From positions 3,472,001 through 3,536,000 of the forward strand of contig NZ_CP114013.1 of assembly GCF_028416635.1 (NCBI RefSeq): a DNA stretch of 64,000 nucleotides, read 5' to 3'. The notes beneath the pieces are model-generated. The model saw only the letters and a program-made list of their open reading frames with translations, was not told the DNA's origin and made no database searches. How positions within the stretch are numbered: the first letter of the stretch is position 1; every line of letters begins with the position of its first letter. Below are positions 1 to 64,000 of the stretch, in pieces. This DNA comes from Baekduia alba (GTDB taxonomy: Bacteria; Actinomycetota; Thermoleophilia; Solirubrobacterales; Solirubrobacteraceae). A program made the position numbers and the translations under genes.

Positions 1-645
1 AAGCACGGAGGACAGCGCCGACTCCAGGTCAGCCTCCGTACCGTCGTTCTGCACCACGAACGTCGCTCTTTGCGCCTTCTCGTCCTGCGTGAGCTGGCGT
101 GCGGCGCGCTCGTCGACGGCCTCGTGCCCGCGGGCGGCAGCACGCGCGCGCCGCACATCCTCGTCCGCGACGACGGCGATCGTCGCGTCATACATCTCGT
201 GCATCCCGGCCTCGAACAGCAGCGGCGTCTCCACCACTGCGGCCTTCGGCGCCGGGTCGGCGTCCTCCTGCCCGGTCCGGAACGCCCAGACGCGCGCGCC
301 GACGAGTGGCCACAGCAGCCCCTCGAGCCACTCGCGCTCGCTCGGCTCCCCGAACACGCGCCGCGCGATCGCGCCGCGGTCGACCACGCCGTCGGCGTCG
401 ACGACGTCCGTGCCCCAGCGCTCGACGACCGCGTCGATCACCGCGTCGGACTCGTACAGCTCGTGAACGACCGCGTCGGTCGACAGCGTCGCCGCCCCCA
501 GCCGCCCGAGAGCGGCCAGCGCCGTCGACTTCCCGGAGCCCAGCCCGCCGGTCAACCCGACGAAGGGCACACGGAAACGACCGACGGCCGCACCATCCTC
601 GGTGCGGCCGTCGGTGAAATCGTCCTGTGACGAAGGTGCGGCCAT
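1..645 (-). CDS. coaE: Dephospho-CoA kinase (C-terminus beyond the window)
   Basis: Phosphorylates the 3' hydroxyl of dephospho-CoA with ATP, the last step of CoA synthesis, in the cytosol. From the ATG at 645 there are 215 codons before the window edge and no stop. The P-loop GGLGSGKS is at about residues 33-40, followed by a TDAVVHELY stretch and ETPLLFEAGM, all typical of CoaE. The first 25 residues are poorly conserved in character, so a GTG at 570 just before the core fold is a possible alternative start. It begins 12 bases after the rpsA stop and is probably co-transcribed with it; rpsA-coaE adjacency is common in actinobacteria. Confidence 0.93.
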   Translation of the reverse strand, partial: MAAPSSQDDFTDGRTEDGAAVGRFRVPFVGLTGGLGSGKSTALAALGRLGAATLSTDAVVHELYESDAVIDAVVERWGTDVVDADGVVDRGAIARRVFGEPSEREWLEGLLWPLVGARVWAFRTGQEDADPAPKAAVVETPLLFEAGMHEMYDATIAVVADEDVRRARAAARGHEAVDERAARQLTQDEKAQRATFVVQNDGTEADLESALSSVL

Positions 646-657
646 GGGCCGCGGTCC

Positions 658-2250
658 CTACGCCTCCGGCTCGGCGTCGGCCGCGGGCTCCTCGCCCTCG
701 GCGTCGGCGACCGGCTCGTCGGTGGCGGCCTCGGCGACCGGCGCCTCGTCGACCTCGGCCTCGGCCTCGGCCTCGGCGGCCTCGGTCTCGGCGACCGACT
801 CGTCGGCGGCGGCCTCGGCGACCGGCGCCTCGTCGGCGTCGGCCTCGGTCGTGTCCGCAGCCTCGACCGGCAGCCCGGCCTCCTCGACGGCGGCCTCGGC
901 CTCGACGTCGGCGACGTCAGCCTCGGCGTCCGCGACATCGGCCTCGATGGCCGTATCCGCCACGGCGGTCGCCGCGTCCGGATCGCCCTCGCCGGCGAAG
1001 ACGTCCTCGCTCAGCCCCAGGTCGGCCACGTTGTCGAGGTCGCCGGCACCGGCGGCCGCGGCCGCGGCGGCGGCCTCGCCCGGAAGGGGCAGGCCGGCCT
1101 CACGTGCGCGGACCTCGCTCGGGAGGATCTGGCCCTCCACGCGCTTGATTGACAGCGACAGGCGGCGACGCTCGGAATCGATCTCGAGGATCTTGACGCG
1201 AACCACGTCGCCCGGCTGGACGACCTCACGCGGGTTCTCCACGTGATGCGCGGCCAGCTCGGAGATGTGGACCAGGCCCTCGACGCCGTCGAGGATCTCG
1301 ACGAACGCGCCGAACGTGACGACCTTGGTGACCGTCCCCTCGAGCTCGTCACCCACGTTGTAGGTGTCGACGACCCGCTGCCACGGATCCTCCTGGGTCT
1401 GCTTGAGACCCAGCGAGATGCGCTGGCGGTCGCGATCGATGTCCAACACCTTGACCTGCACGGTGTCGCCGATGTTCAGGATCTCGCTCGGGTGGTTGAC
1501 GTGCGACCACGAGAGCTCGGAGATGTGGATGAGACCGTCGATGCCGTTCAGATCCACGAACGCGCCGAAGTCGACGATGTTCGAGATGACGCCCTCGACG
1601 ACGAGGCCGGGCTGCAGGCGGTCCAGGATCTCCTGGCGCTGCTCCTTGCGCTCCTCTTCCAGCACGGCCCGTCGCGACAGGACCACGTTGTTTCGCGACC
1701 GGTTGAGCTCTATAACCTTGCACTCGATCGGCTGGCCCATGTACTCGTCCAGGTTCGGAACCCGGCGGATGTCCACGAGCGAGGCGGGCAGGAAGCCGCG
1801 GACACCGAGGTCCACGATCAAGCCGCCCTTGACGACCTCGATGACCGTGCCGGTGACGGGCTGACCCGACTCGGCGGCGGCCTCGATGTTGCGCCAGGCC
1901 TTCTCGAAGCGCGCGCGCTTCTTGGAGACGATCAGGCGGCCGTCCTGATCCTCCTTGGTGAGGACGAGGGCGTCGACCTCTTCGCCGAGCTCCACCTCGT
2001 CATGCGGATCCACGTTCTTGCGGATCGAAAGCTCGTTGGAGGGGATGACCCCCTCGCTCTTGTAGCCGATGTCGACGAGGACCTCGTCGTTGTCGATGCG
2101 GACGACTCGGCCAGAGACGACGTCTCCCTCCTCGAAGGGGGAGAACGTTGCGTCGTAGTTCGGGACGATGTGACCGTCGATCTCGAGCAGCAGGCCGTCG
2201 CTGCCCTCGACGATCTTCGCCTCGGGAGTTGGTGTAATGGTCTGGGTCAT
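658..2250 (-). CDS. rpsA: 30S ribosomal protein S1
   Basis: Ribosomal protein S1 binds mRNA on the small subunit. The ATG at 2250 gives 530 residues. Four S1 RNA-binding repeats are visible at about 41-110, 128-194, 214-283 and 299-369, the last two carrying the DFGAFVDL/TFGAFVEI and GLIHISEL/GLVHISEL signatures. Residues from about 385 to the end form a highly acidic Ala/Glu/Asp/Val tail of about 145 residues with an internal repeat beginning DEAPVAEAA. The reading frame stays open far upstream, but S1 homology begins near 2250 and a -10-like TACCCT lies 12 bases before this ATG. It is divergent from the reductase gene at 2344 and followed by coaE. Confidence 0.97.
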   Translation of the reverse strand: MTQTITPTPEAKIVEGSDGLLLEIDGHIVPNYDATFSPFEEGDVVSGRVVRIDNDEVLVDIGYKSEGVIPSNELSIRKNVDPHDEVELGEEVDALVLTKEDQDGRLIVSKKRARFEKAWRNIEAAAESGQPVTGTVIEVVKGGLIVDLGVRGFLPASLVDIRRVPNLDEYMGQPIECKVIELNRSRNNVVLSRRAVLEEERKEQRQEILDRLQPGLVVEGVISNIVDFGAFVDLNGIDGLIHISELSWSHVNHPSEILNIGDTVQVKVLDIDRDRQRISLGLKQTQEDPWQRVVDTYNVGDELEGTVTKVVTFGAFVEILDGVEGLVHISELAAHHVENPREVVQPGDVVRVKILEIDSERRRLSLSIKRVEGQILPSEVRAREAGLPLPGEAAAAAAAAGAGDLDNVADLGLSEDVFAGEGDPDAATAVADTAIEADVADAEADVADVEAEAAVEEAGLPVEAADTTEADADEAPVAEAAADESVAETEAAEAEAEAEVDEAPVAEAATDEPVADAEGEEPAADAEPEA

Positions 2251-2262
2251 GTGCGACCAGAG

Positions 2263-2268
2263 AGGGTA
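2263..2268 (-). promoter_or_regulatory. -10-like hexamer of rpsA
   Basis: TACCCT on the minus strand ends 12 bases before the rpsA ATG. There is no Shine-Dalgarno sequence between, so a leader of only a few bases is inferred. Confidence 0.45.
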
Positions 2269-2327
2269 GCGCGAAACGGCACTTGGCAGGCCGGCGGGGC
2301 GAGCGGGCACGTTCCGTGAACCACGGC

Positions 2328-2333
2328 TACGAT
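2328..2333 (+). promoter_or_regulatory. -10-like hexamer of the reductase gene at 2344
   Basis: TACGAT ends 10 bases before the ATG at 2344; no ribosome binding site lies between. The rpsA promoter is about 60 bp away on the other strand, so the two genes share a compact divergent control region. Confidence 0.45.
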
Positions 2334-2343
2334 CGGGCATCGC

Positions 2344-3516
2344 ATGCCGGTTCGCGCGACGAAGAGAGGGGCCGAGCGCACCCCGCTCGCCGGAGACTAC
2401 GACGTGGTGATCTGCGGGGCCTCGTTCGCGGGCCTCGCGGTGGCGCGCGAGCTGGCCGGAAGCGGCGCTTCCGTGCTCGTCGTCGACCGCTACGAGATCG
2501 GGGAGCGGCAGACCTCCGCGTGCGCCGCCCCGACCGAGTGGCTCGACAACCTCGGCCTGGGGGCGTCGATCCGCCAGACGTTCCGGGACCTGGTGATCCA
2601 CCGGCCCGCCAAGACCTACCGCTGGACGCTGCCCTGGACGTTCTCCACGTTCGACTACCGCCAGCTGTGCGAGCTGCTCGCCGCCCAGGGCGACTTCACC
2701 TTCGACACGGCCAAGGTCGACGGGATCACCCGCGGCACGGTCCACACGGTCCACACCGACCGCGGCGACCTGCGCGCCCCGCTCGTCGTCGACGCGCTGG
2801 GCTGGCGGCGCGTGCTGAGCGAGAAGTCCAACGCGATCCAGCCGCCCGACGCGCGCCTGTCGCGCGGACTCGAGGTCCATCCGCCGGCGACCGGCGACGA
2901 CCTCGAGCTGTGGCTCGACCCCAAGTACATCGTCCCCGGCTACTCGTGGGCGTTCCCGGCCGGCGACGAGGTGCGGACCGGCGTCGGCTCCTTCGACCCG
3001 CACATCAAGGTCAAGGACCCGACCGTGCGGCTGGCCGACGACCTCGGCATCGGGACCGAGGGCGGCTACCAGGGCAACTGGATTCCGCACCGCCTGCGCC
3101 CCGCGACCGGCGACGGCGTCTTCTTCGTGGGCGACAGCGCCGGCCACTGCCTGCCGACGACGGCCGAGGGCATCCGCACCGCGCTCTACTTCGGCCTCGC
3201 GGCCGGCCGCGAGCTGCGCACCGTGGTCGAAGGGCGCCAGACGCGCGAGCAGGCGCTGTCGCGCTACGCCTCGTTCAGCGCCGACCACAAGTGGGCGTTC
3301 GACTGGCTGTGGCGCGTGCAGACGGTCTTCAGCGGCATGAACAAGTACCCCGCGATGGACACGGCGCTGGAGCTGACCAGCGGCCCGCGCGCGGTGAAGT
3401 GGATGTTCCGCCACTACCTCAACATCGCGCCGCCGTCGTTCGCCCTGGCGGGCGCGCGGCCGTGGCAGGTCGAGCCCTGGCGCGAGCCGGGGACCGCGCT
3501 GCCGGAAGCGGCCTAG
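2344..3516 (+). CDS. Geranylgeranyl-reductase-family FAD-dependent oxidoreductase (paralog 1)
   Basis: A 390-residue flavoprotein. The N-terminus carries an FAD-binding Rossmann segment (DVVICGASFAGLAVAREL, about residues 19-36) and VVDRYEIGER; a second FAD motif, FFVGDSAGHCLPTTAEGIRTAL, is near residue 260. This is the layout of the geranylgeranyl reductase/UbiH-like family that reduces isoprenoid double bonds or oxidises small molecules. It closely resembles the second copy at 28539-29696, which sits in an isoprenoid operon, so an isoprenoid or lipid substrate is likely, but the exact one cannot be read from the sequence. It is monocistronic and convergent with the small membrane protein gene at 3530. 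Confidence 0.85.
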   Translation: MPVRATKRGAERTPLAGDYDVVICGASFAGLAVARELAGSGASVLVVDRYEIGERQTSACAAPTEWLDNLGLGASIRQTFRDLVIHRPAKTYRWTLPWTFSTFDYRQLCELLAAQGDFTFDTAKVDGITRGTVHTVHTDRGDLRAPLVVDALGWRRVLSEKSNAIQPPDARLSRGLEVHPPATGDDLELWLDPKYIVPGYSWAFPAGDEVRTGVGSFDPHIKVKDPTVRLADDLGIGTEGGYQGNWIPHRLRPATGDGVFFVGDSAGHCLPTTAEGIRTALYFGLAAGRELRTVVEGRQTREQALSRYASFSADHKWAFDWLWRVQTVFSGMNKYPAMDTALELTSGPRAVKWMFRHYLNIAPPSFALAGARPWQVEPWREPGTALPEAA

Positions 3517-3529
3517 CCCGGCGCGGCGC

Positions 3530-3808
3530 CTAGAAGCCGCGCCGCTCGCGGGCGTGCACCAGCCGCGGGTCCTTGTCGTGCTCCCGTCTGCGGTGGCTGG
3601 TCGACCAGGCGCGCAGGCAGAACAGGCCGACCAGGATCGCGACGGCGATCGTCACGCCGAGCACGTCGCCGGGCGAGAACGCGCCGAGGGCGGCGAAGAA
3701 GACGTACGCGGCGATGACGCCGATCCCCAGCGCCCAGAACGCGTCGACGGCGGTGCGCGTGGCGCCGGGGTGGTCGCGGAGCGGATGCGGCATGTGCACG
3801 GCAGCCAT
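3530..3808 (-). CDS. Small two-helix membrane protein
   Basis: A 92-residue protein of unknown function. Two hydrophobic segments (about residues 27-46 and 51-66) follow a His/Pro-rich N-terminus and precede a strongly basic tail rich in Arg, Lys and His. The start at 3808 is fixed by GGAGG six bases upstream. Unlike most neighbours it has a normal leader, with a possible -10 TACGAT at 3852-3857. I do not recognise a family. Confidence 0.6.
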   Translation of the reverse strand: MAAVHMPHPLRDHPGATRTAVDAFWALGIGVIAAYVFFAALGAFSPGDVLGVTIAVAILVGLFCLRAWSTSHRRREHDKDPRLVHARERRGF

Positions 3809-3851
3809 GTGGGACCTCCAGATGACGACGAGGTGCGGGGTGTTCGTGCGG

Positions 3852-3857
3852 ATCGTA
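3852..3857 (-). promoter_or_regulatory. -10-like hexamer of the 92-residue membrane protein gene
   Basis: TACGAT on the minus strand, 43 bases before the start; together with the strong GGAGG this is a conventional leadered gene, in contrast to most genes here. Confidence 0.35.
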
Positions 3858-3917
3858 ACGAGCCCACCCGTGGCCGCGCAACCCGAACGTCGGCGCCGCG
3901 CTGCGCGGCGCCGCGCC

Positions 3918-4364
3918 CTAGCGCCGCACGACCAGCAGCACGCCGAGCGCCAGCAGCACGATCCCGGCCACGCGGACCGCGTCGATCGGCTGCTTGTCGA
4001 CGCCGAACCAGCCGAACTGGTCGATCAGCACCGCGACGCTGAGCTCGCCGGCGATCGTCGCGGCGATCACGCCGCCGGTCCCGAGCGAGCGGACCGACAG
4101 CAGCGCCGCGGTCACGTAGCCCGCGCCGAGAACGCCGCCGGTGAGGTAGACCCACGACGTGACCCCGCCGCCGTCGCCGATCCGCCCGAGGCCGCCGCGC
4201 GCGAACACCGCGGCGACGAACAGCACGGCGGTGCCGATCAGGAACGACACGAACGCGCCCTGCAGCGCGCCGACGTGCTTGCCCAGCCCGGAGTTGATCG
4301 GCGACTGCAGCGCGATGAACCCGCCGGCGACCACCATCAGGATCGCCGCGAACCCGCGGTCCAT
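3918..4364 (-). CDS. DMT-superfamily transporter of the YdcZ/DUF606 type
   Basis: 148 residues with about five transmembrane helices, beginning GFAAILMVVAGGFIALQSPINS and ending in a hydrophobic stretch closed by VVRR. The short length, the N-terminal QxxIN-like signature and the central LGAGYVTAAL segment match the YdcZ/DUF606 half-size branch of the drug/metabolite transporter superfamily, which probably works as a dimer in the inner membrane. The substrate is unknown. Its ATG lies three bases after the polA stop codon, so it is probably translated from the polA message. Confidence 0.8.
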   Translation of the reverse strand: MDRGFAAILMVVAGGFIALQSPINSGLGKHVGALQGAFVSFLIGTAVLFVAAVFARGGLGRIGDGGGVTSWVYLTGGVLGAGYVTAALLSVRSLGTGGVIAATIAGELSVAVLIDQFGWFGVDKQPIDAVRVAGIVLLALGVLLVVRR

Positions 4365-4367
4365 GCG

Positions 4368-6983
4368 CTACTTGGCCTCGAGCCAGGTGATCCCGACGCC
4401 GGCGTCGACGGCCAGCGGCGGCGTGCGGTCGCCCCACGGCGCGACCATCTCACGCTCCGCGAGCTCCTTGACCTGCTCGGCCTCCTCCGGCGGGCCCTCG
4501 AACAGCAGCTCGTCGTGGATCGTCAGGATCATCCGCGTCGTCAGGCCGGAGGCGACCAGCGCGCGGTGCACGCCGATCATCGCGAGCTTCATCACGTCGG
4601 CCGCCGTGCCCTGGATGACCGTGTTGACCGCGAGGCGCTCGCCGAGCGTGCGCACCTGGTAGTTGCGGGCCCGCAGCTCCGGGATCTGGCGGCGGCGGCC
4701 GTAGAGCGTGGTGACGTGGCCGCGCTCCTTGGCCTCCTCGATCGTCGTCGCCATGAACGCGGCGACGCGCGCGAAGCGCTCGAGGTAGGTGTCGATGAAG
4801 GCCTTGGCCTCCTCGCGCGGGATGTTGAGCCGGTCGGCGAGCCCGTAGTCGCTCAACCCGTACACGATCCCGTAGTTGATCATCTTGGCCTTGGAGCGGT
4901 CCATCGGCGTGAGCTCCTCGGCCGGCCGGCCGAAGACCGTCGAGGCGGTCGCGGTGTGCACGTCCTCGCCGCGGACGAAGATCTCCTTCAGCACCGGCTC
5001 GTCGGCGATGAACGCCATCACGCGCAGCTCGACCTGCGAGTAGTCGGCGCTGATCAGCACGTTGCCGGGCGCCGCCTCGAAGCAGCCGCGGATCTCGCGG
5101 CCCAGCTCGGTGCGGACCGGCACGTTCTGGAGGTTCGGGTTCGTCGACGCCAGCCGTCCGGTCGTCGCCGCGGCCTGCACGAAGGTGGTGTGGATGCGCG
5201 ACTCCGCGTCGGCCACCTGCGGCAGCACGTCGAGGTAGGTCTTCATCAGCTGGTTGAGCTCGCGCCAGCGCTCGACCTTGGGGATGATCGGGTGCTCGTC
5301 GCGGATCGCCTGCAGCACCCGCGCATCGGTCGAGAAGCCGGTCTTGCCGCGGCGCTTGCGCGACAGCCCCAGCTTGTCGAACAGGATGGCGCCGAGCTGC
5401 TGCGGCGAGCCGATCGTGAACTGGTCGTCGGCCAGCGCGTAGATGTCGCGCTCCAGGTCGGCGATCTCGTCCTGGACGCGGACCCGGATCTGCGCCAGGC
5501 GCTCCTTGTTGAGGCGGACGCCCGCGACCTCCATGTCGCGCAGGACGGCGACGAGCGGCAGCTCGACCTCGTCCATCAGGCCGGTCAGCCCGCGGTCGTC
5601 GAGCTGCTCGCGCTGCCAGTGCGCCAGCGCCTGGGCCAGCGCCGCGTCGGCGGCCAGCGGCTCGGTCGTCTCCACCTTCAGGCCCCGCTCCTCGCAGATC
5701 TCGGCGAACGGGAAGCCGCGGCGGGCGGGCTCCAGCAGGTAGGCGGCGAGCAGCGTGTCGTGCGTGAGGTTGGTCGGGACGACGCCCCACGCCTTCGCGT
5801 CGTGCGCGACGACGGGCCGGTCGCCGAGCTCGCCGATCAGCAGGGCCGGGTCGTCGACGGCGCCGACGACCGCCTCCTCCCCCACGACCGCGCCGAACTT
5901 CCAGACCGGCTCCTCAGCCAGCAGCTGGCCCTCGGGCACCTCGGGCGCGACGAAGGCGATCGTGATCTCGGCGTCGGCCGGCCCGAGCGCCCGGACGTCG
6001 CCGACGCCGCCCTCGCGCACCCGGACGCGCACGTTCTCGGGCTCGGCGGGCATCGCGGCGGGAACGCCGGCCTGGTCGTCGGCGGCCAGCGCGTCCTCGA
6101 GGCGCGCCAGCGGCGCGCGCAGCTCGAACTGGCGGAAGACGTCACGGAGCTTGGAGCGGTCCGGCTCGCGCGCGGCCTCGTGCGCGGGATCGATGTCGAC
6201 GGGGATGTCGCGCATGATCGTCGCGAGCTGCTTGGACAGGCGCGCGTCGTCGGCGTGGTTGGTCAGGTTCTCCTTGCGCTTGGCGCCGGAGATCTTGTCC
6301 ACCGAGCCGAGGACCGTCTCCAGGTCGCCGAACTCCTGCAGCAGCGACGCCGCGGTCTTGTCGCCGATGCCGGGGACGCCGGGGATGTTGTCCGACGTGT
6401 CGCCCTTGAGGCCGTAGAAGTCCGGGATCGCCTCGGGCGGCAGGCCGTAGCGGTCGATGACCGCCTGGTAGTCATACAACTTGGTGTCGGTGATCCCGCG
6501 CCCGGTCGCCATGACGCGCACGCGCGAGTCCGGGTCGATCAGCTGGAAGATGTCGCGGTCGCCGGTGACGATCACGACCGGGACGTCCTGGGCCCGCGCC
6601 TTCTCGGCGATCGAGGCGATGACGTCGTCGGCCTCGTAGCCCTCGACCTGCACGTTCTTGTAGCCGAACGCGTCGACCAGCGGGGCGAGGTGCGGCCACT
6701 GCTCGCGCAGGAGGTCGGGGCGCGACTGGCGCGTGGCCTTGTAGTCGGTCGAGATCTCCTTGCGTCCGGAGTGCCCCGCGTCCCAGACGACGATCGTCGG
6801 CTTCTGCCCGTGCTCGGTCAGCAGCTTGACCAGCATCGAGGCGAACCCGAAGATCGCGTTGGTCGGCACGCCCGTCGACGTCGCGATCGACTCGGGCAGC
6901 GCGAAGAACGCCCGGTAGGCCAGCGAGCTTCCGTCGATGAGGTAGAGCTCGTCCTGGCTGCTGGCTGACCCGTTCTCCGACAT
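4368..6983 (-). CDS. polA: DNA polymerase I
   Basis: 871 residues, normal for PolA, which removes RNA primers and fills repair gaps. Residues 1-300 form the 5'-3' nuclease (LIDGSSLAYRAFFALPES near the start, then helix-hairpin-helix GVPGIGDKTAASLL). Residues of about 310-480 correspond to the 3'-5' exonuclease fold, but the first acidic motif of a proofreading enzyme (FDTET-like) is absent, so proofreading is probably lost, as in several PolA enzymes. The polymerase motifs are complete: SADYSQVELR with Asp647, RSKAKMINYGIVYG (697 onward) and the HDE triad at 823-825. It is divergent from the malic enzyme gene. Confidence 0.97.
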   Translation of the reverse strand: MSENGSASSQDELYLIDGSSLAYRAFFALPESIATSTGVPTNAIFGFASMLVKLLTEHGQKPTIVVWDAGHSGRKEISTDYKATRQSRPDLLREQWPHLAPLVDAFGYKNVQVEGYEADDVIASIAEKARAQDVPVVIVTGDRDIFQLIDPDSRVRVMATGRGITDTKLYDYQAVIDRYGLPPEAIPDFYGLKGDTSDNIPGVPGIGDKTAASLLQEFGDLETVLGSVDKISGAKRKENLTNHADDARLSKQLATIMRDIPVDIDPAHEAAREPDRSKLRDVFRQFELRAPLARLEDALAADDQAGVPAAMPAEPENVRVRVREGGVGDVRALGPADAEITIAFVAPEVPEGQLLAEEPVWKFGAVVGEEAVVGAVDDPALLIGELGDRPVVAHDAKAWGVVPTNLTHDTLLAAYLLEPARRGFPFAEICEERGLKVETTEPLAADAALAQALAHWQREQLDDRGLTGLMDEVELPLVAVLRDMEVAGVRLNKERLAQIRVRVQDEIADLERDIYALADDQFTIGSPQQLGAILFDKLGLSRKRRGKTGFSTDARVLQAIRDEHPIIPKVERWRELNQLMKTYLDVLPQVADAESRIHTTFVQAAATTGRLASTNPNLQNVPVRTELGREIRGCFEAAPGNVLISADYSQVELRVMAFIADEPVLKEIFVRGEDVHTATASTVFGRPAEELTPMDRSKAKMINYGIVYGLSDYGLADRLNIPREEAKAFIDTYLERFARVAAFMATTIEEAKERGHVTTLYGRRRQIPELRARNYQVRTLGERLAVNTVIQGTAADVMKLAMIGVHRALVASGLTTRMILTIHDELLFEGPPEEAEQVKELAEREMVAPWGDRTPPLAVDAGVGITWLEAK

Positions 6984-6990
6984 CGTGAGG

Positions 6991-6996
6991 ACCCTA
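6991..6996 (-). promoter_or_regulatory. -10-like hexamer of polA
   Basis: TAGGGT on the minus strand ends seven bases before the polA ATG, the spacing expected of a leaderless message. Confidence 0.5.
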
Positions 6997-7076
6997 GCGA
7001 GGGCGCGCGGGCCCGGGCCGCCGCACTGCCATACAAGTACGCAGTTACGGCGCTTCGTCGATGCGCGTCGAACCCC

Positions 7077-7082
7077 TAGAGT
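7077..7082 (+). promoter_or_regulatory. -10-like hexamer of the malic enzyme gene
   Basis: TAGAGT ends eight bases before the ATG at 7091. It lies downstream of the alternative ATG at 7061, which argues for 7091 as the true start. Confidence 0.5.
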
Positions 7083-7090
7083 CCGGGCGG

Positions 7091-8557
7091 ATGTCCCCTA
7101 CGCCCAGCGCCCAGTACAGCCTCACGATCCGTGTGGAGATCGCCGACCGGCCCGGGATGCTCGGCCTCGTAGCGAGCGCCATCGGGCAGGCCGGCGCGTC
7201 GATCGGGTCGATCGACCTGGTCGAGGTCAAGGAGGACGTCCTGCTGCGCGACATCACGGTCGACGCAACCGGCGCCGAGCACTGGGACCAGATCGTCGAA
7301 GCGCTCGCCGCGCTGGACGGCGTGAGCGTCGTCGACACGACCGACCGCACGTTCCTGTTGCACATCGGCGGCAAGATCGAGCAGCACAACAAGTCGCCGC
7401 TGAAGACGCGCGCGGACCTGTCGATGGCCTACACGCCGGGCGTCGCGCGCGTGTGCGAGGCGATCCACGCGGATCCCGACAAGGCGTTCCAGTACACGAT
7501 CAAGCGCAACACGGTGGCCGTCGTCTCCGACGGCACCGCGGTGTTGGGGTTGGGTGACATCGGGCCGCGCGCGGCGATGCCGGTGATGGAGGGCAAGGCC
7601 ATGCTCTTCAAGGAGTTCGCCAACGTCGACGCGTTCCCGATCTGCCTCGACACCAAGGACCCCGAGGAGATCATCGCCGCGGTCAAGAACATCGCGCCGA
7701 CGTTCGGCGGGATCAACCTGGAGGACATCTCGGCGCCGCGCTGCTTCGAGATCGAGGACCGGCTGAAGGCCGAGCTCGACATCCCCGTCTTCCACGACGA
7801 CCAGCACGGCACCGCGATCGTCACGCTCGCCGCGCTGATCAACGCCTGCAAGCTGACCGGCAAGGAGCTCGGCGACCTGCGCGTGCTGATCATCGGCCTC
7901 GGCGCCGCCGGCGTCGCGGTCACCAAGATCCTGATGGAGGCCGGCGTCCGCCACATCATCGGCGCCGACTCGCGCGGCGTGCTGTCGACCGACCGCGGCG
8001 ACTACCAGGACGGCTCGATGCCGCCGATCAAGCGGTGGTACGCGGAGGCCACGAACCCGGACCGCCTGGGCGGCACGCCCGCCAGCGTGATCGACGGCAT
8101 GGACCTGATGATCGGGCTGAGCGGCGCGCGGGTCTTCCCCGCCGACGCGCTCGCGCGGATGAACCGGGACGCGATGGTCTTCGCGATGGCCAACCCCACG
8201 CCCGAGGTCTCCCCCGAGGAGGCCGCGCCCTACGCGCGCATCGTCGCCACCGGTCGCAGCGACTACCCCAACCAGATCAACAACGTCCTCGCGTTCCCCG
8301 GGATCTTCCGCGGCGCGCTGGACGTCCGCGCGCCGCAGATCACCGAGGCGATGAAGATGGCGGCCGCGACCGCGATCGCCGAGATCGTCCCGGAGTCCGA
8401 GCTGCGCGAGGACTACATCATCCCCTCGGTGTTCAACCGCGACGTCGCACCTGCCGTGGCCGACGCCGTCGCCGCCGAAGCGCGCCGCGCCGGCGACGAC
8501 AGGGCCGGCGACACGATCGGCTTTGCGGCGTTGGACATCGAGCAGCTGCGGAGCTGA
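7091..8557 (+). CDS. NAD(P)-dependent malic enzyme with N-terminal ACT domain
   Basis: Oxidative decarboxylation of malate to pyruvate. 488 residues from the ATG at 7091; an in-frame ATG at 7061 lies upstream of the likely -10 element. Residues of about 8-80 form an ACT domain (LTIRVEIADRPGMLGLVASAI), a ligand-binding regulatory module, often for amino acids. The catalytic part has MAYTPGVARVC, the metal and substrate region around VFHDDQHGTAIV and a nucleotide-binding IIGLGAAGVAV. An ACT domain fused to this short bacterial type of malic enzyme is known; the effector cannot be deduced. The gene is followed closely by the epimerase gene, which has its own -10-like element. Confidence 0.94.
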   Translation: MSPTPSAQYSLTIRVEIADRPGMLGLVASAIGQAGASIGSIDLVEVKEDVLLRDITVDATGAEHWDQIVEALAALDGVSVVDTTDRTFLLHIGGKIEQHNKSPLKTRADLSMAYTPGVARVCEAIHADPDKAFQYTIKRNTVAVVSDGTAVLGLGDIGPRAAMPVMEGKAMLFKEFANVDAFPICLDTKDPEEIIAAVKNIAPTFGGINLEDISAPRCFEIEDRLKAELDIPVFHDDQHGTAIVTLAALINACKLTGKELGDLRVLIIGLGAAGVAVTKILMEAGVRHIIGADSRGVLSTDRGDYQDGSMPPIKRWYAEATNPDRLGGTPASVIDGMDLMIGLSGARVFPADALARMNRDAMVFAMANPTPEVSPEEAAPYARIVATGRSDYPNQINNVLAFPGIFRGALDVRAPQITEAMKMAAATAIAEIVPESELREDYIIPSVFNRDVAPAVADAVAAEARRAGDDRAGDTIGFAALDIEQLRS

Positions 8558-8591
8558 GTCCGCAGTTGATCGCCGCGGCCGGGCTCGGCCG

Positions 8592-8597
8592 TACCGT
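8592..8597 (+). promoter_or_regulatory. -10-like hexamer of the epimerase gene
   Basis: TACCGT ends six bases before the ATG at 8604, consistent with a leaderless start and with choosing 8604 over longer upstream readings. Confidence 0.45.
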
Positions 8598-8603
8598 AGG
8601 GCG

Positions 8604-9515
8604 ATGGCGATGAACATCACGCTCACGGGCGCGACCGGCCTGATCGGGACCAAGCTCGTCCGCGCGCTGCGCGATCGGGGCGACGGCGTGACCGTGCTGT
8701 CGCGCTCACCAGAGAAGGCGGGCGCGGCGCTCGGCGTCGAGGCCGTGGCCTGGGATCCGCTCGCGGGACCGGCACCGGCCGCGGCGCTGCAGCACCGCGA
8801 CGCGGTCGTCCACCTCGCGGGCGAGCCCGTCGCCCAGCGCTGGAACGACGACGTCAAGCGCCGCATCCAGGAGAGCCGCTGCACCGGCACGCGCAACCTC
8901 GTCCAGGGGCTGCGCGACGCCGGCGACGTGCGCCCGCGGACGCTGGTCTCGTCATCGGCGGCCGGCTACTACGGCAAGCACGGCGACGAGCCGGTGCCCG
9001 AGTCCACGCCGGCCGGCGACGACTTCCTGGCCGGCGTCTGCGTCGCCTGGGAGCAGGAGGCCGACGCCGCGACCGAGGTCGGCGTCCGCGTCGTCAAGAT
9101 CCGCACCGGCGTCGTGCTCGACAAGTCCGGCGGCGCGCTGAAGACCATGCTGCCGGCGTTCAAGCTCGGCGTGGGCGGCCCCGTCGCCGGCGGCGACCAG
9201 TACCTGCCGTGGATCCACGGCGACGACCTCGTCGAGCTCTACCTCCACGCGCTCGACGACGCATCCTGGTCCGGCGCCTACAACGGCTCGGCGCCCGAGC
9301 CCGTCACCAACAAGGCGTTCAGCAAGGCGCTGGGCCGCGCGCTGCACCGCCCGGCGCTCGCCCCCGTCCCCGGCCTCGCCATAAAGCTGCTCTACGGCGA
9401 CATGGCCGAGATCGTCACCGAAGGCCAGCGCGCCGTCCCGGAGCGCGCGCTCGCCGGCGGGTTCACCTACAAGTACGACGACCTCGACGCCGCGCTGGCC
9501 GACGCGCTCAAGTAG
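8604..9515 (+). CDS. TIGR01777/YfcH-type NAD-dependent epimerase
   Basis: 303 residues of the extended short-chain dehydrogenase fold. The N-terminus has TLTGATGLIGTKLVRAL, a GxxGxxG NADP-binding motif, then VVHLAGEPVA, a SSSAAGYYG segment with the conserved Tyr, and YLPWIHGDDLVELY, all hallmarks of the TIGR01777 (YfcH/SDR39U1) family. The C-terminus matches the DUF1731 region of the family (ERALAGGFTYKYDDLDAALAD). The substrate of this family is not established. The start could also be the ATG two codons later. The gene ends just before a large inverted repeat. Confidence 0.92.
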   Translation: MAMNITLTGATGLIGTKLVRALRDRGDGVTVLSRSPEKAGAALGVEAVAWDPLAGPAPAAALQHRDAVVHLAGEPVAQRWNDDVKRRIQESRCTGTRNLVQGLRDAGDVRPRTLVSSSAAGYYGKHGDEPVPESTPAGDDFLAGVCVAWEQEADAATEVGVRVVKIRTGVVLDKSGGALKTMLPAFKLGVGGPVAGGDQYLPWIHGDDLVELYLHALDDASWSGAYNGSAPEPVTNKAFSKALGRALHRPALAPVPGLAIKLLYGDMAEIVTEGQRAVPERALAGGFTYKYDDLDAALADALK

Positions 9516-9545
9516 CGCGCTCCGCGCTCACGGGCGAAGCCTGGA

Positions 9546-9590
9546 TCTGTGTCGTCTGGTGTCCCTATGTGGGACACCACACGACACAGA
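9546..9590. terminator. 20-bp inverted repeat between convergent genes
   Basis: Arms 9546-9565 and 9571-9590 pair in 19 of 20 positions around the five-base loop TATGT; the only mismatch is 9556/9580. It sits between the convergent epimerase and acetyltransferase genes. No T-run follows on either strand, so a bidirectional factor-assisted terminator or a protein-binding site are both possible. Confidence 0.5.
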
Positions 9591-9617
9591 CCTCGGCGCG
9601 CGCCGCCGATCGCTCGC

Positions 9618-10127
9618 TCAAGCAGCCCGCACCATCCGCAGCAGCTCGCCCGCATCGTCGCCATCGAGCGAGAACCCGCACTTCTCGTAGGCGCGCCGCG
9701 CGCGCCCGTTGGCGGCGTAGACCGCGAGCACCAGCGTTGCGACGCCGCGCGAGCGCGTCCATGCCGCGCACGCGTCGCAGAGCAGCTCGGCGGCGCCGCC
9801 ACCCCGGACCGCGGGCGCGACCCACATCGACAGCAGCTCGGCCTCGCCCGGGCGCTCGGGCACGATCCGCGCCATCGCGAGCCCGACCCAGTCGCCGTCC
9901 TGACCGGCGGCCGCGTCGACGAGCACGAACGTCCGCTGCTCCTCCCCCACCTCCGACGCACGCGCCCACTCAGCCCAGAACGACGGCGCCCGCGCCAGAT
10001 CCCGCTCGAGCGTCGAGCCAAACCCCTCCGGATCCCCTGACAGCGCGGACAGCCGCAACGCACGCAGACGCGCGGCATCAACCCCTATGACTTGCTCGAC
10101 CTGCAGCACAACGGGACCACCGGCCAC
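9618..10127 (-). CDS. GNAT-family N-acetyltransferase
   Basis: 169 residues. The acetyl-CoA-binding motif A is visible as LLSMWVAPAVRGGGAAELLCDAC (about residues 95-117), followed by LAVYAANGRARRAYEKCGF, the typical GNAT beta5-alpha4 region with a Tyr. The N-terminal LRALRLSALSGDPEGFGST resembles small-molecule or protein N-acetyltransferases; the acceptor is unknown. The GTG at 10127 is the longest start; a GTG at 10109 is possible. No clear ribosome binding site was found for either. Confidence 0.85.
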   Translation of the reverse strand: MAGGPVVLQVEQVIGVDAARLRALRLSALSGDPEGFGSTLERDLARAPSFWAEWARASEVGEEQRTFVLVDAAAGQDGDWVGLAMARIVPERPGEAELLSMWVAPAVRGGGAAELLCDACAAWTRSRGVATLVLAVYAANGRARRAYEKCGFSLDGDDAGELLRMVRAA

Positions 10128-10194
10128 GTCGGCAGTGTCGCAGGACGGCGCCGGCGGTGACCGGTGAACGGTGGCGACGCCAGGATCGACGACG

Positions 10195-10208
10195 CGTCGG
10201 TACCGACG
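10195..10208. repeat. 14-bp perfect palindrome upstream of the acetyltransferase gene
   Basis: CGTCGGTACCGACG reads the same on both strands and lies about 70 bp upstream of the GTG at 10127. It could be an operator or a terminator stem of the liv operon. The rest of 10128-10302 shows only GC-rich low-complexity sequence. Confidence 0.25.
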
Positions 10209-10302
10209 ACGATCGCGCGACCAGAGGCCGCGGCCGCGGCCGAAGGTGGCCGCGCTGCCGAGGCCGTCCGCGGCTGCGAGTGCCGAGAGGCGACGCCCGC
10301 CG

Positions 10303-10548
10303 CTAAGCGTCCGGCGCGTTCGCCGCTTCGCGGCGGCGCTTCTGCACCCACGGCGAGTCGGGCTTCGGCGGCACGATCAACCAGATGATCACGCCGACGA
10401 CGCTGAGGAGCAGGCCGCAGCCCAGGCCCCACTTCTCGCCGTAGCCCTTGCGGTTGGACAGCTCGCTCGCGGCCCAGGCGGAGGCCAGCCACAGGTACAG
10501 CAGCCAGAACGCCTTGGAGCCGATCGCAGCGACGATCATTGCGGTCAT
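10303..10548 (-). CDS. Small membrane protein at the end of the liv operon
   Basis: 81 residues with a hydrophobic stretch at about 2-25 and a second at 42-60 (LGCGLLLSVVGVIIWLIVPPKPDSP), then a basic tail (QKRRREAAN). The start at 10548 lies seven bases after the livF stop, so it is probably the last gene of the liv operon. No known family was recognised; an accessory or stabilising membrane subunit is only a guess from position. Confidence 0.65.
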   Translation of the reverse strand: MTAMIVAAIGSKAFWLLYLWLASAWAASELSNRKGYGEKWGLGCGLLLSVVGVIIWLIVPPKPDSPWVQKRRREAANAPDA

Positions 10549-10555
10549 CGGAACC

Positions 10556-11325
<770 letters not shown>

Positions 11326-11326
<1 letters not shown>

Positions 11327-12138
11327 CACGCCTGGCTCCCGAGGTAGGCCTCGATGACCCGCGGGTTCTGGCGGACCTCCTGCGGCGTGCCCTCGGCGAT
11401 CTTCTCGCCGTGGTCCAGGACCGTGATGTGGTCCGAGACGTTCATGATCACCTTCATGTCGTGCTCGATCAGCAGGATCGAGACGTCCTGCTCGGTCCGG
11501 AGCTTCTCCATCAGCTGGCGCAGCTCCTCGGACTCCTGCGGGTTCATGCCCGCCGTCGGCTCGTCCAGCAGCAGGAGCTTGGGCGCCGAGCCGAGGGCGC
11601 GGGCGATCTCCAGCCGGCGCTGATCGCCGTACGGGAGGTTCATCGCGAGCTCGTCCTTGCGCTTGAGGCCCACGAAGTCGAGCAGCTCGCGCGCATGCTC
11701 CCTGGCCTCCTTCTCCTCGCGCCGCACGTACGGCGTGCGCAGGATCATCCCGGTCACCCGGGACTTCAGCCGCGGGTGCATGCCGACCTGGACGTTCTCG
11801 GTCGCCGTCATGGTCCGGAACAGCTTGATGTTCTGGAACGTGCGCGCGATGCCCGCCTGCGTGACGATGTCCGGCCGCTTGGCCGTGATGTCGTTGCCGT
11901 CGAACGTCACGCGCCCGGTCGTCGGCCGGTACAGGCCCGTGAGGCAGTTGAAGAACGTCGTCTTCCCCGCCCCGTTGGGCCCGATCAGCGACACGATGGC
12001 CTTGCGCGGCACGACGAAGTTCACGTCGTTGACCGCCACGAGGCCGCCGAACACCTTCGACACGCCGGCGGCGTCGAGCAGGACCTCGCCCTTCGGCGGG
12101 TTGGCGATCTGGTCGACCGCGGAGATCTGCTCGCTCAC
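11326..12138 (-). CDS. livG: Branched-chain amino acid ABC transporter, ATPase LivG
   Basis: 270 residues. Second ATPase of the liv importer. Walker A GPNGAGKTT, a LivG-type insertion ending in NIKLFRTMTATENVQVG, signature LPYGDQRRLEIARAL (a Tyr-Gly-Asp variant normal for LivG) and Walker B LLLLDEPTAGMNP. The GTG at 12138 overlaps the livM stop in a GTGA arrangement, which selects this start although the frame remains open far upstream. Confidence 0.96.
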
Positions 12139-13373
12139 TGGCGCACCTCGTACATCTGAGACATGTCGCCGACCTTGTCGGTGTCGATGGTGTCGCCCTC
12201 GATCTCGGCCTCGTGGAGCTCGAGTCGTCGTCGACCCGACGGGATGAGGCCCTCGGGCCGCAGCACCATCATGATCAGCAGGAAGAACCCGAAGATCCCG
12301 AACGAGATCGCGGTGACGTCGAACCCGAGCGGCTCCGACAGGTTGTTGAGCTGCGGCAGGCCGTAGCGGTTCATCATCGACAACGCGATGGCGCCCACGA
12401 TGACGCCCCAGATGTTGCCCATGCCGCCGACGATGACCATCGCGAGGATGAACACCGAGAAGCCGAACTCGAACTGGTCCACGTTGACGGTGTTGTTGTA
12501 GGAGCCCAGGAACACGCCGGCGAAGCCGCCGAACGCGGCGCCCATCGCGTAGGCCCACAACTTGGTCCGCACGAGGTTGACGCCCATCGACGCGGCGGCG
12601 ACCTCGTCCTCGCGGACGGCGATCCACGCGCGGCCCAGCCGCGAGTCGCGCAGGCGGCGGTTCACGAAGATGGTGAACAGCACCATCCCCAAGGCCACCC
12701 AGTACGCGGGTTTCAGGTTCGAGTCCGTGTAGAGGATGTCGTGCGACCAGGGCAGGTTGATGGTGTCGATCGGCGTGATGCCCTGCCGGCCGTGCGAGAA
12801 GTCGGTCGAGCCGATGCCGAACAGGCCGCTCGTCGAGTTCTCGAAGACGCGCGGCACGATCTCGCCGAAGGCCAGCGTCACGATCGCCAGGTAGTCGCCG
12901 CGCAGCCGCAGCGTCGGCGCACCGAGCAGCACACCCCACAACGCCGTGATCGCCATGGCGATGAAGATCACGAAGAAGAAGTTGATGTGGATGCCCGCGA
13001 TGTCCAGCCGGCCGCCCGAGAGCTTGGGCTGGAACGTCGAGCGGTCCGACACCAGGATGTGGATGCCCTTGCCGCCGTTGACGTCCGGGAACTGCTGGGA
13101 GCCGAACCAGCCGATCACGAAGGCGCCGATCGCGTAGAACGCGACGTAGCCCAGGTCGAGCAGGCCGGCGAAGCCGACCACGATGTTCAGGCCCAGGGCC
13201 ATGATCACGTAGGCCAGCGTCTGGATCGACGCGTCCAGGAAGTCGCCGCCGCCCGTGATGTACGGGAACACGATGGCGATGATCAGGAAGAAGATCCCCC
13301 ACGCCCAGCGAGGGACCGCGCCGACGAGCGAGTCGCCCGTGTCGCGCAGCGCGGCAATCGGTGAGTTGCTCAT
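12135..13373 (-). CDS. livM: Branched-chain amino acid ABC transporter, permease LivM
   Basis: 412 residues with about ten membrane helices. It has the LivM/BPD_transp_2 signature YLAIVTLAFGEIVPRVFENS and the cytoplasmic coupling segment RLGRAWIAVREDEVAAASMGVN. A loop of about 50 residues between the early helices and a charged C-terminal tail of about 40 residues after VLRPEGLIPSG are longer than in enterobacterial LivM. The ATG at 13373 overlaps the livH stop by four bases. Confidence 0.95.
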   Translation of the reverse strand: MSNSPIAALRDTGDSLVGAVPRWAWGIFFLIIAIVFPYITGGGDFLDASIQTLAYVIMALGLNIVVGFAGLLDLGYVAFYAIGAFVIGWFGSQQFPDVNGGKGIHILVSDRSTFQPKLSGGRLDIAGIHINFFFVIFIAMAITALWGVLLGAPTLRLRGDYLAIVTLAFGEIVPRVFENSTSGLFGIGSTDFSHGRQGITPIDTINLPWSHDILYTDSNLKPAYWVALGMVLFTIFVNRRLRDSRLGRAWIAVREDEVAAASMGVNLVRTKLWAYAMGAAFGGFAGVFLGSYNNTVNVDQFEFGFSVFILAMVIVGGMGNIWGVIVGAIALSMMNRYGLPQLNNLSEPLGFDVTAISFGIFGFFLLIMMVLRPEGLIPSGRRRLELHEAEIEGDTIDTDKVGDMSQMYEVRQ

Positions 13374-14428
13374 CCTTCTCGCGTCTCCTCGCCGAACAGG
13401 CCCTGCGGTCGGAAGACCATCACCAGGATCAGGATCCCGAACACCACGGCGGGCGTCCACGCCTCGCCGAGCTGCAGCCCCAGGAAGTTGCCGCCGTCGG
13501 AGATCGCCTGGATGACACCGATGATGAGGCCGCCGATGACGGCGCCCTTCAGGTTGCCGATGCCGCCCATGACCGCCGCGGTGAACGCGATCAGGCCGGC
13601 CGTGAAGCCCATGTTGAAGCGGACCGTGAGGTTGTACAGCGAGTAGATGAGGCCGGCCGCACCGGCCATCATGCCGCCGAGCAGGAAGGTCAGGCTGATC
13701 GTCCGGTCGACGTTGATGCCCATCAGCCGGGCCGCGTCCGGATCCTGCGCGGTGGCGCGCATCGCCTTGCCGTGCTTGGTCGAGCCGACGAACCACAGCA
13801 GGCCCATGAGCAGCGGCACGGTGATGATCACCGCGAAGACGTCCGAGTGCAGGACGTCGACCTTGAAGATCGTGAAGTAGACGGCGTGCGAGCCGATCAG
13901 GTCCGGGACCTGATCCGGCGTCGGCCGCCAGAGCAGGCCGACGTTCTGAAGGATGAAGCTCATGCCGATCGCCGTGATCAGCGGTGCCAGCTTCGGGGCG
14001 TTGCGCAGCGGTCTGTAGGCCGCGCGTTCGATCAGGACGTTCAGCGTGGCGCTCGCGGTCATCGCGCAGGCGAGGAACACGACGATCGACACGATGATGA
14101 GCGCGAGGCTCGTCGAGTCGGTCACGCCGAAGGTCTGCCAGAGCGAGAGCGAGACGAACGCGCCGATCATGAAGACCTCGCCGTGGGCGAAGTTGATCAG
14201 CTCGACGATGCCGTAGACCAGGGTGTAGCCGAGCGCGATCAGCGCCCAGACCATGCCGTTGGACAGGCCCGTCTTGGTGTTCTCGAGTGTCCCGGTCGGG
14301 TCGTAGATGAACTGCGCGACCAGCGCGCCGAAGAGCAGCAGCGGCAACGCGTAGGCGTTGAGGACGTCTCCGACCTTCCGCGCGGGCGGCGGAGCGGAGG
14401 CGGTCTCGGTGATGGATGCGGCTTCCAT
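13370..14428 (-). CDS. livH: Branched-chain amino acid ABC transporter, permease LivH
   Basis: 352 residues, about eight membrane helices. The family segments ALGYTLVYGIVELINFAHGE (about 65-85) and GKAMRATAQDPDAARLMGIN are clear. It is the first permease after the binding-protein gene; a GC-rich stem-loop lies in the gap between the two genes. It forms the membrane channel with LivM. Confidence 0.95.
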   Translation of the reverse strand: MEAASITETASAPPPARKVGDVLNAYALPLLLFGALVAQFIYDPTGTLENTKTGLSNGMVWALIALGYTLVYGIVELINFAHGEVFMIGAFVSLSLWQTFGVTDSTSLALIIVSIVVFLACAMTASATLNVLIERAAYRPLRNAPKLAPLITAIGMSFILQNVGLLWRPTPDQVPDLIGSHAVYFTIFKVDVLHSDVFAVIITVPLLMGLLWFVGSTKHGKAMRATAQDPDAARLMGINVDRTISLTFLLGGMMAGAAGLIYSLYNLTVRFNMGFTAGLIAFTAAVMGGIGNLKGAVIGGLIIGVIQAISDGGNFLGLQLGEAWTPAVVFGILILVMVFRPQGLFGEETREG

Positions 14429-14473
14429 GGTGTGTGGGGTTCCTCCCGAGGCTTTTCCGACGTGCGGCGGGGC

Positions 14474-14506
14474 GCGCCGGCCGGAGCGCGAGGCTCCGGC
14501 CGGCGC
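14474..14506. terminator. Perfect 14-bp stem-loop between livK and livH
   Basis: Arms 14474-14487 and 14493-14506 are perfectly complementary around a five-base loop. In the transcript it follows livK and precedes livH. Such intercistronic stems commonly protect the upstream message or partly terminate transcription, giving more binding protein than permease. Confidence 0.6.
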
Positions 14507-14519
14507 ACGTCCGCGTGGC

Positions 14520-15791
14520 CTAGGAGGTGGTCTTGGCCTTGATCACCTTGTCGAAGACGAGCTTGCCGCCCTCGATCTTGTTTCCGCCGTAGTCGGAGAG
14601 CGTGGTGTCGCCGTTCTCGTCGATCGAGTAGGTGCCCAGCACGGACTGCCGGTCCTTGATCTTGTAGAAGGCGTCGATGACCGCCTGGCGGTCATTGCCC
14701 TTGTCTCCGGCGTTCTGGATCGCCTGCAGCACGACGCTCATCGCCTCGTACCCGTAGATCGCGTACGGCTCGGGATCCGCGCCGTACTTCGCCTTGTACT
14801 CCTTGAAGAAGTCCTGCCCGGACTGCGGGTAGAGCTTCGGGTCGAGCGTCGGGTTCGTGATGAACGTCTGCTTCTCGGCCTTGCTGCCGATCTTCGACGA
14901 GAACGCCGACTCGGCGACGCCGTCGGGGCCGAACAGCTTGGCGCTCGGGAGCGCGGCGTTGAGGTCCTTCCACAGCTGCACCGCGTTGTTCTGCGTGATG
15001 CCGCCGAAGAAGATGCAGTCAGCGCCGGAGCCCTTGATCGTCCCGGCCAGCGCGCGGTAGTTCGCGGCCTTGGGGTCGATGCCCTGGTTGCCGAGGACCG
15101 TGATCCCCTGGGCCTTCGCGAGCGGGACCACCTGGTCGGCGATGCCCTTCCCGTAGACCTCCTTGTCGTTCAAGATGAACAACTTGGTGCAGCCATTGTC
15201 CTTCTGGTACGTGACCTGCGCCGCCGCCTGGATGTGGTCGGCGGGGACGACGCGCCCGTAGGTGCGCTTGCCGGACGGGTAGTACTTGTCCGGCTCGCCC
15301 TTGTCGGCGCCCTGCGAACGGGTCAGGCCGACGGCGGTGTTGGACGGGGACACCTGCAGGATGCCGGCCTCGTTGAGGATCGGCAGCGAGATGGCGGTGG
15401 CGCCCGAGTTGAACTCGCCCAGGTAGGCGATGGTGGACTTGTCCTGGGCGGCCTTACGGGCATCGCCCGAGGTCGCGCCCGGATCCCACTTGCCGGCCGC
15501 CGCCGTGGCGTCGTCCAGGCTCTTGTAGTTGATGGTGTAGGAGCCGGCCTTGCCGCCGGCCTTCTCGAGGGCGAGCTTCTCGCCGTTGACCACCGAGACC
15601 GACTGCGGGCGGGAGTCGCCCTGCAGCGGCAGGCTCGAGTAGATCGTGACGTTGGAGCCGCCCGACGAGCTCGCGCTCGTAGAGCTTCCGGTGCTGCCAC
15701 CACTGTCGTTGTCGTCGCTACCGCAAGCGGCAACGCCGAACGACAGCGCGGCGAGCAGGCAGCCTGAGGCTGCCACATGACGTACGCGCAA
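14520..15791 (-). CDS. livK: Branched-chain amino acid ABC transporter, substrate-binding lipoprotein
   Basis: 423 residues. The N-terminus is a lipoprotein signal with lipobox VAAC (Cys23), followed by a Ser/Gly-rich linker and a periplasmic-binding-protein type I fold (IYSSLPLQGDSRPQ; YGRVVPADHIQAAA; LFILNDKEVYGKG). It captures branched-chain or related amino acids for LivHMGF. The start is an unusual TTG at 15791, supported by GAGGAGG seven bases upstream. It is first in the operon, with a conventional promoter at 15832-15861. Confidence 0.93.
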   Translation of the reverse strand: MRVRHVAASGCLLAALSFGVAACGSDDNDSGGSTGSSTSASSSGGSNVTIYSSLPLQGDSRPQSVSVVNGEKLALEKAGGKAGSYTINYKSLDDATAAAGKWDPGATSGDARKAAQDKSTIAYLGEFNSGATAISLPILNEAGILQVSPSNTAVGLTRSQGADKGEPDKYYPSGKRTYGRVVPADHIQAAAQVTYQKDNGCTKLFILNDKEVYGKGIADQVVPLAKAQGITVLGNQGIDPKAANYRALAGTIKGSGADCIFFGGITQNNAVQLWKDLNAALPSAKLFGPDGVAESAFSSKIGSKAEKQTFITNPTLDPKLYPQSGQDFFKEYKAKYGADPEPYAIYGYEAMSVVLQAIQNAGDKGNDRQAVIDAFYKIKDRQSVLGTYSIDENGDTTLSDYGGNKIEGGKLVFDKVIKAKTTS

Positions 15792-15831
15792 CGTGTCCCC
15801 TCCTCAAGGGATCGACTACGGAGAGAGCGCG

Positions 15832-15861
15832 AGTCTAAACAGAGGCACCGACGCTGCGCAA
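15832..15861 (-). promoter_or_regulatory. Promoter of the liv operon
   Basis: On the minus strand TTGCGC (15856-15861) and TAGACT (15832-15837) are separated by 18 bases, resembling a -35/-10 pair. The inferred leader of about 40 bases carries the strong ribosome binding site used by livK. Confidence 0.45.
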
Positions 15862-15973
15862 TGGTCACCTCGCCACACCACAAGGTGGAAATGTGGGTTG
15901 ACCACTGTGCGACCCGCACAGAACCGGTCCAACGCGCTCCGACAAGCGCGCCAGGCGATCCGTTAAGCGGGCG

Positions 15974-16138
15974 TTAGCGCTGCCGCTTCGACGGGATGTA
16001 CCGGGTCAGCATCTGCACCGTCACCGCGACGATCATCAGCAGCGCGGCCAGCAGGAAGCTGTCCAGGGCCTTGGCTCCGAGCGCCCAGAGGACGATCCAG
16101 AGGCAGAGCGACGCGACGATGGAGTAGACGAGTCCCAT
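15974..16138 (-). CDS. 54-residue membrane protein
   Basis: A short ORF encoding MGLVYSIVASLCLWIVLWAL at the N-terminus, a second hydrophobic helix (about residues 28-46) and a basic end RYIPSKRQR, the pattern of a small two-helix inner-membrane protein. A -10-like TAGGAT lies 11 bases before the ATG, as at many genes here, which supports it being expressed. It is 52 bases downstream of trpA. Function unknown. Confidence 0.5.
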   Translation of the reverse strand: MGLVYSIVASLCLWIVLWALGAKALDSFLLAALLMIVAVTVQMLTRYIPSKRQR

Positions 16139-16149
16139 ATCTGGACCGG

Positions 16150-16155
16150 ATCCTA
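16150..16155 (-). promoter_or_regulatory. -10-like hexamer of the 54-residue protein gene
   Basis: TAGGAT on the minus strand ends 11 bases before the ATG at 16138. Confidence 0.35.
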
Positions 16156-16190
16156 CTGCTCCCAGGCCGCCGACGGCGCGTCGCCGGCCC

Positions 16191-16976
16191 TCAGGCCAGA
16201 GCGCTGGAGAACCCCTCGACGAGCGCGCGCACGGCGGCCGCCGGGTCGTCGGCCTCGGCGGCGGCGCGCACCAGGCGGCTGCCGATGATCACGCCGTCGG
16301 CGCCGGCCTCCATCGCCTGCGTGGCCTGCTCGGGCGCGCCGATGCCGAAGCCGAGCGCGACGGGCACGTCCGTGCTCGCCTTGGCGCGGGCGATGACCGA
16401 GCCGAACGAGTCCGACAGCGCGACGCGCTCACCGGTCGTGCCGGTCACCGACACCGTGTAGACGAAGCCGCGGGCGCGCGCGCCGATGCGCGCGAGGCGG
16501 TCGTCGGGCGTCGTCGGCGCGACGAGCGGGACGAGCGCGATCCCGCCCGCGTCGCAGGCCTCCAGCAGCGGCCCGGACTCCTCGTAGGGCAGGTCGGGGA
16601 CGATCAGGCCGGACGCGCCGGCCTCGACGAGGTCGTCGACGAACTCCGGCACCCCGCGCGAGAGCACGAGGTTGACGTACAACATCATCACGACCGGCAC
16701 GCGCGGCGACAGCGCGCGGCAGACCGCGAAGACGTCGGCGACGGTCGTGCCCGCGCGCAGCGCCTCGGTGCCCGCCGCGTGGATGACGGGCCCGTCGGCG
16801 AGCGGGTCGGAGAACGGGACGCCGAGCTCGATCAGATCGGCGCCGCCGTCGACGTAGGCGTTGCCGATCCGGACCGACTCCTCGACGGTCGGGAAACCGC
16901 CCATCAGGTAGGGCATGAGGGCCGCGCGGCCCTTGGCGTTGGCGAAGGCGTCGGCGATGCGCTGGGGTCCGTCCAT
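16191..16976 (-). CDS. trpA: Tryptophan synthase alpha subunit
   Basis: 261 residues; cleaves indole-3-glycerol phosphate to indole, which passes to TrpB. The catalytic Glu and Asp lie in LIELGVPFSDPLADGPVI (about 49-66), with VPDLPYEES and the phosphate-binding FGIGAPEQA and VIIGSRLV. It is separated from trpB by an oppositely oriented flippase-like gene and has its own -10-like element, so it is transcribed apart from trpB. Confidence 0.96.
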   Translation of the reverse strand: MDGPQRIADAFANAKGRAALMPYLMGGFPTVEESVRIGNAYVDGGADLIELGVPFSDPLADGPVIHAAGTEALRAGTTVADVFAVCRALSPRVPVVMMLYVNLVLSRGVPEFVDDLVEAGASGLIVPDLPYEESGPLLEACDAGGIALVPLVAPTTPDDRLARIGARARGFVYTVSVTGTTGERVALSDSFGSVIARAKASTDVPVALGFGIGAPEQATQAMEAGADGVIIGSRLVRAAAEADDPAAAVRALVEGFSSALA

Positions 16977-16987
16977 AGGAGCGTCGA

Positions 16988-16993
16988 AGCCTA
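16988..16993 (-). promoter_or_regulatory. -10-like hexamer of trpA
   Basis: TAGGCT on the minus strand ends 11 bases before the trpA ATG. It is only about 16 bp from the flippase -10 element on the other strand, a back-to-back divergent pair. Confidence 0.4.
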
Positions 16994-17009
16994 CGACCCG
17001 GTCGCGTCC

Positions 17010-17015
17010 TATGCT
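17010..17015 (+). promoter_or_regulatory. -10-like hexamer of the flippase-like gene
   Basis: TATGCT ends 11 bases before the ATG at 17027. Confidence 0.4.
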
Positions 17016-17026
17016 CGCTGCGGCCC

Positions 17027-18100
17027 ATGACGGACACGCGTGACGACACCGAGACCCGCTCTCGCGTTCGCGAGTCGTTCATCATGCCCGGCCCGAAGGG
17101 TCGCAAGGCGCTGGTCTGGTTCGGCTCCACCGCGCTCCTGATCCTCGTCGTCTACCTGCTGATCCCGCACCTGGCGGGCCTCGAGGACACGTGGAACCGG
17201 ATCAAGGACGGCTCCCCGTACTGGCTGGCGGCGGCGGTCGGCCTGGAGGCGATCTCCTACGTCGGCTACGCGTGGAACATGGCGGCCGTCAGCGCCGTCG
17301 ACCACGTCGTGCTCGGCGTCAAGCGCGCGACGCTGATCACGCTCGCGGCGACCGCCGCCACCCGCCTGGTCGCGGCCGGCGGCGCGGGCGGCATCGCGGT
17401 GACGACGTGGGCGCTGTCGCGCGCCGGCCACGGCAACAAGCAGGCGGCCAAGCAGGTCTCCCAGCACCTCGTCGCGACCTATGGCGTGTTCATGGCCATG
17501 GTCATCGTCGTCGGCACCGCGCTGGCGATCGCCGGCCAGGATCCGCTGCTCACCGCCGTCCCGGCCGTGATCGCGGCGCTGTGCGTGGCGATGTTCCTGG
17601 TGATCATCCAGGCGCCGGACTGGCTGTCGCGCCGGCTGGACACCGGCCCGCTGTGGCGCCGGCGACTGCTGGCCGCGCCCCAGGTGCTGGCCGACGGCAC
17701 GTACTTCACGGTCGAGCTGGTCAACCGCCGCGAGCGCGGTCTGTGGGGCACGGTGCTCTGGTGGGTCTTCGACATCGCGACGCTGTGGGCGTGCTTCTGG
17801 GCCTTCGGCGGCCACCCGAACGTCCCCGAGCTGGTCATGGCCTACCTGCTGGGAATGCTCGGCAACCTGCTCCCGCTGCCGGGCGGCGTGGGCGGCGTCG
17901 AGGGCGGCATGGTCGGCGCCTGCGCGGCCTTCGACATGAACGCGTCGATCGCGCTGGTCGCCGTGCTGGCCTACCGCGCGATCTCGGTCTGGCTGCCGGC
18001 GCTGCCCGGCGTCCTGGCGCTGGCGACGCTGCGCCGCGCGGCGGAGGGCGCCGACGTCGTCGACGACGCGCCCGAGGCCGACGCCGACCAAGCGGCGTAG
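17027..18100 (+). CDS. Flippase-like membrane protein (UPF0104/LPG-synthase transmembrane family)
   Basis: 357 residues with a soluble N-terminus of about 30 and then eight or so membrane helices. Family signatures include RLVAAGGAGGIAVTTWAL and, near the C-terminus, LLPLPGGVGGVEGGMVGA, the conserved Pro/Gly-Glu motif of the lysylphosphatidylglycerol-synthase transmembrane domain. Proteins with this domain alone are proposed to move lipids or lipid-linked sugars; no LPG-synthase catalytic domain is present. It sits between trpA and trpB in the opposite orientation and converges on trpB with only five bases between stops. Confidence 0.85.
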   Translation: MTDTRDDTETRSRVRESFIMPGPKGRKALVWFGSTALLILVVYLLIPHLAGLEDTWNRIKDGSPYWLAAAVGLEAISYVGYAWNMAAVSAVDHVVLGVKRATLITLAATAATRLVAAGGAGGIAVTTWALSRAGHGNKQAAKQVSQHLVATYGVFMAMVIVVGTALAIAGQDPLLTAVPAVIAALCVAMFLVIIQAPDWLSRRLDTGPLWRRRLLAAPQVLADGTYFTVELVNRRERGLWGTVLWWVFDIATLWACFWAFGGHPNVPELVMAYLLGMLGNLLPLPGGVGGVEGGMVGACAAFDMNASIALVAVLAYRAISVWLPALPGVLALATLRRAAEGADVVDDAPEADADQAA

Positions 18101-18105
18101 GCCTT

Positions 18106-19290
<1,185 letters not shown>

Positions 19291-19294
19291 AAGC

Positions 19295-19321
19295 AGTTCC
19301 CTTCTCGATCGCGAAGCGACG
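19295..19321 (-). repeat. 27-base intergenic spacer with ribosome binding site, copy 1
   Basis: Fills almost the whole trpF-trpB gap and is identical to 41199-41225 in the yqeY-phoH gap. It contains an imperfect palindrome (CTTCGCGATCGAGAAG on the minus strand) overlapping the AAGGGAA ribosome binding site of the following GTGAGC start. Confidence 0.7.
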
Positions 19322-20053
19322 TCATGCGACAGGCCGCACGGGAGCGCGCCGGCCCGCGGGGGTCGGCGTCGGCGTCGGCGTGGCGGACGGCGGCGGGCCC
19401 GAGGGCTCCGGCGCCGGCCCCGTCGCGCGCACGGCCGCGGCGAAGGCCTTCATCTTCTCCGGGTCCTTGACGCCGGGCGACGCCTCGGTCCCGCTGGCGA
19501 CGTCGACCGCGAACGGGTGCGCCGCGGCGATCGCCTCGCCGACGTTCTCGGGCGTCAGCCCGCCGGACAGGATCAGCGGCAGCCGCGACGTGCGGCGCGA
19601 GAGCATCGACCAGTCGAACGTCTCCCCCGTCCCGCCGCGCAATCCGTCGCGGTGGGTGTCGAGCAGGTGGAAGTCGGTGCGGAACGCCTGGACGGCGACG
19701 ACGTCGGACGCGAGCCGGACCGACTGGGCCTTGATGACCTTGCAGCCGGTGCGGCGCTGGACCTCCTTGGCGTAGGACGGTCCCTCGTCGCCGTGCAGCT
19801 GGACGATCGACAGCTGGAGCATGTCGGCCAGCGCGGCGACCTCGTCCAGCGTCTGGTTGACGAACACGCCGACGATCTCGACCTTGCGGCGCAGGGCGTT
19901 GGCGATCCGGATGCCCTCGGCGGGGTCGCACGCGCGCTTGGACTGCGGCCACAGGATCAGGCCGATCGCCCACGCGTCGAGCGAGACGGCGAGCTCGGCG
20001 TCGGCCAGCGACGTGATGCCACAGAACTTGATGCGGGGTGCGCGGTCGGCCAC
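19322..20053 (-). CDS. trpF: Phosphoribosylanthranilate isomerase
   Basis: 243 residues from the GTG at 20053; third tryptophan-specific step. [15 protein letters not shown] carries the catalytic Cys; LQLHGDEGP and [10 protein letters not shown] are the typical barrel loops. An ATG at 20062 would lengthen it by three residues, but that codon overlaps the -10-like TAAGAT, so the GTG is preferred. A C-terminal extension rich in Pro and Thr ([11 protein letters not shown]) is longer than usual for TrpF and looks disordered. Confidence 0.93.
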
Positions 20054-20060
20054 AGCATGC

Positions 20061-20066
20061 ATCTTA
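20061..20066 (-). promoter_or_regulatory. -10-like hexamer of trpF
   Basis: TAAGAT on the minus strand ends seven bases before the GTG at 20053 and overlaps the alternative ATG at 20062, which argues against that ATG. Confidence 0.4.
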
Positions 20067-20136
20067 GGTGGCCGCGGGAGCGAGCCCCTGGGCGAGTTCC
20101 CGCCGGAACCTCGCCCCCTCGGAGAGCGTTCCGCGC

Positions 20137-21366
20137 TCAGCCGGTCTGGAGCGCCGGCGGCCGCTTGGTCAGCGTCACCGTCAGGGTCTTGGTCTGCTTC
20201 TTGCGGACGATCTCGACCTTGACCTCGTCGCCCGGCTTGTGCGCGGCGACGAGCTGCGCGAGCTGGTCCGACGTCGTGATCGTCTTGCCGTCGAACTTCG
20301 TGATGACGTCGCCGCCGAGGACGACCGGGTCGGAGCTGTCCTGGAGCGTGGCCTGCAGGCTGCCGGCCCTCAGGCCGGCCTGGTCGGCGGGGCTGCCGGA
20401 CTCGACGCTCTGCACGAGCGCGCCGTGGTCGACCGGCAGGTCCAGGGCGTCGAGCTGGCCGTCGACGGTCAGCGACGTCACGCCGAGGTAGGCGCGCTGG
20501 ACGCTCTCGCCCTTCTTGAGGTTGCTGAGGATCGACTTGGCGGTGTCGATCGGGACGGCGAAGCCGATGCCGACGTTGCCGTTGGAGCCGCTGCCGCCGG
20601 TCTCGATCTGCGAGTTGATCCCGATCACGCGCCCGGCCGAGTCGATCAGCGGGCCGCCGGAGTTGCCGGGGTTGATCGCGGCGTCGGTCTGGATGACGTC
20701 CTTGATCGCGAAGCCGTTGGGCGCCTGGATCTGGCGCTGCAGGGCGGACACGACGCCGGTGGTCAGCGTGCGGTCCAGGCCGAAGGGGTTGCCGATCGCG
20801 ATCGTCGGGTCGCCGACGTGCACGTCCTTGGAGGAGCCGAGCGGCAGCGCCTTGAGGTCCAGGCCCTCGGGATCGACCTTCAGCAGCGCGAGGTCGGTCG
20901 ACGGGTCCTTGCCGACGACCTTGGCCTTCACGGTCTTCTTGTCGGCGAACTGGACGGTGATCGAGTCGGGCGTCGCGCCGTCGATCACATGGTTGTTGGT
21001 GAGGATGTCGCCGCTGGCGTCGATGACGAAGCCCGAGCCGGTGGCCTCGCTCTTCTGCGCGCCGCCGAAGCCGAAGGCGAACGGGTTGTTGGTCTGCTCG
21101 ATGATCTCGGAGCGGACGAACACCACGCCGGGCGCGTAGCGCTGGTAGATGTCGGCGGCGGTCAGGCCCTCGCTGACGTTGGACTTGCCGCCGTCGGCCC
21201 CCTGCGACGCGACCGCCGGCTGGCGGATGACGGTCGTCGTGTGGCCGTCGCCGCCGCCGTCGCCGGCGATCACCGTCGTCACCCCGGCGGCGACGCCGCC
21301 GCCGAGCAGGGCGGCCACGAGCAGCGGCAGGACGATGGACTGTTTGGGGGCAGGGATCTGGCTCAT
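20137..21366 (-). CDS. HtrA/DegP-family serine protease with PDZ domain
   Basis: 409 residues. An N-terminal membrane anchor (IVLPLLVAALLGGGVAAGVTT, about 11-31) is followed by a Gly-rich linker and a trypsin-like domain with the triad His (ILTNNHVID), Asp (STDLALLKV) and Ser (GNSGGPL). One PDZ domain occupies the last 100 residues (YLGVTSLTV to VEIVRKKQTKTLTV). It acts outside the membrane on misfolded proteins. A GTG at 21372 is an alternative start. It lies between trpC and trpF but is probably separately controlled, since a phased repeat array precedes it. Confidence 0.93.
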   Translation of the reverse strand: MSQIPAPKQSIVLPLLVAALLGGGVAAGVTTVIAGDGGGDGHTTTVIRQPAVASQGADGGKSNVSEGLTAADIYQRYAPGVVFVRSEIIEQTNNPFAFGFGGAQKSEATGSGFVIDASGDILTNNHVIDGATPDSITVQFADKKTVKAKVVGKDPSTDLALLKVDPEGLDLKALPLGSSKDVHVGDPTIAIGNPFGLDRTLTTGVVSALQRQIQAPNGFAIKDVIQTDAAINPGNSGGPLIDSAGRVIGINSQIETGGSGSNGNVGIGFAVPIDTAKSILSNLKKGESVQRAYLGVTSLTVDGQLDALDLPVDHGALVQSVESGSPADQAGLRAGSLQATLQDSSDPVVLGGDVITKFDGKTITTSDQLAQLVAAHKPGDEVKVEIVRKKQTKTLTVTLTKRPPALQTG

Positions 21367-21392
21367 ACGCACTCGAAGGTTCCAGAGGATCG

Positions 21393-21429
21393 CTGAAGCG
21401 ACGCTGAAGTCGATCTAAATCTTGCTAAA
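21393..21429 (-). promoter_or_regulatory. Four phased CT(G/A)AA repeats upstream of htrA
   Basis: CTGAA at 21393 and 21404 and CTAAA at 21415 and 21425 (plus-strand reading) are spaced 11, 11 and 10 bp, one per helical turn. This is the pattern bound by OmpR/PhoB-type response regulators. Envelope-stress proteases are commonly controlled by such systems (MprAB with pepD, CpxR with degP), so the role here is inferred. Confidence 0.55.
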
Positions 21430-21480
21430 GCCCCCGTCGTGACTGGACGGACGGCCACTGCCGGCTGGCAGGCCAGCGTC

Positions 21481-22290
21481 CTAGAGCGCGTCCTCGCCGC
21501 TGCCGGCCGCGTGGCCGGTGAGGTCGCGCAGCGCGACCTCCGGCTCGGGAGCGCGCATCAGCGTCTCCCCGATCAGGACGGCATCGATGCCCACGCGCTC
21601 GAGCTCCTCGATCTGCGCGCGGGTGTGGAAGCCGGACTCCGAGACCACCGTCTTGCCCGCGGGCACGTCGGACAGCAGCTCGTAGGTGCGCTCGACGTCG
21701 ACCGTGAAGTCGACGAGGTTGCGGTTGTTGATGCCGATGACGTCGGCGTCGACGACCTCGAGCGCGGTCTCCAGCTCGTCCTCGTCGTGGACCTCGACGA
21801 GGATGTCGAGGTCGAGGGCCTGGGCCTCGGCGTAGAGCGCGACGAGCGCCTTGGGCTCCAACGCCGCGACGATCAGCAGGATCGCATCGGCGCCGGCGAC
21901 CGCGGCCTCGTAGATCTGGTAGCCGTCGACGATGAAGTCCTTGCGCAGGATCGGCAGCTCGGTCGCGCCGCGCGCCTCCTCCAGGTCGGCGAGCGAGCCG
22001 CCGAAGTGCGGGCCCTCGGTCAGGATCGACAGGGCGGCGGCGCCGCCGCGCTCGTAGGCCTGCGCGATCTCGGTGACGGTCGCGCCCGCGCGGATCTCGC
22101 CGGCCGACGGCGATCGGCGCTTGTGCTCGGCGATGACCGACACGCCGGGACGGACGAGGGCCTCCGCGAACGGGCGCGCCTCGCGGTGGGGGCCGAGCCG
22201 CGACTCGAGGTCGCTCTGCGGGACCTCCTTGCGGCGGCGGCGAACCTCGTCACGCGTGACGTCGACGATGCGCTCCAGGACGTTGCTCAC
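21481..22290 (-). CDS. trpC: Indole-3-glycerol phosphate synthase
   Basis: 269 residues from the GTG at 22290; closes the indole ring of carboxyphenylamino-deoxyribulose phosphate. Catalytic motifs VSVIAEHKRRSPSAGEI (Lys), LPILRKDFIVDGYQI (Lys), NNRNLVDF and VSESGF are intact. The longer open frame upstream runs into trpD and has no family similarity. The 40-base gap after trpD resembles, in diverged form, the spacer before trpB. Confidence 0.96.
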   Translation of the reverse strand: MSNVLERIVDVTRDEVRRRRKEVPQSDLESRLGPHREARPFAEALVRPGVSVIAEHKRRSPSAGEIRAGATVTEIAQAYERGGAAALSILTEGPHFGGSLADLEEARGATELPILRKDFIVDGYQIYEAAVAGADAILLIVAALEPKALVALYAEAQALDLDILVEVHDEDELETALEVVDADVIGINNRNLVDFTVDVERTYELLSDVPAGKTVVSESGFHTRAQIEELERVGIDAVLIGETLMRAPEPEVALRDLTGHAAGSGEDAL

Positions 22291-22330
22291 TTGTGGTTGC
22301 TCTCTCGAGCGCGACGAAGTCGGGCCTTGC

Positions 22331-23368
22331 TCATGCTGGTGCCGGTGAACGTTCCCGTGTGAGGCGGACGTAGTCTTCGAGGGTGCTCGCCGCAGCGCCC
22401 GACGCGATGGTCTCACGCGCCAGCTCAACGCCCGCGGCCAGGTCCTCGACCCGACCCGCAGCGTAGATGGCGGCGCCCGCGTTGAGGAGCACGAGGTCCG
22501 TGTCTGGGCCCTGCGCGCCCGCGAACACCGCGCGCGTCACTTCGGCGTTGGCCGCCGGGCCGCCGCCGGTGATCGCGGCGGCAGGCGCCTCGGCGAGCCC
22601 GACGTCGGCGGGGCTGACGTCGTAGCGGTGCAGCTCGTCGCCGTTGACCTCCACCACGTGCGTGGGGGCGGACGTGCTCATCTCGTCCAGGCCATCCGCG
22701 GAGGAGACTACCAACGCCCGGTCGCAGCCCAGCCGCGCCAGTGCCCCGGCGAGCGCCTCGATGGAATCGGGGTCCGAGACGCCGACGACCTGGCGCCGCG
22801 CGCCGGCCGGGTTGGTCAGCGGCCCCAGGAAGTTGAAGATCGTCCGGACCGCCAGCTCCTTGCGCACCGGGATCACGAAGCGCGTGGCCGCGTGGTGGCG
22901 GGGCGCGAACATGAAGCCGAAGCCGACCTCGTCGATGCAGGCGCCGACGTCCTCCGGCGTCAGGTCGATCCGGACGCCCAGCGCCTCCAGCACGTCGGCC
23001 GAGCCCGACGCGCGCGTGGCCGAGCGGTTGCCGTGCTTGGCGACCGCGCAGCCGGCGCCGGCCGCGACGAGCGCCGCGGTCGTCGAGACGTTGAACGTGT
23101 GCCGCCCGCCGCCGGTGCCCGCGGTGTCGAGCAGGTCGTGGCGCCGCGTCGGGACCGGCGTCGCGAGCGCGCGCATCGTCGCGGCGAGGCCGGCGATCTC
23201 CTCGACCGTCTCCCCCTTCGTGCGCAGCGCGATCAGGAAGGCGGCGATCTGCGACTCGCTGCCGTTGCCGGCCATGATCTCGGCGAGGACCGCGGCCGCC
23301 TGGTCCTGGCTGAGGTCGCGGCGCTCGGCCAGCAGGTCGATCGCCGCCGTGAGGACGTCGTTGGGCAT
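22331..23368 (-). CDS. trpD: Anthranilate phosphoribosyltransferase
   Basis: 345 residues. Couples anthranilate to PRPP. GTGGGRHTFNVSTTAALVAAGAG carries the glycine-rich PRPP loop (about 80-102), followed by KHGNRSATRASGSADVLEALG and the metal-binding DEMS region (GLDEMSTSAPT). It starts 15 bases after trpG stops, in the hisIE-trpEGDC operon. Confidence 0.96.
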   Translation of the reverse strand: MPNDVLTAAIDLLAERRDLSQDQAAAVLAEIMAGNGSESQIAAFLIALRTKGETVEEIAGLAATMRALATPVPTRRHDLLDTAGTGGGRHTFNVSTTAALVAAGAGCAVAKHGNRSATRASGSADVLEALGVRIDLTPEDVGACIDEVGFGFMFAPRHHAATRFVIPVRKELAVRTIFNFLGPLTNPAGARRQVVGVSDPDSIEALAGALARLGCDRALVVSSADGLDEMSTSAPTHVVEVNGDELHRYDVSPADVGLAEAPAAAITGGGPAANAEVTRAVFAGAQGPDTDLVLLNAGAAIYAAGRVEDLAAGVELARETIASGAAASTLEDYVRLTRERSPAPA

Positions 23369-23383
23369 GGAAAGGCGGACAGC

Positions 23384-23946
<563 letters not shown>

Positions 23947-23950
<4 letters not shown>

Positions 23951-25419
23951 GCCCAGTCCCTCTGCCGCGCGGCCAGCGCGATCGCGCCCTTGACGGCCTT
24001 GGCCTTGTTGACCGACTCCTCGAACTCGTACTCCGGCTTGGCGTCGGCCACGGTCCCGCCGCCGGCCTGGATGTGCGCGGTGCCGTCCTTGATCACGACC
24101 GTGCGGATGTGGATGCACGTGTCGAGGTCGCCGCTGTAGCTCAGGTAGCCGATCGCGCCGCCGTAGCCGCCGCGCTTGACCGGCTCGAGCTCGTCGATGA
24201 TCTCCATCGCGCGGACCTTCGGCGCGCCCGAGAGCGTGCCGGCCGGCAGGATCGAGCGCAGCGCGTCCATCGGGCCGATGTCCTCGCGCAGCGTGCCGGA
24301 GACCGAGGAGACGATGTGCATGACGTGCGAGTACTGCTCGATCGCCATGAACGTGTCGACCGCGACGGAGCCGTACTCGCACACGCGACCCAGGTCGTTG
24401 CGACCCAGGTCGACCAGCATGACGTGCTCCGAGCGCTCCTTCTCGTCGCCGAGCAGCTCGGCCGGGTCGGCGTCGCGCGGGCGCGTGCCGGCGATCGGCC
24501 GCGTCGAGGCACGCCGGCCGTTGACCGTCAGCAGCGGCTCGGGCGAGGCGCCGGCGATCTGGAAGTCCAGGAAGTCCAGGAAGTACATGTACGGCGACGG
24601 GTTGACGACCCGGAGCCCGCGGTAGACGGAGAACGGGTCGACGCCCGCCAGCTCCGCGCTCCAGCGCTGCGACGGGACGACCTGGAACGCGTCGCCCGCA
24701 TGCACGTACTCGACGATGCGCGCGACCATGCCCTCGAACTGCTCGCGGGGCATGTTGGAGGTGAACTCCGGAACCGGGCGCTCGCCGGGCTCGACGTCCG
24801 GCTTGGGCACCGGTCCGTCGAGCACCGCGCGCGCCTTGGCGATCGTCTGGACCGCCTCGACGTAGGAGGCGTCGACGTCGTCGGCGGCGACGTTGGCGAG
24901 GATCGTGACCGTGTGCTTGAGGTGGTCGAAGACCACCAGCAGGTCGGACAGCATCAGCGCCATGTCGGGCAGGCCGAGCACGTCGGGGTTGGGCTCGCCG
25001 AGCGTCGTCTCGACGGTCCGGACCAGGTCGTAGCCGAAGAAGCCGACGGCGCCGCCGGTGAACGGGGGCGCGTCCCGGTAGGTGGCCTGGCGCAGCGCGG
25101 CGCCCTCCTCGGCCAGCGTGTAGGGGTCGCCGTCGTCGCCGAGCGACCAGCGCACGACGTCGCGCGGCTGGACGCCGATGAACGAGTAGCGCCCGACGCG
25201 CTGGCCCTGCTCGGCGGACTCCAGCAGGAAGGCCGGCGTCTGCTTCTCCGCCCCGCGCAGCTTCAGGAACGCCGAGACCGGCGTCTCGCAGTCGTCGATG
25301 AACGTGTGGCGCAGCGGGACGAGGTCGTGGGCGGGATCGGCGGCGAGCGCCCGGATATCCTCCAGCGACGGCTCGAGCGTCAACCCCTCCGTGTTGGCGC
25401 CTTCAGCGAGCGCGCTCAC
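23947..25419 (-). CDS. trpE: Anthranilate synthase component I
   Basis: 490 residues. Converts chorismate to anthranilate with TrpG. The N-terminal feedback site [18 protein letters not shown] is present, so tryptophan inhibition is expected. The chorismate-binding core shows [23 protein letters not shown] and [21 protein letters not shown]. The GTG at 25419 lies inside the last codons of hisIE, an overlap of 17 bases, linking histidine and tryptophan synthesis in one operon. Confidence 0.96.
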
Positions 25420-26005
25420 GCAGGACCTCCGTGGCGTCGGCCAGCGCGCGGTCGCGCGACCGCAGCAGGACGAGCAGGTGGTACAGGACGTCGGCCGCCT
25501 CGCTGTCGACGCGGTCGTCGGTCTCCTCGCGCGCGGCGCGGGCGACCTCCTCGGCCTCCTCCTCGACCTTCTCGCCGATGTGGGCGGGATCGTCGAGCAG
25601 GGCCACCGTGTAGGAGCCTTCGGGGCGCTGCGCCTGGCGGGCGACGAGCGTGCGCTCCAGCGCCGGCAGCACCTCGAAGGGCGCCGGGTCCATGTCGCCG
25701 CGGTAGAAGCAGGTGCGCTCACCGGTGTGGCACGCCGGGCCGGCGGGCTCGACCAGCGCGACGAGCGCGTCGCCGTCGCAGTCGTAGCGCAGGCCCTTGA
25801 CCGCCTGGGTGTTCCCGGATGTCGCGCCCTTGCGCCACAGCTCCTGGCGGGAGCGCGACCAGAGGTGGAGCTCGCCGGTCTCACGCGTGCGTGCGACCGC
25901 TTCGGCGTTGGCGTACGCCAAGGTCAGGACTTCGCCGGAGCGCCAGTCCTGGATGACGACGGGGACGAGGCCCTGGGCGTCGTAGTTGATCGCGTTCGGC
26001 TCCAT
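25403..26005 (-). CDS. hisI: Bifunctional phosphoribosyl-AMP cyclohydrolase / phosphoribosyl-ATP pyrophosphatase
   Basis: 200 residues performing steps two and three of histidine synthesis. The N-terminal HisI half (residues 1-110) has [20 protein letters not shown], the metal-binding DCDGDALV and the Cys pair [11 protein letters not shown]. The C-terminal HisE half (about 115-200) has [11 protein letters not shown] and [13 protein letters not shown]. Fused HisIE is common in bacteria. It is the first gene of the his-trp operon and probably leaderless. Confidence 0.95.
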
Positions 26006-26014
26006 GGACGTCGA

Positions 26015-26020
26015 ATTCTA
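26015..26020 (-). promoter_or_regulatory. -10-like hexamer of the hisIE-trpEGDC operon
   Basis: TAGAAT on the minus strand ends nine bases before the hisIE ATG. No trp attenuator or T-box could fit in so short a leader. Confidence 0.5.
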
Positions 26021-26059
26021 CGAAGCGCCCGCCGCCGAGCGCCGTCCACACCGTCTGAC

Positions 26060-28576
26060 TCACGAAGGGCTGCTCGACGGAGCCCGCGCCAGCAGCGGCT
26101 CGATCTCCGCGGCCGGTGCCGGACGGCCCAGCAGGTAGCCCTGCGCGAGCGGGCAGCCGCGCGCCACGAGGAACGCGCGCTGCTGCTCGTTCTCGACGCC
26201 CTCGGCGACCGCCTCCATCCCCAACGCCCTTGCCAGCTCGATGATCGCGGTCACGATCGCGGTCGCCTGGACGTCGTCCGGGACGGCTTGCAGGAACGTC
26301 TTGTCGATCTTGAGGACTTGAACCGGCATGGTCCGCAGGCGCGACAGCGACGAGTAGCCGGCGCCGAAGTCGTCGACCGCGATCTCGACGCCGGCGGCCA
26401 CCAGCTCTGTCAGAACGGGGTCGGTGCGCAGCGGGTCGGCCATCGCCGCCGACTCCGTGATCTCCACGGTGAAGCGGCTGGCGACGTCGTCGGGCTGCAC
26501 GAGGCCGAGCAGGCGCTGGCCGAAGTCCGGGCGGCGCAGCTGGCGCGGCGAGACGTTGACGGTCACGCGCGGCGGCCGGTAGCCCGCGCGCTCCCACGCG
26601 AGGATCTGGTCGCGCGCGGCGCCGACGACCCAGTCGCCGACGCGGTCGACGAAGCCCGTCTCCTCGGCGAACGAGATGAAGTCGTCGGGCATCACCAGGC
26701 CGCGGAACGGGTCCTGCCAGCGGACCAAGGCCTCCAACTTGCGCAGCGCGCCGTCGCGCGGGTCGACGATCGGCTGCCAGTGCAGGATCAGCTCGCCGCG
26801 GTCCAGCGCCTTGCGCAGGCGGCTGGTCATCGACAGCCGCTCCAACGGCTCGTGCGGGTCGCCGTCGTACACCGTGACGCCGTTGCGCCCCGCGGACTTC
26901 GCGCCGTACATCGCCGCGTCGGCGTGACGCAGCAGCTCGTCGGCGTCGGCGGCGTCGCGCGGGAAGAGGCTGACGCCGATCGACGCGCCGATGTGGAACT
27001 CAGCGCCGGAGATCGAGAACGGCTCAGCCAGGGCGCCGAGCAGGTCGTCGGCCACGCGGCGCGCGTGGGCCTCGGCCTCCTGGCGGTCGAGGTCGGCGAG
27101 CAGCAGCAGGAACTCGTCGCCGCCCTGGCGGGCGAGCAGGTCCATGCCGCGGCGGCGCTCGCTGAGGCGCATCGTCACGTGGCAGAGCAGCTCGTCGCCG
27201 GCGGGATGGCCGAGCGAGTCGTTGACGAGCTTGAAGCCGTCGAGGTCGAGGTAGAGCAGGCCGACCGCCTGGCCCTGGCGCCGCGCGCGGGCCAGCGCGA
27301 GGTCGAGGTGCTCCTGCAGCAGCGCGCGGTTGGGCAGGCCGGTGAGCGAGTCGTGGTAGGCGAGGTAGGCGATCTGCTCCTCGGCGGCGCGACGCTCGGT
27401 GAGGTCGACGCCGCTGGACATCATCGCGGTGACGCGGCCGTCGGCGTCGCGGACGACCGTGTCGCGCCAGGCGATCGTGCGCTCCTCCCCCGCCCTGGTC
27501 ACCACGACCGACTCGTGCACGGCGTCGTCCTCGTCGCCGGCGATCTCGGCGGCGTAGGCGGTCCGGCCGGCCTCGCGCAGCCGCGCCGGGACGACCGCGT
27601 CGTACCAGTCGCGGCCGATCAGCGCACCCTCGTCGTAGCCGAGCAGCTCGGCGCCGGCGCGGTTGAGCAGCGTGATCTTCGCGCTCGGGTCGAGGATCAC
27701 GATGATCGCGCCGGCGATGTCGAGGTAGCGCTGCGCGCGGTGGCGCTCGTCGGCCAGCTCGGACTCGGTCTCGCGCGTCGGCGTGACGTCGACCAGGACG
27801 CCCTGGCTGAAGCGCGGCGCGCCGTCGGCGTCGCGGATCACCGTCTCCTTGTCGCGCACCCAGATCTCGTGGCCGTCGCGGTGGCGCATCCGGAACTCGT
27901 GGTCGACCCGCGTGCCGGCGGTGTAGGACAGCCGCTCCTCCTCGCGCACGCGGTCGAGGTCGTCCGGGTGGATCGCGCTGTACCAGAGGTCCTGGTCGTC
28001 GAGGAACGCCTCGGGCGGCCAGCCCAGCAGCGCCTCGATCTGCGGGCTGATGTAGGTCAGCGTGGAGTGCTCGTCCCACTCGGCGACGTAGGCGACGGCC
28101 GGGACGTGCTCGACCAGGTTGCGGTAGCGGGCCTCGGCGAGGGCGAGCGCGTCGAGGGCGTCGAGGCGCTCGGTGACGTCGTCGACGACCGCGATCCAGT
28201 CGGTGGTCGTCCCGCCGGCGTCGCGGACCGGCGTGATCCGCAGCTCGGCCCGGAAGGCGGAGCCGTCGCGGCGCCGGAGGGTGAACGTGGCCGCGTGGGC
28301 GCGCTCGTCGCGCAGCGCGGCCGCGAGCGCGGCGCGGGCCTCGTCGTCGCTGACGCTCTCCACGACGAGCGCGGTGACGTCGTCGCCGACCAGCTCGCCG
28401 GCGGTGCGGCCGAAGAGGCGCTCGAACGCGCCGTTGACGTAGGTGACGACCAGCCGGTCCGCGGTGGTCGCGTCGCAGACGAGGACACCGCTGGTCGCGA
28501 CGTCGAGCGCGCGGACCAGCGCGGGTGCGCGGTCGGCGTCACCGGGGAAGGGTGGCGTGCTCGATCGGTCTGCCAT
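26060..28576 (-). CDS. PAS-PAS-PAS-GGDEF-EAL cyclic-di-GMP enzyme
   Basis: 838 residues, no membrane segment. Three PAS domains occupy about 22-137, 146-268 and 281-395; the second and third end in typical PAC motifs. The diguanylate cyclase domain has an intact GGDEF (485-489) and an inhibitory RGMD site (476-479) exactly five residues before it. The phosphodiesterase domain has an intact EAL (615-617) and later NVSPRQL, VDDFGAGYSS and EGVE motifs. Both activities look possible, with the PAS domains sensing redox, light or a ligand. The start overlaps the upstream reductase gene by 38 bases, so it is co-transcribed with isoprenoid genes. Confidence 0.95.
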   Translation of the reverse strand: MADRSSTPPFPGDADRAPALVRALDVATSGVLVCDATTADRLVVTYVNGAFERLFGRTAGELVGDDVTALVVESVSDDEARAALAAALRDERAHAATFTLRRRDGSAFRAELRITPVRDAGGTTTDWIAVVDDVTERLDALDALALAEARYRNLVEHVPAVAYVAEWDEHSTLTYISPQIEALLGWPPEAFLDDQDLWYSAIHPDDLDRVREEERLSYTAGTRVDHEFRMRHRDGHEIWVRDKETVIRDADGAPRFSQGVLVDVTPTRETESELADERHRAQRYLDIAGAIIVILDPSAKITLLNRAGAELLGYDEGALIGRDWYDAVVPARLREAGRTAYAAEIAGDEDDAVHESVVVTRAGEERTIAWRDTVVRDADGRVTAMMSSGVDLTERRAAEEQIAYLAYHDSLTGLPNRALLQEHLDLALARARRQGQAVGLLYLDLDGFKLVNDSLGHPAGDELLCHVTMRLSERRRGMDLLARQGGDEFLLLLADLDRQEAEAHARRVADDLLGALAEPFSISGAEFHIGASIGVSLFPRDAADADELLRHADAAMYGAKSAGRNGVTVYDGDPHEPLERLSMTSRLRKALDRGELILHWQPIVDPRDGALRKLEALVRWQDPFRGLVMPDDFISFAEETGFVDRVGDWVVGAARDQILAWERAGYRPPRVTVNVSPRQLRRPDFGQRLLGLVQPDDVASRFTVEITESAAMADPLRTDPVLTELVAAGVEIAVDDFGAGYSSLSRLRTMPVQVLKIDKTFLQAVPDDVQATAIVTAIIELARALGMEAVAEGVENEQQRAFLVARGCPLAQGYLLGRPAPAAEIEPLLARAPSSSPS

Positions 28577-29696
28577 GGGGTGCGCGCGGGCCGGGCGGAC
28601 GGGCGGCCAGCGATGGGTGCGCCTGCTGGAGATACCAGCCGAACGCCCGGTCGACCACGAACTGGACGCTCATCGTGCGCAGCAAGACTGACAGGATCGG
28701 CGGTGGCAATGCCGGGATGAGCCTCTGCAATCGGGCGGCTCGCGTGAAGGCGGCGCGATGGCGCTCGTGGAAGGCGGTGTAGCGGTCTGCGGCCTGCTCG
28801 CGCGTCTGGTCGCCGTCGATGACCGTCCGGAGCTCGCGCCCGCAGGCGATGCCGAAGTAGAAGGCGGTCCGGATGCCCTCGCCCGAGAGCGGGAAGCAGT
28901 GGCCGGCGCTGTCGCCCACGCAGAAGGCGGTCCCGGTCGTGGCCTGCTGCAGGGCGTGCGGGAACCAGTTGCCCTGGTAGCGGACGGTCTCGACGTCGAG
29001 CTCCTGCGCGAGGCGTCGCGTGGGCTGCTTGACGTGGTCGCGCGGGTCGTAGGACAGCGTCCCGACACGGCGCTCGCCGGCCGCCGGAACCGACCAGCCG
29101 TAGCCGCGGCGGATGAGGTCGCGGTCGAGGTAGACGTCGAGGTCGGTGCCCTGCGGGTCGTGCGGGTGCACCTCCAGGCCGCGGCTGAGGGCCGCGTCGG
29201 GCGGCTGGACGTGCGGCGTGGTGAGGACGCGGCGCCAGCCCGCGGCGTCGACGAGCAGCGGCGCGGTGAGGTCGCCGCGGTCGGTGTGGACCGTGTCGCC
29301 GGTGCGGCCGTGGACGGTGGCGGTCTCGAAGCGGGCGTCGCCGCACTGCTCCCACAGCAGTTGGCAGAGCGTCCTGTAGTCGAACGCCGTCCAGCTCCAG
29401 GGCAGCGCGTAGCGGACGCGGCCGCCGCGCGGCGTCGTGAACGACATGCCGGGCAGGACCTGGCGGGCGGCGGCCTCGACGCCCATCGCCGCCATCCACG
29501 GGGTCGGGACCGCGCACGCGGAAGTGGCGCGCTCGCCGATCTCGTAGCGGTCGAGGACCAGGACGTCAGCGCCGGCGCCGGCGAGCTCGCGCGCGACGGA
29601 GAGGCCGGCGAACGACGCGCCGCAGACGATGACGTCGGCGCGCCGGCCGTCCAGCGACGTGCGCGCCGCCCCGCGCGCGGTCGCGCGTCTGGTCAT
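28539..29696 (-). CDS. Geranylgeranyl-reductase-family FAD-dependent oxidoreductase (paralog 2)
   Basis: 385 residues. Same architecture as the protein at 2344-3516: FAD-binding VIVCGASFAGLSVAREL, VLDRYEIGERATSACAVPTP, and FCVGDSAGHCFPLSGEGIRTAF. The ATG at 29696 overlaps the stop of the phytoene/squalene-synthase-like gene by four bases, so its substrate is probably that enzyme's product or a related polyprenyl chain. The frame remains open upstream but without family similarity. The last 20 residues are basic and Pro-rich. Confidence 0.87.
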   Translation of the reverse strand: MTRRATARGAARTSLDGRRADVIVCGASFAGLSVARELAGAGADVLVLDRYEIGERATSACAVPTPWMAAMGVEAAARQVLPGMSFTTPRGGRVRYALPWSWTAFDYRTLCQLLWEQCGDARFETATVHGRTGDTVHTDRGDLTAPLLVDAAGWRRVLTTPHVQPPDAALSRGLEVHPHDPQGTDLDVYLDRDLIRRGYGWSVPAAGERRVGTLSYDPRDHVKQPTRRLAQELDVETVRYQGNWFPHALQQATTGTAFCVGDSAGHCFPLSGEGIRTAFYFGIACGRELRTVIDGDQTREQAADRYTAFHERHRAAFTRAARLQRLIPALPPPILSVLLRTMSVQFVVDRAFGWYLQQAHPSLAARPPGPRAPHGRPIEHATLPR

Positions 29697-30463
29697 GCCG
29701 CCACCAGGCCGCGGCGCTCGATGCGCGCCAGGTGGACACGCCGGTAGATCGTCGTCGCGATCGCGATCCCGGGGCGCGCGCGGGGCGCGCAGGCGCCGAG
29801 CACGGCGCGGGCCGAGTCCCGGAACAGCTGGGCGGCGCGGCGGACCTCGTCGAGCGGCACGGGCGTCGGGCGCCCGGCGGCCAGCGCGTCCTCGTCGAGG
29901 TCGGGCAGGTAGACGCGGTCCATGTTGTAGTCCTCGCGGACGTCGCGCAGAAAGTTCGTGAGCTGGAAGGCGACGCCGAGGCGGGCGACGTCCTCCGCCC
30001 GCTCGCGCGGCACGCCGATCAGCGGCGCCATGACGCGGCCGACGGCGGCGGCGCTGCCGTTCATGTAGGCGTCGAGCTCGGCGCGCGAGCCGATCCGGAC
30101 GCGGCCGACGCAGTCGACCCGCATCGAGTCCATGTACACGTTGAGCTCGGTCAGCGGGAGGTCGTGGCGGCGGCCGGCGTCCACGAGCGCGGAGATCAGC
30201 GGGTGGTCGCTGCCGCCGTTGGCGATGCCGTCGACCAGGGTGCGCTGCCACGCGTCGAGCGCGGCGCGGCGGCCCTGGGGCGTCGGCGCGCGGTCCGGCC
30301 CGTCGACCAGCTCGTCGGCGCCGCGCAGGAACCCGTACAGCGCATGGACCGCCGGACGCACGTCGCGGCCCAGCACCTGGGTGGCCAGGTGGAAGGTCGG
30401 GTCGTGCCGGCGCTGAAGCGCGGCGCAGCGGAGGTAGGCGTCCTGGGTGTCCGTGAGCGGCAT
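29693..30463 (-). CDS. Phytoene/squalene synthase family protein
   Basis: 256 residues, shorter than the usual 280-300. Head-to-head prenyl transferase motifs are present: the first Asp-rich motif in GFLRGADELVDG (about 44-55) and the second in NFLRDVREDYNMDRVYLP (about 181-198). It should condense two farnesyl or geranylgeranyl diphosphates. Which product is made cannot be settled; no desaturase or cyclase gene is near, only the reductase. The start has a textbook AAGGAGA site. It heads the operon and is divergent from the ArsA-like gene. Confidence 0.88.
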   Translation of the reverse strand: MPLTDTQDAYLRCAALQRRHDPTFHLATQVLGRDVRPAVHALYGFLRGADELVDGPDRAPTPQGRRAALDAWQRTLVDGIANGGSDHPLISALVDAGRRHDLPLTELNVYMDSMRVDCVGRVRIGSRAELDAYMNGSAAAVGRVMAPLIGVPRERAEDVARLGVAFQLTNFLRDVREDYNMDRVYLPDLDEDALAAGRPTPVPLDEVRRAAQLFRDSARAVLGACAPRARPGIAIATTIYRRVHLARIERRGLVAA

Positions 30464-30505
30464 GTTCTCCTTTGTGGTGGGCTACGTACACCCCTGGACG
30501 TGCAG

Positions 30506-31351
30506 ATGAACCCAAACGCATCCGACAAGCGCCTCGTGGTCGTCACGGGCAAGGGTGGCACGGGCCGCACCACGGTCGCGGCCGCGCTCGCGCTGGGCGC
30601 GGCGCGCCGCGGGCGCCGGACGGTCCTGGCCGAGGTCGGGGGCGCGTCGCGGCTCGGGCTGGTCGACGGCACGTTCGACACCGTGACGATCGACCCGGAG
30701 GCCGCGCTCGAAGAGTGGCTGGGCCATCAGCTGCCGCGGCGGCTGGCGCGCCTGCTGGCGCGGTCGGGGGCGTTCGGCGCGTTCGTCGGCGCCGCGCCGG
30801 GGGCCCGGGAGCTCGTGACGATCTACCAGGCGTGGGCGCTGGGCGAGGACTACGACACGGTGGTGTTGGACGCACCCGCGTCCGGGCACGGCGTCGCGCT
30901 GCTGCGCACGCCGCGGACGTTCGCCGACATCGCCCGCGTCGGCCCGATCGCCCGGCAGGCGCGCACGGTCGCCGACGCGCTGGCCGATCCGGCCGTGTGC
31001 CGCCTCGTCGCGGTCGCGCTCCCGGGCGAGCTGGCCGTGGCCGAGACGCTCGAGCTCGAGGCCCAGGTCGAGGCCACGCTGGGCCGCTCGCTCGACGCGA
31101 TCGTCGTCAACGGCGTCTGGCCCCGCCGGTTGGGCGCACGCGAAGCCGAAGCCGTCGACGGAGCCGTCAACGGCCACGCCCGCCGCGCCGCCCTCGCCGC
31201 AACCGGCCGCGTCCGCACCCAGCAGACCCAGCTCTCACGCCTGCGCCGCGAGGCCTCGACGCCGATCCAGACGCTGCCGTTCGTGTTCACCGAACGCCTG
31301 GACGACACGGACGTCGCAGGGTTCGCGACGCGGCTGGAGCGGGGGCGCTAG
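30506..31351 (+). CDS. ArsA/MinD-like anion-transporting ATPase homolog
   Basis: 281 residues of the deviant-Walker ATPase superfamily. The P-loop reads VVTGKGGTGRTTVAAAL: the signature Lys of KGG is present but the usual GKT lysine is Arg. DTVVLDAPASGHGVALLRTP (about 120-139) matches the ArsA/GET3 switch region. No arsenic-binding cysteines or neighbouring ars genes are seen. In actinobacteria such proteins occur in pairs of unknown role; only one is here. A GTG at 30500 is an alternative start. It shares its last bases CTAG with the convergent membrane protein gene. Confidence 0.78.
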   Translation: MNPNASDKRLVVVTGKGGTGRTTVAAALALGAARRGRRTVLAEVGGASRLGLVDGTFDTVTIDPEAALEEWLGHQLPRRLARLLARSGAFGAFVGAAPGARELVTIYQAWALGEDYDTVVLDAPASGHGVALLRTPRTFADIARVGPIARQARTVADALADPAVCRLVAVALPGELAVAETLELEAQVEATLGRSLDAIVVNGVWPRRLGAREAEAVDGAVNGHARRAALAATGRVRTQQTQLSRLRREASTPIQTLPFVFTERLDDTDVAGFATRLERGR

Positions 31352-33543
31352 GGCTCGACCGTGCGGAGGACGAGGAAGTGCCCGCCCTTCTTGACCACGT
31401 CGATCCTGTAGCGCGCGCTGAGGGCGTTCAGTGCCTCCGCCTGCAGTGGGGACAGACCGTTCGCGTAGTCCTGGCCGATCAAGATGTCGGTGCCGGCCGG
31501 CACGGCGTCGACGGCACGCGCGATGCGGCTGGCGGAGGACGCGATCAGGTCATCCTCGGACGGGTGACCGATCGGGAGCGCGTTGCGGCGACCGGAACGC
31601 ATCAGCAACTCGGTCGTCAGGTCGGGTCGGGCGAGGATCAGCGCCGGCTGGTGCGGGCGCCAGTAGCGAGCGAGCAGCTGGCCGCCTTCGAGCGCGTCGG
31701 CGTCCATCACCGGATTGCCCCACCACAGCCTCAGCGAGCTCGACAGGCTCGACGCCCCGCCACCGTGCGGGATGACCTGAGCCAGGGCGGTGTGCCCCCA
31801 GCCGGCCCGGACCTCGCGCCACGCGTTGCCGATGGTCAGCGCCGCCGCAACGACGAGGATCGCGACGACCGCGAGCGCCGGCCGCGCCACGGCGCGCCGC
31901 CCCTTGGTCCCGAGCAGCACGCTGACCCAGAGCGCGAGGTACGCGACGACCGGCGGCAAGAGGTGCACGAGGTTGTTGTCCACCGAGCGACCCAAGTAAT
32001 ACGTGTAGCTCGCGATCGCGAACCCGGTGAACCCTGCGAGCGCGACCCGCGTGACCGTCGGGATGGTCACGCGCCGCTCGAGCACGACCCACAAGAGCGC
32101 CGCCGCTGACAGGATCGTGAGTGCCCCCATGAGCGGCCCCTGGCCGAAGAACGTGACCGGCAGCTGCCCGAAGCCCCTGGTGTAGAGCTTGATGTAGTCG
32201 ATGTACGGGCCCCAGTCCGGGTTCCCGGCGAACACCGCCACCGCGAGCGTGAACAGCGCCACGCCGGCGACCGCGGCTCCGACGTACGAAGCAGCCCCGA
32301 TGACGACGCGTCGTAGCCGGTGCCCGTCGTCGTCGGCCAGCGCCTCGACGACCGTGATCGCCAGGGCGGTGACGATCGTGTAGGTGAAGCTCTCGAAGCT
32401 CCAGACCGCCGCGACGGCGACCGCCAGGAGAGTCAACGCGCGGACGGGTCGCGCCCAGCCCGGCCGTCGCGCGCCCAGCACGGCCAGGCCGATCACCAGA
32501 TAGGGCGCGCCGAAGCGCAGCGGGCCGGTGCTCGGGAACTCGAAGTACGTGCCGTAGGCGGTGTTGAAGACCTGGCGCGAGATCGCGACGAGCGTCGCAG
32601 TGGCGGCGAGCAGCGGCCGGCGCGTGGCAGCGCGCAGGATCCCGTAGAAGAGCACGTACTGCGCGCCGGTCAGGAAGGCTTGGAGGAGGATGAAGCCGCC
32701 GTAGCCGAGCGGCACGACCCAGAACATGCTCCGCAGCCCGTAGAGCATCCCGAGGCCGTACTGCGACCACGTGTCGACCAGCGCCGGCCGTCCATGGACC
32801 ACCGCGTTGACGGGTCCGAGGAAGAAGTTCGCGCTGTAGGCGGACTGAACCGAGACCGCCTGCTCGACCGTCGTCGTCCGGAAGACGAGCAGGAACACGG
32901 CGACGCCGAAGACGACCTCGATCGCCGTGCGTGCGCCGCGCCACGGGATGGCGATCCGGACGGTACGCAGCGCCGCGAACATGACGACCGCGAGCGGCAC
33001 CGCGATCCACAGGACGCGCTCGGTCCCGATGGCCGGCGGGAGGAACGGGAGGACCAGGACGGCGAGCGCCATGACCGTCACGGCGTGCCAGCCGCGATGT
33101 CGGAGCAGGGTCATCGGCACCCACCGTGCCGCGAGGAACGGCCCCACCACCGCGACCACGCCGGACAGGGCGAGCACCGCGTTGAAGGCGTGGCCGCCGT
33201 CGCCGGCCCAGCGCACGACGATGCCGAGCATGAGCGCCGAGGTGCTCAGCGCCACGCCCATCGCCGTCGCCGCGCCGGCGCGCTGCTGACGGCGTGCGAG
33301 CAGGAACCCGCCGGGCAGCCCGACGACGACGGCGATCACCCACAGGCGGGTCTCCCAGTCCTCCCCGGGCCCGACGACCGCGATGATCGCGGCGCCGACC
33401 GCGATGAAGACGGCGGCGGTCGCGGTGAGGTACGCCAGGATCTCGGAGGCGTCGACGCGTGGCGCGGCGGGCGGCACGGCCTGCGACGCCCGCGTCTGCT
33501 GGCGCTGCGCCCTCGTGCGCCGGCGCTGAGCCGTGGTCGCCAT
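31348..33543 (-). CDS. Polytopic membrane protein, probable GT-C-type glycosyltransferase
   Basis: 731 residues. A basic Gln/Arg/Thr-rich cytoplasmic N-terminus (about 30) is followed by roughly 14-16 hydrophobic helices to about residue 560 and a soluble C-terminal part of about 160 residues. The large loop NFFLGPVNAVVHGRPALVDT followed by WSQYGLG recalls polyprenyl-phosphate-dependent sugar transferases or O-antigen-type membrane enzymes. It is translationally coupled (ATGA overlap) to a family 2 glycosyltransferase that should make the lipid-linked sugar donor. Function is inferred from topology and neighbour; no catalytic residue can be named confidently. Confidence 0.6.
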   Translation of the reverse strand: MATTAQRRRTRAQRQQTRASQAVPPAAPRVDASEILAYLTATAAVFIAVGAAIIAVVGPGEDWETRLWVIAVVVGLPGGFLLARRQQRAGAATAMGVALSTSALMLGIVVRWAGDGGHAFNAVLALSGVVAVVGPFLAARWVPMTLLRHRGWHAVTVMALAVLVLPFLPPAIGTERVLWIAVPLAVVMFAALRTVRIAIPWRGARTAIEVVFGVAVFLLVFRTTTVEQAVSVQSAYSANFFLGPVNAVVHGRPALVDTWSQYGLGMLYGLRSMFWVVPLGYGGFILLQAFLTGAQYVLFYGILRAATRRPLLAATATLVAISRQVFNTAYGTYFEFPSTGPLRFGAPYLVIGLAVLGARRPGWARPVRALTLLAVAVAAVWSFESFTYTIVTALAITVVEALADDDGHRLRRVVIGAASYVGAAVAGVALFTLAVAVFAGNPDWGPYIDYIKLYTRGFGQLPVTFFGQGPLMGALTILSAAALLWVVLERRVTIPTVTRVALAGFTGFAIASYTYYLGRSVDNNLVHLLPPVVAYLALWVSVLLGTKGRRAVARPALAVVAILVVAAALTIGNAWREVRAGWGHTALAQVIPHGGGASSLSSSLRLWWGNPVMDADALEGGQLLARYWRPHQPALILARPDLTTELLMRSGRRNALPIGHPSEDDLIASSASRIARAVDAVPAGTDILIGQDYANGLSPLQAEALNALSARYRIDVVKKGGHFLVLRTVEP

Positions 33544-34592
33544 CAGCTCAGCTGCACCGGGTAGGTCGGCGCCGGGCGGGCCGACTCCGGCGCCTCGTCC
33601 TCGAGGCCGCGGCGGGTGCGAGCGGCGGGGATCTCGGTGCCGATCGGTGCGTTGAGGATGGACTCCACCACGAAGGGCGGGCGGCGTTTGACCTCTTCGT
33701 AGACGTGTGCGAGGTAGGAGCCGATGATGCTCAGGCACAGCAGCTGGATGCCGCCGAGGAAGAGGACGACCATCATCACCGTCGTGATGCCGCGCGGCAC
33801 GAGGCCGGGATCGATCACGCGCACCACGAGCTGGGCGAAGATCGAGAAGAAGGCCAGGGCGACGATCGAGAGCGCGAGGCCGGTGATGAGGTCCAATGGC
33901 GCGTAGGAGAACGAGACGATCGCCCGCCGCGCCCAGCCGAGGTTCTTGCGGAAGTTGTTGGTGGTCGTGCCGAACATCCGCTCCGGCCGCACGTACGGCA
34001 CGCCGATCTGCTTGAAGCCGACCCAGGCGCGCAGGCCGCGCATCAGGCGATGGGTCTCCGGCAGCGCGTTCATCGCGTCGACGACGCGGCGGTCGACGAG
34101 GCCGAAGTCGCCGGCGTCGACGGGCACGTCGACGTAGGCCATGCGCTTGAAGACGCGGTAGAACGACTTGTAGAACATCTGCATGTGCTTCGGCGCCTCG
34201 CGCTGGACGCGGACGCCGTAGACCACGTCGTAGCCCTCGCGCCACCTGGCGACGAACTCGGGGATCACCTCGGGCGGGTCCTGGAGGTCGCCGTCGAGCA
34301 GCACGACCGCGTCGCCGGTCGCGATCCGCATCCCGGAGGTGAACGCGCTCTGGGAGCCGAACGCCCGGGCGTGGTTGATCACCACCACCTTGGGGTCGCG
34401 CGCGGCCAGCTCCGCGAGCACGTCGCGCGCGTTGTCGGGCGAGCCGTCGTTGACGAAGATGATCTCGTAGTCGGTGCCGACCGACGCGAACGCCGCGACG
34501 AGGCGCTCGTGCATGATCGGAACGGCCTCGGCGTCCCGGTAGCAGGCGATCACCGCCGTGATCTTGGTCTGGACGGGGACGTTCGCGGCCAT
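33543..34592 (-). CDS. Polyprenyl-phosphate glycosyltransferase, family 2 (GtrB/ArnC/DPM1-like)
   Basis: 349 residues. GT-A fold: ITAVIACYRDAEAVPIMHERL, the acidic EIIFVNDGSPDNA, and DxD region AVVLLDGDLQDPPEVIPEF (about 94-112). Two C-terminal membrane helices (about 230-255 and 265-290) match the GtrB/ArnC architecture, in which a nucleotide sugar is transferred to undecaprenyl phosphate on the cytoplasmic face. The C-terminal tail of about 50 residues is Pro/Glu-rich. It probably feeds the downstream membrane protein. Confidence 0.88.
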   Translation of the reverse strand: MAANVPVQTKITAVIACYRDAEAVPIMHERLVAAFASVGTDYEIIFVNDGSPDNARDVLAELAARDPKVVVINHARAFGSQSAFTSGMRIATGDAVVLLDGDLQDPPEVIPEFVARWREGYDVVYGVRVQREAPKHMQMFYKSFYRVFKRMAYVDVPVDAGDFGLVDRRVVDAMNALPETHRLMRGLRAWVGFKQIGVPYVRPERMFGTTTNNFRKNLGWARRAIVSFSYAPLDLITGLALSIVALAFFSIFAQLVVRVIDPGLVPRGITTVMMVVLFLGGIQLLCLSIIGSYLAHVYEEVKRRPPFVVESILNAPIGTEIPAARTRRGLEDEAPESARPAPTYPVQLS

Positions 34593-34601
34593 GGGACCGC
34601 G

Positions 34602-34607
34602 AAGGTA
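34602..34607 (-). promoter_or_regulatory. -10-like hexamer of the family 2 glycosyltransferase gene
   Basis: TACCTT on the minus strand ends nine bases before the ATG at 34592. Confidence 0.4.
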
Positions 34608-34889
34608 CGCGCCGCCGGATCGCCTGCGGGAACGGGCGTTGACAGCTGGCTGGGCCGCCCCCACTAGGACAGACGTCCGTTCGGGCAGGAACGGCCCTCC
34701 AGCCGGCGGCACACGGGCCGACGATAGGGAAGCAACACAACAGGCGAATACGACCCACGGACGGGTCGGCCCTGAGCTCGAGCGTCGCTTCTGGAGGGAG
34801 CGCGACGCCAGCATCATCGGGACCGCCAAGGATCGAGAGTCGAACCTTCGCCACATATACGCCTCCCACCGGAGGGGACATCCACGGTG

Positions 34890-34921
34890 CGGACCCGAGC
34901 GACGACGGTTGCTCGGGTCCG
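34890..34921 (+). terminator. 11-bp hairpin before the ABC exporter genes
   Basis: Arms 34890-34900 and 34911-34921 are perfectly complementary with a ten-base loop, followed by TTCCCGTTT. It looks like an intrinsic terminator or attenuator on the plus strand, 54 bases before the exporter start. Confidence 0.45.
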
Positions 34922-34961
34922 TTCCCGTTTAACCGTCAAGGACGACGGTGGCTCCGGGGTG

Positions 34962-34967
34962 TAGCTT
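34962..34967 (+). promoter_or_regulatory. -10-like hexamer of the ABC exporter operon
   Basis: TAGCTT ends seven bases before the GTG at 34975 and downstream of the alternative GTG at 34948, supporting 34975 as the start. Confidence 0.45.
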
Positions 34968-34974
34968 CGGGACC

Positions 34975-35886
34975 GTGTCCCCCTCTCCCCAGGACGCGGC
35001 GGCCATCCGGCTGCGCGGTGTCGTCAAGCGCTACGGCGACGTCACCGCCGTCGCCGGGCTGGACCTGACCGTCCCGACCGGGACGTGCGTCGGGCTGCTC
35101 GGCCCCAACGGGGCGGGCAAGTCCACCACCATGAGGCTGCTCACCGCGCAGGCGATCGCCGACGAGGGGACGCTGGAGGTCCTCGGGCTGCCGCTGCCCG
35201 AGGAGTCCAAGGCGGCGCGGGCGCAGATGGGCGTCGTACCGCAGCTCGACAACCTCGACGTGACGCTGACCGTCGAGCAGAACCTCCTGGTCTTCACGCA
35301 CCTGTACCGGATCGGCCGCGCGCAGCGGCGCGACGCGATCGAGCGCGCGCTGGACATCGCGAACCTCGGCGACCGGCGCGCGGCCAAGGTCAACGAGCTC
35401 AGCGGCGGGATGCGCCGGCGGCTGCTGATCGCGCGGGCGCTGGTGCACCGGCCGCGGCTCGTGCTGCTCGACGAGCCGACCGTCGGGCTGGACCCGCAGG
35501 TGCGCCAGGAGCTCTGGGCGCTGATCGACCGGCTGCGCAGCGAGGGCACGTCGATCCTGATGTCCACGCACTACATCGAGGAGGCCGAGCGCCTGGCCGA
35601 CACGGTGGTCGTGGTCTCGGCGGGCGCCGCGGTGGCGGTCGGCCGGCCGGGCGACCTGGTCGCCGAGCACGCCGGCCGCGAGGCGCTGGAGGTCTACGGG
35701 CCGCCGCTGAGGCTGCGCGAGATCGAGCAGGACGCCGGCGCGCGCGGCTGGGCGACGCGCCGGACCGGGACGTCGGTGACGATCCTGCGCGCCGAGGAGC
35801 TCAACGGCGACGTGCCCGACGGCGAGCGCCGCACGGCGAACCTGGAAGACGTGTTCGTGTTACTGACCGGTGAGGAGATCGCCTGA
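34975..35886 (+). CDS. ABC-2 exporter ATP-binding protein (NodI/DrrA type)
   Basis: 303 residues. Walker A LLGPNGAGKSTTMRLL, signature LSGGMRRRLLIARAL, Walker B LVLLDEPTVGLDPQ and switch STHYIEEAE. MGVVPQLDNLDVTLTVEQNL after Walker A and the about 80-residue C-terminal domain fit the NodI/DrrA exporters of lipids, oligosaccharides or drugs. The TGA overlaps the permease ATG by one base. Given the adjacent glycosyltransferases it may export a glycoconjugate, but this is inference. Confidence 0.92.
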   Translation: MSPSPQDAAAIRLRGVVKRYGDVTAVAGLDLTVPTGTCVGLLGPNGAGKSTTMRLLTAQAIADEGTLEVLGLPLPEESKAARAQMGVVPQLDNLDVTLTVEQNLLVFTHLYRIGRAQRRDAIERALDIANLGDRRAAKVNELSGGMRRRLLIARALVHRPRLVLLDEPTVGLDPQVRQELWALIDRLRSEGTSILMSTHYIEEAERLADTVVVVSAGAAVAVGRPGDLVAEHAGREALEVYGPPLRLREIEQDAGARGWATRRTGTSVTILRAEELNGDVPDGERRTANLEDVFVLLTGEEIA

Positions 35887-36677
35887 TGGCTGCCGACGTC
35901 GCCGAGCGCCAGCCGCGCCGCCTGGACAAGCCCGCGCTCACGGGCGTGCTCGTGCGCGAGGTCGTCAACTTCGGGTCCTACTGGCGGGCCTCGACGTTCT
36001 CCTCGACGATCGAGCCCACGATCTACCTGCTGGCCTTCGGGTTCGGCTTCGGGTCGCTCGTCAGCGAGGTCGACGGCATGGACTACGTCCAGTTCGTCGG
36101 GACCGGGACCGTGGCGACCGCCGTGCTGTTCGCGTCCGTGTTCCCCGCGATGTTCGGGACGTTCGTCAAACGCGAGTACCAACGGACCTACGACGCGATC
36201 CTGGCCGCGCCGGTGGACACCGAGGAGCTGGTGACCGCCGAGTGCCTGTGGATCGCGGCTCGCGCCGGCATCTACGGCTGCGTGCCCATGTTGGTGGCCA
36301 TGGTCTTCGGCCTCGACCCGTCGTGGGGCATGTTGCTGGTGCCCTTCATCGCGTTCATCGCGGGCTACGGGTGGGCGTCGTTCGGGACGCTGATCTCGGC
36401 GGTCATGACGTCGATCGACAACTTCAGCTACGTGACGTCGACGGTCATCACGCCGCTGTTCCTCGTCGCCGGGACGTTCTTCCCGATCTCCGGCCTGCCG
36501 GAGTGGGCGCAGGTGCTGGCGAACGTCAACCCGCTCTACCACTGCGTGCAGCTCGTGCGCGACGCGGTGTTCGGCCTGGTCTGGGATGACCTCTGGCACC
36601 TCGGGTTCCTGGTGGCCTTCGGCTTCGCGGCGTGGCGGGTGGCGATCAACCGCATGGAGAAGCGGCTGATCGACTGA
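35886..36677 (+). CDS. ABC-2 exporter permease (NodJ type)
   Basis: 263 residues with six membrane helices and the ABC-2 signature at LILAAPVDTEELVTAE/GMLLVPFIAF, followed by the NodJ-like LFLVAGTFFPISGLPEWAQVL near residue 200. It forms the exporter with the preceding ATPase. The stop codon lies two bases before the CTAG boundary of the MITE-like element. Confidence 0.9.
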   Translation: MAADVAERQPRRLDKPALTGVLVREVVNFGSYWRASTFSSTIEPTIYLLAFGFGFGSLVSEVDGMDYVQFVGTGTVATAVLFASVFPAMFGTFVKREYQRTYDAILAAPVDTEELVTAECLWIAARAGIYGCVPMLVAMVFGLDPSWGMLLVPFIAFIAGYGWASFGTLISAVMTSIDNFSYVTSTVITPLFLVAGTFFPISGLPEWAQVLANVNPLYHCVQLVRDAVFGLVWDDLWHLGFLVAFGFAAWRVAINRMEKRLID

Positions 36678-36678
36678 G

Positions 36679-36846
36679 CTAGTGTCCTGATTCATCAATT
36701 CGACGGCAGTCTGCGGGCGCCCGCTGGCGCCGGGCAACCGGCGGCGTCCTCGCCGGGACCACCAGCACGACTGCGTCCGCCGCCGGCTGCCTGACGCGAC
36801 CGTGCATCCCGCACACTGCGGCCGAATCAACGAATCGGGACACTAG
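36679..36846. mobile_element. 168-bp MITE-like element with 24-bp inverted ends and CTAG borders
   Basis: The ends 36679-36702 and 36823-36846 are inverted copies matching at 20 of 24 positions, each beginning CTAGTGTCC. No transposase is encoded. CTAG borders with a central TA are the target style of IS630/Tc1-type elements, so this is probably a non-autonomous relative. The right border supplies the TAG stop codon of the TfoX-like gene. Confidence 0.6.
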
Positions 36847-37178
36847 TCGCCCGCGGTGAACGCGAGCGCGGCGAGCGCGAGCTCGACCCACTCGGCGTGC
36901 GCGACGTTGGACTCCAGCCAGTCCTTCATCGGCCGGCCCTTGCCCGAGGGGTCGAACCGCACCCCGTCCCCCGCCGCCACCCGCGCGTCGACCTCGTCCG
37001 CGCCCAGGCGGGCGATCAGCGCCCCGCGCCTCAGCGCGACGAACATCTTCCCGCCGACCTTCACCGCCGGAGCGCCGAACCACAGCGCCTGCTCGACGTC
37101 ACCGGCCACCACGACCTCGTCCACGACGACCGCGAACGCCGCGAGCGCCTCGGCAGGTTCCTCGTCCCGGCGGGCCAT
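36843..37178 (-). CDS. TfoX/Sxy N-terminal domain protein
   Basis: 111 residues. AGDVEQALWFGAPAVKVGGKMFVALRRGALIARLGADEVD matches the TfoX N-terminal domain (about 25-65), followed by FDPSGKGRPMKDWLES. Only this domain is present, as in many actinobacterial proteins where a role in competence has not been shown. Its last codon and stop lie at the CTAG border of the MITE-like element, so the original C-terminus may have been altered by the insertion. Probably leaderless. Confidence 0.8.
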   Translation of the reverse strand: MARRDEEPAEALAAFAVVVDEVVVAGDVEQALWFGAPAVKVGGKMFVALRRGALIARLGADEVDARVAAGDGVRFDPSGKGRPMKDWLESNVAHAEWVELALAALAFTAGD

Positions 37179-37184
37179 GGCGAG

Positions 37185-37194
37185 AGTCTACGGT
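37185..37194. promoter_or_regulatory. Overlapping divergent -10-like hexamers (tfoX-like gene and pfkB-type gene)
   Basis: TAGACT on the minus strand (37185-37190) ends six bases before the tfoX-like ATG. TACGGT on the plus strand (37189-37194) lies 26 bases before the kinase ATG. The two share the bases TA, so the genes cannot easily be transcribed at the same moment. Confidence 0.35.
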
Positions 37195-37220
37195 CGGCCG
37201 CGAGATGGCAGGCTGTCCTC

Positions 37221-38165
37221 ATGATCGTCTGCGCCGCCCCCAACCCCTCCATCGACAAGCTCTTCATCGTCGACGCCGTCAGCGTCGGCTCCATCCACCG
37301 CCCGGACCGCCTGATCTCCCGCGCCGGCGGCAAGGGCCTCAACGTCGCGCGCGCCGCGCACGCGCTCGGAGCCGACGTCGTCGCGGTCGCGCTGCTGGCC
37401 GGCCACGCGGGCCGCTGGATCGCCGACGAGCTCGTCGAGGCCGGCGTGAAGACCGAGACCGTGTGGGCCGAGGGCGAGAGCCGCAGCTCGCTGTCGGTCG
37501 CCGCCGGCGGCGCGATGACCGAGTTCTACGAGCGCGGCACGCCGCCCGGCCCGGTCAGCTGGGACGCGTTCGTCGCCTCGGTCCGCGCGGTCGCCCGCGA
37601 CGGCGCGACCTGGCTGTCGATCTCGGGCTCGATGCCACCGCACGTTCCCGCGGAGGAGGCCGTGCGCCTCGTCGCCTCCGGCCGCGAGGTCGGCGCACGC
37701 GTGGCCGTCGACCAGCACGACCGGGCGCTCGCCGCCGCGCTGACCGCCGGCCCCGACCTGGTCAAGGTCAACCGCCACGAGGCGGCCGACCTCACCGGGC
37801 ACGCCGACCCGCAGCGCGCCGCCGCCGCCCTGCGCGAGCAGGCCGTCGCCGGCGGCGCCGACCCGGCCACCGCGCTGACCGTGGTCACGCTCGGCGAGGA
37901 GGGCGCGCTGATGCTCCTTCCGGACGGCAGCACCGTGCACGGCGACCTCGACGTCCGGGCGCCCTACCCCACCGGCTCCGGCGACTCGTTCCTGGCCGGC
38001 CTGCTCGCCGCCGACGACGCGGGGGCCGCGCCCGCCGACGCGCTCGCCGTCGCCCTCGGCGCCGCCACCGCCAACGCCGAGGCGGAGGGCGCCGGCACGT
38101 TCGACGCCGGCCGCGCCCGTGCGCTGGCCGAGCGCGCACGCGGCCGCGTCGTCGTGACCGCCTGA
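37221..38165 (+). CDS. PfkB-family 1-phosphofructokinase-like hexose kinase
   Basis: 314 residues. Ribokinase/PfkB fold: APNPSIDKLFIVD at the N-terminus, RAGGKGLNVARAAHALGADV (about 34-53), and the catalytic GSGDSFLAGLLAADD (about 253-267). The short IDKLF start and the GGKGxNVA motif place it with 1-phosphofructokinase or tagatose-6-phosphate kinase. No fructose PTS gene is adjacent, so the substrate is undecided. Followed after 114 bases by a small gene. Confidence 0.87.
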   Translation: MIVCAAPNPSIDKLFIVDAVSVGSIHRPDRLISRAGGKGLNVARAAHALGADVVAVALLAGHAGRWIADELVEAGVKTETVWAEGESRSSLSVAAGGAMTEFYERGTPPGPVSWDAFVASVRAVARDGATWLSISGSMPPHVPAEEAVRLVASGREVGARVAVDQHDRALAAALTAGPDLVKVNRHEAADLTGHADPQRAAAALREQAVAGGADPATALTVVTLGEEGALMLLPDGSTVHGDLDVRAPYPTGSGDSFLAGLLAADDAGAAPADALAVALGAATANAEAEGAGTFDAGRARALAERARGRVVVTA

Positions 38166-38279
38166 GCCGATGGCCCGGGATGCGGAGCGCTAGGCACGCT
38201 TGCCCCGCGTTGCGTCGCGGTGGGAGGATCGACGCGACAGGCCCGGCATCGGGCCGGGCCGCACCGCAAGGAGGCCGCA

Positions 38280-38642
38280 ATGGCCGACCGGGTACTCATC
38301 ATCAGCTGGGGTCAGCCGGTCAGAGGTCGCGAGCAGCACGGGCTGGAAGTGCTCGGGCAGGCGACCGCGTTCTACGGCGAGCTCGCGGAGGCGGGCCGCA
38401 TCGAGAGCTTCGACATCATGTTGCTCGAGCCCAACGGGCTCATGAACGGGTGCATGGTCCTGCACGGCACGCACGCCCAACTCGACGACGTCGCCGAGGA
38501 CATGCGCTTCCGGCGCCTCATGGTCGACGCATCCCTGGTCGTCGACGCGCTCCGCACGACCGACGGCTACACCGCCGAAGGCATCGAGCAGACGCTGCCG
38601 CTCTACGCCGACGCCGTCGGCCACGTACCCCAGATGGCATGA
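38280..38642 (+). CDS. Conserved-looking 120-residue protein of unknown function
   Basis: Starts with an AAGGAGG site a few bases upstream, so translation is well supported. The protein begins VLIISWGQPVRGREQHGLEV, then AFYGELAEAGRIESFDIMLL and LHGTHAQLDDVAEDMRFRRL. The alternating strand/helix pattern, with a GQ.F/GRIESF-type centre, suggests a ferredoxin-like dimeric alpha/beta-barrel protein of the YCII/DUF1330 kind. No catalytic residue can be assigned. Confidence 0.65.
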   Translation: MADRVLIISWGQPVRGREQHGLEVLGQATAFYGELAEAGRIESFDIMLLEPNGLMNGCMVLHGTHAQLDDVAEDMRFRRLMVDASLVVDALRTTDGYTAEGIEQTLPLYADAVGHVPQMA

Positions 38643-38814
38643 CGACCTGACCACCTGCGACGCGCTGTGCGGGCAGCGCGCCGCGGCGTAGACGGAGTCG
38701 ACGTCACCGGTGCCTGAGCGGTGGCGCCCGGCGAAGCAGCCGAACCGCCGGCCCACGGCGCGACGCAGCGCCGCGGAAGTGGAGGCGCGTGCACCGAGGC
38801 GGCGCGGCGACGCT

Positions 38815-39714
38815 CTAGGTGTCGAACCCCAGCCGGTCCAGCAGTGCGTCGTCGCCGCGCCAGCCGCGGCGGACGCGGACGATGAGGTCCAGGTGGACCT
38901 TCGTGCCGAGGTCGCGTTCGAGCTCCTTGCGGGCGGCGGTGCCGATCGCGCGGATCATCTTGCCGCCGGCGCCGACGAGGATGCCCTTCTGGGAGTCGGT
39001 CTCCACCCAGACGCGGGCGTGGATCACGGTCAGGTCCTCGCGCTCGGTGTCGACCTCTTCGACGATGACCTCGACGGCGTGCGGGACCTCCTGGAAGGTC
39101 CGGCGCAGGATCTGCTCGCGGATCAGCTCGGCCAGGTGCACGTAGGGCGAGAGGTCGCTGAGCTCGTCGGCGTCGAACAGGAACGGCGACTCCGGGACCA
39201 GGCCGAACAGGTGGTCGGCCAGCGCGCCGACGCCCGAGCCCTTGCGAGCGCTGATCGGGAAGATCGCGTCGCCGACGTCCAGCTCGGCCGCGGCCTCCAG
39301 CGCGAGCAGCGTGTGCGGCCGGTCCAGCCGGTCGACCTTGTTGACGGCGATCACGACCGGGCACGGCGCGTTCTTGAGGACGTTGGCGATCCAGCGGTCG
39401 CCGGGCCCCACGCCCTGCTCGGCGTTGAGCACCATCAACGCGACGTCGGTCTCGCTCACCTCGCGCTCGACGCGGCGCTGCATCCGCTCGGTCAGGTTGT
39501 CCAGCGGCCGCTGCACGCCCGGCAGGTCGGTCAGGACCAGCTGCGCGTCAGCGCGTGTCGCGACGCCGCGGATCGCCCGCCGCGTCGTCTGCGGCTTGTC
39601 GGACACGATCGCGACCTTCTGGCCGACGATCGCGTTGACCAGCGTCGACTTCCCGACGTTCGGGCGGCCCGCCAGCGCCACGAGCCCGGCGCGCGTCTTC
39701 ATCTCGTTCACCAC
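38815..39714 (-). CDS. era: GTPase Era
   Basis: 299 residues. GTPase that binds 16S rRNA late in 30S assembly. G1 GRPNVGKST, G2/G3 with DLPGVQRPL (Leu in place of the usual Thr of DTPG), G4 NKVDR, and a C-terminal KH domain with GAGGKMIRAIGTAARKELE. The GTG at 39714 is chosen because GGAGG lies eight bases upstream; a GTG one codon later and the ATG at 39702 are less well placed. It follows ybeY and phoH, the usual partners. Confidence 0.96.
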   Translation of the reverse strand: MVNEMKTRAGLVALAGRPNVGKSTLVNAIVGQKVAIVSDKPQTTRRAIRGVATRADAQLVLTDLPGVQRPLDNLTERMQRRVEREVSETDVALMVLNAEQGVGPGDRWIANVLKNAPCPVVIAVNKVDRLDRPHTLLALEAAAELDVGDAIFPISARKGSGVGALADHLFGLVPESPFLFDADELSDLSPYVHLAELIREQILRRTFQEVPHAVEVIVEEVDTEREDLTVIHARVWVETDSQKGILVGAGGKMIRAIGTAARKELERDLGTKVHLDLIVRVRRGWRGDDALLDRLGFDT

Positions 39715-39799
39715 GTCGATTCCCTCCTCGGCTGCGCGAGCGAGCCTTCGGGCGAGCTCGCGCCCGGAACCCGAGCTCCCTGGGCGAGGTGTTTCGCGT

Positions 39800-40201
39800 T
39801 CACCACGACAGGATCTCCCCCTGGACGGCCAGCATCTCACCGTCGTCGACCTCATGGTCCATCCCGACGAGGTGCAGCGCCCCGTGGACGATGGCCTCGC
39901 GGATGTTCTCGGTGTGCGGTGGGCAGATGACGACGTCGCCCAGCTCGCGCGGGCCGACGACGTCCAGGTCGGCCTCGTCGATCGGGAACGACAGCACGTC
40001 GGTCGGGCCCTCCTTGCCGCGCCACTCCGCGTTGAGCTCGGCGATCCGCTCAGCATCGACGAACGCGATCGCCACGTGGCCGTCGTAGACGCCGGCCGTC
40101 GCGACGGCGAGCGCCACGAGCCGGGCGATGTCGGCTTCCTGCGGCACGTCGTCGCGCCCAGCGGCGAGCTCGGCGTCGAGCACCTCGACCTCCAGCGACA
40201 T
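39800..40201 (-). CDS. ybeY: Endoribonuclease YbeY
   Basis: 133 residues. rRNA-processing metallo-RNase. Zinc ligands lie in IVHGALHLVGMDHEVDDGEM, the H-x3-H-x5-H signature, and TDVLSFPIDEAD is the typical central motif. The start lies six bases after the phoH stop. Between it and era is an 85-base GC-rich gap with a GCGAGC...GCTCGC stem. Confidence 0.95.
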   Translation of the reverse strand: MSLEVEVLDAELAAGRDDVPQEADIARLVALAVATAGVYDGHVAIAFVDAERIAELNAEWRGKEGPTDVLSFPIDEADLDVVGPRELGDVVICPPHTENIREAIVHGALHLVGMDHEVDDGEMLAVQGEILSW

Positions 40202-40207
40202 GTACGC

Positions 40208-41194
40208 CTACGCCCGCTTACGCTCGGCGGCGCTGTGCAGCTCGGGCGCGGCCGCCTGGTCGTGCGCGTCGTAGGCCTCGACGATCCGCTGCACGAGGCG
40301 GTGGCGCACGACGTCGCCCCCGCCGAAGCGCACGAACTCCACGCCCTCGACCTCTTCCAGGATGTCGCCGATCACGATCAGGCCCGACTTCTCGTTGCGC
40401 GGGAGGTCGACCTGCGTGATGTCGCCCGTGATGACCATCTTGGACCCGAAGCCCAAGCGGGTCAGGAACATCTTCATCTGCTCGGGCGTCGTGTTCTGCG
40501 CCTCGTCGAGGATCACGAACGAGTCGTTGAGCGTCCGCCCGCGCATGAACGCCAGCGGCGCGACCTCGATCACGCCCTTCTCCAGGAAGCCCGCGACCTT
40601 CTCGGGATCCAACATGTCGTTCAACGCGTCGAAGAGCGGGCGCAGGTACGGGTCGATCTTGGCCATCAGGTCGCCGGGCAGGAAGCCCAGGCGCTCGCCG
40701 GCCTCGACCGCCGGCCGGGTCAAGATGATGCGGTTGACTTCCTTGCGCGCCAGCGCGGCGGCGGCCATCGCGACGGCGAGGAACGTCTTGCCGGTGCCGG
40801 CCGGGCCGATGCCGAACGTCACGGTGTTGGCGCGGATCGAGTCCACGTAGCGCTTCTGGTTGACCGACTTCGGCGCGACCTTCGCGGAGCGGTGGCGCCA
40901 GACGACGTCCTCCAGCACCTTTGCCGGCGACTCGTGCTGGTCCAGCGCGCTCGTCACGGCCTCCAGCGTCCCGGGCGTGATCTGGTGGCCGCCCTCGATC
41001 AGCTCGGCGAGCTCGCGCACGACCACGGCCGCGTTGGCCACCGCCTCCGCGTCGCCTTCGAGCGTGATCAGGTTGCCGCGCAGGAACAGCTCGCAGTCGA
41101 CGTGCTCTTCGAGCTGGCGCAGGACCGCGTCGTGCGGACCGCTCAGCGCGGCCGCGACCTCGTTGCTCAGCTCCAGCTGGCGCCGGGCGCTCAC
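40208..41194 (-). CDS. PhoH-family ATPase
   Basis: 328 residues. An N-terminal KH-like region (residues 1-100) precedes a RecA-like ATPase with Walker A GIGPAGTGKTFLAVA and Walker B SFVILDEAQNTTPEQMKM. The family is tied to ribosome quality and RNA metabolism by its constant link with ybeY and era. Start GTG at 41194 with AAGGGAA supplied by the 27-base spacer also found before trpB. Confidence 0.95.
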   Translation of the reverse strand: MSARRQLELSNEVAAALSGPHDAVLRQLEEHVDCELFLRGNLITLEGDAEAVANAAVVVRELAELIEGGHQITPGTLEAVTSALDQHESPAKVLEDVVWRHRSAKVAPKSVNQKRYVDSIRANTVTFGIGPAGTGKTFLAVAMAAAALARKEVNRIILTRPAVEAGERLGFLPGDLMAKIDPYLRPLFDALNDMLDPEKVAGFLEKGVIEVAPLAFMRGRTLNDSFVILDEAQNTTPEQMKMFLTRLGFGSKMVITGDITQVDLPRNEKSGLIVIGDILEEVEGVEFVRFGGGDVVRHRLVQRIVEAYDAHDQAAAPELHSAAERKRA

Positions 41195-41198
41195 TGGT

Positions 41199-41225
41199 AG
41201 TTCCCTTCTCGATCGCGAAGCGACG
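41199..41225 (-). repeat. 27-base intergenic spacer with ribosome binding site, copy 2
   Basis: Identical to 19295-19321. It lies in the yqeY-phoH gap, three bases after the yqeY stop, and again ends with the ribosome binding site for a GTGAGC start. Confidence 0.7.
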
Positions 41226-41228
41226 CGC

Positions 41229-41660
41229 TCATGCCAGCGCCTCCCGTGCCAGGGCGCTCACCCGCTTGCCGTCGGCACGGCCGCCGGCCTTCTCCATCGC
41301 GAGCTTCATCACGCCGCCCATGTCCTTCGGCGACGAGGCGCCCGACTCGGCGATCGCGGCGGCCACGATCTGGCGCAGCTCGTCGTCGCCCAGCTCGGCC
41401 GGGAGGTAGGTCTGGATGACGGCGGCCTCGGACTCCTCGCCCTCGGCGAGCTCGACGCGGCCCGCGTCGCGGAACGCCGCGGCGGACTCCAGCCGGCGCT
41501 TGCGCTCGCGGCGCAGGATCGCCTGCTCGTCGTCGTTGCCGTCCTTGGCCGCCTTCTGCAGCTCGGACAGCACGAGGCGCAACGCGCCGACGCGCGTCTT
41601 CTCACCGGCCTTCATCGCGGTCGTGAGATCCTGCTTGACGCTGTCGGCGATGCTGCTCAT
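41229..41660 (-). CDS. GatB/YqeY domain protein
   Basis: 143 residues, almost entirely helical. SVKQDLTTAMKAGEKTRVGALRLVLSELQKAA at the N-terminus (read in pieces) and YLPAELGDDELRQIVA are typical of YqeY, a protein related to the tail of the amidotransferase GatB. Its molecular role is unsettled; tRNA-related activity is proposed. It heads the phoH-ybeY-era operon and has both a -10-like element eight bases before the ATG and an AAGGA within that gap. Confidence 0.9.
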   Translation of the reverse strand: MSSIADSVKQDLTTAMKAGEKTRVGALRLVLSELQKAAKDGNDDEQAILRRERKRRLESAAAFRDAGRVELAEGEESEAAVIQTYLPAELGDDELRQIVAAAIAESGASSPKDMGGVMKLAMEKAGGRADGKRVSALAREALA

Positions 41661-41668
41661 GTCCTTCG

Positions 41669-41674
41669 ATTGTA
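41669..41674 (-). promoter_or_regulatory. -10-like hexamer of the yqeY-phoH-ybeY-era operon
   Basis: TACAAT on the minus strand ends eight bases before the ATG at 41660. Confidence 0.45.
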
Positions 41675-41736
41675 GGCCGCTCCATCGGACGCGTCCGCTC
41701 AAGACGGCGGCAGCGGACGCCGATGCGATCGCCGCG

Positions 41737-42765
41737 ATGCCCCTCCGCCGCCCGTTCCTCCTGCTCCTGCTCGCCGCGCTGGCCGTCGCGGCAGGGATCG
41801 TCCTCCCCGCGACCAGCGCCCGTGCCGCGGCGCGCGGCTCGTGGAACCTGTCCGAGCAGCGCGCCGTCCGCCTCGCCGGCGTCATGCACGACCTCGACGA
41901 CCAGGCCTTCCACGGCGAGCGCGCGGTCGCCGGCGCGCAGCTGCCCGACGCGCTCGCGGCGTTCGCCGCGCGCCTGGGCGTCGACCCCGTCAAGGCGCCG
42001 TCCAGCGCCGTCTCGGTCACCACGTTCGACCGGCTGCTCGTCGCCCAGCTCGGCGCCTCCGACGTCGCTGCCGCCGTCCAGCACGAGGCGTGGCATGCCG
42101 GCCTGAACCCGCCGGCCGCGTTCGGGACCGAGGTCGTCGCCCGCGCGCTCGGCCTGCGCGACAACCACCCGTTCCCGCACGAGGAGCTCGAGCTCTACCC
42201 CACCGACGCGATCACCCGCGCCGAGGCGGCGCACTCCTTCGCGGTCGCGCTGAAGTGGCAGGGCACCGCCGCCGACGTGGCCCGTGCGCAGTTCGCGCAG
42301 TTCCAGCTGCCGACCTACACCGCCGCCCAGAAGCAGGTGCTGCGCGTCGCGGTCGCCAAGATCGGCATGCCCTACATCTGGGGCGGCGAGACCGACGGCG
42401 CCGGGGCGTGGCTCGGCGGCCAGGAGCACGGCGGCTACGACTGCAGCGGCTTCGTCTGGCGGGTGTTCAAGCTGTCGGGCTTCGCGTGGGGCCGGGAGAT
42501 CCACGGCCGCACGGCGGCGACGCAGGCGGGCGAGATCCCCAAGGCGCGGCGGATCCGCCTCGACGACGTCCAGCCCGCCGACCTCGTGTTCTTCGGCCCC
42601 GGCCGCTTCTGGCAGAAGGCGACCGAGCGCCGCATCGTCCACGAGGGCATCGCGCTCAGCCCGGACTGGATGATCCACGCGTCGGCGCAGGGCGTGTACG
42701 TGTCGCAGCTGCGCCTGGACCCGTGGCGCGCCGGCCGGTTCAGCTGGGCGCGACGGGTTCTGTAG
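41737..42765 (+). CDS. Secreted NlpC/P60-family cell wall hydrolase
   Basis: 342 residues. A signal peptide with basic start and hydrophobic core (LRRPFLLLLLAALAVAAG) ends near ATSARAAA. A helical region of about 170 residues follows, then the NlpC/P60 domain: the catalytic Cys in GGYDCSGFVWRVF, and the His in RIVHEGIALSPDWMIHAS. It should cleave peptide bonds in peptidoglycan. The large insertion GGETDGAGAWLGGQEHG before the Cys is notable. Its 3' end overlaps the convergent ndh gene by 26 bases. Confidence 0.88.
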   Translation: MPLRRPFLLLLLAALAVAAGIVLPATSARAAARGSWNLSEQRAVRLAGVMHDLDDQAFHGERAVAGAQLPDALAAFAARLGVDPVKAPSSAVSVTTFDRLLVAQLGASDVAAAVQHEAWHAGLNPPAAFGTEVVARALGLRDNHPFPHEELELYPTDAITRAEAAHSFAVALKWQGTAADVARAQFAQFQLPTYTAAQKQVLRVAVAKIGMPYIWGGETDGAGAWLGGQEHGGYDCSGFVWRVFKLSGFAWGREIHGRTAATQAGEIPKARRIRLDDVQPADLVFFGPGRFWQKATERRIVHEGIALSPDWMIHASAQGVYVSQLRLDPWRAGRFSWARRVL

Positions 42766-44119
42766 TCCCGGTCGTCGCGGGCGCGTCCGCGGCCGCGCCG
42801 TTGGCCGAGGCCGCCGGCGTCCCGCCGCCGGTCGGGTCGACGCCCAGCCCGGGCGCCCGGCCCAGCCCGCCCAGCTCGGACGCGTCGCGGCCGAAGAGCA
42901 GCTGGATGTTCCAGTCGATCAGGAGGCGCAGCTTGCGCTTGTTGCCCGGCAGCGCGGCCAGGTGGTAGCTGCGCGCCAGCCACCACGCCGGGACGCCGCG
43001 CCAGCGGATGCCCAGCGTCGTCGCGACGGCCTGGCCCTGGCCCATGTCGACGAACACGCCCTTGGTCTTGAACGTGAACGGCTTGACCTTGCCGGAGCCG
43101 ATCGCCGCGGCGACGTTGCGGCCCGCCCGCTTGCCCTGGCGCAGCGCGTGCTGCGCGGTCGGCGGCGTGGCGCTCTTGCCCTTCTTGGCCGGGTCCGGGA
43201 CGGCCGCGGCGTCGCCGAGCGCCCAGACGTTGTCGTGGCCGTTGACGCGCAGCGTGCGGTCGACCTCGATCCGGCCCTGCTCGTCGAGCGGCAGCCCGAG
43301 CCGCGCGATCACCGGGTGCGGCTTGACGCCGGCGGTCCAGACCAGCGTCTTGGTCGGGACGACCTCGCCGCCCTCGAGCGTCACGTCGTCGTCGGTGACC
43401 TGGTTGAGCGTCGTCCCGGTCCGGATCGCGATGCCGCGCCCGCGCAGCTCGCGCGTGGCGAAGTCGGCCAGCGGCGCCGGGATCTCGGGCATGATGCGGT
43501 CGCGCGCCTCGACCAGGATCCAGCGCATGCCCTGCGTGCGGCAGCGCGGGTACAGGTCGATGACGTCGGCCGCGAAGTCCTGCAGCTCGGCCAGGCCCTC
43601 GAGGCCGGCGTAGCCGGCGCCGACGAAGACGTAGGTCAACCACATCTTGCGCTCTTCGGGGTCCTCGAGCGTCTCGGCGACCTCGAGCGTCCGCAGGACG
43701 TGGTTGCGCAGCTCGATCGCCTCGGGCAGCGACTTGAAGCCGATGCCGTGCTCGGCCAGGCCGGGGATCGGCAGCGTGCGGCTGACGCTGCCCAGCGCGA
43801 CGATCAGGTGGTCGTAGCTGAGGCTCTCCTCGGTGCCCTTGAGCGTGCGCACCCGGAGCGTGTTGGACTCCGGCTGCGCGCGGAGGACCGTGCCGAGCCG
43901 CAGGTGCGTGCGCTTGAGCTCCTCGCGCAGCGGGACCACGACGTGCCGCGGCTCCAGCGTGCCGGCCGCCGCCCCGGGCAGCAGCGGCGTGTAGAGCATG
44001 AAGTTGACGTCGTTGACGAGCGTGATCCGCGCCGCCTGGGGCGGCAACGCCTTCTCCAGCGCTCGCGCGGCGTAGAAGCCTCCGAACCCACCACCTGCGA
44101 TGACGACATGCCAAGCCAT
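42740..44119 (-). CDS. ndh: Type II NADH dehydrogenase
   Basis: 459 residues. Single-subunit NADH:quinone oxidoreductase without proton pumping. FAD site VVIAGGGFGGFYAAR at the N-terminus, NADH site TYVFVGAGYAGLEGLAEL (about 165-182) and NVWALGDAAAVPDP (second FAD contact). The C-terminus has the membrane-associated segment WWLARSYHLAALPGNKRKLRLL and then a low-complexity Gly/Ala/Thr tail of about 45 residues. Probably leaderless; monocistronic. Confidence 0.93.
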   Translation of the reverse strand: MAWHVVIAGGGFGGFYAARALEKALPPQAARITLVNDVNFMLYTPLLPGAAAGTLEPRHVVVPLREELKRTHLRLGTVLRAQPESNTLRVRTLKGTEESLSYDHLIVALGSVSRTLPIPGLAEHGIGFKSLPEAIELRNHVLRTLEVAETLEDPEERKMWLTYVFVGAGYAGLEGLAELQDFAADVIDLYPRCRTQGMRWILVEARDRIMPEIPAPLADFATRELRGRGIAIRTGTTLNQVTDDDVTLEGGEVVPTKTLVWTAGVKPHPVIARLGLPLDEQGRIEVDRTLRVNGHDNVWALGDAAAVPDPAKKGKSATPPTAQHALRQGKRAGRNVAAAIGSGKVKPFTFKTKGVFVDMGQGQAVATTLGIRWRGVPAWWLARSYHLAALPGNKRKLRLLIDWNIQLLFGRDASELGGLGRAPGLGVDPTGGGTPAASANGAAADAPATTGTTEPVAPS

Positions 44120-44125
44120 GGTCCG

Positions 44126-44131
44126 AGGCTA
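44126..44131 (-). promoter_or_regulatory. -10-like hexamer of ndh
   Basis: TAGCCT on the minus strand ends six bases before the ATG at 44119. Confidence 0.45.
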
Positions 44132-44179
44132 CCGAGGCTTGGGGGGCGAGTTCTGGGCCCGGGTCGCCTATACGCCCAT

Positions 44180-45112
44180 ATGAGGGGAACAGACGACCCG
44201 GATCGACGCATCGGCGCCTTGGCGGCCCGCCAGCACGGCGCGCTCGAGCGCTCGCAGCTGCGCGCGCTCGGCCTGAGCGACAAGAACATCGACTACCGCA
44301 TCGCGATCGGGCGCCTCGTGAGGCTCTACCGGGGCGTGTTCGCGGTCGGGCATCCGCGGCTGACGCGCGAAGGCCGGTGGATGGCCGCCGTCTTGGCCAG
44401 CGGGCCGCGCGCGGTCCTGAGCCACGGCGACGCGGCCGCGCATTGGGAGCTCGCGGCCGCGCGCGGCGTGCTCATCCACGCCAGCACGCCGTTGCGCTCC
44501 GGACGCCGTCCCGATCCGGGGCGCATCCGGCTCCATCGCGTCGGCACGCTGGCCGCCGACGAGGTCACGCGGCACGACGAGATTCCCGTGACGACGCCGG
44601 CTCGGACCCTGCTCGACCTCGCCTCGGTGCTCCGGCCGCGCGCGCTCGAAGACGCCATCGCGCAGGCCGACCGCCTCGACCTGTTCGACCTCAGCGCCGT
44701 CCGCCGGGTGCTCGGCGCGCATCGGCGCGCGCATGGGGCGCCGGTGCTGCGAACCGCGCTCGACCGCCTGGGCGGAGCGGAGGTCGCGGACACGCGCAGC
44801 CGCCTGGAGGTCGCGCTGCTGCAGCTGTGCGACGACCACGGACTGCCGACGCCGATCGCGAACCCGATGATCGCCGGCGTGTTGGTGGACTTCCACTGGC
44901 CGGGTACCGACCTCGTCGTCGAGACCGACGGCTTCACCTATCACCGGATGCCGACCGCCTTCGAGAACGACCGCGATCGCGATCAGGTGCTCCTGCTCGC
45001 CGGCTACCGCGTCGCGCGGTTCACGTACAACCAGGTCACGCGCCAACGCCATCGCACCGCGCAACGCCTCCGCGCCCTCCTGCTCGCTTCCAGGTCGCTG
45101 GGTCCCCGATAG
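44180..45112 (+). CDS. AbiEi-type wHTH plus DUF559 nuclease-fold protein
   Basis: 310 residues. Residues 10-60 (ALAARQHGALERSQLRALG, then RLVRLYRGVFAVG) match the AbiEi-family N-terminal winged helix. The C-terminal 100 residues match DUF559, a Vsr/restriction-endonuclease-like fold: VDFHWPGTDLVVETDGFTYH carries the D-x(n)-E-x-D acidic residues, then FENDRDRDQVLLLAGYRVARFTY. No AbiEii toxin gene is adjacent. The combination is frequent in Solirubrobacterales-type genomes; its role is unknown. A TATACG element lies five bases before the ATG. Confidence 0.75.
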   Translation: MRGTDDPDRRIGALAARQHGALERSQLRALGLSDKNIDYRIAIGRLVRLYRGVFAVGHPRLTREGRWMAAVLASGPRAVLSHGDAAAHWELAAARGVLIHASTPLRSGRRPDPGRIRLHRVGTLAADEVTRHDEIPVTTPARTLLDLASVLRPRALEDAIAQADRLDLFDLSAVRRVLGAHRRAHGAPVLRTALDRLGGAEVADTRSRLEVALLQLCDDHGLPTPIANPMIAGVLVDFHWPGTDLVVETDGFTYHRMPTAFENDRDRDQVLLLAGYRVARFTYNQVTRQRHRTAQRLRALLLASRSLGPR

Positions 45113-45140
45113 TTGGGGCATGCGCGACCCGGATCGCGGG

Positions 45141-47369
45141 CTAGGCGCGAGCGACGGTGAAGCGGCCGACCAGCTCGTCGAGCTCGGCGGCGATCGAGGC
45201 CAGGCCCGCGGCGGCGGTGGCGATCTCCTGGCCGGAGGCGGTGGTCTCCTGTGCGGTGGAGGACACCTGCTCGGTCGCCGAGGACGTCCGCTCGGCGATC
45301 TCGGCGACCTGGGCGACCTCGGCCTGCGCGCGGGCAGCGCCCGCGGCGACCTCGTCGTTGCGCGCGGAGACGACCCCGATCCGCTCCGCGAGCTCGGCCA
45401 TCGAGCGGTCGATCGCCGCGAAGGCCTCCTGGGCGTGGACGATGCGGTCGGCGCCGGCGGTCGTGCGCTCGCGGCCGGTGCGCGCCTCGCTGGTCGCGGC
45501 CTCGGTGTCGCCCTGGATCTCGCCGACGAGCGTCCCGACCTGGCCGGCGGCGGCCGCGGTCTGCTCGGCCAGGCGGCGGACCTCCTCGGCGACGACGGCG
45601 AAGCCGCGGCCCTCGTCGCCGGCGCGGGCCGCCTCGATCGCCGCGTTGAGAGCCAGCAGGTTGGTCTGGGCGGCGATCTCGCCGATCGTCTCGACGATGC
45701 CGGTCACGCGGTCGGACTTGACCGCCAGGCGCTCGACGGCGGCGGCGACGCGCGCCGACGCCGCGCCCATCTCGGCCATCGCGCCGGTCGCCTGGGCGAC
45801 GACGGCGGAGCCCCGGCGCGCGGTCTCCTGCGCGTCCTGGGCGGCCGCCGACGCCGCGCGCGCGCCGGACACGCCGGCGGTCGCGGCCTGGCTCATCGCC
45901 TCGGCCGCCTGGCTCGTCGCGGCGACCGCGCGGACCTGGCGCTCGGCGCCGACCGCCACGTCCTCGGTCGCGCGGGCGATCTCGTCCATCGCGCGGCCGG
46001 TCTGCTCGGAGCCCTCGGCCAAGCCGCCGGCGCTCGCGCTCAACCGACCCGACGTGGTCGCCAGGCGCTCCACGACCTCGGTCAGCCCCGCGGTCATGTC
46101 GCGCAGCGCGAGGCCCAGCGCGTCGCGGTCGGAGGCCGGGACGATGGTCGTCGTCAGGTCGCCGCCGGCGACGCGCTCGGCCACCGCGACCTGCTCGCGC
46201 TGGTGGGCGCCCATCGCGACGAACGCGCGGCCGAGCTCGCCGAGCTCGTCGCGGCGGCGCAGGTGCGCGTCCTTGGACAGGTCGCCTTCGGCGGCGGCGC
46301 GCGCGACGACCGTCAGCCGGCGCAGCGCGCGGACCAGCGAGCGCCACAGCGCGGCGAAGAGGAGCAGGGCCACCAACAACGCCAGCGCGCCCCCGACGAG
46401 GACCGAGCGCTCGGCGGCCTGGAAGCGGTCGACCCGCGCGCCGATCAGGCGATCCAGCGCCGGGGTCGCGGCGTGCTCGAAGGCGGCGACGGCGGAGACC
46501 GCGGCCGCCGGGGACACCATGTCGCCCTCGCTGACCTCGGTCGTGCGCGCGGCCCGCGCCAGGTCGACGCCGAGCTGGCGCGCGGCGGCGCCCATCCCGT
46601 CGGCGGGCCCGGCCACCCTCGCCTTCAAGGTGGTGTCCTCGGTGGCGTCGTAGCTCGTCTTCAGGCCGACGAGCAGGGCCTCCAGGTTGGTGCTGACCGC
46701 GCCGGCGTGCGACGCCAGCTCGATGTGGTCGCTCAGCGTCCCGCCGCCCGGCAGCTCGGAGAGCGCCAGCTGACGGTCGGCGCCCAGGCCGGCGGCGGCC
46801 GCGACGGCCGGCGCCTTGGTGACCAGGGCGTCCATCACGTAGTAGGAGTCGAGGTCGGGGTCGAGGATCAGGTTGGAGGCGTTGCCCACCTCGGTCACCC
46901 AGCCGACGGCGGCGTCGACGGCCTCGGAGTACGCGTCGAGCGCGTCGGCGGCGGACGTGCCGGCGCCGAAGTCCAGCGTCGCGAGGATCGTCTTGCGCGT
47001 GCGGGCCCACGTAGCGCGGGCACCGAGCGCGGCGCCGGCCCGCCGGTCGACCCGCTCGTTGGCCGCGACGGCGGCACGGAGCTGCGCCAGCGCCGGCGCG
47101 GGCGGGAGCGTGTGGCGCAGCGCGGCGTCGACCGCGGCGCCGCGAGCGCGCACGGCGGCGACGACGAGGTCGTTGGCCGGGCCGAGGGCCGCGACGCCGA
47201 CCCGCTCCTGCGCGCTGAAGTCGATCTGCGTCTGCTGCGCGGCGTGGTAGGCGCGGCCCGCGAGCACGGCCGGGACGAGCAGCACGACGCCGAGCAGCGC
47301 GAGCTGCCGGGAGACGCGCATGCGGGCGAGCAGCATGCCGAGCGGGTCGAGGACCCTGACCAGCCTCAT
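45141..47369 (-). CDS. Methyl-accepting chemotaxis protein
   Basis: 742 residues. First membrane helix at about 20-45, a sensory region of about 270 residues outside, a second helix ([18 protein letters not shown], near 320), a HAMP domain, a second HAMP-like stretch ([13 protein letters not shown]), and a long signalling coiled coil with the hairpin tip [20 protein letters not shown] and [20 protein letters not shown]. The ligand is unknown. No che genes are near, so it may signal to a distant CheA. The start at 47369 is the first Met after the prmA end. Confidence 0.92.
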
Positions 47370-47415
47370 GTCGCTGGTGTCGACCGCTGAGCGGTGTTCT
47401 TGAGCGTTGACGCGC

Positions 47416-48246
47416 CTAGACGGTGCGCCGCAGGACCAGCGCGGCCCACTCCGCCGACTGGCGCCGGTCGGTCTCGCGCAGGCCGTGGCGCGCGAAGGCA
47501 TCGGCGATCTCGTCGGCCTCGCGCGCGAGCAGGCCGGACGCGATCAAGAGCTCCGGGGCCGCGCCGTCCTGGAACCCGGCCCGCGCGACGCAGAGCAGCA
47601 GCGGGCGCAGCAGGTTGGCCAGGACGAGCGGCGCGGTCGGCGCCGGGCCGCCGCGGATGAGGTCGAAGCGCTCGACGCTGACGTCGACGCCGTTGGCGAC
47701 CGCGTTGTCCGCCGTCGCCCGGACCGACTCCAGCTCGTGGTCGACGCCGGCGACCGGCCCCCAGCCGAGCTTGGCCGCGGCGATCGCCAGGACGCCGGAG
47801 CCGCAGCCGAGGTCCATGACGCCGGCGGGGCTCGGGACGTCCTCCTGCGCCAGCAGCTCCAGGCACAGCCGCGTCGTGTGGTGCGCGCCGGTCCCGAACG
47901 CCTGGCCCGGGTCGATGACCAAGTCCATCAGGTCGGTCCGCGCCGGCTCCCACGGCGGCCGCACGTACAGCCGGCCCGCGATCTCGATCGGCTGGTGGAA
48001 CGCGCGCCAGCGATCGGCCCAGTCGTCGGCGACCTCGGTCGTGACGACCTCGACCAGGGCGCCGCCGACCGCGGCCTCCACGTCGGGCAGGTCCGGCAGC
48101 TCGCCGGGCGCGCCGTAGACGGCGTACTCGATGACCTTGCCATCCTCGAGGTCGGTCTCCTCCACCCCGCTCGGCGCCAAGGCCAACAACTCGGCCAGGA
48201 CCACGTCGGCGTCCTCGCGCCGGACGCGGACCCCGAGCCTAATCAT
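47416..48246 (-). CDS. prmA: Ribosomal protein L11 methyltransferase
   Basis: 276 residues. SAM-dependent methylation of L11. [19 protein letters not shown] and the SAM site [19 protein letters not shown], then [11 protein letters not shown] (NLL in place of the common NIL). It lies 81 bases after dnaJ in the heat-shock cluster, a common gene order. The gap contains a GC-rich CGAGCC-GGGCGAG motif shared with two other intergenic spaces (20081 and 39741). Confidence 0.93.
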
Positions 48247-48327
48247 GCCGGCGGCCCACGGCCGCGGAGGCGAGCCGCCGGGCGAGCGTCTGCCGCGAGA
48301 CGAGCCCGCGGGGCGCGGCTTCGCCGG

Positions 48328-49458
48328 TCACCGCTGGAACAGGCGGCGCAGCTTGCCGACCATCGAGTCGTCGTCGGCGCGCAGCTGCTCGGGTGTCACG
48401 GTCTCGGAGAAGGACTCCAACATGGTTCGCTGCTGCGGCGTCAGCCGACGCGGGATCACGACGTTGGCGACGACGCGCAGGTCGCCGAAGCGACCTTGAC
48501 GGCGCAGCATCGGCATCCCCTTGGCCTTGATCGTCAGCACGGCGCCCGGCTGCGTGCCGGCCGGGACCTCGACGCTGACGTCGCCGTCGGGATGCTCGAT
48601 CGTCAGCGTCGTGCCCAGCGCGGCCAGCGGCGCCGGGATGTCGGACACCGTGACGAGGTCGTCGTCGTCGCGCAGCCAGCTGTCGCCGAGCGCGACCTGG
48701 ACGACGACGTAGAGGTCGCCGGGCGGTCCGCCGTGCTCACCGGCGTGGCCGCGGCCGCTGAGGCGGATGCGCTGCCCGTCGGCGATGCCGGCGGGGACGT
48801 CGACCTCGAGGTGGCGGTGGCCGACGACGAGCCCGCGGCCGTCGCAGGTCTCGCACGGCGTCTCCGGGATCTTGCCCTCGCCGCCGCACTTGTCGCAGGC
48901 GACCTGGCGGACGACCTGCCCGAACGGCGAGCGCGTCACCGCCTGCAGGATCCCGTTGCCGCCGCACTTGTCGCACGTCGCGATCGGCGTGCCGGGCTCG
49001 GCGCCGTTGCCGTGGCAGTGCTCGCAGCGATCGATCGCCTCGAAGTTCACGTCGACCTTGGCGCCGCGGTAAGCCTGGCTCAGGTCGATGTCGACCGCGA
49101 CGGCGACGTCCTCGCCCTGGCGCGGGCCGGTGCGCGCGCCGCCGCCGAAGGCGCCGCCGAACGACCCGCCGAAGAACGCGTCGAACAGGTCGCTGATCGA
49201 GCCGAAGCCGTCGAAGTTCGGCGCCTGGCCGCCGGTGCGCAGGCCCTCGTGGCCGTAGCGGTCATAGGTCGCCCGCCGTTCCGAGTCGTTGAGGATCTCG
49301 TAGGCCTCGGCCGCGGCCTTGAACTTCTCCTCGGCGTCGGGGTCGTGGCTGTTGACGTCCGGGTGCAGCTCGCGGGCGAGCTTCCGGAACGCCTTCTTGA
49401 TGGTGGTGTCGTCGGCGTCGCGGGCGACCCCGAGCAACTCGTAGGGGTCGCTGGGCAT
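48328..49458 (-). CDS. dnaJ: Chaperone protein DnaJ
   Basis: 376 residues. DnaK cochaperone. J domain with HPD in ARELHPDVN (about 31-33), Gly/Phe region FFGGSFGGAFGGGARTG, four zinc-binding CxxCxGxG units (CEHCHGNG, CDKCGGNG, CDKCGGEG, CETCDGRG; about 145-205) and the two-part C-terminal substrate domain. It starts eight bases after hrcA stops and is co-transcribed with it; dnaK is not in the window. Confidence 0.96.
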   Translation of the reverse strand: MPSDPYELLGVARDADDTTIKKAFRKLARELHPDVNSHDPDAEEKFKAAAEAYEILNDSERRATYDRYGHEGLRTGGQAPNFDGFGSISDLFDAFFGGSFGGAFGGGARTGPRQGEDVAVAVDIDLSQAYRGAKVDVNFEAIDRCEHCHGNGAEPGTPIATCDKCGGNGILQAVTRSPFGQVVRQVACDKCGGEGKIPETPCETCDGRGLVVGHRHLEVDVPAGIADGQRIRLSGRGHAGEHGGPPGDLYVVVQVALGDSWLRDDDDLVTVSDIPAPLAALGTTLTIEHPDGDVSVEVPAGTQPGAVLTIKAKGMPMLRRQGRFGDLRVVANVVIPRRLTPQQRTMLESFSETVTPEQLRADDDSMVGKLRRLFQR

Positions 49459-49466
49459 GGTGGAGC

Positions 49467-50489
49467 TCAAGATCCGTAAACGTCCTCGATGTATCGGGAG
49501 AGTTCGAAGGCGGCCTCGCGCACGGAGCGGATCGCGCGGGCGTAGTCCATGCGGACGGGGCCGATGACCGACACGGTGCCGAGCTTGCGGGCGGGCAGGC
49601 CGTAGCCGGCGCCGACGACCGCGAGCGACTGCAGCGCCGGGGTCTGGTTCTCGGACCCGATGCGCACGAGCACGTCGGGCTCCTGGAGCGCGGCGCGCAG
49701 GAGGACGAGCAGCGTGGCGCGGCGCTCCAGCATGGACATCAGGTCGTTGATCTGGGCCAGGTCCTGGACGCGGTGCTCGCCGATCAGGCGCGCGGTGCCG
49801 TCGACGTACAACGTGTCCTCGGCGGTCTCGGCCAAGTCGGTGAAGACCGGTGTGAGCTGCTCCAGGAAGGTGCGCTCGGTCGTCGTCAGCGACGAGTCCG
49901 ACAGGCGCAGGTGCAGCATGCGCGCGCCGAGGCCGACGCCGGTCAGGCGCTCGTCCAGGAACGATCCGGCCCACGTGGCGAGGCCGGAGTCGACCGGCCG
50001 GTCGAAGGTGAAGACGCGCTTGGTGACGCCGCCGGTCGAGGTGATCACGACGACCATCAGGACCTGCGGCTGCAGCAGCAGGACCTCGACGTGGCGGATC
50101 GTGGCGGTGTCGATCGGCGGCGCGGAGACGATCGCCAGCAGGTTGGTGACCTGCGACAGCGTCTCGGACGTGACGCGCATCGCCTCGTCGACCTCGCGGC
50201 GGATGAGCTGGAGCCCGAGCGGCTTGGCGGCGGGGACCAGCGAGGCGCCGCGGCTGAGCTGGTCGACGTACCAGCGGTGGCCGGCGTCGGTCGGGACGCG
50301 CCCCGCGCTGGTGTGCGGATGCGCGAGCAGCCCGTGCTCCTCGAGCATCGACAGCTCATTGCGGATCGTCGAGGACCCGGCCTCGATCTCGGGGTCGGCA
50401 GCGAGGGTCTTGGAGCCCACGGGCACGCCGGTGGCGGTGTACGCCTCGACGACCTTGCGCATGAGCAGCTCTTGGCGGGGCGAGAGCAC
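49467..50489 (-). CDS. hrcA: Heat-inducible transcription repressor HrcA
   Basis: 340 residues. The N-terminal winged helix is clear (GSKTLAADPEIEAGSSTIRN, then LAHPHTSAGRVPTDAGHRWYVD, the HrcA signature). HrcA normally binds CIRCE, an inverted TTAGCACTC repeat; none is seen near this gene. The GTG start at 50489 is preceded by a -10-like hexamer that contains the stop codon of the MaoC gene upstream. Confidence 0.95.
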   Translation of the reverse strand: MLSPRQELLMRKVVEAYTATGVPVGSKTLAADPEIEAGSSTIRNELSMLEEHGLLAHPHTSAGRVPTDAGHRWYVDQLSRGASLVPAAKPLGLQLIRREVDEAMRVTSETLSQVTNLLAIVSAPPIDTATIRHVEVLLLQPQVLMVVVITSTGGVTKRVFTFDRPVDSGLATWAGSFLDERLTGVGLGARMLHLRLSDSSLTTTERTFLEQLTPVFTDLAETAEDTLYVDGTARLIGEHRVQDLAQINDLMSMLERRATLLVLLRAALQEPDVLVRIGSENQTPALQSLAVVGAGYGLPARKLGTVSVIGPVRMDYARAIRSVREAAFELSRYIEDVYGS

Positions 50490-50499
50490 GTCCCGCTTG

Positions 50500-50505
50500 A
50501 GTCTA
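50500..50505 (-). promoter_or_regulatory. -10-like hexamer of hrcA-dnaJ-prmA overlapping a stop codon
   Basis: TAGACT on the minus strand ends ten bases before the hrcA GTG. Its TAG (50503-50505) is the stop codon of the upstream MaoC gene. Confidence 0.45.
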
Positions 50506-50898
50506 GGGCCGGAGGTCCGCGTCTCCGCGGCGGACGATCGCGTTGCCGGATTGCAGGGCCGCGGAGTCCACGTGGACGGTGCCGTCCTCGTCGACCGTGC
50601 TGACCTTGGCGGAGACGACGACCTCCTCCTCCAGGACGCCCATCCCGCGGAAGCCGACGCTGAGGCGCTTGAGGGCGTGCGGGCCGCCGGCGACCTCGGT
50701 GTGGGCGCGCGCGACCTGGGCCATCGTCCACAGGCCGTGGAGGATCCGGCCCGGCAGGCCGACCTGCTTGGCGAAGTCCTCGTCGATGTGGATGGGGTTG
50801 AAGTCGCCGGAGGCGCCCGCGTAGCGGACCGTCAGGTAGCGGTCCGGCGTGACCTTGAGGTCGGGCAGCTCGGCGCCGGGCTCGAAGTCCATGATCAT
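50503..50898 (-). CDS. MaoC-family (R)-hydroxyacyl dehydratase subunit, HadB-like
   Basis: 131 residues with a hot-dog fold. YAGASGDFNPIHIDEDFAKQVGLPGRILHGLWTM contains the catalytic Asp and His of the MaoC hydratase motif (D-x4-H). It is coupled by an ATGA overlap to a second MaoC-type subunit lacking that motif, like the mycobacterial HadA/HadB pair that dehydrates 3-hydroxyacyl-ACP. ATG at 50898 chosen for the overlap; the ATG at 50892 is possible. Confidence 0.85.
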   Translation of the reverse strand: MIMDFEPGAELPDLKVTPDRYLTVRYAGASGDFNPIHIDEDFAKQVGLPGRILHGLWTMAQVARAHTEVAGGPHALKRLSVGFRGMGVLEEEVVVSAKVSTVDEDGTVHVDSAALQSGNAIVRRGDADLRP

Positions 50899-51323
50899 GC
50901 TCCCCGCACGATGTTGGTCCAGGTGCCCACGGAGACCGTGTGCCCGTCCTGGTTGGTCGCGACCGACTCGAAGGTGAAGAAGCCGTTGCCGGCGCGGTGC
51001 TCGATCGCCTTGACGCTGACGACCGTCGTGATCTCGTCGCCGGCCACGACCAAGGGCCCCCACTTGAACTCCTGGCCGCCGTGGACGAGACGGGCGAAGT
51101 CGATCTCGAGCTCGGGGTCGAAGTACGCCTGACCGATCGCCTGGCTGCAGTAGACGACTGCGAACATCGGCGGAGCGACGACGTCGGCGTAGCCGGCGGC
51201 GCGGGCGGCCTCGTGGTCGAGGTGCCGCGGGTCGGTCTCCCCCACCGCACGCGCGTACTCCTTGATCTTCTCGCGGCCGACCGCGTAGAGGACGGGCGGG
51301 TAGGACTTGCCGACGGGCGCCAT
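50895..51323 (-). CDS. MaoC N-terminal-domain dehydratase subunit, HadA-like
   Basis: 142 residues. VGREKIKEYARAVGETDPRHLDHEAARAAGY and VVAPPMFAVVYC are the FAS1/MaoC N-terminal signatures of the non-catalytic HadA-type subunit; the D-x4-H hydratase pair is not present. It should form a heterodimer with the next gene product. It has its own -10-like element overlapping the stop codon of eamA. Confidence 0.85.
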   Translation of the reverse strand: MAPVGKSYPPVLYAVGREKIKEYARAVGETDPRHLDHEAARAAGYADVVAPPMFAVVYCSQAIGQAYFDPELEIDFARLVHGGQEFKWGPLVVAGDEITTVVSVKAIEHRAGNGFFTFESVATNQDGHTVSVGTWTNIVRGA

Positions 51324-51332
51324 TGCGCGGTG

Positions 51333-51338
51333 ATGCTA
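51333..51338 (-). promoter_or_regulatory. -10-like hexamer of the maoC operon overlapping the eamA stop
   Basis: TAGCAT on the minus strand ends nine bases before the ATG at 51323; its TAG (51336-51338) is the eamA stop codon. Confidence 0.45.
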
Positions 51339-52253
51339 GGTGACGCGCGTCCGCTGTGTGGCGACGACGGCGGCGAGGACCGCGACGGCCGCGACGGCGG
51401 TGCCGGGGCCGATGTGCTCGCCCAGGATCGCGGCCGCCCAGGTGAGCGAGAGCACCGGCTGGGCGAGCTGGACCTGGCCGATCTTCGCGACGCCGCCGCG
51501 CGCCAGGCCGGCGTACCAGGCGAAGAACGCCAGGAACATCGAGATCACCGACAGGTAGGCGAAGCCCAGCCAGGCGTTCGCGCCGGCATGCGCGCCGTCC
51601 TGGGCGACGGCGACCGCCGCGACGAGCGCCGTGGCCGGCAGGCTGAGGACCAGCGCCCAGCAGATCGTGTTGGCGCCGCCGAGCTCGCGCGACAGGCGGC
51701 CGCCCTCGGCGTAGCCCAGCGCGCAGAGGACGACCGCGATCAGCAGCTCGAGGTCCGGCGTCCCGAGGTGTCCACCACCTTGACTGAGGGCGAAGGTCAG
51801 GACGGCGACCAGGCCGGCGCTCGAGGCGAGCCAGAACGCGCGCGTGGGGCGTTCGCCGGCGCGCAGGACGGCGGCCACCGCGGTCGTGGCGGGGAGCATC
51901 CCGACGACCACGGCGCCGTGCGACGCCGGCACGCGATGCAGCGCGAGCGAGGTGAACAGCGGGAAGCCGACGACGACGCCGAACGCGACGACGACGAGCG
52001 ACCGCCACTGCGTCGTCGTGGGCCTTGCCGCACGCGTGGCCCGGAGCACGACGACGCTCAGCAGCCCCGCGACGACCGCGCGGCCGAAGGCCACCAGGAA
52101 CGGGTTCAGATCGGCGACCGCGAGCCGCGTCGCCGGCAGCGAGAACGAGAACCCCAGGACGCCGAGCGCGCCGAGGACGAGGCCGGGCGGCAGGGCGTGC
52201 CCGCGTGCTTGCGTTACTCCACCGCGTGTAGTAACGTTACTCTCGATACTCAT
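51336..52253 (-). CDS. EamA/DMT-superfamily transporter
   Basis: 305 residues with ten hydrophobic helices in two EamA repeats (FSFSLPATRLAVADLNPFLV in the first, AYLSVISMFLAFFAWYAGLA in the second). Exports or imports a small metabolite; the substrate is unknown. It is divergent from the MocR-type regulator and their start codons overlap within CATG. In such pairs the regulator usually senses a PLP-related or amino compound and controls the transporter. Confidence 0.9.
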   Translation of the reverse strand: MSIESNVTTRGGVTQARGHALPPGLVLGALGVLGFSFSLPATRLAVADLNPFLVAFGRAVVAGLLSVVVLRATRAARPTTTQWRSLVVVAFGVVVGFPLFTSLALHRVPASHGAVVVGMLPATTAVAAVLRAGERPTRAFWLASSAGLVAVLTFALSQGGGHLGTPDLELLIAVVLCALGYAEGGRLSRELGGANTICWALVLSLPATALVAAVAVAQDGAHAGANAWLGFAYLSVISMFLAFFAWYAGLARGGVAKIGQVQLAQPVLSLTWAAAILGEHIGPGTAVAAVAVLAAVVATQRTRVT

Positions 52254-52266
52254 GATTGACGGTAAC
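52213..52266. promoter_or_regulatory. Operator region with four GTTAC boxes between eamA and mocR
   Basis: GTTAC or its complement occurs at 52213-52217, 52231-52235, 52236-52240 (the last two forming the palindrome GTAACGTTAC) and 52262-52266. The -10-like TACTCT of mocR (52238-52243, 8 bases from its ATG) and TACCGT of eamA (52259-52264 on the minus strand, 5 bases from its ATG) both overlap boxes, so a bound regulator would block both promoters. Confidence 0.6.
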
Positions 52267-53655
52267 ACAGAATCGCGTGTTATCGAGGATGTGCGGACGG
52301 CTGCCCGTGCCCTCCCCCCGGGCAGCCGCCTGCCATCTGTGCGTGAGCTGATGGCGCGCCACCGCGCGTCCCCCGTCACCGTCCAGCGCGCGCTCTCGCG
52401 GCTGGCCGGCGAAGGGCTCGTGGTCCCGCGGCCCGGTCGCGGCACGTTCGTGGCCGAGCGCGCGACGGGAAGCGTTACCCCGAAAGCGCCCGACCTCGGC
52501 TGGCAGGAGGTCGCGCTCGCCGACCGTCCGCCGCTCCAGGCCGGCTCGCTCGACCAGCTGCTCGCCGTCCCGCCCACCGGCGCGATCGCGCTGACCGGCG
52601 GGTACCTCGGCCCCGACCTCCAGCCGCTCGCCGCCCTCGGCGCCGCCCTCGGCCGCGCCGCGCGCCGGCCCGAGACCTGGGGTCGCCTCGCCGTCGAGGG
52701 CCTGGACCCGCTGCGCGAGTGGTTCGCGCGCGAGGCCGGCGGCCACGTTCGCGGCCACGACGTCGTCATCTGCAACGGCGGTCAGCCGGCGCTCGCCACG
52801 ACCTTCCGCGCGCTCGCCGCGCCCGGCGAGCCCGTGCTCGTCGAGTCCCCCACCTACCTCGGCGCGATCGCCGCGCTGCGCGCCGCCGGGCTGCGGGCGG
52901 TCCCGGTCCCGACCGACGAGCACGGCGTGCGCCCCGAGCTGCTGGCCGGGGCCTTCGCGCTGACCGGCGCCCGCGTCTTCTACTGCCAGCCGCTGCACGC
53001 CAACCCGAGCGGCACGACGCTCGCGGCCGAGCGCCGCGCCGCGGTGCTCGAGGCCGTGACCGCCGCCGGCGCTTTCCTGATCGAGGACGACTGGGCGCGC
53101 GACCTGCGCATCGACGGCGACGCGCCGCCGCCGCTGGCCGCCGGCGACCCGGACGGGCACGTCGTCTACCTGCGCTCGCTGACCAAGTCGGCGGCGCCCG
53201 GGCTCCGCGTGGCGGCGGTGAGCGCGCGCGGCGCGGCGGGCGCGCGCCTGAAGGCCGCGCGGATCATCGACGACTTCTTCGTGTCCGGCCCCCTGCAGCA
53301 CGCGACTCTGGAGCTGGTGAGCACCCCTGCGTGGCGGCGTCATCTCAAGACGCTGCGCACCGAGCTGCGGGCGCGCCGCGACGCGCTCGTCGCCGCGCTG
53401 GGCGAGCACCTGCCCGACTGGGAGCTGCAGACCGTCCCGGCCGGCGGCCTGCACGTCTGGGTCCGCCTGCCCGACGGCGTCGACGACGCCGCGCTCACCG
53501 CGCGCGCGGTGGCGGCCGGCGTCCTCGTCTCCCCCGGCCGGCCGTGGTTCGCCGCCGAACCGCCCGCCCCGCACCTCCGCCTGACCTTCGCCGGCGCACC
53601 GGCTCCCGACCTCGCGGAGGGCGTGCGCCGCCTCGCGAAGGTGATGCAGAAGTGA
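52252..53655 (+). CDS. MocR-type regulator: GntR winged helix fused to a class I aminotransferase domain
   Basis: 467 residues. Residues 10-75 are a GntR winged helix (PPGSRLPSVRELMARHRASPVTVQRALSRL). The rest is an aminotransferase-like domain with VFYCQPLHANPSGTTLA, IEDDWARDLRIDGD and the PLP lysine in LRSLTKSAAPGLRVA. MocR proteins use PLP as a sensor and regulate transporters or PLP metabolism. Autoregulation and control of eamA are inferred from the shared operator. The ATG overlaps the eamA start; no other start keeps the winged helix whole. Confidence 0.92.
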   Translation: MIDGNTESRVIEDVRTAARALPPGSRLPSVRELMARHRASPVTVQRALSRLAGEGLVVPRPGRGTFVAERATGSVTPKAPDLGWQEVALADRPPLQAGSLDQLLAVPPTGAIALTGGYLGPDLQPLAALGAALGRAARRPETWGRLAVEGLDPLREWFAREAGGHVRGHDVVICNGGQPALATTFRALAAPGEPVLVESPTYLGAIAALRAAGLRAVPVPTDEHGVRPELLAGAFALTGARVFYCQPLHANPSGTTLAAERRAAVLEAVTAAGAFLIEDDWARDLRIDGDAPPPLAAGDPDGHVVYLRSLTKSAAPGLRVAAVSARGAAGARLKAARIIDDFFVSGPLQHATLELVSTPAWRRHLKTLRTELRARRDALVAALGEHLPDWELQTVPAGGLHVWVRLPDGVDDAALTARAVAAGVLVSPGRPWFAAEPPAPHLRLTFAGAPAPDLAEGVRRLAKVMQK

Positions 53656-54491
53656 CGCACATCGGCCTCGGCCTGCCCATCGTCGACCCCGCCACGCTGA
53701 TCGACTGGGGCCGGCGCGCCGAGGCCGCCGGCTTCGCCACGGTCGCGATGCTCGACCGCTGGGTGTGGGACAACGCGGAGCCGCTCGTCGCGCTTGCCGC
53801 GCTGGCCGCCGCCACCGAGCGCATCGGGCTGCAGACCGAGGTGCTGCTCGCTCCGCTGCGCGATCCCGTGCTGCTGGCCAAGCAGGCCGCGACGCTCGAC
53901 CGGATCTCGCGCGGGCGGCTGACGCTCGGCCTCGGCGTCGGCGGCCGGACCGACGACTTCGCGGCCGCGAACGTCCCGATGCGCGAGCGCGGCAGGCGCA
54001 TGGACGCGGCACTGCCGACGATGCGCCGCATCTGGCGCGGCGAGGGCACGATCGGCCCGGCGCCGCACCGCCCGTGCGGACCCGAGGTCCTGATCGGCGC
54101 CGGCGCTCCCGTCGCGCTGCGGCGCGCGGCCGTGCACGGCGACGGCGTGATCGCGTCCGACGGGCTCAAGGAGACCGAGGCGCTCTTCGCGCGGGCACGC
54201 GCGGACTGGGCGGCCGAGGGCCGGGCGGGCGTGCCGCGGCTGTGCGCGCAGCTCGACGTCGTGCTCGGCCCCGAGGACGTCGTCGCCGACGCCCGCGGGC
54301 GGATGAGCAAGTTCTACGCCTACCTGCCTTGCGACGCGACCACGCGGCTGCACGCCGGCGAGGCCGCGATCGCGGGCGCGATCGACGCCTACACCAAGCT
54401 CGGCGCGGGCGAGATCACGCTGTTCTGCTGGGCGGTCGACCCCGACCAGATCGAGCGGCTGGCCGCGGTCGTGGCACCATCGCCGGCGTGA
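53652..54491 (+). CDS. LLM-class flavin-dependent oxidoreductase
   Basis: 279 residues of the luciferase-like TIM-barrel family. HIGLGLPIVDPATLIDWGRRAEAAGF, then EVLLAPLRDPVLLAKQAATLDRISRGRLTLGLGVG, the standard LLM signature, and PEVLIGAGAPVALRRAA. It may use F420 or FMN; the substrate is unknown. GTG start with a four-base GTGA overlap with mocR; the next gene overlaps in the same way, so mocR, this gene and the PIG-L-like gene form one operon. Confidence 0.88.
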   Translation: MTHIGLGLPIVDPATLIDWGRRAEAAGFATVAMLDRWVWDNAEPLVALAALAAATERIGLQTEVLLAPLRDPVLLAKQAATLDRISRGRLTLGLGVGGRTDDFAAANVPMRERGRRMDAALPTMRRIWRGEGTIGPAPHRPCGPEVLIGAGAPVALRRAAVHGDGVIASDGLKETEALFARARADWAAEGRAGVPRLCAQLDVVLGPEDVVADARGRMSKFYAYLPCDATTRLHAGEAAIAGAIDAYTKLGAGEITLFCWAVDPDQIERLAAVVAPSPA

Positions 54492-55120
54492 CCACGATCG
54501 TCGCCGTCGCCCCCACGCTCTCCGACGCCGTCCAGTCGGCCGGCGCGACGCTGCACCGCCACGCCGCCGAGGGCCATCCGGTCGTCGTCGTCAGCGTCTT
54601 CTCGACCGACGGCGACGCCGACGCGGCGGCCGCCGCCGAAGCGCTCGGGCTCGCCGGCGTGGTCCACCTCGCGGTCGACCCGGCCGCCGCGCGCGGCTAC
54701 GACGAGCACAGCGCGCACGACGGCCTGAAGGCCGGCGACGACGCGCCGAAGGTCGCCGCGTCGGTCCTGGCGATCGCACTCGGCCGGCTGGAGCCCGACC
54801 TCATCCTGGCGCCGCTCGGTCTGACCGGCCACGTCGACCACCTCGTCGTCGAGCGCGCGCTCGACGAGCTCGAGCTGCCGCGCCTGCGGTGGCTCGACCT
54901 CCCCTACGCGCTGCGCCGAACCCCGGGCGCGCCGCTGGGCGCGGGCGAGCTCGTCGCGGTCCCGGCCGGCACCGACCACCTGGCCGCCAAGCTCGCCGCC
55001 GCCGCCCTCCTCGGGGCCGAGACCGAGCGCCTGGCGGCACATGCCGTGGCCGAGGGCGAGCGCCTCGGCGCGGGCGGGCCGGTCGAGCTGCTGATCCGGC
55101 GCGACGGCGCGTCGAGCTAG
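54488..55120 (+). CDS. PIG-L-like protein with degenerate metal site
   Basis: 210 residues. The fold matches PIG-L/LmbE deacetylases: the N-terminal VAVAPTLSDAVQSAGATLHRH aligns with the usual motif in which PHxDDA binds zinc, but here His and the first Asp are replaced (PTLSDA). The second metal motif GLTGHVDHLVVERAL is intact. Loss of two zinc ligands suggests it no longer deacetylates in the normal way, or has another role. GTG start overlaps the LLM gene stop. It shares the bases CTAG with the convergent SDR gene. Confidence 0.75.
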   Translation: MTTIVAVAPTLSDAVQSAGATLHRHAAEGHPVVVVSVFSTDGDADAAAAAEALGLAGVVHLAVDPAAARGYDEHSAHDGLKAGDDAPKVAASVLAIALGRLEPDLILAPLGLTGHVDHLVVERALDELELPRLRWLDLPYALRRTPGAPLGAGELVAVPAGTDHLAAKLAAAALLGAETERLAAHAVAEGERLGAGGPVELLIRRDGASS

Positions 55121-55899
55121 ATCATGATGTTGACGGCGCCGCCGTCGACGCCCCACGCCGCGCCGACGACGTTCGCCGCCCGCTCGCCGCACAGGAAGAC
55201 GATGACGTCGGCGACCTCCTGCGGGTCGCCGAGCCGGCCGCGCGGGAGCTTCGCGGCGGCCTGCGCGAGCGCCTCGTCGCGCGAGATTCCCTTGGCCGCC
55301 GCGGCCTGATCGGCCAGGCCGCCGTCGCCGAGCCACAGCTCCGTGCCGGTCGCGCCCGGCGCGACCGCGTTGATGGCGACGCCGCGCGCGGCGTACACGT
55401 CGGCGAACGCGCGCGAGAGCGACAGCTGGCCCGCCTTGGCGACCGAGTAGGCCATGTTCGACGCCGAGGGGCGCTTGCCCGACGAGGACGTCACGTTGAC
55501 GATCCGGCCCCAGCCGCGCTCGGCCATCCGCGGCGCGGCGAGGCGCATCAGCCGCATCGGCGCCATCACGTGCAGCTCGTGCTGGTCGCGCCAGTCCGCG
55601 TCGCTCAGCTCGTCCAGGCCGGCGTTGCGCGACGTGCCCGCGTTGTTGACGAGGACGTCGATCGCGCCGAGCTGCTCGGTCGCGGTCGCGACGATCCGCT
55701 CGTCGCACCCCGGATCGGTCACGTCGGCGGCCAGCCACTCGGCGCCGAGGTCGTCGGCGGCCGCGCTGAGGCGCTCGGCGTCGCGCGCGACCATCAGCAC
55801 CCGCGCGCCCTCGGCGACCAGGCGGCTGCTGACCGCGAGGCCGATCCCGCGGCTCGCGCCCGTCACGACGCACACGCGCCCGTCGAGTCCCAGGTCCAT
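55117..55899 (-). CDS. Short-chain dehydrogenase/reductase
   Basis: 260 residues of the classical SDR type. Cofactor motif VTGASRGIGLAV (about 12-23), NNAG (about 86), catalytic Ser in VNVTSSSGKR and YSVAK with Tyr and Lys. The C-terminus VVGAAWGVDGGAVNIMI fits 3-oxoacyl-reductase-like enzymes. Substrate unknown. It has a leaderless-type -10 element overlapping the stop of the CMD-family gene. Confidence 0.92.
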   Translation of the reverse strand: MDLGLDGRVCVVTGASRGIGLAVSSRLVAEGARVLMVARDAERLSAAADDLGAEWLAADVTDPGCDERIVATATEQLGAIDVLVNNAGTSRNAGLDELSDADWRDQHELHVMAPMRLMRLAAPRMAERGWGRIVNVTSSSGKRPSASNMAYSVAKAGQLSLSRAFADVYAARGVAINAVAPGATGTELWLGDGGLADQAAAAKGISRDEALAQAAAKLPRGRLGDPQEVADVIVFLCGERAANVVGAAWGVDGGAVNIMI

Positions 55900-55905
55900 C
55901 CCGCG

Positions 55906-55911
55906 ACTCTA
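55906..55911 (-). promoter_or_regulatory. -10-like hexamer of the SDR gene overlapping a stop codon
   Basis: TAGAGT on the minus strand ends six bases before the ATG at 55899; its TAG (55909-55911) is the stop codon of the CMD-family gene. Confidence 0.45.
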
Positions 55912-56463
55912 CGGCGTCCGCGCCCACGCCTCCGGCTCGATCGCGAACGCGCCGCAGAGGAACGAGACGAGGTGGTAGAAGCCGGCCAGGCAGACGAGCT
56001 CGACCAGCTCGTCGTCGGCGTAGCGGGCGCGCAGGGCGCTCCAGGTCGCGTCGGTGAGCGTGCCGTCGTCGTGCAGCTCGTCGCACATGACCACCAACAA
56101 CGCGTCGCGCTCGCCGAACGCGGGATCGTCGGCCGCGCCGGACCACGTCGCGGTCAGCCACGCGTCGTCGCGGCCGAGGGCCGGCGCGAAGAGCGCCGCG
56201 TGCACGCCCCACTCGTAGGCGGCGCCGCAGCGCGCGGTCGTGCGGTGGATGACGGTCTCGCGCTCGGCCGAACCGAGGTGGCCGAACGACAGCAGCGTCG
56301 AGCCGACCTGGCGGAAGCGGTCCAGCAGCGCGCCGTGGTGGGCGAGCGTCCGGAACAGCGCGAGCGGCTCGTGGTCGGCGCCCGCGCCGCCCATCAGGCG
56401 GGCGAGGGCGTCGGCGGTCGGGTCGTCGTAGGGCGGCGCCAGTGGCGCGAGGCGGGCGGACAT
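55909..56463 (-). CDS. Carboxymuconolactone decarboxylase family protein
   Basis: 184 residues. The family core ETVIHRTTARCGAAYEWGVHAALF (read in two pieces, about 70-93) has the conserved Arg, Cys, Glu and His of the CMD/AhpD-like fold; only one Cys is present, so it is not an AhpD-type CxxC peroxidase. The role is probably in detoxification or ring metabolism. AAGGAG lies six bases before the ATG. It is divergent from an HxlR regulator with paired direct repeats between them. Confidence 0.87.
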   Translation of the reverse strand: MSARLAPLAPPYDDPTADALARLMGGAGADHEPLALFRTLAHHGALLDRFRQVGSTLLSFGHLGSAERETVIHRTTARCGAAYEWGVHAALFAPALGRDDAWLTATWSGAADDPAFGERDALLVVMCDELHDDGTLTDATWSALRARYADDELVELVCLAGFYHLVSFLCGAFAIEPEAWARTP

Positions 56464-56477
56464 GCGATGCTCCTTGA

Positions 56478-56527
56478 GGTTCGATTTCCGAAGCGTACGC
56501 CAACCGTAGCGGTTCGATTTCCGAAGC
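56478..56527. promoter_or_regulatory. Two 17-bp direct repeats between the CMD gene and hxlR
   Basis: GGTTCGATTTCCGAAGC occurs at 56478-56494 and 56511-56527, exactly 33 bp apart (about three helical turns). Each contains a TTCG...CGAA dyad. One lies next to the CMD gene ribosome binding site and the other just before the hxlR start, so they are the probable operators of the HxlR protein for both genes. Confidence 0.7.
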
Positions 56528-56536
56528 ACAACGCCG

Positions 56537-56830
56537 ATGCCCTCCCAGCACGCGATCAACGACCTCCTCGCGCTCCTCGGCCGCCGCTGGGTCCTGCGCG
56601 TCCTCTGGGAGCTGCGCGGCGACCCGCTCCCCTTCCGCCGCCTGCGCGCCGCGTGCGACGAGGTCTCCACCAGCGTCCTCAGCCAGCGCCTGCGCGAGCT
56701 GCGCGACGAGGGCCTCGTCACCCAGACCGACGACGACGCCTACACCTTGACCGCCGACGGTCGCGCGCTCGGCGACCAGCTCGTGGCGCTGAGCGCCTGG
56801 GCGACGGCGCGGTCGGCGCGGCGCCGCTGA
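56537..56830 (+). CDS. HxlR-family transcriptional regulator
   Basis: 97 residues, one winged helix: LLGRRWVLRVLWELRGDPLPFRRLRAAC, then SVLSQRLRELRDEGLVTQTD, the HxlR/MarR-like signature. There is no N-terminal Cys of the redox-sensing HypR type. It probably represses or activates the divergent CMD-family gene in response to an electrophile or aromatic compound and binds the paired repeats upstream. Its 3' end is followed by the terminator stem of the lepA-tail cassette. Confidence 0.92.
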   Translation: MPSQHAINDLLALLGRRWVLRVLWELRGDPLPFRRLRAACDEVSTSVLSQRLRELRDEGLVTQTDDDAYTLTADGRALGDQLVALSAWATARSARRR

Positions 56831-56844
56831 GGGGCAACCCCGAA

Positions 56845-56872
56845 GGGGAGACGCCCCTGAAGGCGCCTCCCC
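56845..56872 (-). terminator. Terminator stem of cassette A
   Basis: GGGGAGACGCC and GGCGCCTCCCC pair in 10 of 11 positions with a six-base loop. The flanking CCCCGA and GACGGTGCT sequences are shared with the stem at 57870-57893, showing that the two cassettes have related ends. It can also serve the convergent hxlR transcript. Confidence 0.6.
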
Positions 56873-56946
56873 GACGGTGCTGAGCTATCCGTAGGACTCG
56901 TCGTCCGAGTCGAACGACTTGCCCGGCCGGTTAGCTCGTGCCGGAA

Positions 56947-57114
56947 CTACCGGTCGTTCGCCTCGTCGTCGAGGGCGGTCTCCACGTCCGCCGGAGAAGC
57001 TCCCGTGAGATCGGCGAGCTGCTCGGTGGTGGGAGCCGGTGCGTCGGCCGGCTGGTTTTGCTGGATCACGGCGATCGTCGCCTGGAGATCCCGCTGTTCG
57101 TTGCTTCTCGTCAT
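56947..57114 (-). CDS. 55-residue protein of cassette A
   Basis: A small acidic protein: NEQRDLQATIAVIQQNQ, a Pro/Ala linker, then TTEQLADLTGASPADVETAL, which has the spacing of a helix-turn-helix. The ATG at 57114 follows AGGAAGG by about seven bases. In the minus-one frame right after its stop the sequence continues as a plausible tail ending GKSFDSDDESYG before a stop at about 56885, so a longer frameshifted product cannot be excluded. Function unknown; preceded by the long structured leader. Confidence 0.5.
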   Translation of the reverse strand: MTRSNEQRDLQATIAVIQQNQPADAPAPTTEQLADLTGASPADVETALDDEANDR

Positions 57115-57393
57115 GGTCGTCCTTCCTGACACGCTGCTGCGGCCATCGGTGGCCTTGTCGGTGTGGTGGTCGCTTCGCTGAGCGCGTACCACTGGTTCCC
57201 CCAGGCACGTGTGCCTGGGGTGGGTGAGCCCAGGTTGGCGTGGGCCCCGGATGCGGTCCCTGCTGTGCGCATCCCCACAAGGGGCCGGGGTGGTGCTGTT
57301 GTGCAATAGGGAGGGAACGCCCTGGACACTAGGCGAAGCGCCCGGCGCCGCCAATGCCGATCCCCAATCGCCGCGTTCAGCGCGCGGCGCGCG
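57115..57393 (-). ncRNA. Structured leader of cassette A
   Basis: Between the detached lepA 3' end and the small ORF. It holds a perfect 10-bp stem (57199-57208 with 57211-57220) and nested stems GGCCCC/GGGGCC (57243-57248, 57281-57286) enclosing GGATGCG/CGCATCC (57249-57255, 57268-57274). The same elements in the same order occur at 58347-58709, although the primary sequence differs widely. It does not match a riboswitch class known to me. Confidence 0.5.
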
Positions 57394-57832
57394 CTACTTC
57401 TGCGGGCGGTCGTCGCCGAGCTCGAGCACCGCGAGGAAGGCCTCCTGCGGGACCTCGATGCGGCCGACCTGCTTCATGCGCTTCTTGCCTTCCTTCTGGC
57501 GCTCCAGCAGCTTGCGCTTGCGGGAGATGTCGCCGCCGTAGCACTTCGCGGTGACGTCCTTGCGGTAGGCCTTCACGGTCTCGCGGGCCACGATCGCGGA
57601 GCCGATCGCGGCCTGGATCGGCACGTCGAACTGCTGGCGCGGGATCTTCGCGCGCAGCTTCTCGGTGAGGTTGCGGCCGATCTCATAGGCCTTGTCCTTG
57701 TGCACCACCATGGACAGGGCGTCGACCGGGTCGCCGGCCAGCAGGACGTCGAGCTTGGCCAGGTTCGACGGCCGCAGCCCGAGCACGTCGTAGTCCAGCG
57801 ACGCGTAGCCGCGGGTGCGCGACTTCAGCTGG
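57394..57832 (-). pseudogene. Detached copy of the lepA 3' end
   Basis: 57397-57832 matches 58713-59148 over 436 bp without gaps and with only two substitutions seen by eye (near the end, in the Glu-Leu-Gly codons). It encodes the last 145 residues of LepA, ending DDRPQK and TAG. There is no promoter or start of its own, and beyond 57832 similarity stops abruptly. A functional protein is unlikely; it looks like the left-behind 3' end from a duplication or an integration event. Confidence 0.85.
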
Positions 57833-57869
57833 CGGCAGATAGGCGCGCAGCTGTGGAGGCGACCCCGAG

Positions 57870-57893
57870 GGGGAGGCGCCGAAGCGCCTCCCC
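57870..57893 (-). terminator. UUCG-capped terminator stem of cassette B
   Basis: A perfect 10-bp stem (57870-57879 with 57884-57893) closed by UUCG in the minus-strand RNA. It resembles the stem at 56845-56872 including its flanks. No U-tract follows, as is common in high-GC actinobacteria. Confidence 0.65.
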
Positions 57894-57980
57894 GACGGTG
57901 CTGTCGTCCCGCAGGAGCGATCAGCGATCTTGTTGGTGTTCTTGATCAATCTGATGGGCGGTGGGCATCCTCCTCTGCGA

Positions 57981-58346
57981 TCACGCTGCACCGGGAGTGG
58001 GCACCGCGACCCAGGGCCACGAGAACCGCGGCGCGCGCCGTGTGCGACGCCCGCGTGGTCCCTCACCCTGTTCGATGATGCGGAACTTCGAAAATCGGTC
58101 GCCTTCTCGGTACCGCTTCTCGATGAGCCCTCGATCCTCCAGCCCCCAGAGAGACACCCAGAACGATGAGCCGAGGTTCAAGCGGTCCACCCCCGCGCCC
58201 TCTCCGCAGAAGTTGCGGGCGGCGGCGGTCCAGATGTCCAGAACGGTCATCCAACCGTCGCCTTCGCGCTTCGCTTCCGTGAGAACGTCGAGGATCGCCG
58301 CGTCCCACTCTCGTCTGCGCAGGCGGATCCTGCGGATCTTGCGCAT
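57981..58346 (-). CDS. 121-residue winged-helix-like protein of cassette B
   Basis: Begins with a very basic segment RKIRRIRLRRREWDAAILDV, then MTVLDIWTAAARNF, SSFWVSLWGLEDRGLIEKRY and RFSKFRIIEQGEG, a pattern of helix, helix and beta-wing as in small winged-helix DNA-binding proteins; the tail is Arg/Pro-rich. The ATG at 58346 follows GGAAGGA by about six bases; an ATG at 58361 lies inside the leader. Base composition is less GC-rich than the neighbouring housekeeping genes, suggesting acquisition. No family was recognised. Confidence 0.55.
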   Translation of the reverse strand: MRKIRRIRLRRREWDAAILDVLTEAKREGDGWMTVLDIWTAAARNFCGEGAGVDRLNLGSSFWVSLWGLEDRGLIEKRYREGDRFSKFRIIEQGEGPRGRRTRRAPRFSWPWVAVPTPGAA

Positions 58347-58709
58347 CTGCCGTCCTTCCATGGATTATGCCGGCGGCCTTCGATGGCCTTGTTGGTGTGG
58401 TCGATCGCCCCACTGAGCGCGTGCCCGTTGTCTCCCAAGGCACGCGTGCCTGAGGCAGGCGAGCTCAGGTCAGGCGAGGGCCCCGGATGCGGTCCCTGCT
58501 TCGCGCATCCCCACGGGGGCCGTGCGCACACGAACGAGCCGTGCGCGTGTGGGTTGGTGTCGTGAGTCGACATACGGAGGGAAGCTCCGGACGCTATTCA
58601 CGAGCTCGCCCGGCGCCAATGCCGATGGCCAATCGCTGCGATCAGCGATCGGCGCGTTCCTTCTGCGGGCGGTCGTCGCCGCGACGACCGACGACGCCGT
58701 CGGTCATCC
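58347..58709 (-). ncRNA. Structured leader of cassette B
   Basis: 363 bases between lepA and the winged-helix-like ORF. It has the palindrome AGGCACGCGTGCCT (58438-58451) and nested stems GGCCCC/GGGGCC (58479-58484, 58516-58521) around GGATGCG/CGCATCC (58485-58491, 58504-58510), matching leader A in order and spacing. A pair of GCGCACGG-like direct repeats lies upstream of them. The first 50 bases hold a remnant of the lepA end (58660-58681). Confidence 0.5.
58660..58681 (-). repeat. 22-base remnant of the lepA 3' end
   Basis: CTTCTGCGGGCGGTCGTCGC plus two bases repeats the end of lepA (58713-58734) and of its copy (57397-57418). In this position it is in line with the cassette A arrangement, so an earlier lepA end probably stood here before another end was placed upstream. 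Confidence 0.7.
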
Positions 58710-60527
58710 TCACTTCTGCGGGCGGTCGTCGCCGAGTTCCAGCACCGCGAGGAAGGCCTCCTGCGGGACCTCGATGCGGCCGACCTGCTTCATGCGCTTC
58801 TTGCCTTCCTTCTGGCGCTCCAGCAGCTTGCGCTTGCGGGAGATGTCGCCGCCGTAGCACTTCGCGGTGACGTCCTTGCGGTAGGCCTTCACGGTCTCGC
58901 GGGCCACGATCGCGGAGCCGATCGCGGCCTGGATCGGCACGTCGAACTGCTGGCGCGGGATCTTCGCGCGCAGCTTCTCGGTGAGGTTGCGGCCGATCTC
59001 ATAGGCCTTGTCCTTGTGCACCACCATGGACAGGGCGTCGACCGGGTCGCCGGCCAGCAGGACGTCGAGCTTGGCCAGGTTCGACGGCCGCAGCCCGAGC
59101 ACGTCGTAGTCCAGCGACGCGTAGCCGCGGGTGCGCGACTTCAGCTGGTCGAAGAAGTCCAGGACGACCTCGTTCAGCGGCAGGTCGTAGTGCAGCTGCA
59201 CGCGGTCCGCGCTGAGGTAGTGCATGCCGGCGTGCTCGCCGCGGCGCTCCTGGCACAGCTCCATCGTCACGCCCACGTACTCCTTGGGCAGCAGGATGGA
59301 GGCCTTGATGTAGGGCTCGCGAATCTCCTGGATCCGTGCGGGATCCGGCATGTCGGAGGGGTTGTGGACCTCGACGACGTCGCCGTTGGTCAGCGTCACC
59401 TCGAAGCTCACCGACGGCATCGTCGCCATCAGCTCGAGGTCGTACTCGCGCTCCAGCCGCTCGCGCACGATGTCCATGTGGAGCAGGCCCAGGAAGCCGC
59501 AGCGAAAGCCGAAGCCGAGCGCATCGGAGGTCTCGGGCTCCCACGCCAGCGCGGCGTCGTTGAGCGACAGCTTCTCCAAGGCATCGCGGAAGTCGGCGTA
59601 GTCGTCGTTCTCGATCGGGAAGAGCCCGCAGAAGACCATCGGCTTGACCTCGCGGTAGCCGGGCAGCGCCTCGGTCGCGCCGTTGCGCTTGGTCGTCAGC
59701 GTGTCGCCGACCCGCAGCTTGGTGACGTCCTTGATGCCGGTGATGAGGTAGCCGACCTCGCCGGCGGCCAGCTCCGCGACGGGCGTCATCGCCGGGGTGA
59801 AGAAGCCGATGTCGTCGATGTCGGCCTCGGTCGACGTGGCGATCGCGCGGATCGCCTCGCCCTTGCGGAAGACGCCGTCGACGACGCGGATGTAGGCCAC
59901 CACGCCGCGGTACTGGTCGAACTGCGAGTCGAAGATCAGCGCGCGCGCCGGGGCGTCGCGGTCGCCGTCGGGCGGCGGGACGCGCTGGACGAGCTGTTCC
60001 AGTACCTCGGTCACGCCCTCCCCGGTCTTGCCGGAGATGATCAGGATCGACTCGGGCTCCTCGCCGATCAGCTCGGCGACCTCGCCGGCGACGCGCTCTG
60101 GCTCGGCGCCCGGCAGGTCGATCTTGTTCAGGCACGGGATCAGCTCGAGCCCGGCCTCGACGGCGAGGTAGGTGTTGGCCACCGTCTGGGCCTCGACGCC
60201 CTGGGAGGCGTCGACGACGAGCAGCGCGCCTTCGCACGCGTTGAGCGACCGCGAGACCTCGTAGGTGAAGTCGACGTGGCCGGGCGTGTCGATGAGATGG
60301 AGCTGGTAGGTGTTGCCGTCGCGCGACGTGAAGTACACGCGGACGGCCTGGGACTTGATCGTGATCCCGCGCTCGCGCTCCAGGTCCATCGAGTCGAGCA
60401 GCTGCTCGCGCATGTCGCGGGAGGCGACCGTCTGGGTCATCTCCAGGATGCGGTCGGCCAGGGTCGACTTCCCGTGATCGATGTGGGCGATGATCGAGAA
60501 GTTGCGGATGCGGCTCTGGTCGGACAA
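58710..60527 (-). CDS. lepA: Elongation factor 4
   Basis: 605 residues from TTG at 60527. Ribosome back-translocase GTPase: G1 [17 protein letters not shown]3 [15 protein letters not shown]4 [10 protein letters not shown], then domains ending in the LepA-specific C-terminus (KAKIPRQ-like [38 protein letters not shown]). No ATG fits the N-terminus; [13 protein letters not shown] immediately after the TTG matches the start of LepA proteins. It begins 27 bases after murJ stops. Its 3' end is the one copied downstream. Confidence 0.96.
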
Positions 60528-60553
60528 ACGGCCGCCCAGGATAGAGGCCGCGG

Positions 60554-62212
60554 TCAGCCGGCCGCCAGGCGGCCCCGCACGAGGCGGCGCAGCTGCTCGG
60601 CCTCCGGGATCCGCATCGCGAGCACCACGTAGGTGTAGGCGACGGCGCCGAGCGCCAGCCCGCCGCCGACCGAGATGATCTGGCCGAGCAGGCCGCGGCC
60701 GAAGACCCAGTCCAGGCAGCCCCAGGACACCCACGCGACGATCCCGAACCAGGCCGCCGAGATCAGCATCCCGAAGACCATCTCGGCCGTCTCGCGGAAG
60801 TGGAGGCTGCCGTGGACCTCGCCGCGCAGCACGTAGAACTGCGCGCCGGCCATCGCGATGTCGGCGATCGCCGTCCCGGCCACGATCCCGCCGACGCCGA
60901 ACCCGAGCAGCACGAAGACGATGGAGACGCCGACGTTGACGACGAGGTTGGCGACGCTCAGGTAGGTGACCAGCCACGGGCGCTGGAGGCTGAAGAACGT
61001 GCGGGTCAGCAGCAGGTTCACGCCGCTGAACGGGAGGCTGAAGGAGAACCAGAACAGCGCCGTCGCGACGAGCTGGGTGTCGCTGGGCGTGAACGCGCCG
61101 CGCTGGAAGACCAGGCGCGTGATCGGCACGGAGAGCACGAGGGTCGCCGCCGTCGCGGGGAGCAGCATGAGGAAGATGAGCCGCAGGCCGCTGTCGACCG
61201 AGCCGCGCAGGCCCGCGAAGTCGCGCCGCGCGGCGAGCCGGCTGAGCTGCGGGAACAGGACCGTCGCGATCGCGACCGAGAACATTCCCTGTGGGAGCAT
61301 GTACACGCGGAACGCGTTGTCGATGGCGCGCGGCGCGTCGGTCGAGACGTAGGACCCGAGCACGGCGTTGGCGAACACGTTGAAGTTGATGAGGCCGAGG
61401 CCGAGCGTGACGGGGAGCATCAGCAGGAAGACCTGCTTGACGCGTGGATCGCGGTAGTCGAAGGACCACTCGAAGTGGAAGCCGACGGTCCTCAGCACCG
61501 GCAGGGCCATGAAGAACTGCACGACGGTCGCGACCAGGATCCCGAGCGCGTAGGCGTACATCTGCGCGTCGCCGTGGAACAGCGGGCGCGAGAACACCAG
61601 GAAGATCATGATCACGACGTTCCAGATCAGCGGCGAGAGCGCCGGGATCGTGAAGTGGTCGTAGGCCTGCAGGATCCCGACGGTCAGCCCGTTGAGGCCG
61701 AGGATCAGGACGATCGGGAACATCACGCGGCTCAGCCCGACGGCCAGCGAGTCCAGATGCGCGTCGAACTTGTCGCCCGTGAAGATCGGGACGATGAAGC
61801 CCGCGCCGAGGATGAACAGGGCGACGATCGCGCCGAGCCCCGCGAGCATGACCATGAACAACGTGGAGGCCAGCCGGAACGCCTCGCGCTTGCGGTCCTC
61901 CTCGAGCAGCTCGGTGAAGACGGGGACGAACGCGGCGCTGAGCGCCGAGTCGGCGAAGAGGCTGCGGACCACGTTCGGGATGTAGAACGCGATCGTGAAG
62001 GCGTTGATCGGGCCGCCGAGGCCGAAGTACTTGGCGGCGAGGACCTCCCGCATCAGGCCGGCGATCCGGGAGAGGCCCGTGAGGATCGAGAAGATCGCCG
62101 TGTTGCGGGCGAACGAGCGGCGGGGCGCTTCGGTCGGAGCCGGGCCGGCGCCGCCGCGCCCGCGCATGCGTGGGGAGCCGGGGCCGTCCACCGGTGGTGC
62201 CTCGCTCGTCAC
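60554..62212 (-). CDS. murJ: Lipid II flippase MurJ
   Basis: 552 residues, about 14 membrane helices after a 35-residue cytoplasmic start. Family motifs include [42 protein letters not shown] and [21 protein letters not shown]. It flips lipid II for peptidoglycan assembly. It lacks the pseudokinase domain of mycobacterial MviN. GTG start at 62212, with a -10-like element nine bases upstream. Confidence 0.94.
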
Positions 62213-62221
62213 TGGGCGGGC

Positions 62222-62227
62222 ATGCTA
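62222..62227 (-). promoter_or_regulatory. -10-like hexamer of murJ-lepA
   Basis: TAGCAT on the minus strand ends nine bases before the GTG at 62212. Confidence 0.45.
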
Positions 62228-62332
62228 GGAGGTGGGCCGGGCGAAGGCGCCTGAGGCGGCGCCGGCGGCGGCGCCCCGAGGCGGGACGAGCGGAGGCGTC
62301 TGGGGCGGGCCGCGTCGCCGGCGCGAGCCCGC

Positions 62333-62338
62333 TAGAAT
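62333..62338 (+). promoter_or_regulatory. -10-like hexamer of rpsT
   Basis: TAGAAT ends 12 bases before the rpsT ATG; there is no Shine-Dalgarno sequence in the gap, so a leader of about five bases is inferred. Confidence 0.5.
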
Positions 62339-62350
62339 GCTCGGTCGCTC

Positions 62351-62620
62351 ATGGCGAACATTCACTCGCAGAAGAAGCGCATCCTCCGGGCCGAGCGTGA
62401 GCGCCTGGAGAACCGCCGCTACACGTCGACCATCAAGACCTACTTCCGCCGCCTCGAGGTTGCGGTTGGCGAGGGCGAGGACGCGACGGCTGACGTCGAG
62501 CATCGCGCCTTGATCCAGACGATCGACAAGGCCGTCAAGCGCGGCGCCCTGCACCGCAACACGGGCGCCCGCAAGAAGTCCCGCGCCGCCCGCGTGCGCG
62601 CCGGGCAGCCGTCGGCCTAA
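62351..62620 (+). CDS. rpsT: 30S ribosomal protein S20
   Basis: 89 residues, lysine- and arginine-rich, three-helix protein binding 16S rRNA: ANIHSQKKRILRAERERLEN at the start and HRNTGARKKSRAARV near the end. Divergent from murJ and convergent with holA, with an intrinsic terminator just after it. Close spacing of the -10 element to the ATG suggests a nearly leaderless message. Confidence 0.96.
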   Translation: MANIHSQKKRILRAERERLENRRYTSTIKTYFRRLEVAVGEGEDATADVEHRALIQTIDKAVKRGALHRNTGARKKSRAARVRAGQPSA

Positions 62621-62652
62621 GCGCTTCACCCACATCTCGCGCCGTGCTTCTG

Positions 62653-62682
62653 CGGCCCCCGGAGTGTTCTGGGGGCCGTTTT
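62653..62682 (+). terminator. Intrinsic terminator of rpsT
   Basis: CGGCCCCC (62653-62660) pairs perfectly with GGGGGCCG (62671-62678) and is followed by TTTT. It lies 32 bases after the rpsT stop. Confidence 0.85.
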
Positions 62683-62717
62683 CGCGTTGGTCGCCGGGCG
62701 CGCGGCGGAATCGAACC

Positions 62718-63695
62718 TCAGTGCGCGGCGGCCATCCGACCCAGGGCGCGGATGGTGGCGGTGTCGGGATCGAGGTCGCCCATGCCGCGGGTCTGGAGCT
62801 CGAGGTCGGCCAGCGTCTCCAACGCCCGCCGGAGCATCTCCGGGTCGGTGCCGCGAGCCTCCTTGATGCGGCGGTCCAGCGCCCACGGGCTGCCCTTGGT
62901 CGACGACTTCACCTGCGCGGGTGACTCGCCCGCCTCCAGCCGGTCGGCGATCGTGAGCACCTCGCGCAGCCGGCGCGCCATCAGCGGGATCAGCCGGCCG
63001 ATCGCCTCGCCCTGCTCGCGCAGCTCGAGGAACGAGCGGAAGACCGTGCGGCGGTCGCGGGCGACGAGCGCGTCGACCAGGCCCCAGACCTGGATCTCGG
63101 CCGAGTCGGCCGCCGCGTCGGTCACGTCGTCGGCAGTGAGCCGGGCGCCTGGGCCGTGCTCGAGCGTGAGCTTCTCCAGCTCGCGCAGCAGCCGCTGCTG
63201 ACGGTCGCCGACCTGGGCGACGAGCACCTGCGCGGCCCCGGGCTCGAGCTCGAGCCCGAGCCGCTTGGCCTCGGCCTGCACCCACTTCGGCAGCTCGCGC
63301 GACTTGACCGTCGCCTGCTCGATGACGTCGCCGCCGGCCTTGGCCACCGCCTTCGGCAGCGCCGCGGGCACCTTCGCCCGGCCGTCCTCGCGCGCGAAGA
63401 ACGCGACGGTGGTGTCGGGCGCGAGGTTGGCGAGCGCCGGCACGACGTGCGCGTCGACGTCGGCCTGCTTCCAGCGCTCGGCGCCGTCGACGACCACGAA
63501 GCGACGCCCGATCGCGAACGTCATCGCGCTCAGCGCGAGCCCGACGTTCTCCGGCGTCGACGCGTCGCCGTCGATGACCTCGAGACCGCCGGCGCCGCTC
63601 TCGGCCTCCGCGCGCCCGCGCAGGGCCGCCCGTCGTTCGGCGATCCGGCCGTGGTCGTCGCCGTGGATGAGGTACGCGGGCTTCCAGGTCGCCAT
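62718..63695 (-). CDS. holA: DNA polymerase III delta subunit
   Basis: 325 residues. Clamp-loader subunit that opens the beta clamp. KPAYLIHGDDHGRIAERRAAL at the N-terminus (degenerate P-loop region typical of delta), AFFAREDGRAKVPAALPKAV, and LLRELEKLTLEHGPGARLTADDV in the centre. The rpsT-holA neighbourhood is conserved in many bacteria. The start ATG is supported by a -10-like TAGACT nine bases upstream, at the border of a repeat element. Confidence 0.92.
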   Translation of the reverse strand: MATWKPAYLIHGDDHGRIAERRAALRGRAEAESGAGGLEVIDGDASTPENVGLALSAMTFAIGRRFVVVDGAERWKQADVDAHVVPALANLAPDTTVAFFAREDGRAKVPAALPKAVAKAGGDVIEQATVKSRELPKWVQAEAKRLGLELEPGAAQVLVAQVGDRQQRLLRELEKLTLEHGPGARLTADDVTDAAADSAEIQVWGLVDALVARDRRTVFRSFLELREQGEAIGRLIPLMARRLREVLTIADRLEAGESPAQVKSSTKGSPWALDRRIKEARGTDPEMLRRALETLADLELQTRGMGDLDPDTATIRALGRMAAAH

Positions 63696-63704
63696 CGAGG
63701 AGGC

Positions 63705-63710
63705 AGTCTA
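63705..63710 (-). promoter_or_regulatory. -10-like hexamer of holA at the element border
   Basis: TAGACT on the minus strand ends nine bases before the ATG at 63695 and overlaps the CTAG (63708-63711) that begins the repeat element. Confidence 0.4.
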
Positions 63711-63874
63711 GTGTCGGTGAGTCGGAAATTCGGGCGCAGCAGCTGGGATGCTCGGCCCCGTCTGACGGTCGTCGATGACCGCAGGTGAACCCCTGTTCAT
63801 CGAGGATCAGCGGCGAGCGTCAGGCGGCGGCGAGCGCCGAGATGCTGCCCACGGAGTTGATACTCAGGGACACT
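63708..63874. mobile_element. Possible element end or MITE-like element with AGTGTC termini
   Basis: CTAGTGTC at 63708 resembles the ends of the element at 36679. An inverted counterpart ending GACACT lies at 63869-63874; the two share AGTGTC-N2-TGAGT-N3-AA. The core of 165 bp is close to the 164-bp core of the first element, but the interiors are not alike. It may be a separate MITE or the terminal region of an insertion sequence that continues past the window. Confidence 0.35.
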
Positions 63875-63893
63875 CTGGTGAGGAAGCGACCGG

Positions 63894-64000
63894 TCAGCCC
63901 TCCGCGGCGACGCTCGCACCACCGCCTCGGAGGTCGACCCGGAGCGTGCCGTCCTGGTCGGTTCGGCGGACGACCGGGACCGCGGCGCGGAGTGCCTGGA
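63894..64000 (-). CDS. Partial ORF at the window edge, possible transposase C-terminus
   Basis: 34 codons and a TGA, ending PVVRRTDQDGTLRVDLRG and a short tail. The RR-x-D-x-DGTLRV pattern recalls the beta-rich C-terminus of integrase-core transposases, and a terminal-repeat-like sequence follows the stop, but the fragment is too short for a firm call. Confidence 0.25.
   Translation of the reverse strand, partial: QALRAAVPVVRRTDQDGTLRVDLRGGGASVAAEG

What the first reader, a model, noticed from the sequence alone, without database searches (positions are those of the whole stretch)
52213..52291. MocR and EamA genes with overlapping divergent start codons under four GTTAC boxes
Both ATGs lie in the tetramer CATG (52251-52254), so neither message can have a leader without running into the other gene. 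GTTAC/GTAAC occurs four times in 54 bp and covers both -10-like hexamers. This is an extreme compact divergon in which a PLP-sensing regulator would shut both genes at once.
Basis: partly seen in the sequence, partly recalled or inferred. Interest (0 to 1): 0.65.

Follow-up and report, generated by a model that had tools for sequence, protein, structure and literature searches.

The report
Start-on-start MocR/EamA divergent gene switch
A regulator gene and a membrane-transporter gene run in opposite directions from one shared four-letter start site, and the regulator's likely binding boxes are written across both promoters and into the first codons of both genes, an arrangement kept at nearly base-exact positions across many actinobacteria.

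Summary
Both ATGs lie in CATG (52251-52254). Four of the window's eight GTTAC/GTAAC words lie within 54 bp (0 of 300 simulations). In 97 homologous loci the layout is fixed relative to the mocR A: palindrome halves at -21 and -16, CATG in 95 of 97, a further box at +10. EamA is open in frame to CATG in 85 of 87 pairs. An 18-base pattern of the layout hit 21 of 396 genomes of the phylum, every time at this junction, with 0 control hits.

The boxes look like a MocR operator. Box type (GTTAC or GCTAC) matches one HTH residue in 116 of 116 sequences (V30 or T/N/S), with three concerted changes on the tree. A conserved TANNNT sits 5 nt before the EamA ATG and TARCGT or TACTNT before the mocR ATG. 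No Shine-Dalgarno was found at either start, so both messages are probably leaderless or nearly so.

Most likely MocR binding shuts both face-to-face promoters; the sign of control and PLP sensing are inferred, not shown. This is a new variant of the known MocR divergon. The library held no MocR-EamA description, but published supplementary motif tables could not be read.

The parts
52252..53655 (+). mocR-type regulator gene (467 aa; GntR wHTH plus fold-type-I aminotransferase domain)
   Evidence: Pfam PF00392 and PF00155; relatives start at the same ATG
51336..52253 (-). EamA/DMT-family transporter gene (305 aa)
   Evidence: Pfam PF00892 E=4e-29; frame open to CATG in 85 of 87 relatives
52251..52254 (.). 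CATG holding both start codons; self-complementary, so each strand reads C|ATG
   Evidence: CATG in 95 of 97 homologous loci
52230..52241 (.). central operator palindrome AGTAACGTTACT (half-sites 52231-52235 and 52236-52240)
   Evidence: halves fixed at -21 and -16 in relatives; unique in genome
52213..52217 (+). box 1, GTTAC, 23 bp before the palindrome's right half; overlaps the -35-like TTGCGT (52209-52214)
   Evidence: GTTAY at -39 in most GTTAC-type relatives; RTARC at -44 in most GCTAC-type relatives
52262..52266 (-). box 3 (GTTACC on - strand), inside mocR codons 4-5, overlapping the eamA -10
   Evidence: RTARC at +10 in nearly all relatives, including loci without EamA
52279..52284 (+). 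box 5, GTTATC, inside mocR codons 10-11; inverted partner of box 3 (52261-52268 / 52277-52284)
   Evidence: GTT used for Val at this place in most GTTAC-type actinobacterial relatives although GTT is 4% of Val codons; absent in GCTAC-type relatives
52232..52237 (+). mocR -10 candidate TAACGT (17-bp spacer to TTGCGT 52209-52214; leader about 8 nt)
   Evidence: TARCGT at this place in nearly all GTTAC-type loci
52238..52243 (+). second mocR -10 candidate TACTCT, 8 nt before the ATG (leaderless)
   Evidence: T at -9, the hexamer's last base, in 64 of 64 GCTAC-type EamA loci
52259..52264 (-). eamA -10 candidate TACCGT, 5 nt before the ATG (leaderless)
   Evidence: A at +7 (the hexamer's last T) in 86 of 87 EamA loci; lost in correctly anchored proteobacterial loci without EamA
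52339..52341 (+). mocR codon 30 (Val), HTH residue whose identity tracks the operator type
   Evidence: V with GTTAC in 38 of 38, T/N/S with GCTAC in 78 of 78

Best explanation
This is a self-contained divergon. MocR binds GYTAY half-sites (palindrome 52230-52241, box 1, box 3, and here box 5) laid over two overlapping promoters that face each other and share a CATG start. Shown by sequence comparison: fixed geometry, start-on-start overlap, and co-variation of boxes with HTH residue 30. Inferred: both messages are leaderless or nearly so; MocR bound to the boxes covers both -10 elements and both start points and so represses its own gene and the transporter together; a ligand handled through the PLP-binding domain relieves this; and because the two polymerase footprints overlap, the promoters also exclude each other. 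The transporter probably moves the amine or amino-acid-like compound that is sensed (a guess from the families).
For: Layout invariant in 97 loci, 26 named or coded genera among the EamA pairs. Pattern of the layout: 21 of 396 genomes, 21 of 21 at a MocR start with the other frame beginning EamA-like or decayed EamA, 0 reversed-pattern hits. EamA frame open to CATG in 85 of 87 with N-termini varying by whole codons. Rare codons fixed where boxes fall: AGT is 2.6% of Ser codons in clade A eamA bodies yet recurs at the box. Residue 30 carries all the information on box type and is the top-ranked column of the first 85 residues; three concerted changes on the tree. It aligns with FadR Glu34, next to the DNA-contacting Arg35 (PMC4494728; my alignment by the LPxxRxL motif). 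No SD-like sequence at either start in 117 loci. RefSeq annotates the same 2-base overlap in Arthrobacter and Microbacterium plasmids. TANNNT, C|A|T initiator preference and frequent leaderless genes are known in M. tuberculosis (PMC3898074).
Against: No binding or 5'-end data. The GTTAC-to-GCTAC switch happened only about three times, so the co-variation, though perfect, cannot reach significance by independent pairs. CATG also persists where no gene starts on the other strand (some proteobacterial and BenE loci), so C before ATG may serve mocR initiation alone. L011 and L106 have the other frame out of phase. 38 of 82 EamA genes have another possible start before TM1, though not at a place shared by all. 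Which mocR -10 is used in this species is undecided. No -35 is evident for eamA.
Confidence: 0.68

Rival explanations
1. GabR-like mode: MocR represses its own gene at the palindrome and box 1 and, with PLP and ligand, activates eamA rather than repressing it; blocking the mocR promoter also frees the overlapping eamA promoter.
For: MocR divergons are often self-repressor plus activator of the target (PMC5320631). Overlapping promoters would make self-repression favour eamA.
Against: Box 3 overlaps the eamA -10 and the palindrome lies downstream of its start, which is where repressors sit; no box is conserved in both clades at the eamA -35 or just above it (profiles, which reach +50).
Confidence: 0.22
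2. The conserved words are only promoter elements and N-terminal coding sequence, not a MocR operator.
For: Boxes overlap -10 and -35 hexamers and the first codons of both proteins.
Against: Palindrome symmetry; box 3 kept where the eamA -10 is lost (proteobacterial loci); box type tracks HTH residue 30 without exception; rare codons fixed at the boxes.
Confidence: 0.06
3. The EamA start is downstream and the overlap is only a long open frame in G+C-rich DNA.
For: 38 of 82 loci have an in-frame ATG/GTG/TTG before TM1; in BenE loci the frame from CATG closes.
Against: Frame kept in 85 of 87 with whole-codon length changes; no other start exists in 44 of 82, this locus included; the eamA -10 is placed for a start at CATG and no SD precedes that ATG.
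Confidence: 0.08

Closest known systems
MocR/GabR-subfamily divergons (Suvorova and Rodionov 2016, PMC5320631)
   Same: GntR wHTH plus aminotransferase-like domain; regulator divergent from its target; operators of two to four repeated boxes in direct and inverted order; DMT-superfamily transporters named as targets of PdxQ regulators
   Different: The main text does not mention overlapping starts, start codons or leaderless messages; here the operator lies inside both coding sequences. Their supplementary motif tables could not be read, so this group may be listed there.
PdxR (NCBIfam NF052282)
   Same: Best NCBIfam match, over residues 19-461
   Different: 226 bits against a cut-off of 320, so not assigned to it; no PLP-synthesis gene was seen beside it
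Overlapping face-to-face divergent promoters with one operator (bioA/bioBFCD, argE/argCBH of E. coli; from memory)
   Same: Promoters facing each other across a shared operator
   Different: As I recall, those start codons do not overlap; here both start codons share four bases
Leaderless genes of actinobacteria (M. tuberculosis, PMC3898074)
   Same: TANNNT shortly before ATG, no SD; includes a divergent regulator pair (prpD and Rv1129c), both leaderless
   Different: No start-codon overlap appears in the passages read

Membership tests
MocR subfamily of GntR regulators | N-terminal GntR wHTH | tested here: met
   PF00392 E=1.9e-13, residues 19-67
MocR subfamily of GntR regulators | C-terminal fold-type-I aminotransferase domain | tested here: met
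   PF00155 E=8.7e-23; matches GabR 4n0b and aminotransferases
MocR subfamily of GntR regulators | PLP-lysine and phosphate/carboxylate-contact residues | tested here: met
   SLTKSAAPGLR aligns with the SK..PG.R lysine motif, with NPSG, EDD and RLTF motifs kept; PLP binding itself not tested
MocR subfamily of GntR regulators | Binds repeated boxes at its own divergent promoter | tested here: inconclusive
   Boxes conserved and tracking HTH residue 30; no binding data
PdxR equivalog | Score above NCBIfam cut-off | tested here: not met
   226 bits, cut-off 320
EamA/DMT transporters | EamA repeats | tested here: met
   PF00892, two stretches, 102 bits against 28.2
Leaderless genes | Transcription starts at the start codon | not testable with these tools
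   Needs 5'-end mapping; TANNNT spacing and lack of SD agree

The most novel reading that the evidence does not exclude
CATG acts as a two-way initiator and double start codon: two leaderless messages begin on opposite strands within a few bases, so their promoters exclude each other, and one MocR operator, written into the N-termini of both proteins, sets which or whether either is made. The layout has been held at base resolution across Actinobacteria, and residue 30 is the specificity switch between GTTAC and GCTAC operators.
Probability: 0.45. Interest if true: 0.75.

Novelty: new variant of a known kind. Interest (0 to 1): 0.6.

Why it matters
Divergent gene overlaps are about 1% of overlaps among well-characterised genes, and all 75 of those longer than 60 bp that were examined were judged annotation errors (PMC2478687). 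Here a short start-on-start overlap is kept across many genera with the operator inside both reading frames, so regulation visibly shapes the N-termini of both proteins. It gives a clean test of promoter exclusion between two leaderless messages, a predicted one-residue specificity switch in a GntR-type HTH, and a DNA signature that finds the system directly in genomes.

Tried and rejected
Sigma-70 consensus scan: no promoter-like site, as expected in a genome where TANNNT is the better guide. Wider regulon: GTARCGYTAC occurs at only one other place in the genome, near a helicase-like gene with no evident link to this system. The first spaced pattern search used a spacing one base too long and missed the own site; corrected. 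HTH residue 32 (E or not) does not track the boxes (12 changes on the tree); residue 30 does. L042 and L046 were anchored on a wrong ATG and are not counted as evidence on position +7. No papers in the library hold both MocR and EamA.

Full report
Observation. The sequence at 52200-52290 is as described. mocR runs + from 52252 and eamA runs - from 52253, so both ATGs sit in CATG 52251-52254. The 64-kb window holds 8 GTTAC/GTAAC words against about 16 expected, and four of them lie in 54 bp; none of 300 simulated windows did this. The middle two form the palindrome AGTAACGTTACT, unique in the genome with up to one mismatch. A fifth box, GTTATC at 52279-52284, pairs with the fourth as GGTAACAC-N8-GTGTTATC.

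Proteins. The regulator has GntR and class I/II aminotransferase domains, the MocR architecture; the partner is an EamA transporter. The best NCBIfam model for the regulator is PdxR, well below its cut-off (226 against 320 bits), so it is a MocR-subfamily protein of unassigned regulon. The lysine and other cofactor-contact motifs are present in alignments to solved aminotransferases; PLP binding was not tested.

Conservation. Homologues were collected from relatives and public genomes. Anchored on the mocR A, 95 of 97 loci have CATG; palindrome halves RTARC at -21 and GYTAY at -16 and box 3 RTARC at +10 hardly move; box 1 is GTTAY at -39 in most GTTAC-type loci and RTARC at -44 in most GCTAC-type loci. 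The two loci without CATG are Acidisoma homologues in which I anchored on a wrong ATG. EamA lies on the other strand in 87 loci and is open in frame to CATG in 85, with N-termini that differ by whole codons, up to 99 longer. A pattern of 18 specified bases (palindrome, CATG, +7 A, box 3) was then sought in 396 genomes of the phylum: 21 genomes match once each, the reversed control never, and all 21 are mocR starts; the other frame begins an EamA-like protein in nearly all, and L157 and L161 look like decayed EamA. RefSeq itself annotates the 2-base overlap in plasmid copies from Arthrobacter and Microbacterium.

Why the boxes are an operator. They are palindromic, they are spelled with codons that are rare in these genes (AGT 2.6% of Ser in eamA, GTT 4% of Val in mocR), and box 3 persists in proteobacterial homologues that have no divergent EamA. 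The strongest evidence is co-variation with the protein: of the first 85 residues, residue 30 alone carries all the information on box type, V with GTTAC in 38 of 38 and T, N or S with GCTAC in 78 of 78. On a tree built without the HTH both traits change three times and together, including BenE-linked loci that have GTTAT boxes and V30 inside a GCTAC group. Three changes are too few for a significance test by independent pairs. Residue 30 aligns with FadR Glu34, next to Arg35, a base contact (PMC4494728). Box 3 follows the palindrome's right half with one exception, L074.

Promoters. In EamA loci A at +7 is kept in 86 of 87; on the - strand it is the last T of a TANNNT hexamer ending 5 nt before the EamA ATG. 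In the six correctly anchored proteobacterial loci without EamA it is T, C or G. This contrast is about one event on the tree. For mocR, GCTAC-type loci have TACTNT or a close TANNNT 8 nt before ATG, with T at -9 in 64 of 64; GTTAC-type loci have TARCGT six bases further up, often with TTGCGT at 17-bp spacing, and keep T at -9 in only 11 of 23. This species has both. No SD-like sequence precedes either start in 117 loci. TANNNT, leaderless starts and C(-1)A(+1)T(+2) initiation are established in M. tuberculosis (PMC3898074). CATG is self-complementary and offers that initiator on both strands. I infer leaderless or near-leaderless messages on both strands.

Mechanism. With start points within about ten bases and promoters that face each other, the two polymerases cannot bind together (inferred from typical footprints). 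MocR on the palindrome and box 3 would cover both -10 elements, so joint repression is the simplest reading; GabR-like activation of eamA is the main rival. The palindrome has no other related site in the genome with an evident link, so control is probably local. The ligand and the transported compound are unknown.

Limits. No wet data exist here. CATG alone is weak evidence of overlap, since C before ATG persists where the other strand starts no gene. 38 of 82 EamA genes have another possible start before TM1. The locus set is enriched for a few genera, and some rows are near-duplicates.

Relation to known systems. MocR divergons, multi-box operators and DMT-superfamily targets are described (PMC5320631). 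The main text there does not discuss overlapping starts or leaderless messages, and no paper in the library holds both MocR and EamA; the supplementary tables were not readable. I file this as a new variant of a known kind.

Noticed in passing
L045, L048, L136, L139 (MFS); L051, L138, L142 (BenE); L042, L046, L050 (DUF1127): Relatives of this MocR keep much of the box layout but face other genes: MFS or BenE transporters or a DUF1127 protein, as if the regulator-operator unit were reused with new partners. The MFS label of L045 and L048 is by resemblance to L136 and L139, whose annotation says MFS.
   Followed up: partly
50895-51323: A MaoC-like gene (PF13452) starts 12 bp after the end of eamA on the same strand; the neighbour is kept in relatives L003-L009, so eamA may be co-transcribed with it.
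   Followed up: partly
53652-54491: A luciferase-like monooxygenase gene overlaps the end of mocR; its homologue was not found in the relatives' flanks that were held.
   Followed up: partly
L157, L161: EamA looks decayed while the operator and the mocR start are intact.
   Followed up: no
L003, L010, L115: EamA N-termini lengthened by 61 to 99 codons between CATG and TM1, repetitive in L010 and L115, still in frame.
   Followed up: no
L137: A Deinococcus plasmid homologue, also beside a DMT transporter, has GTAACGTTAC and GATAAC words in a different spacing, with annotated starts well apart.
   Followed up: no
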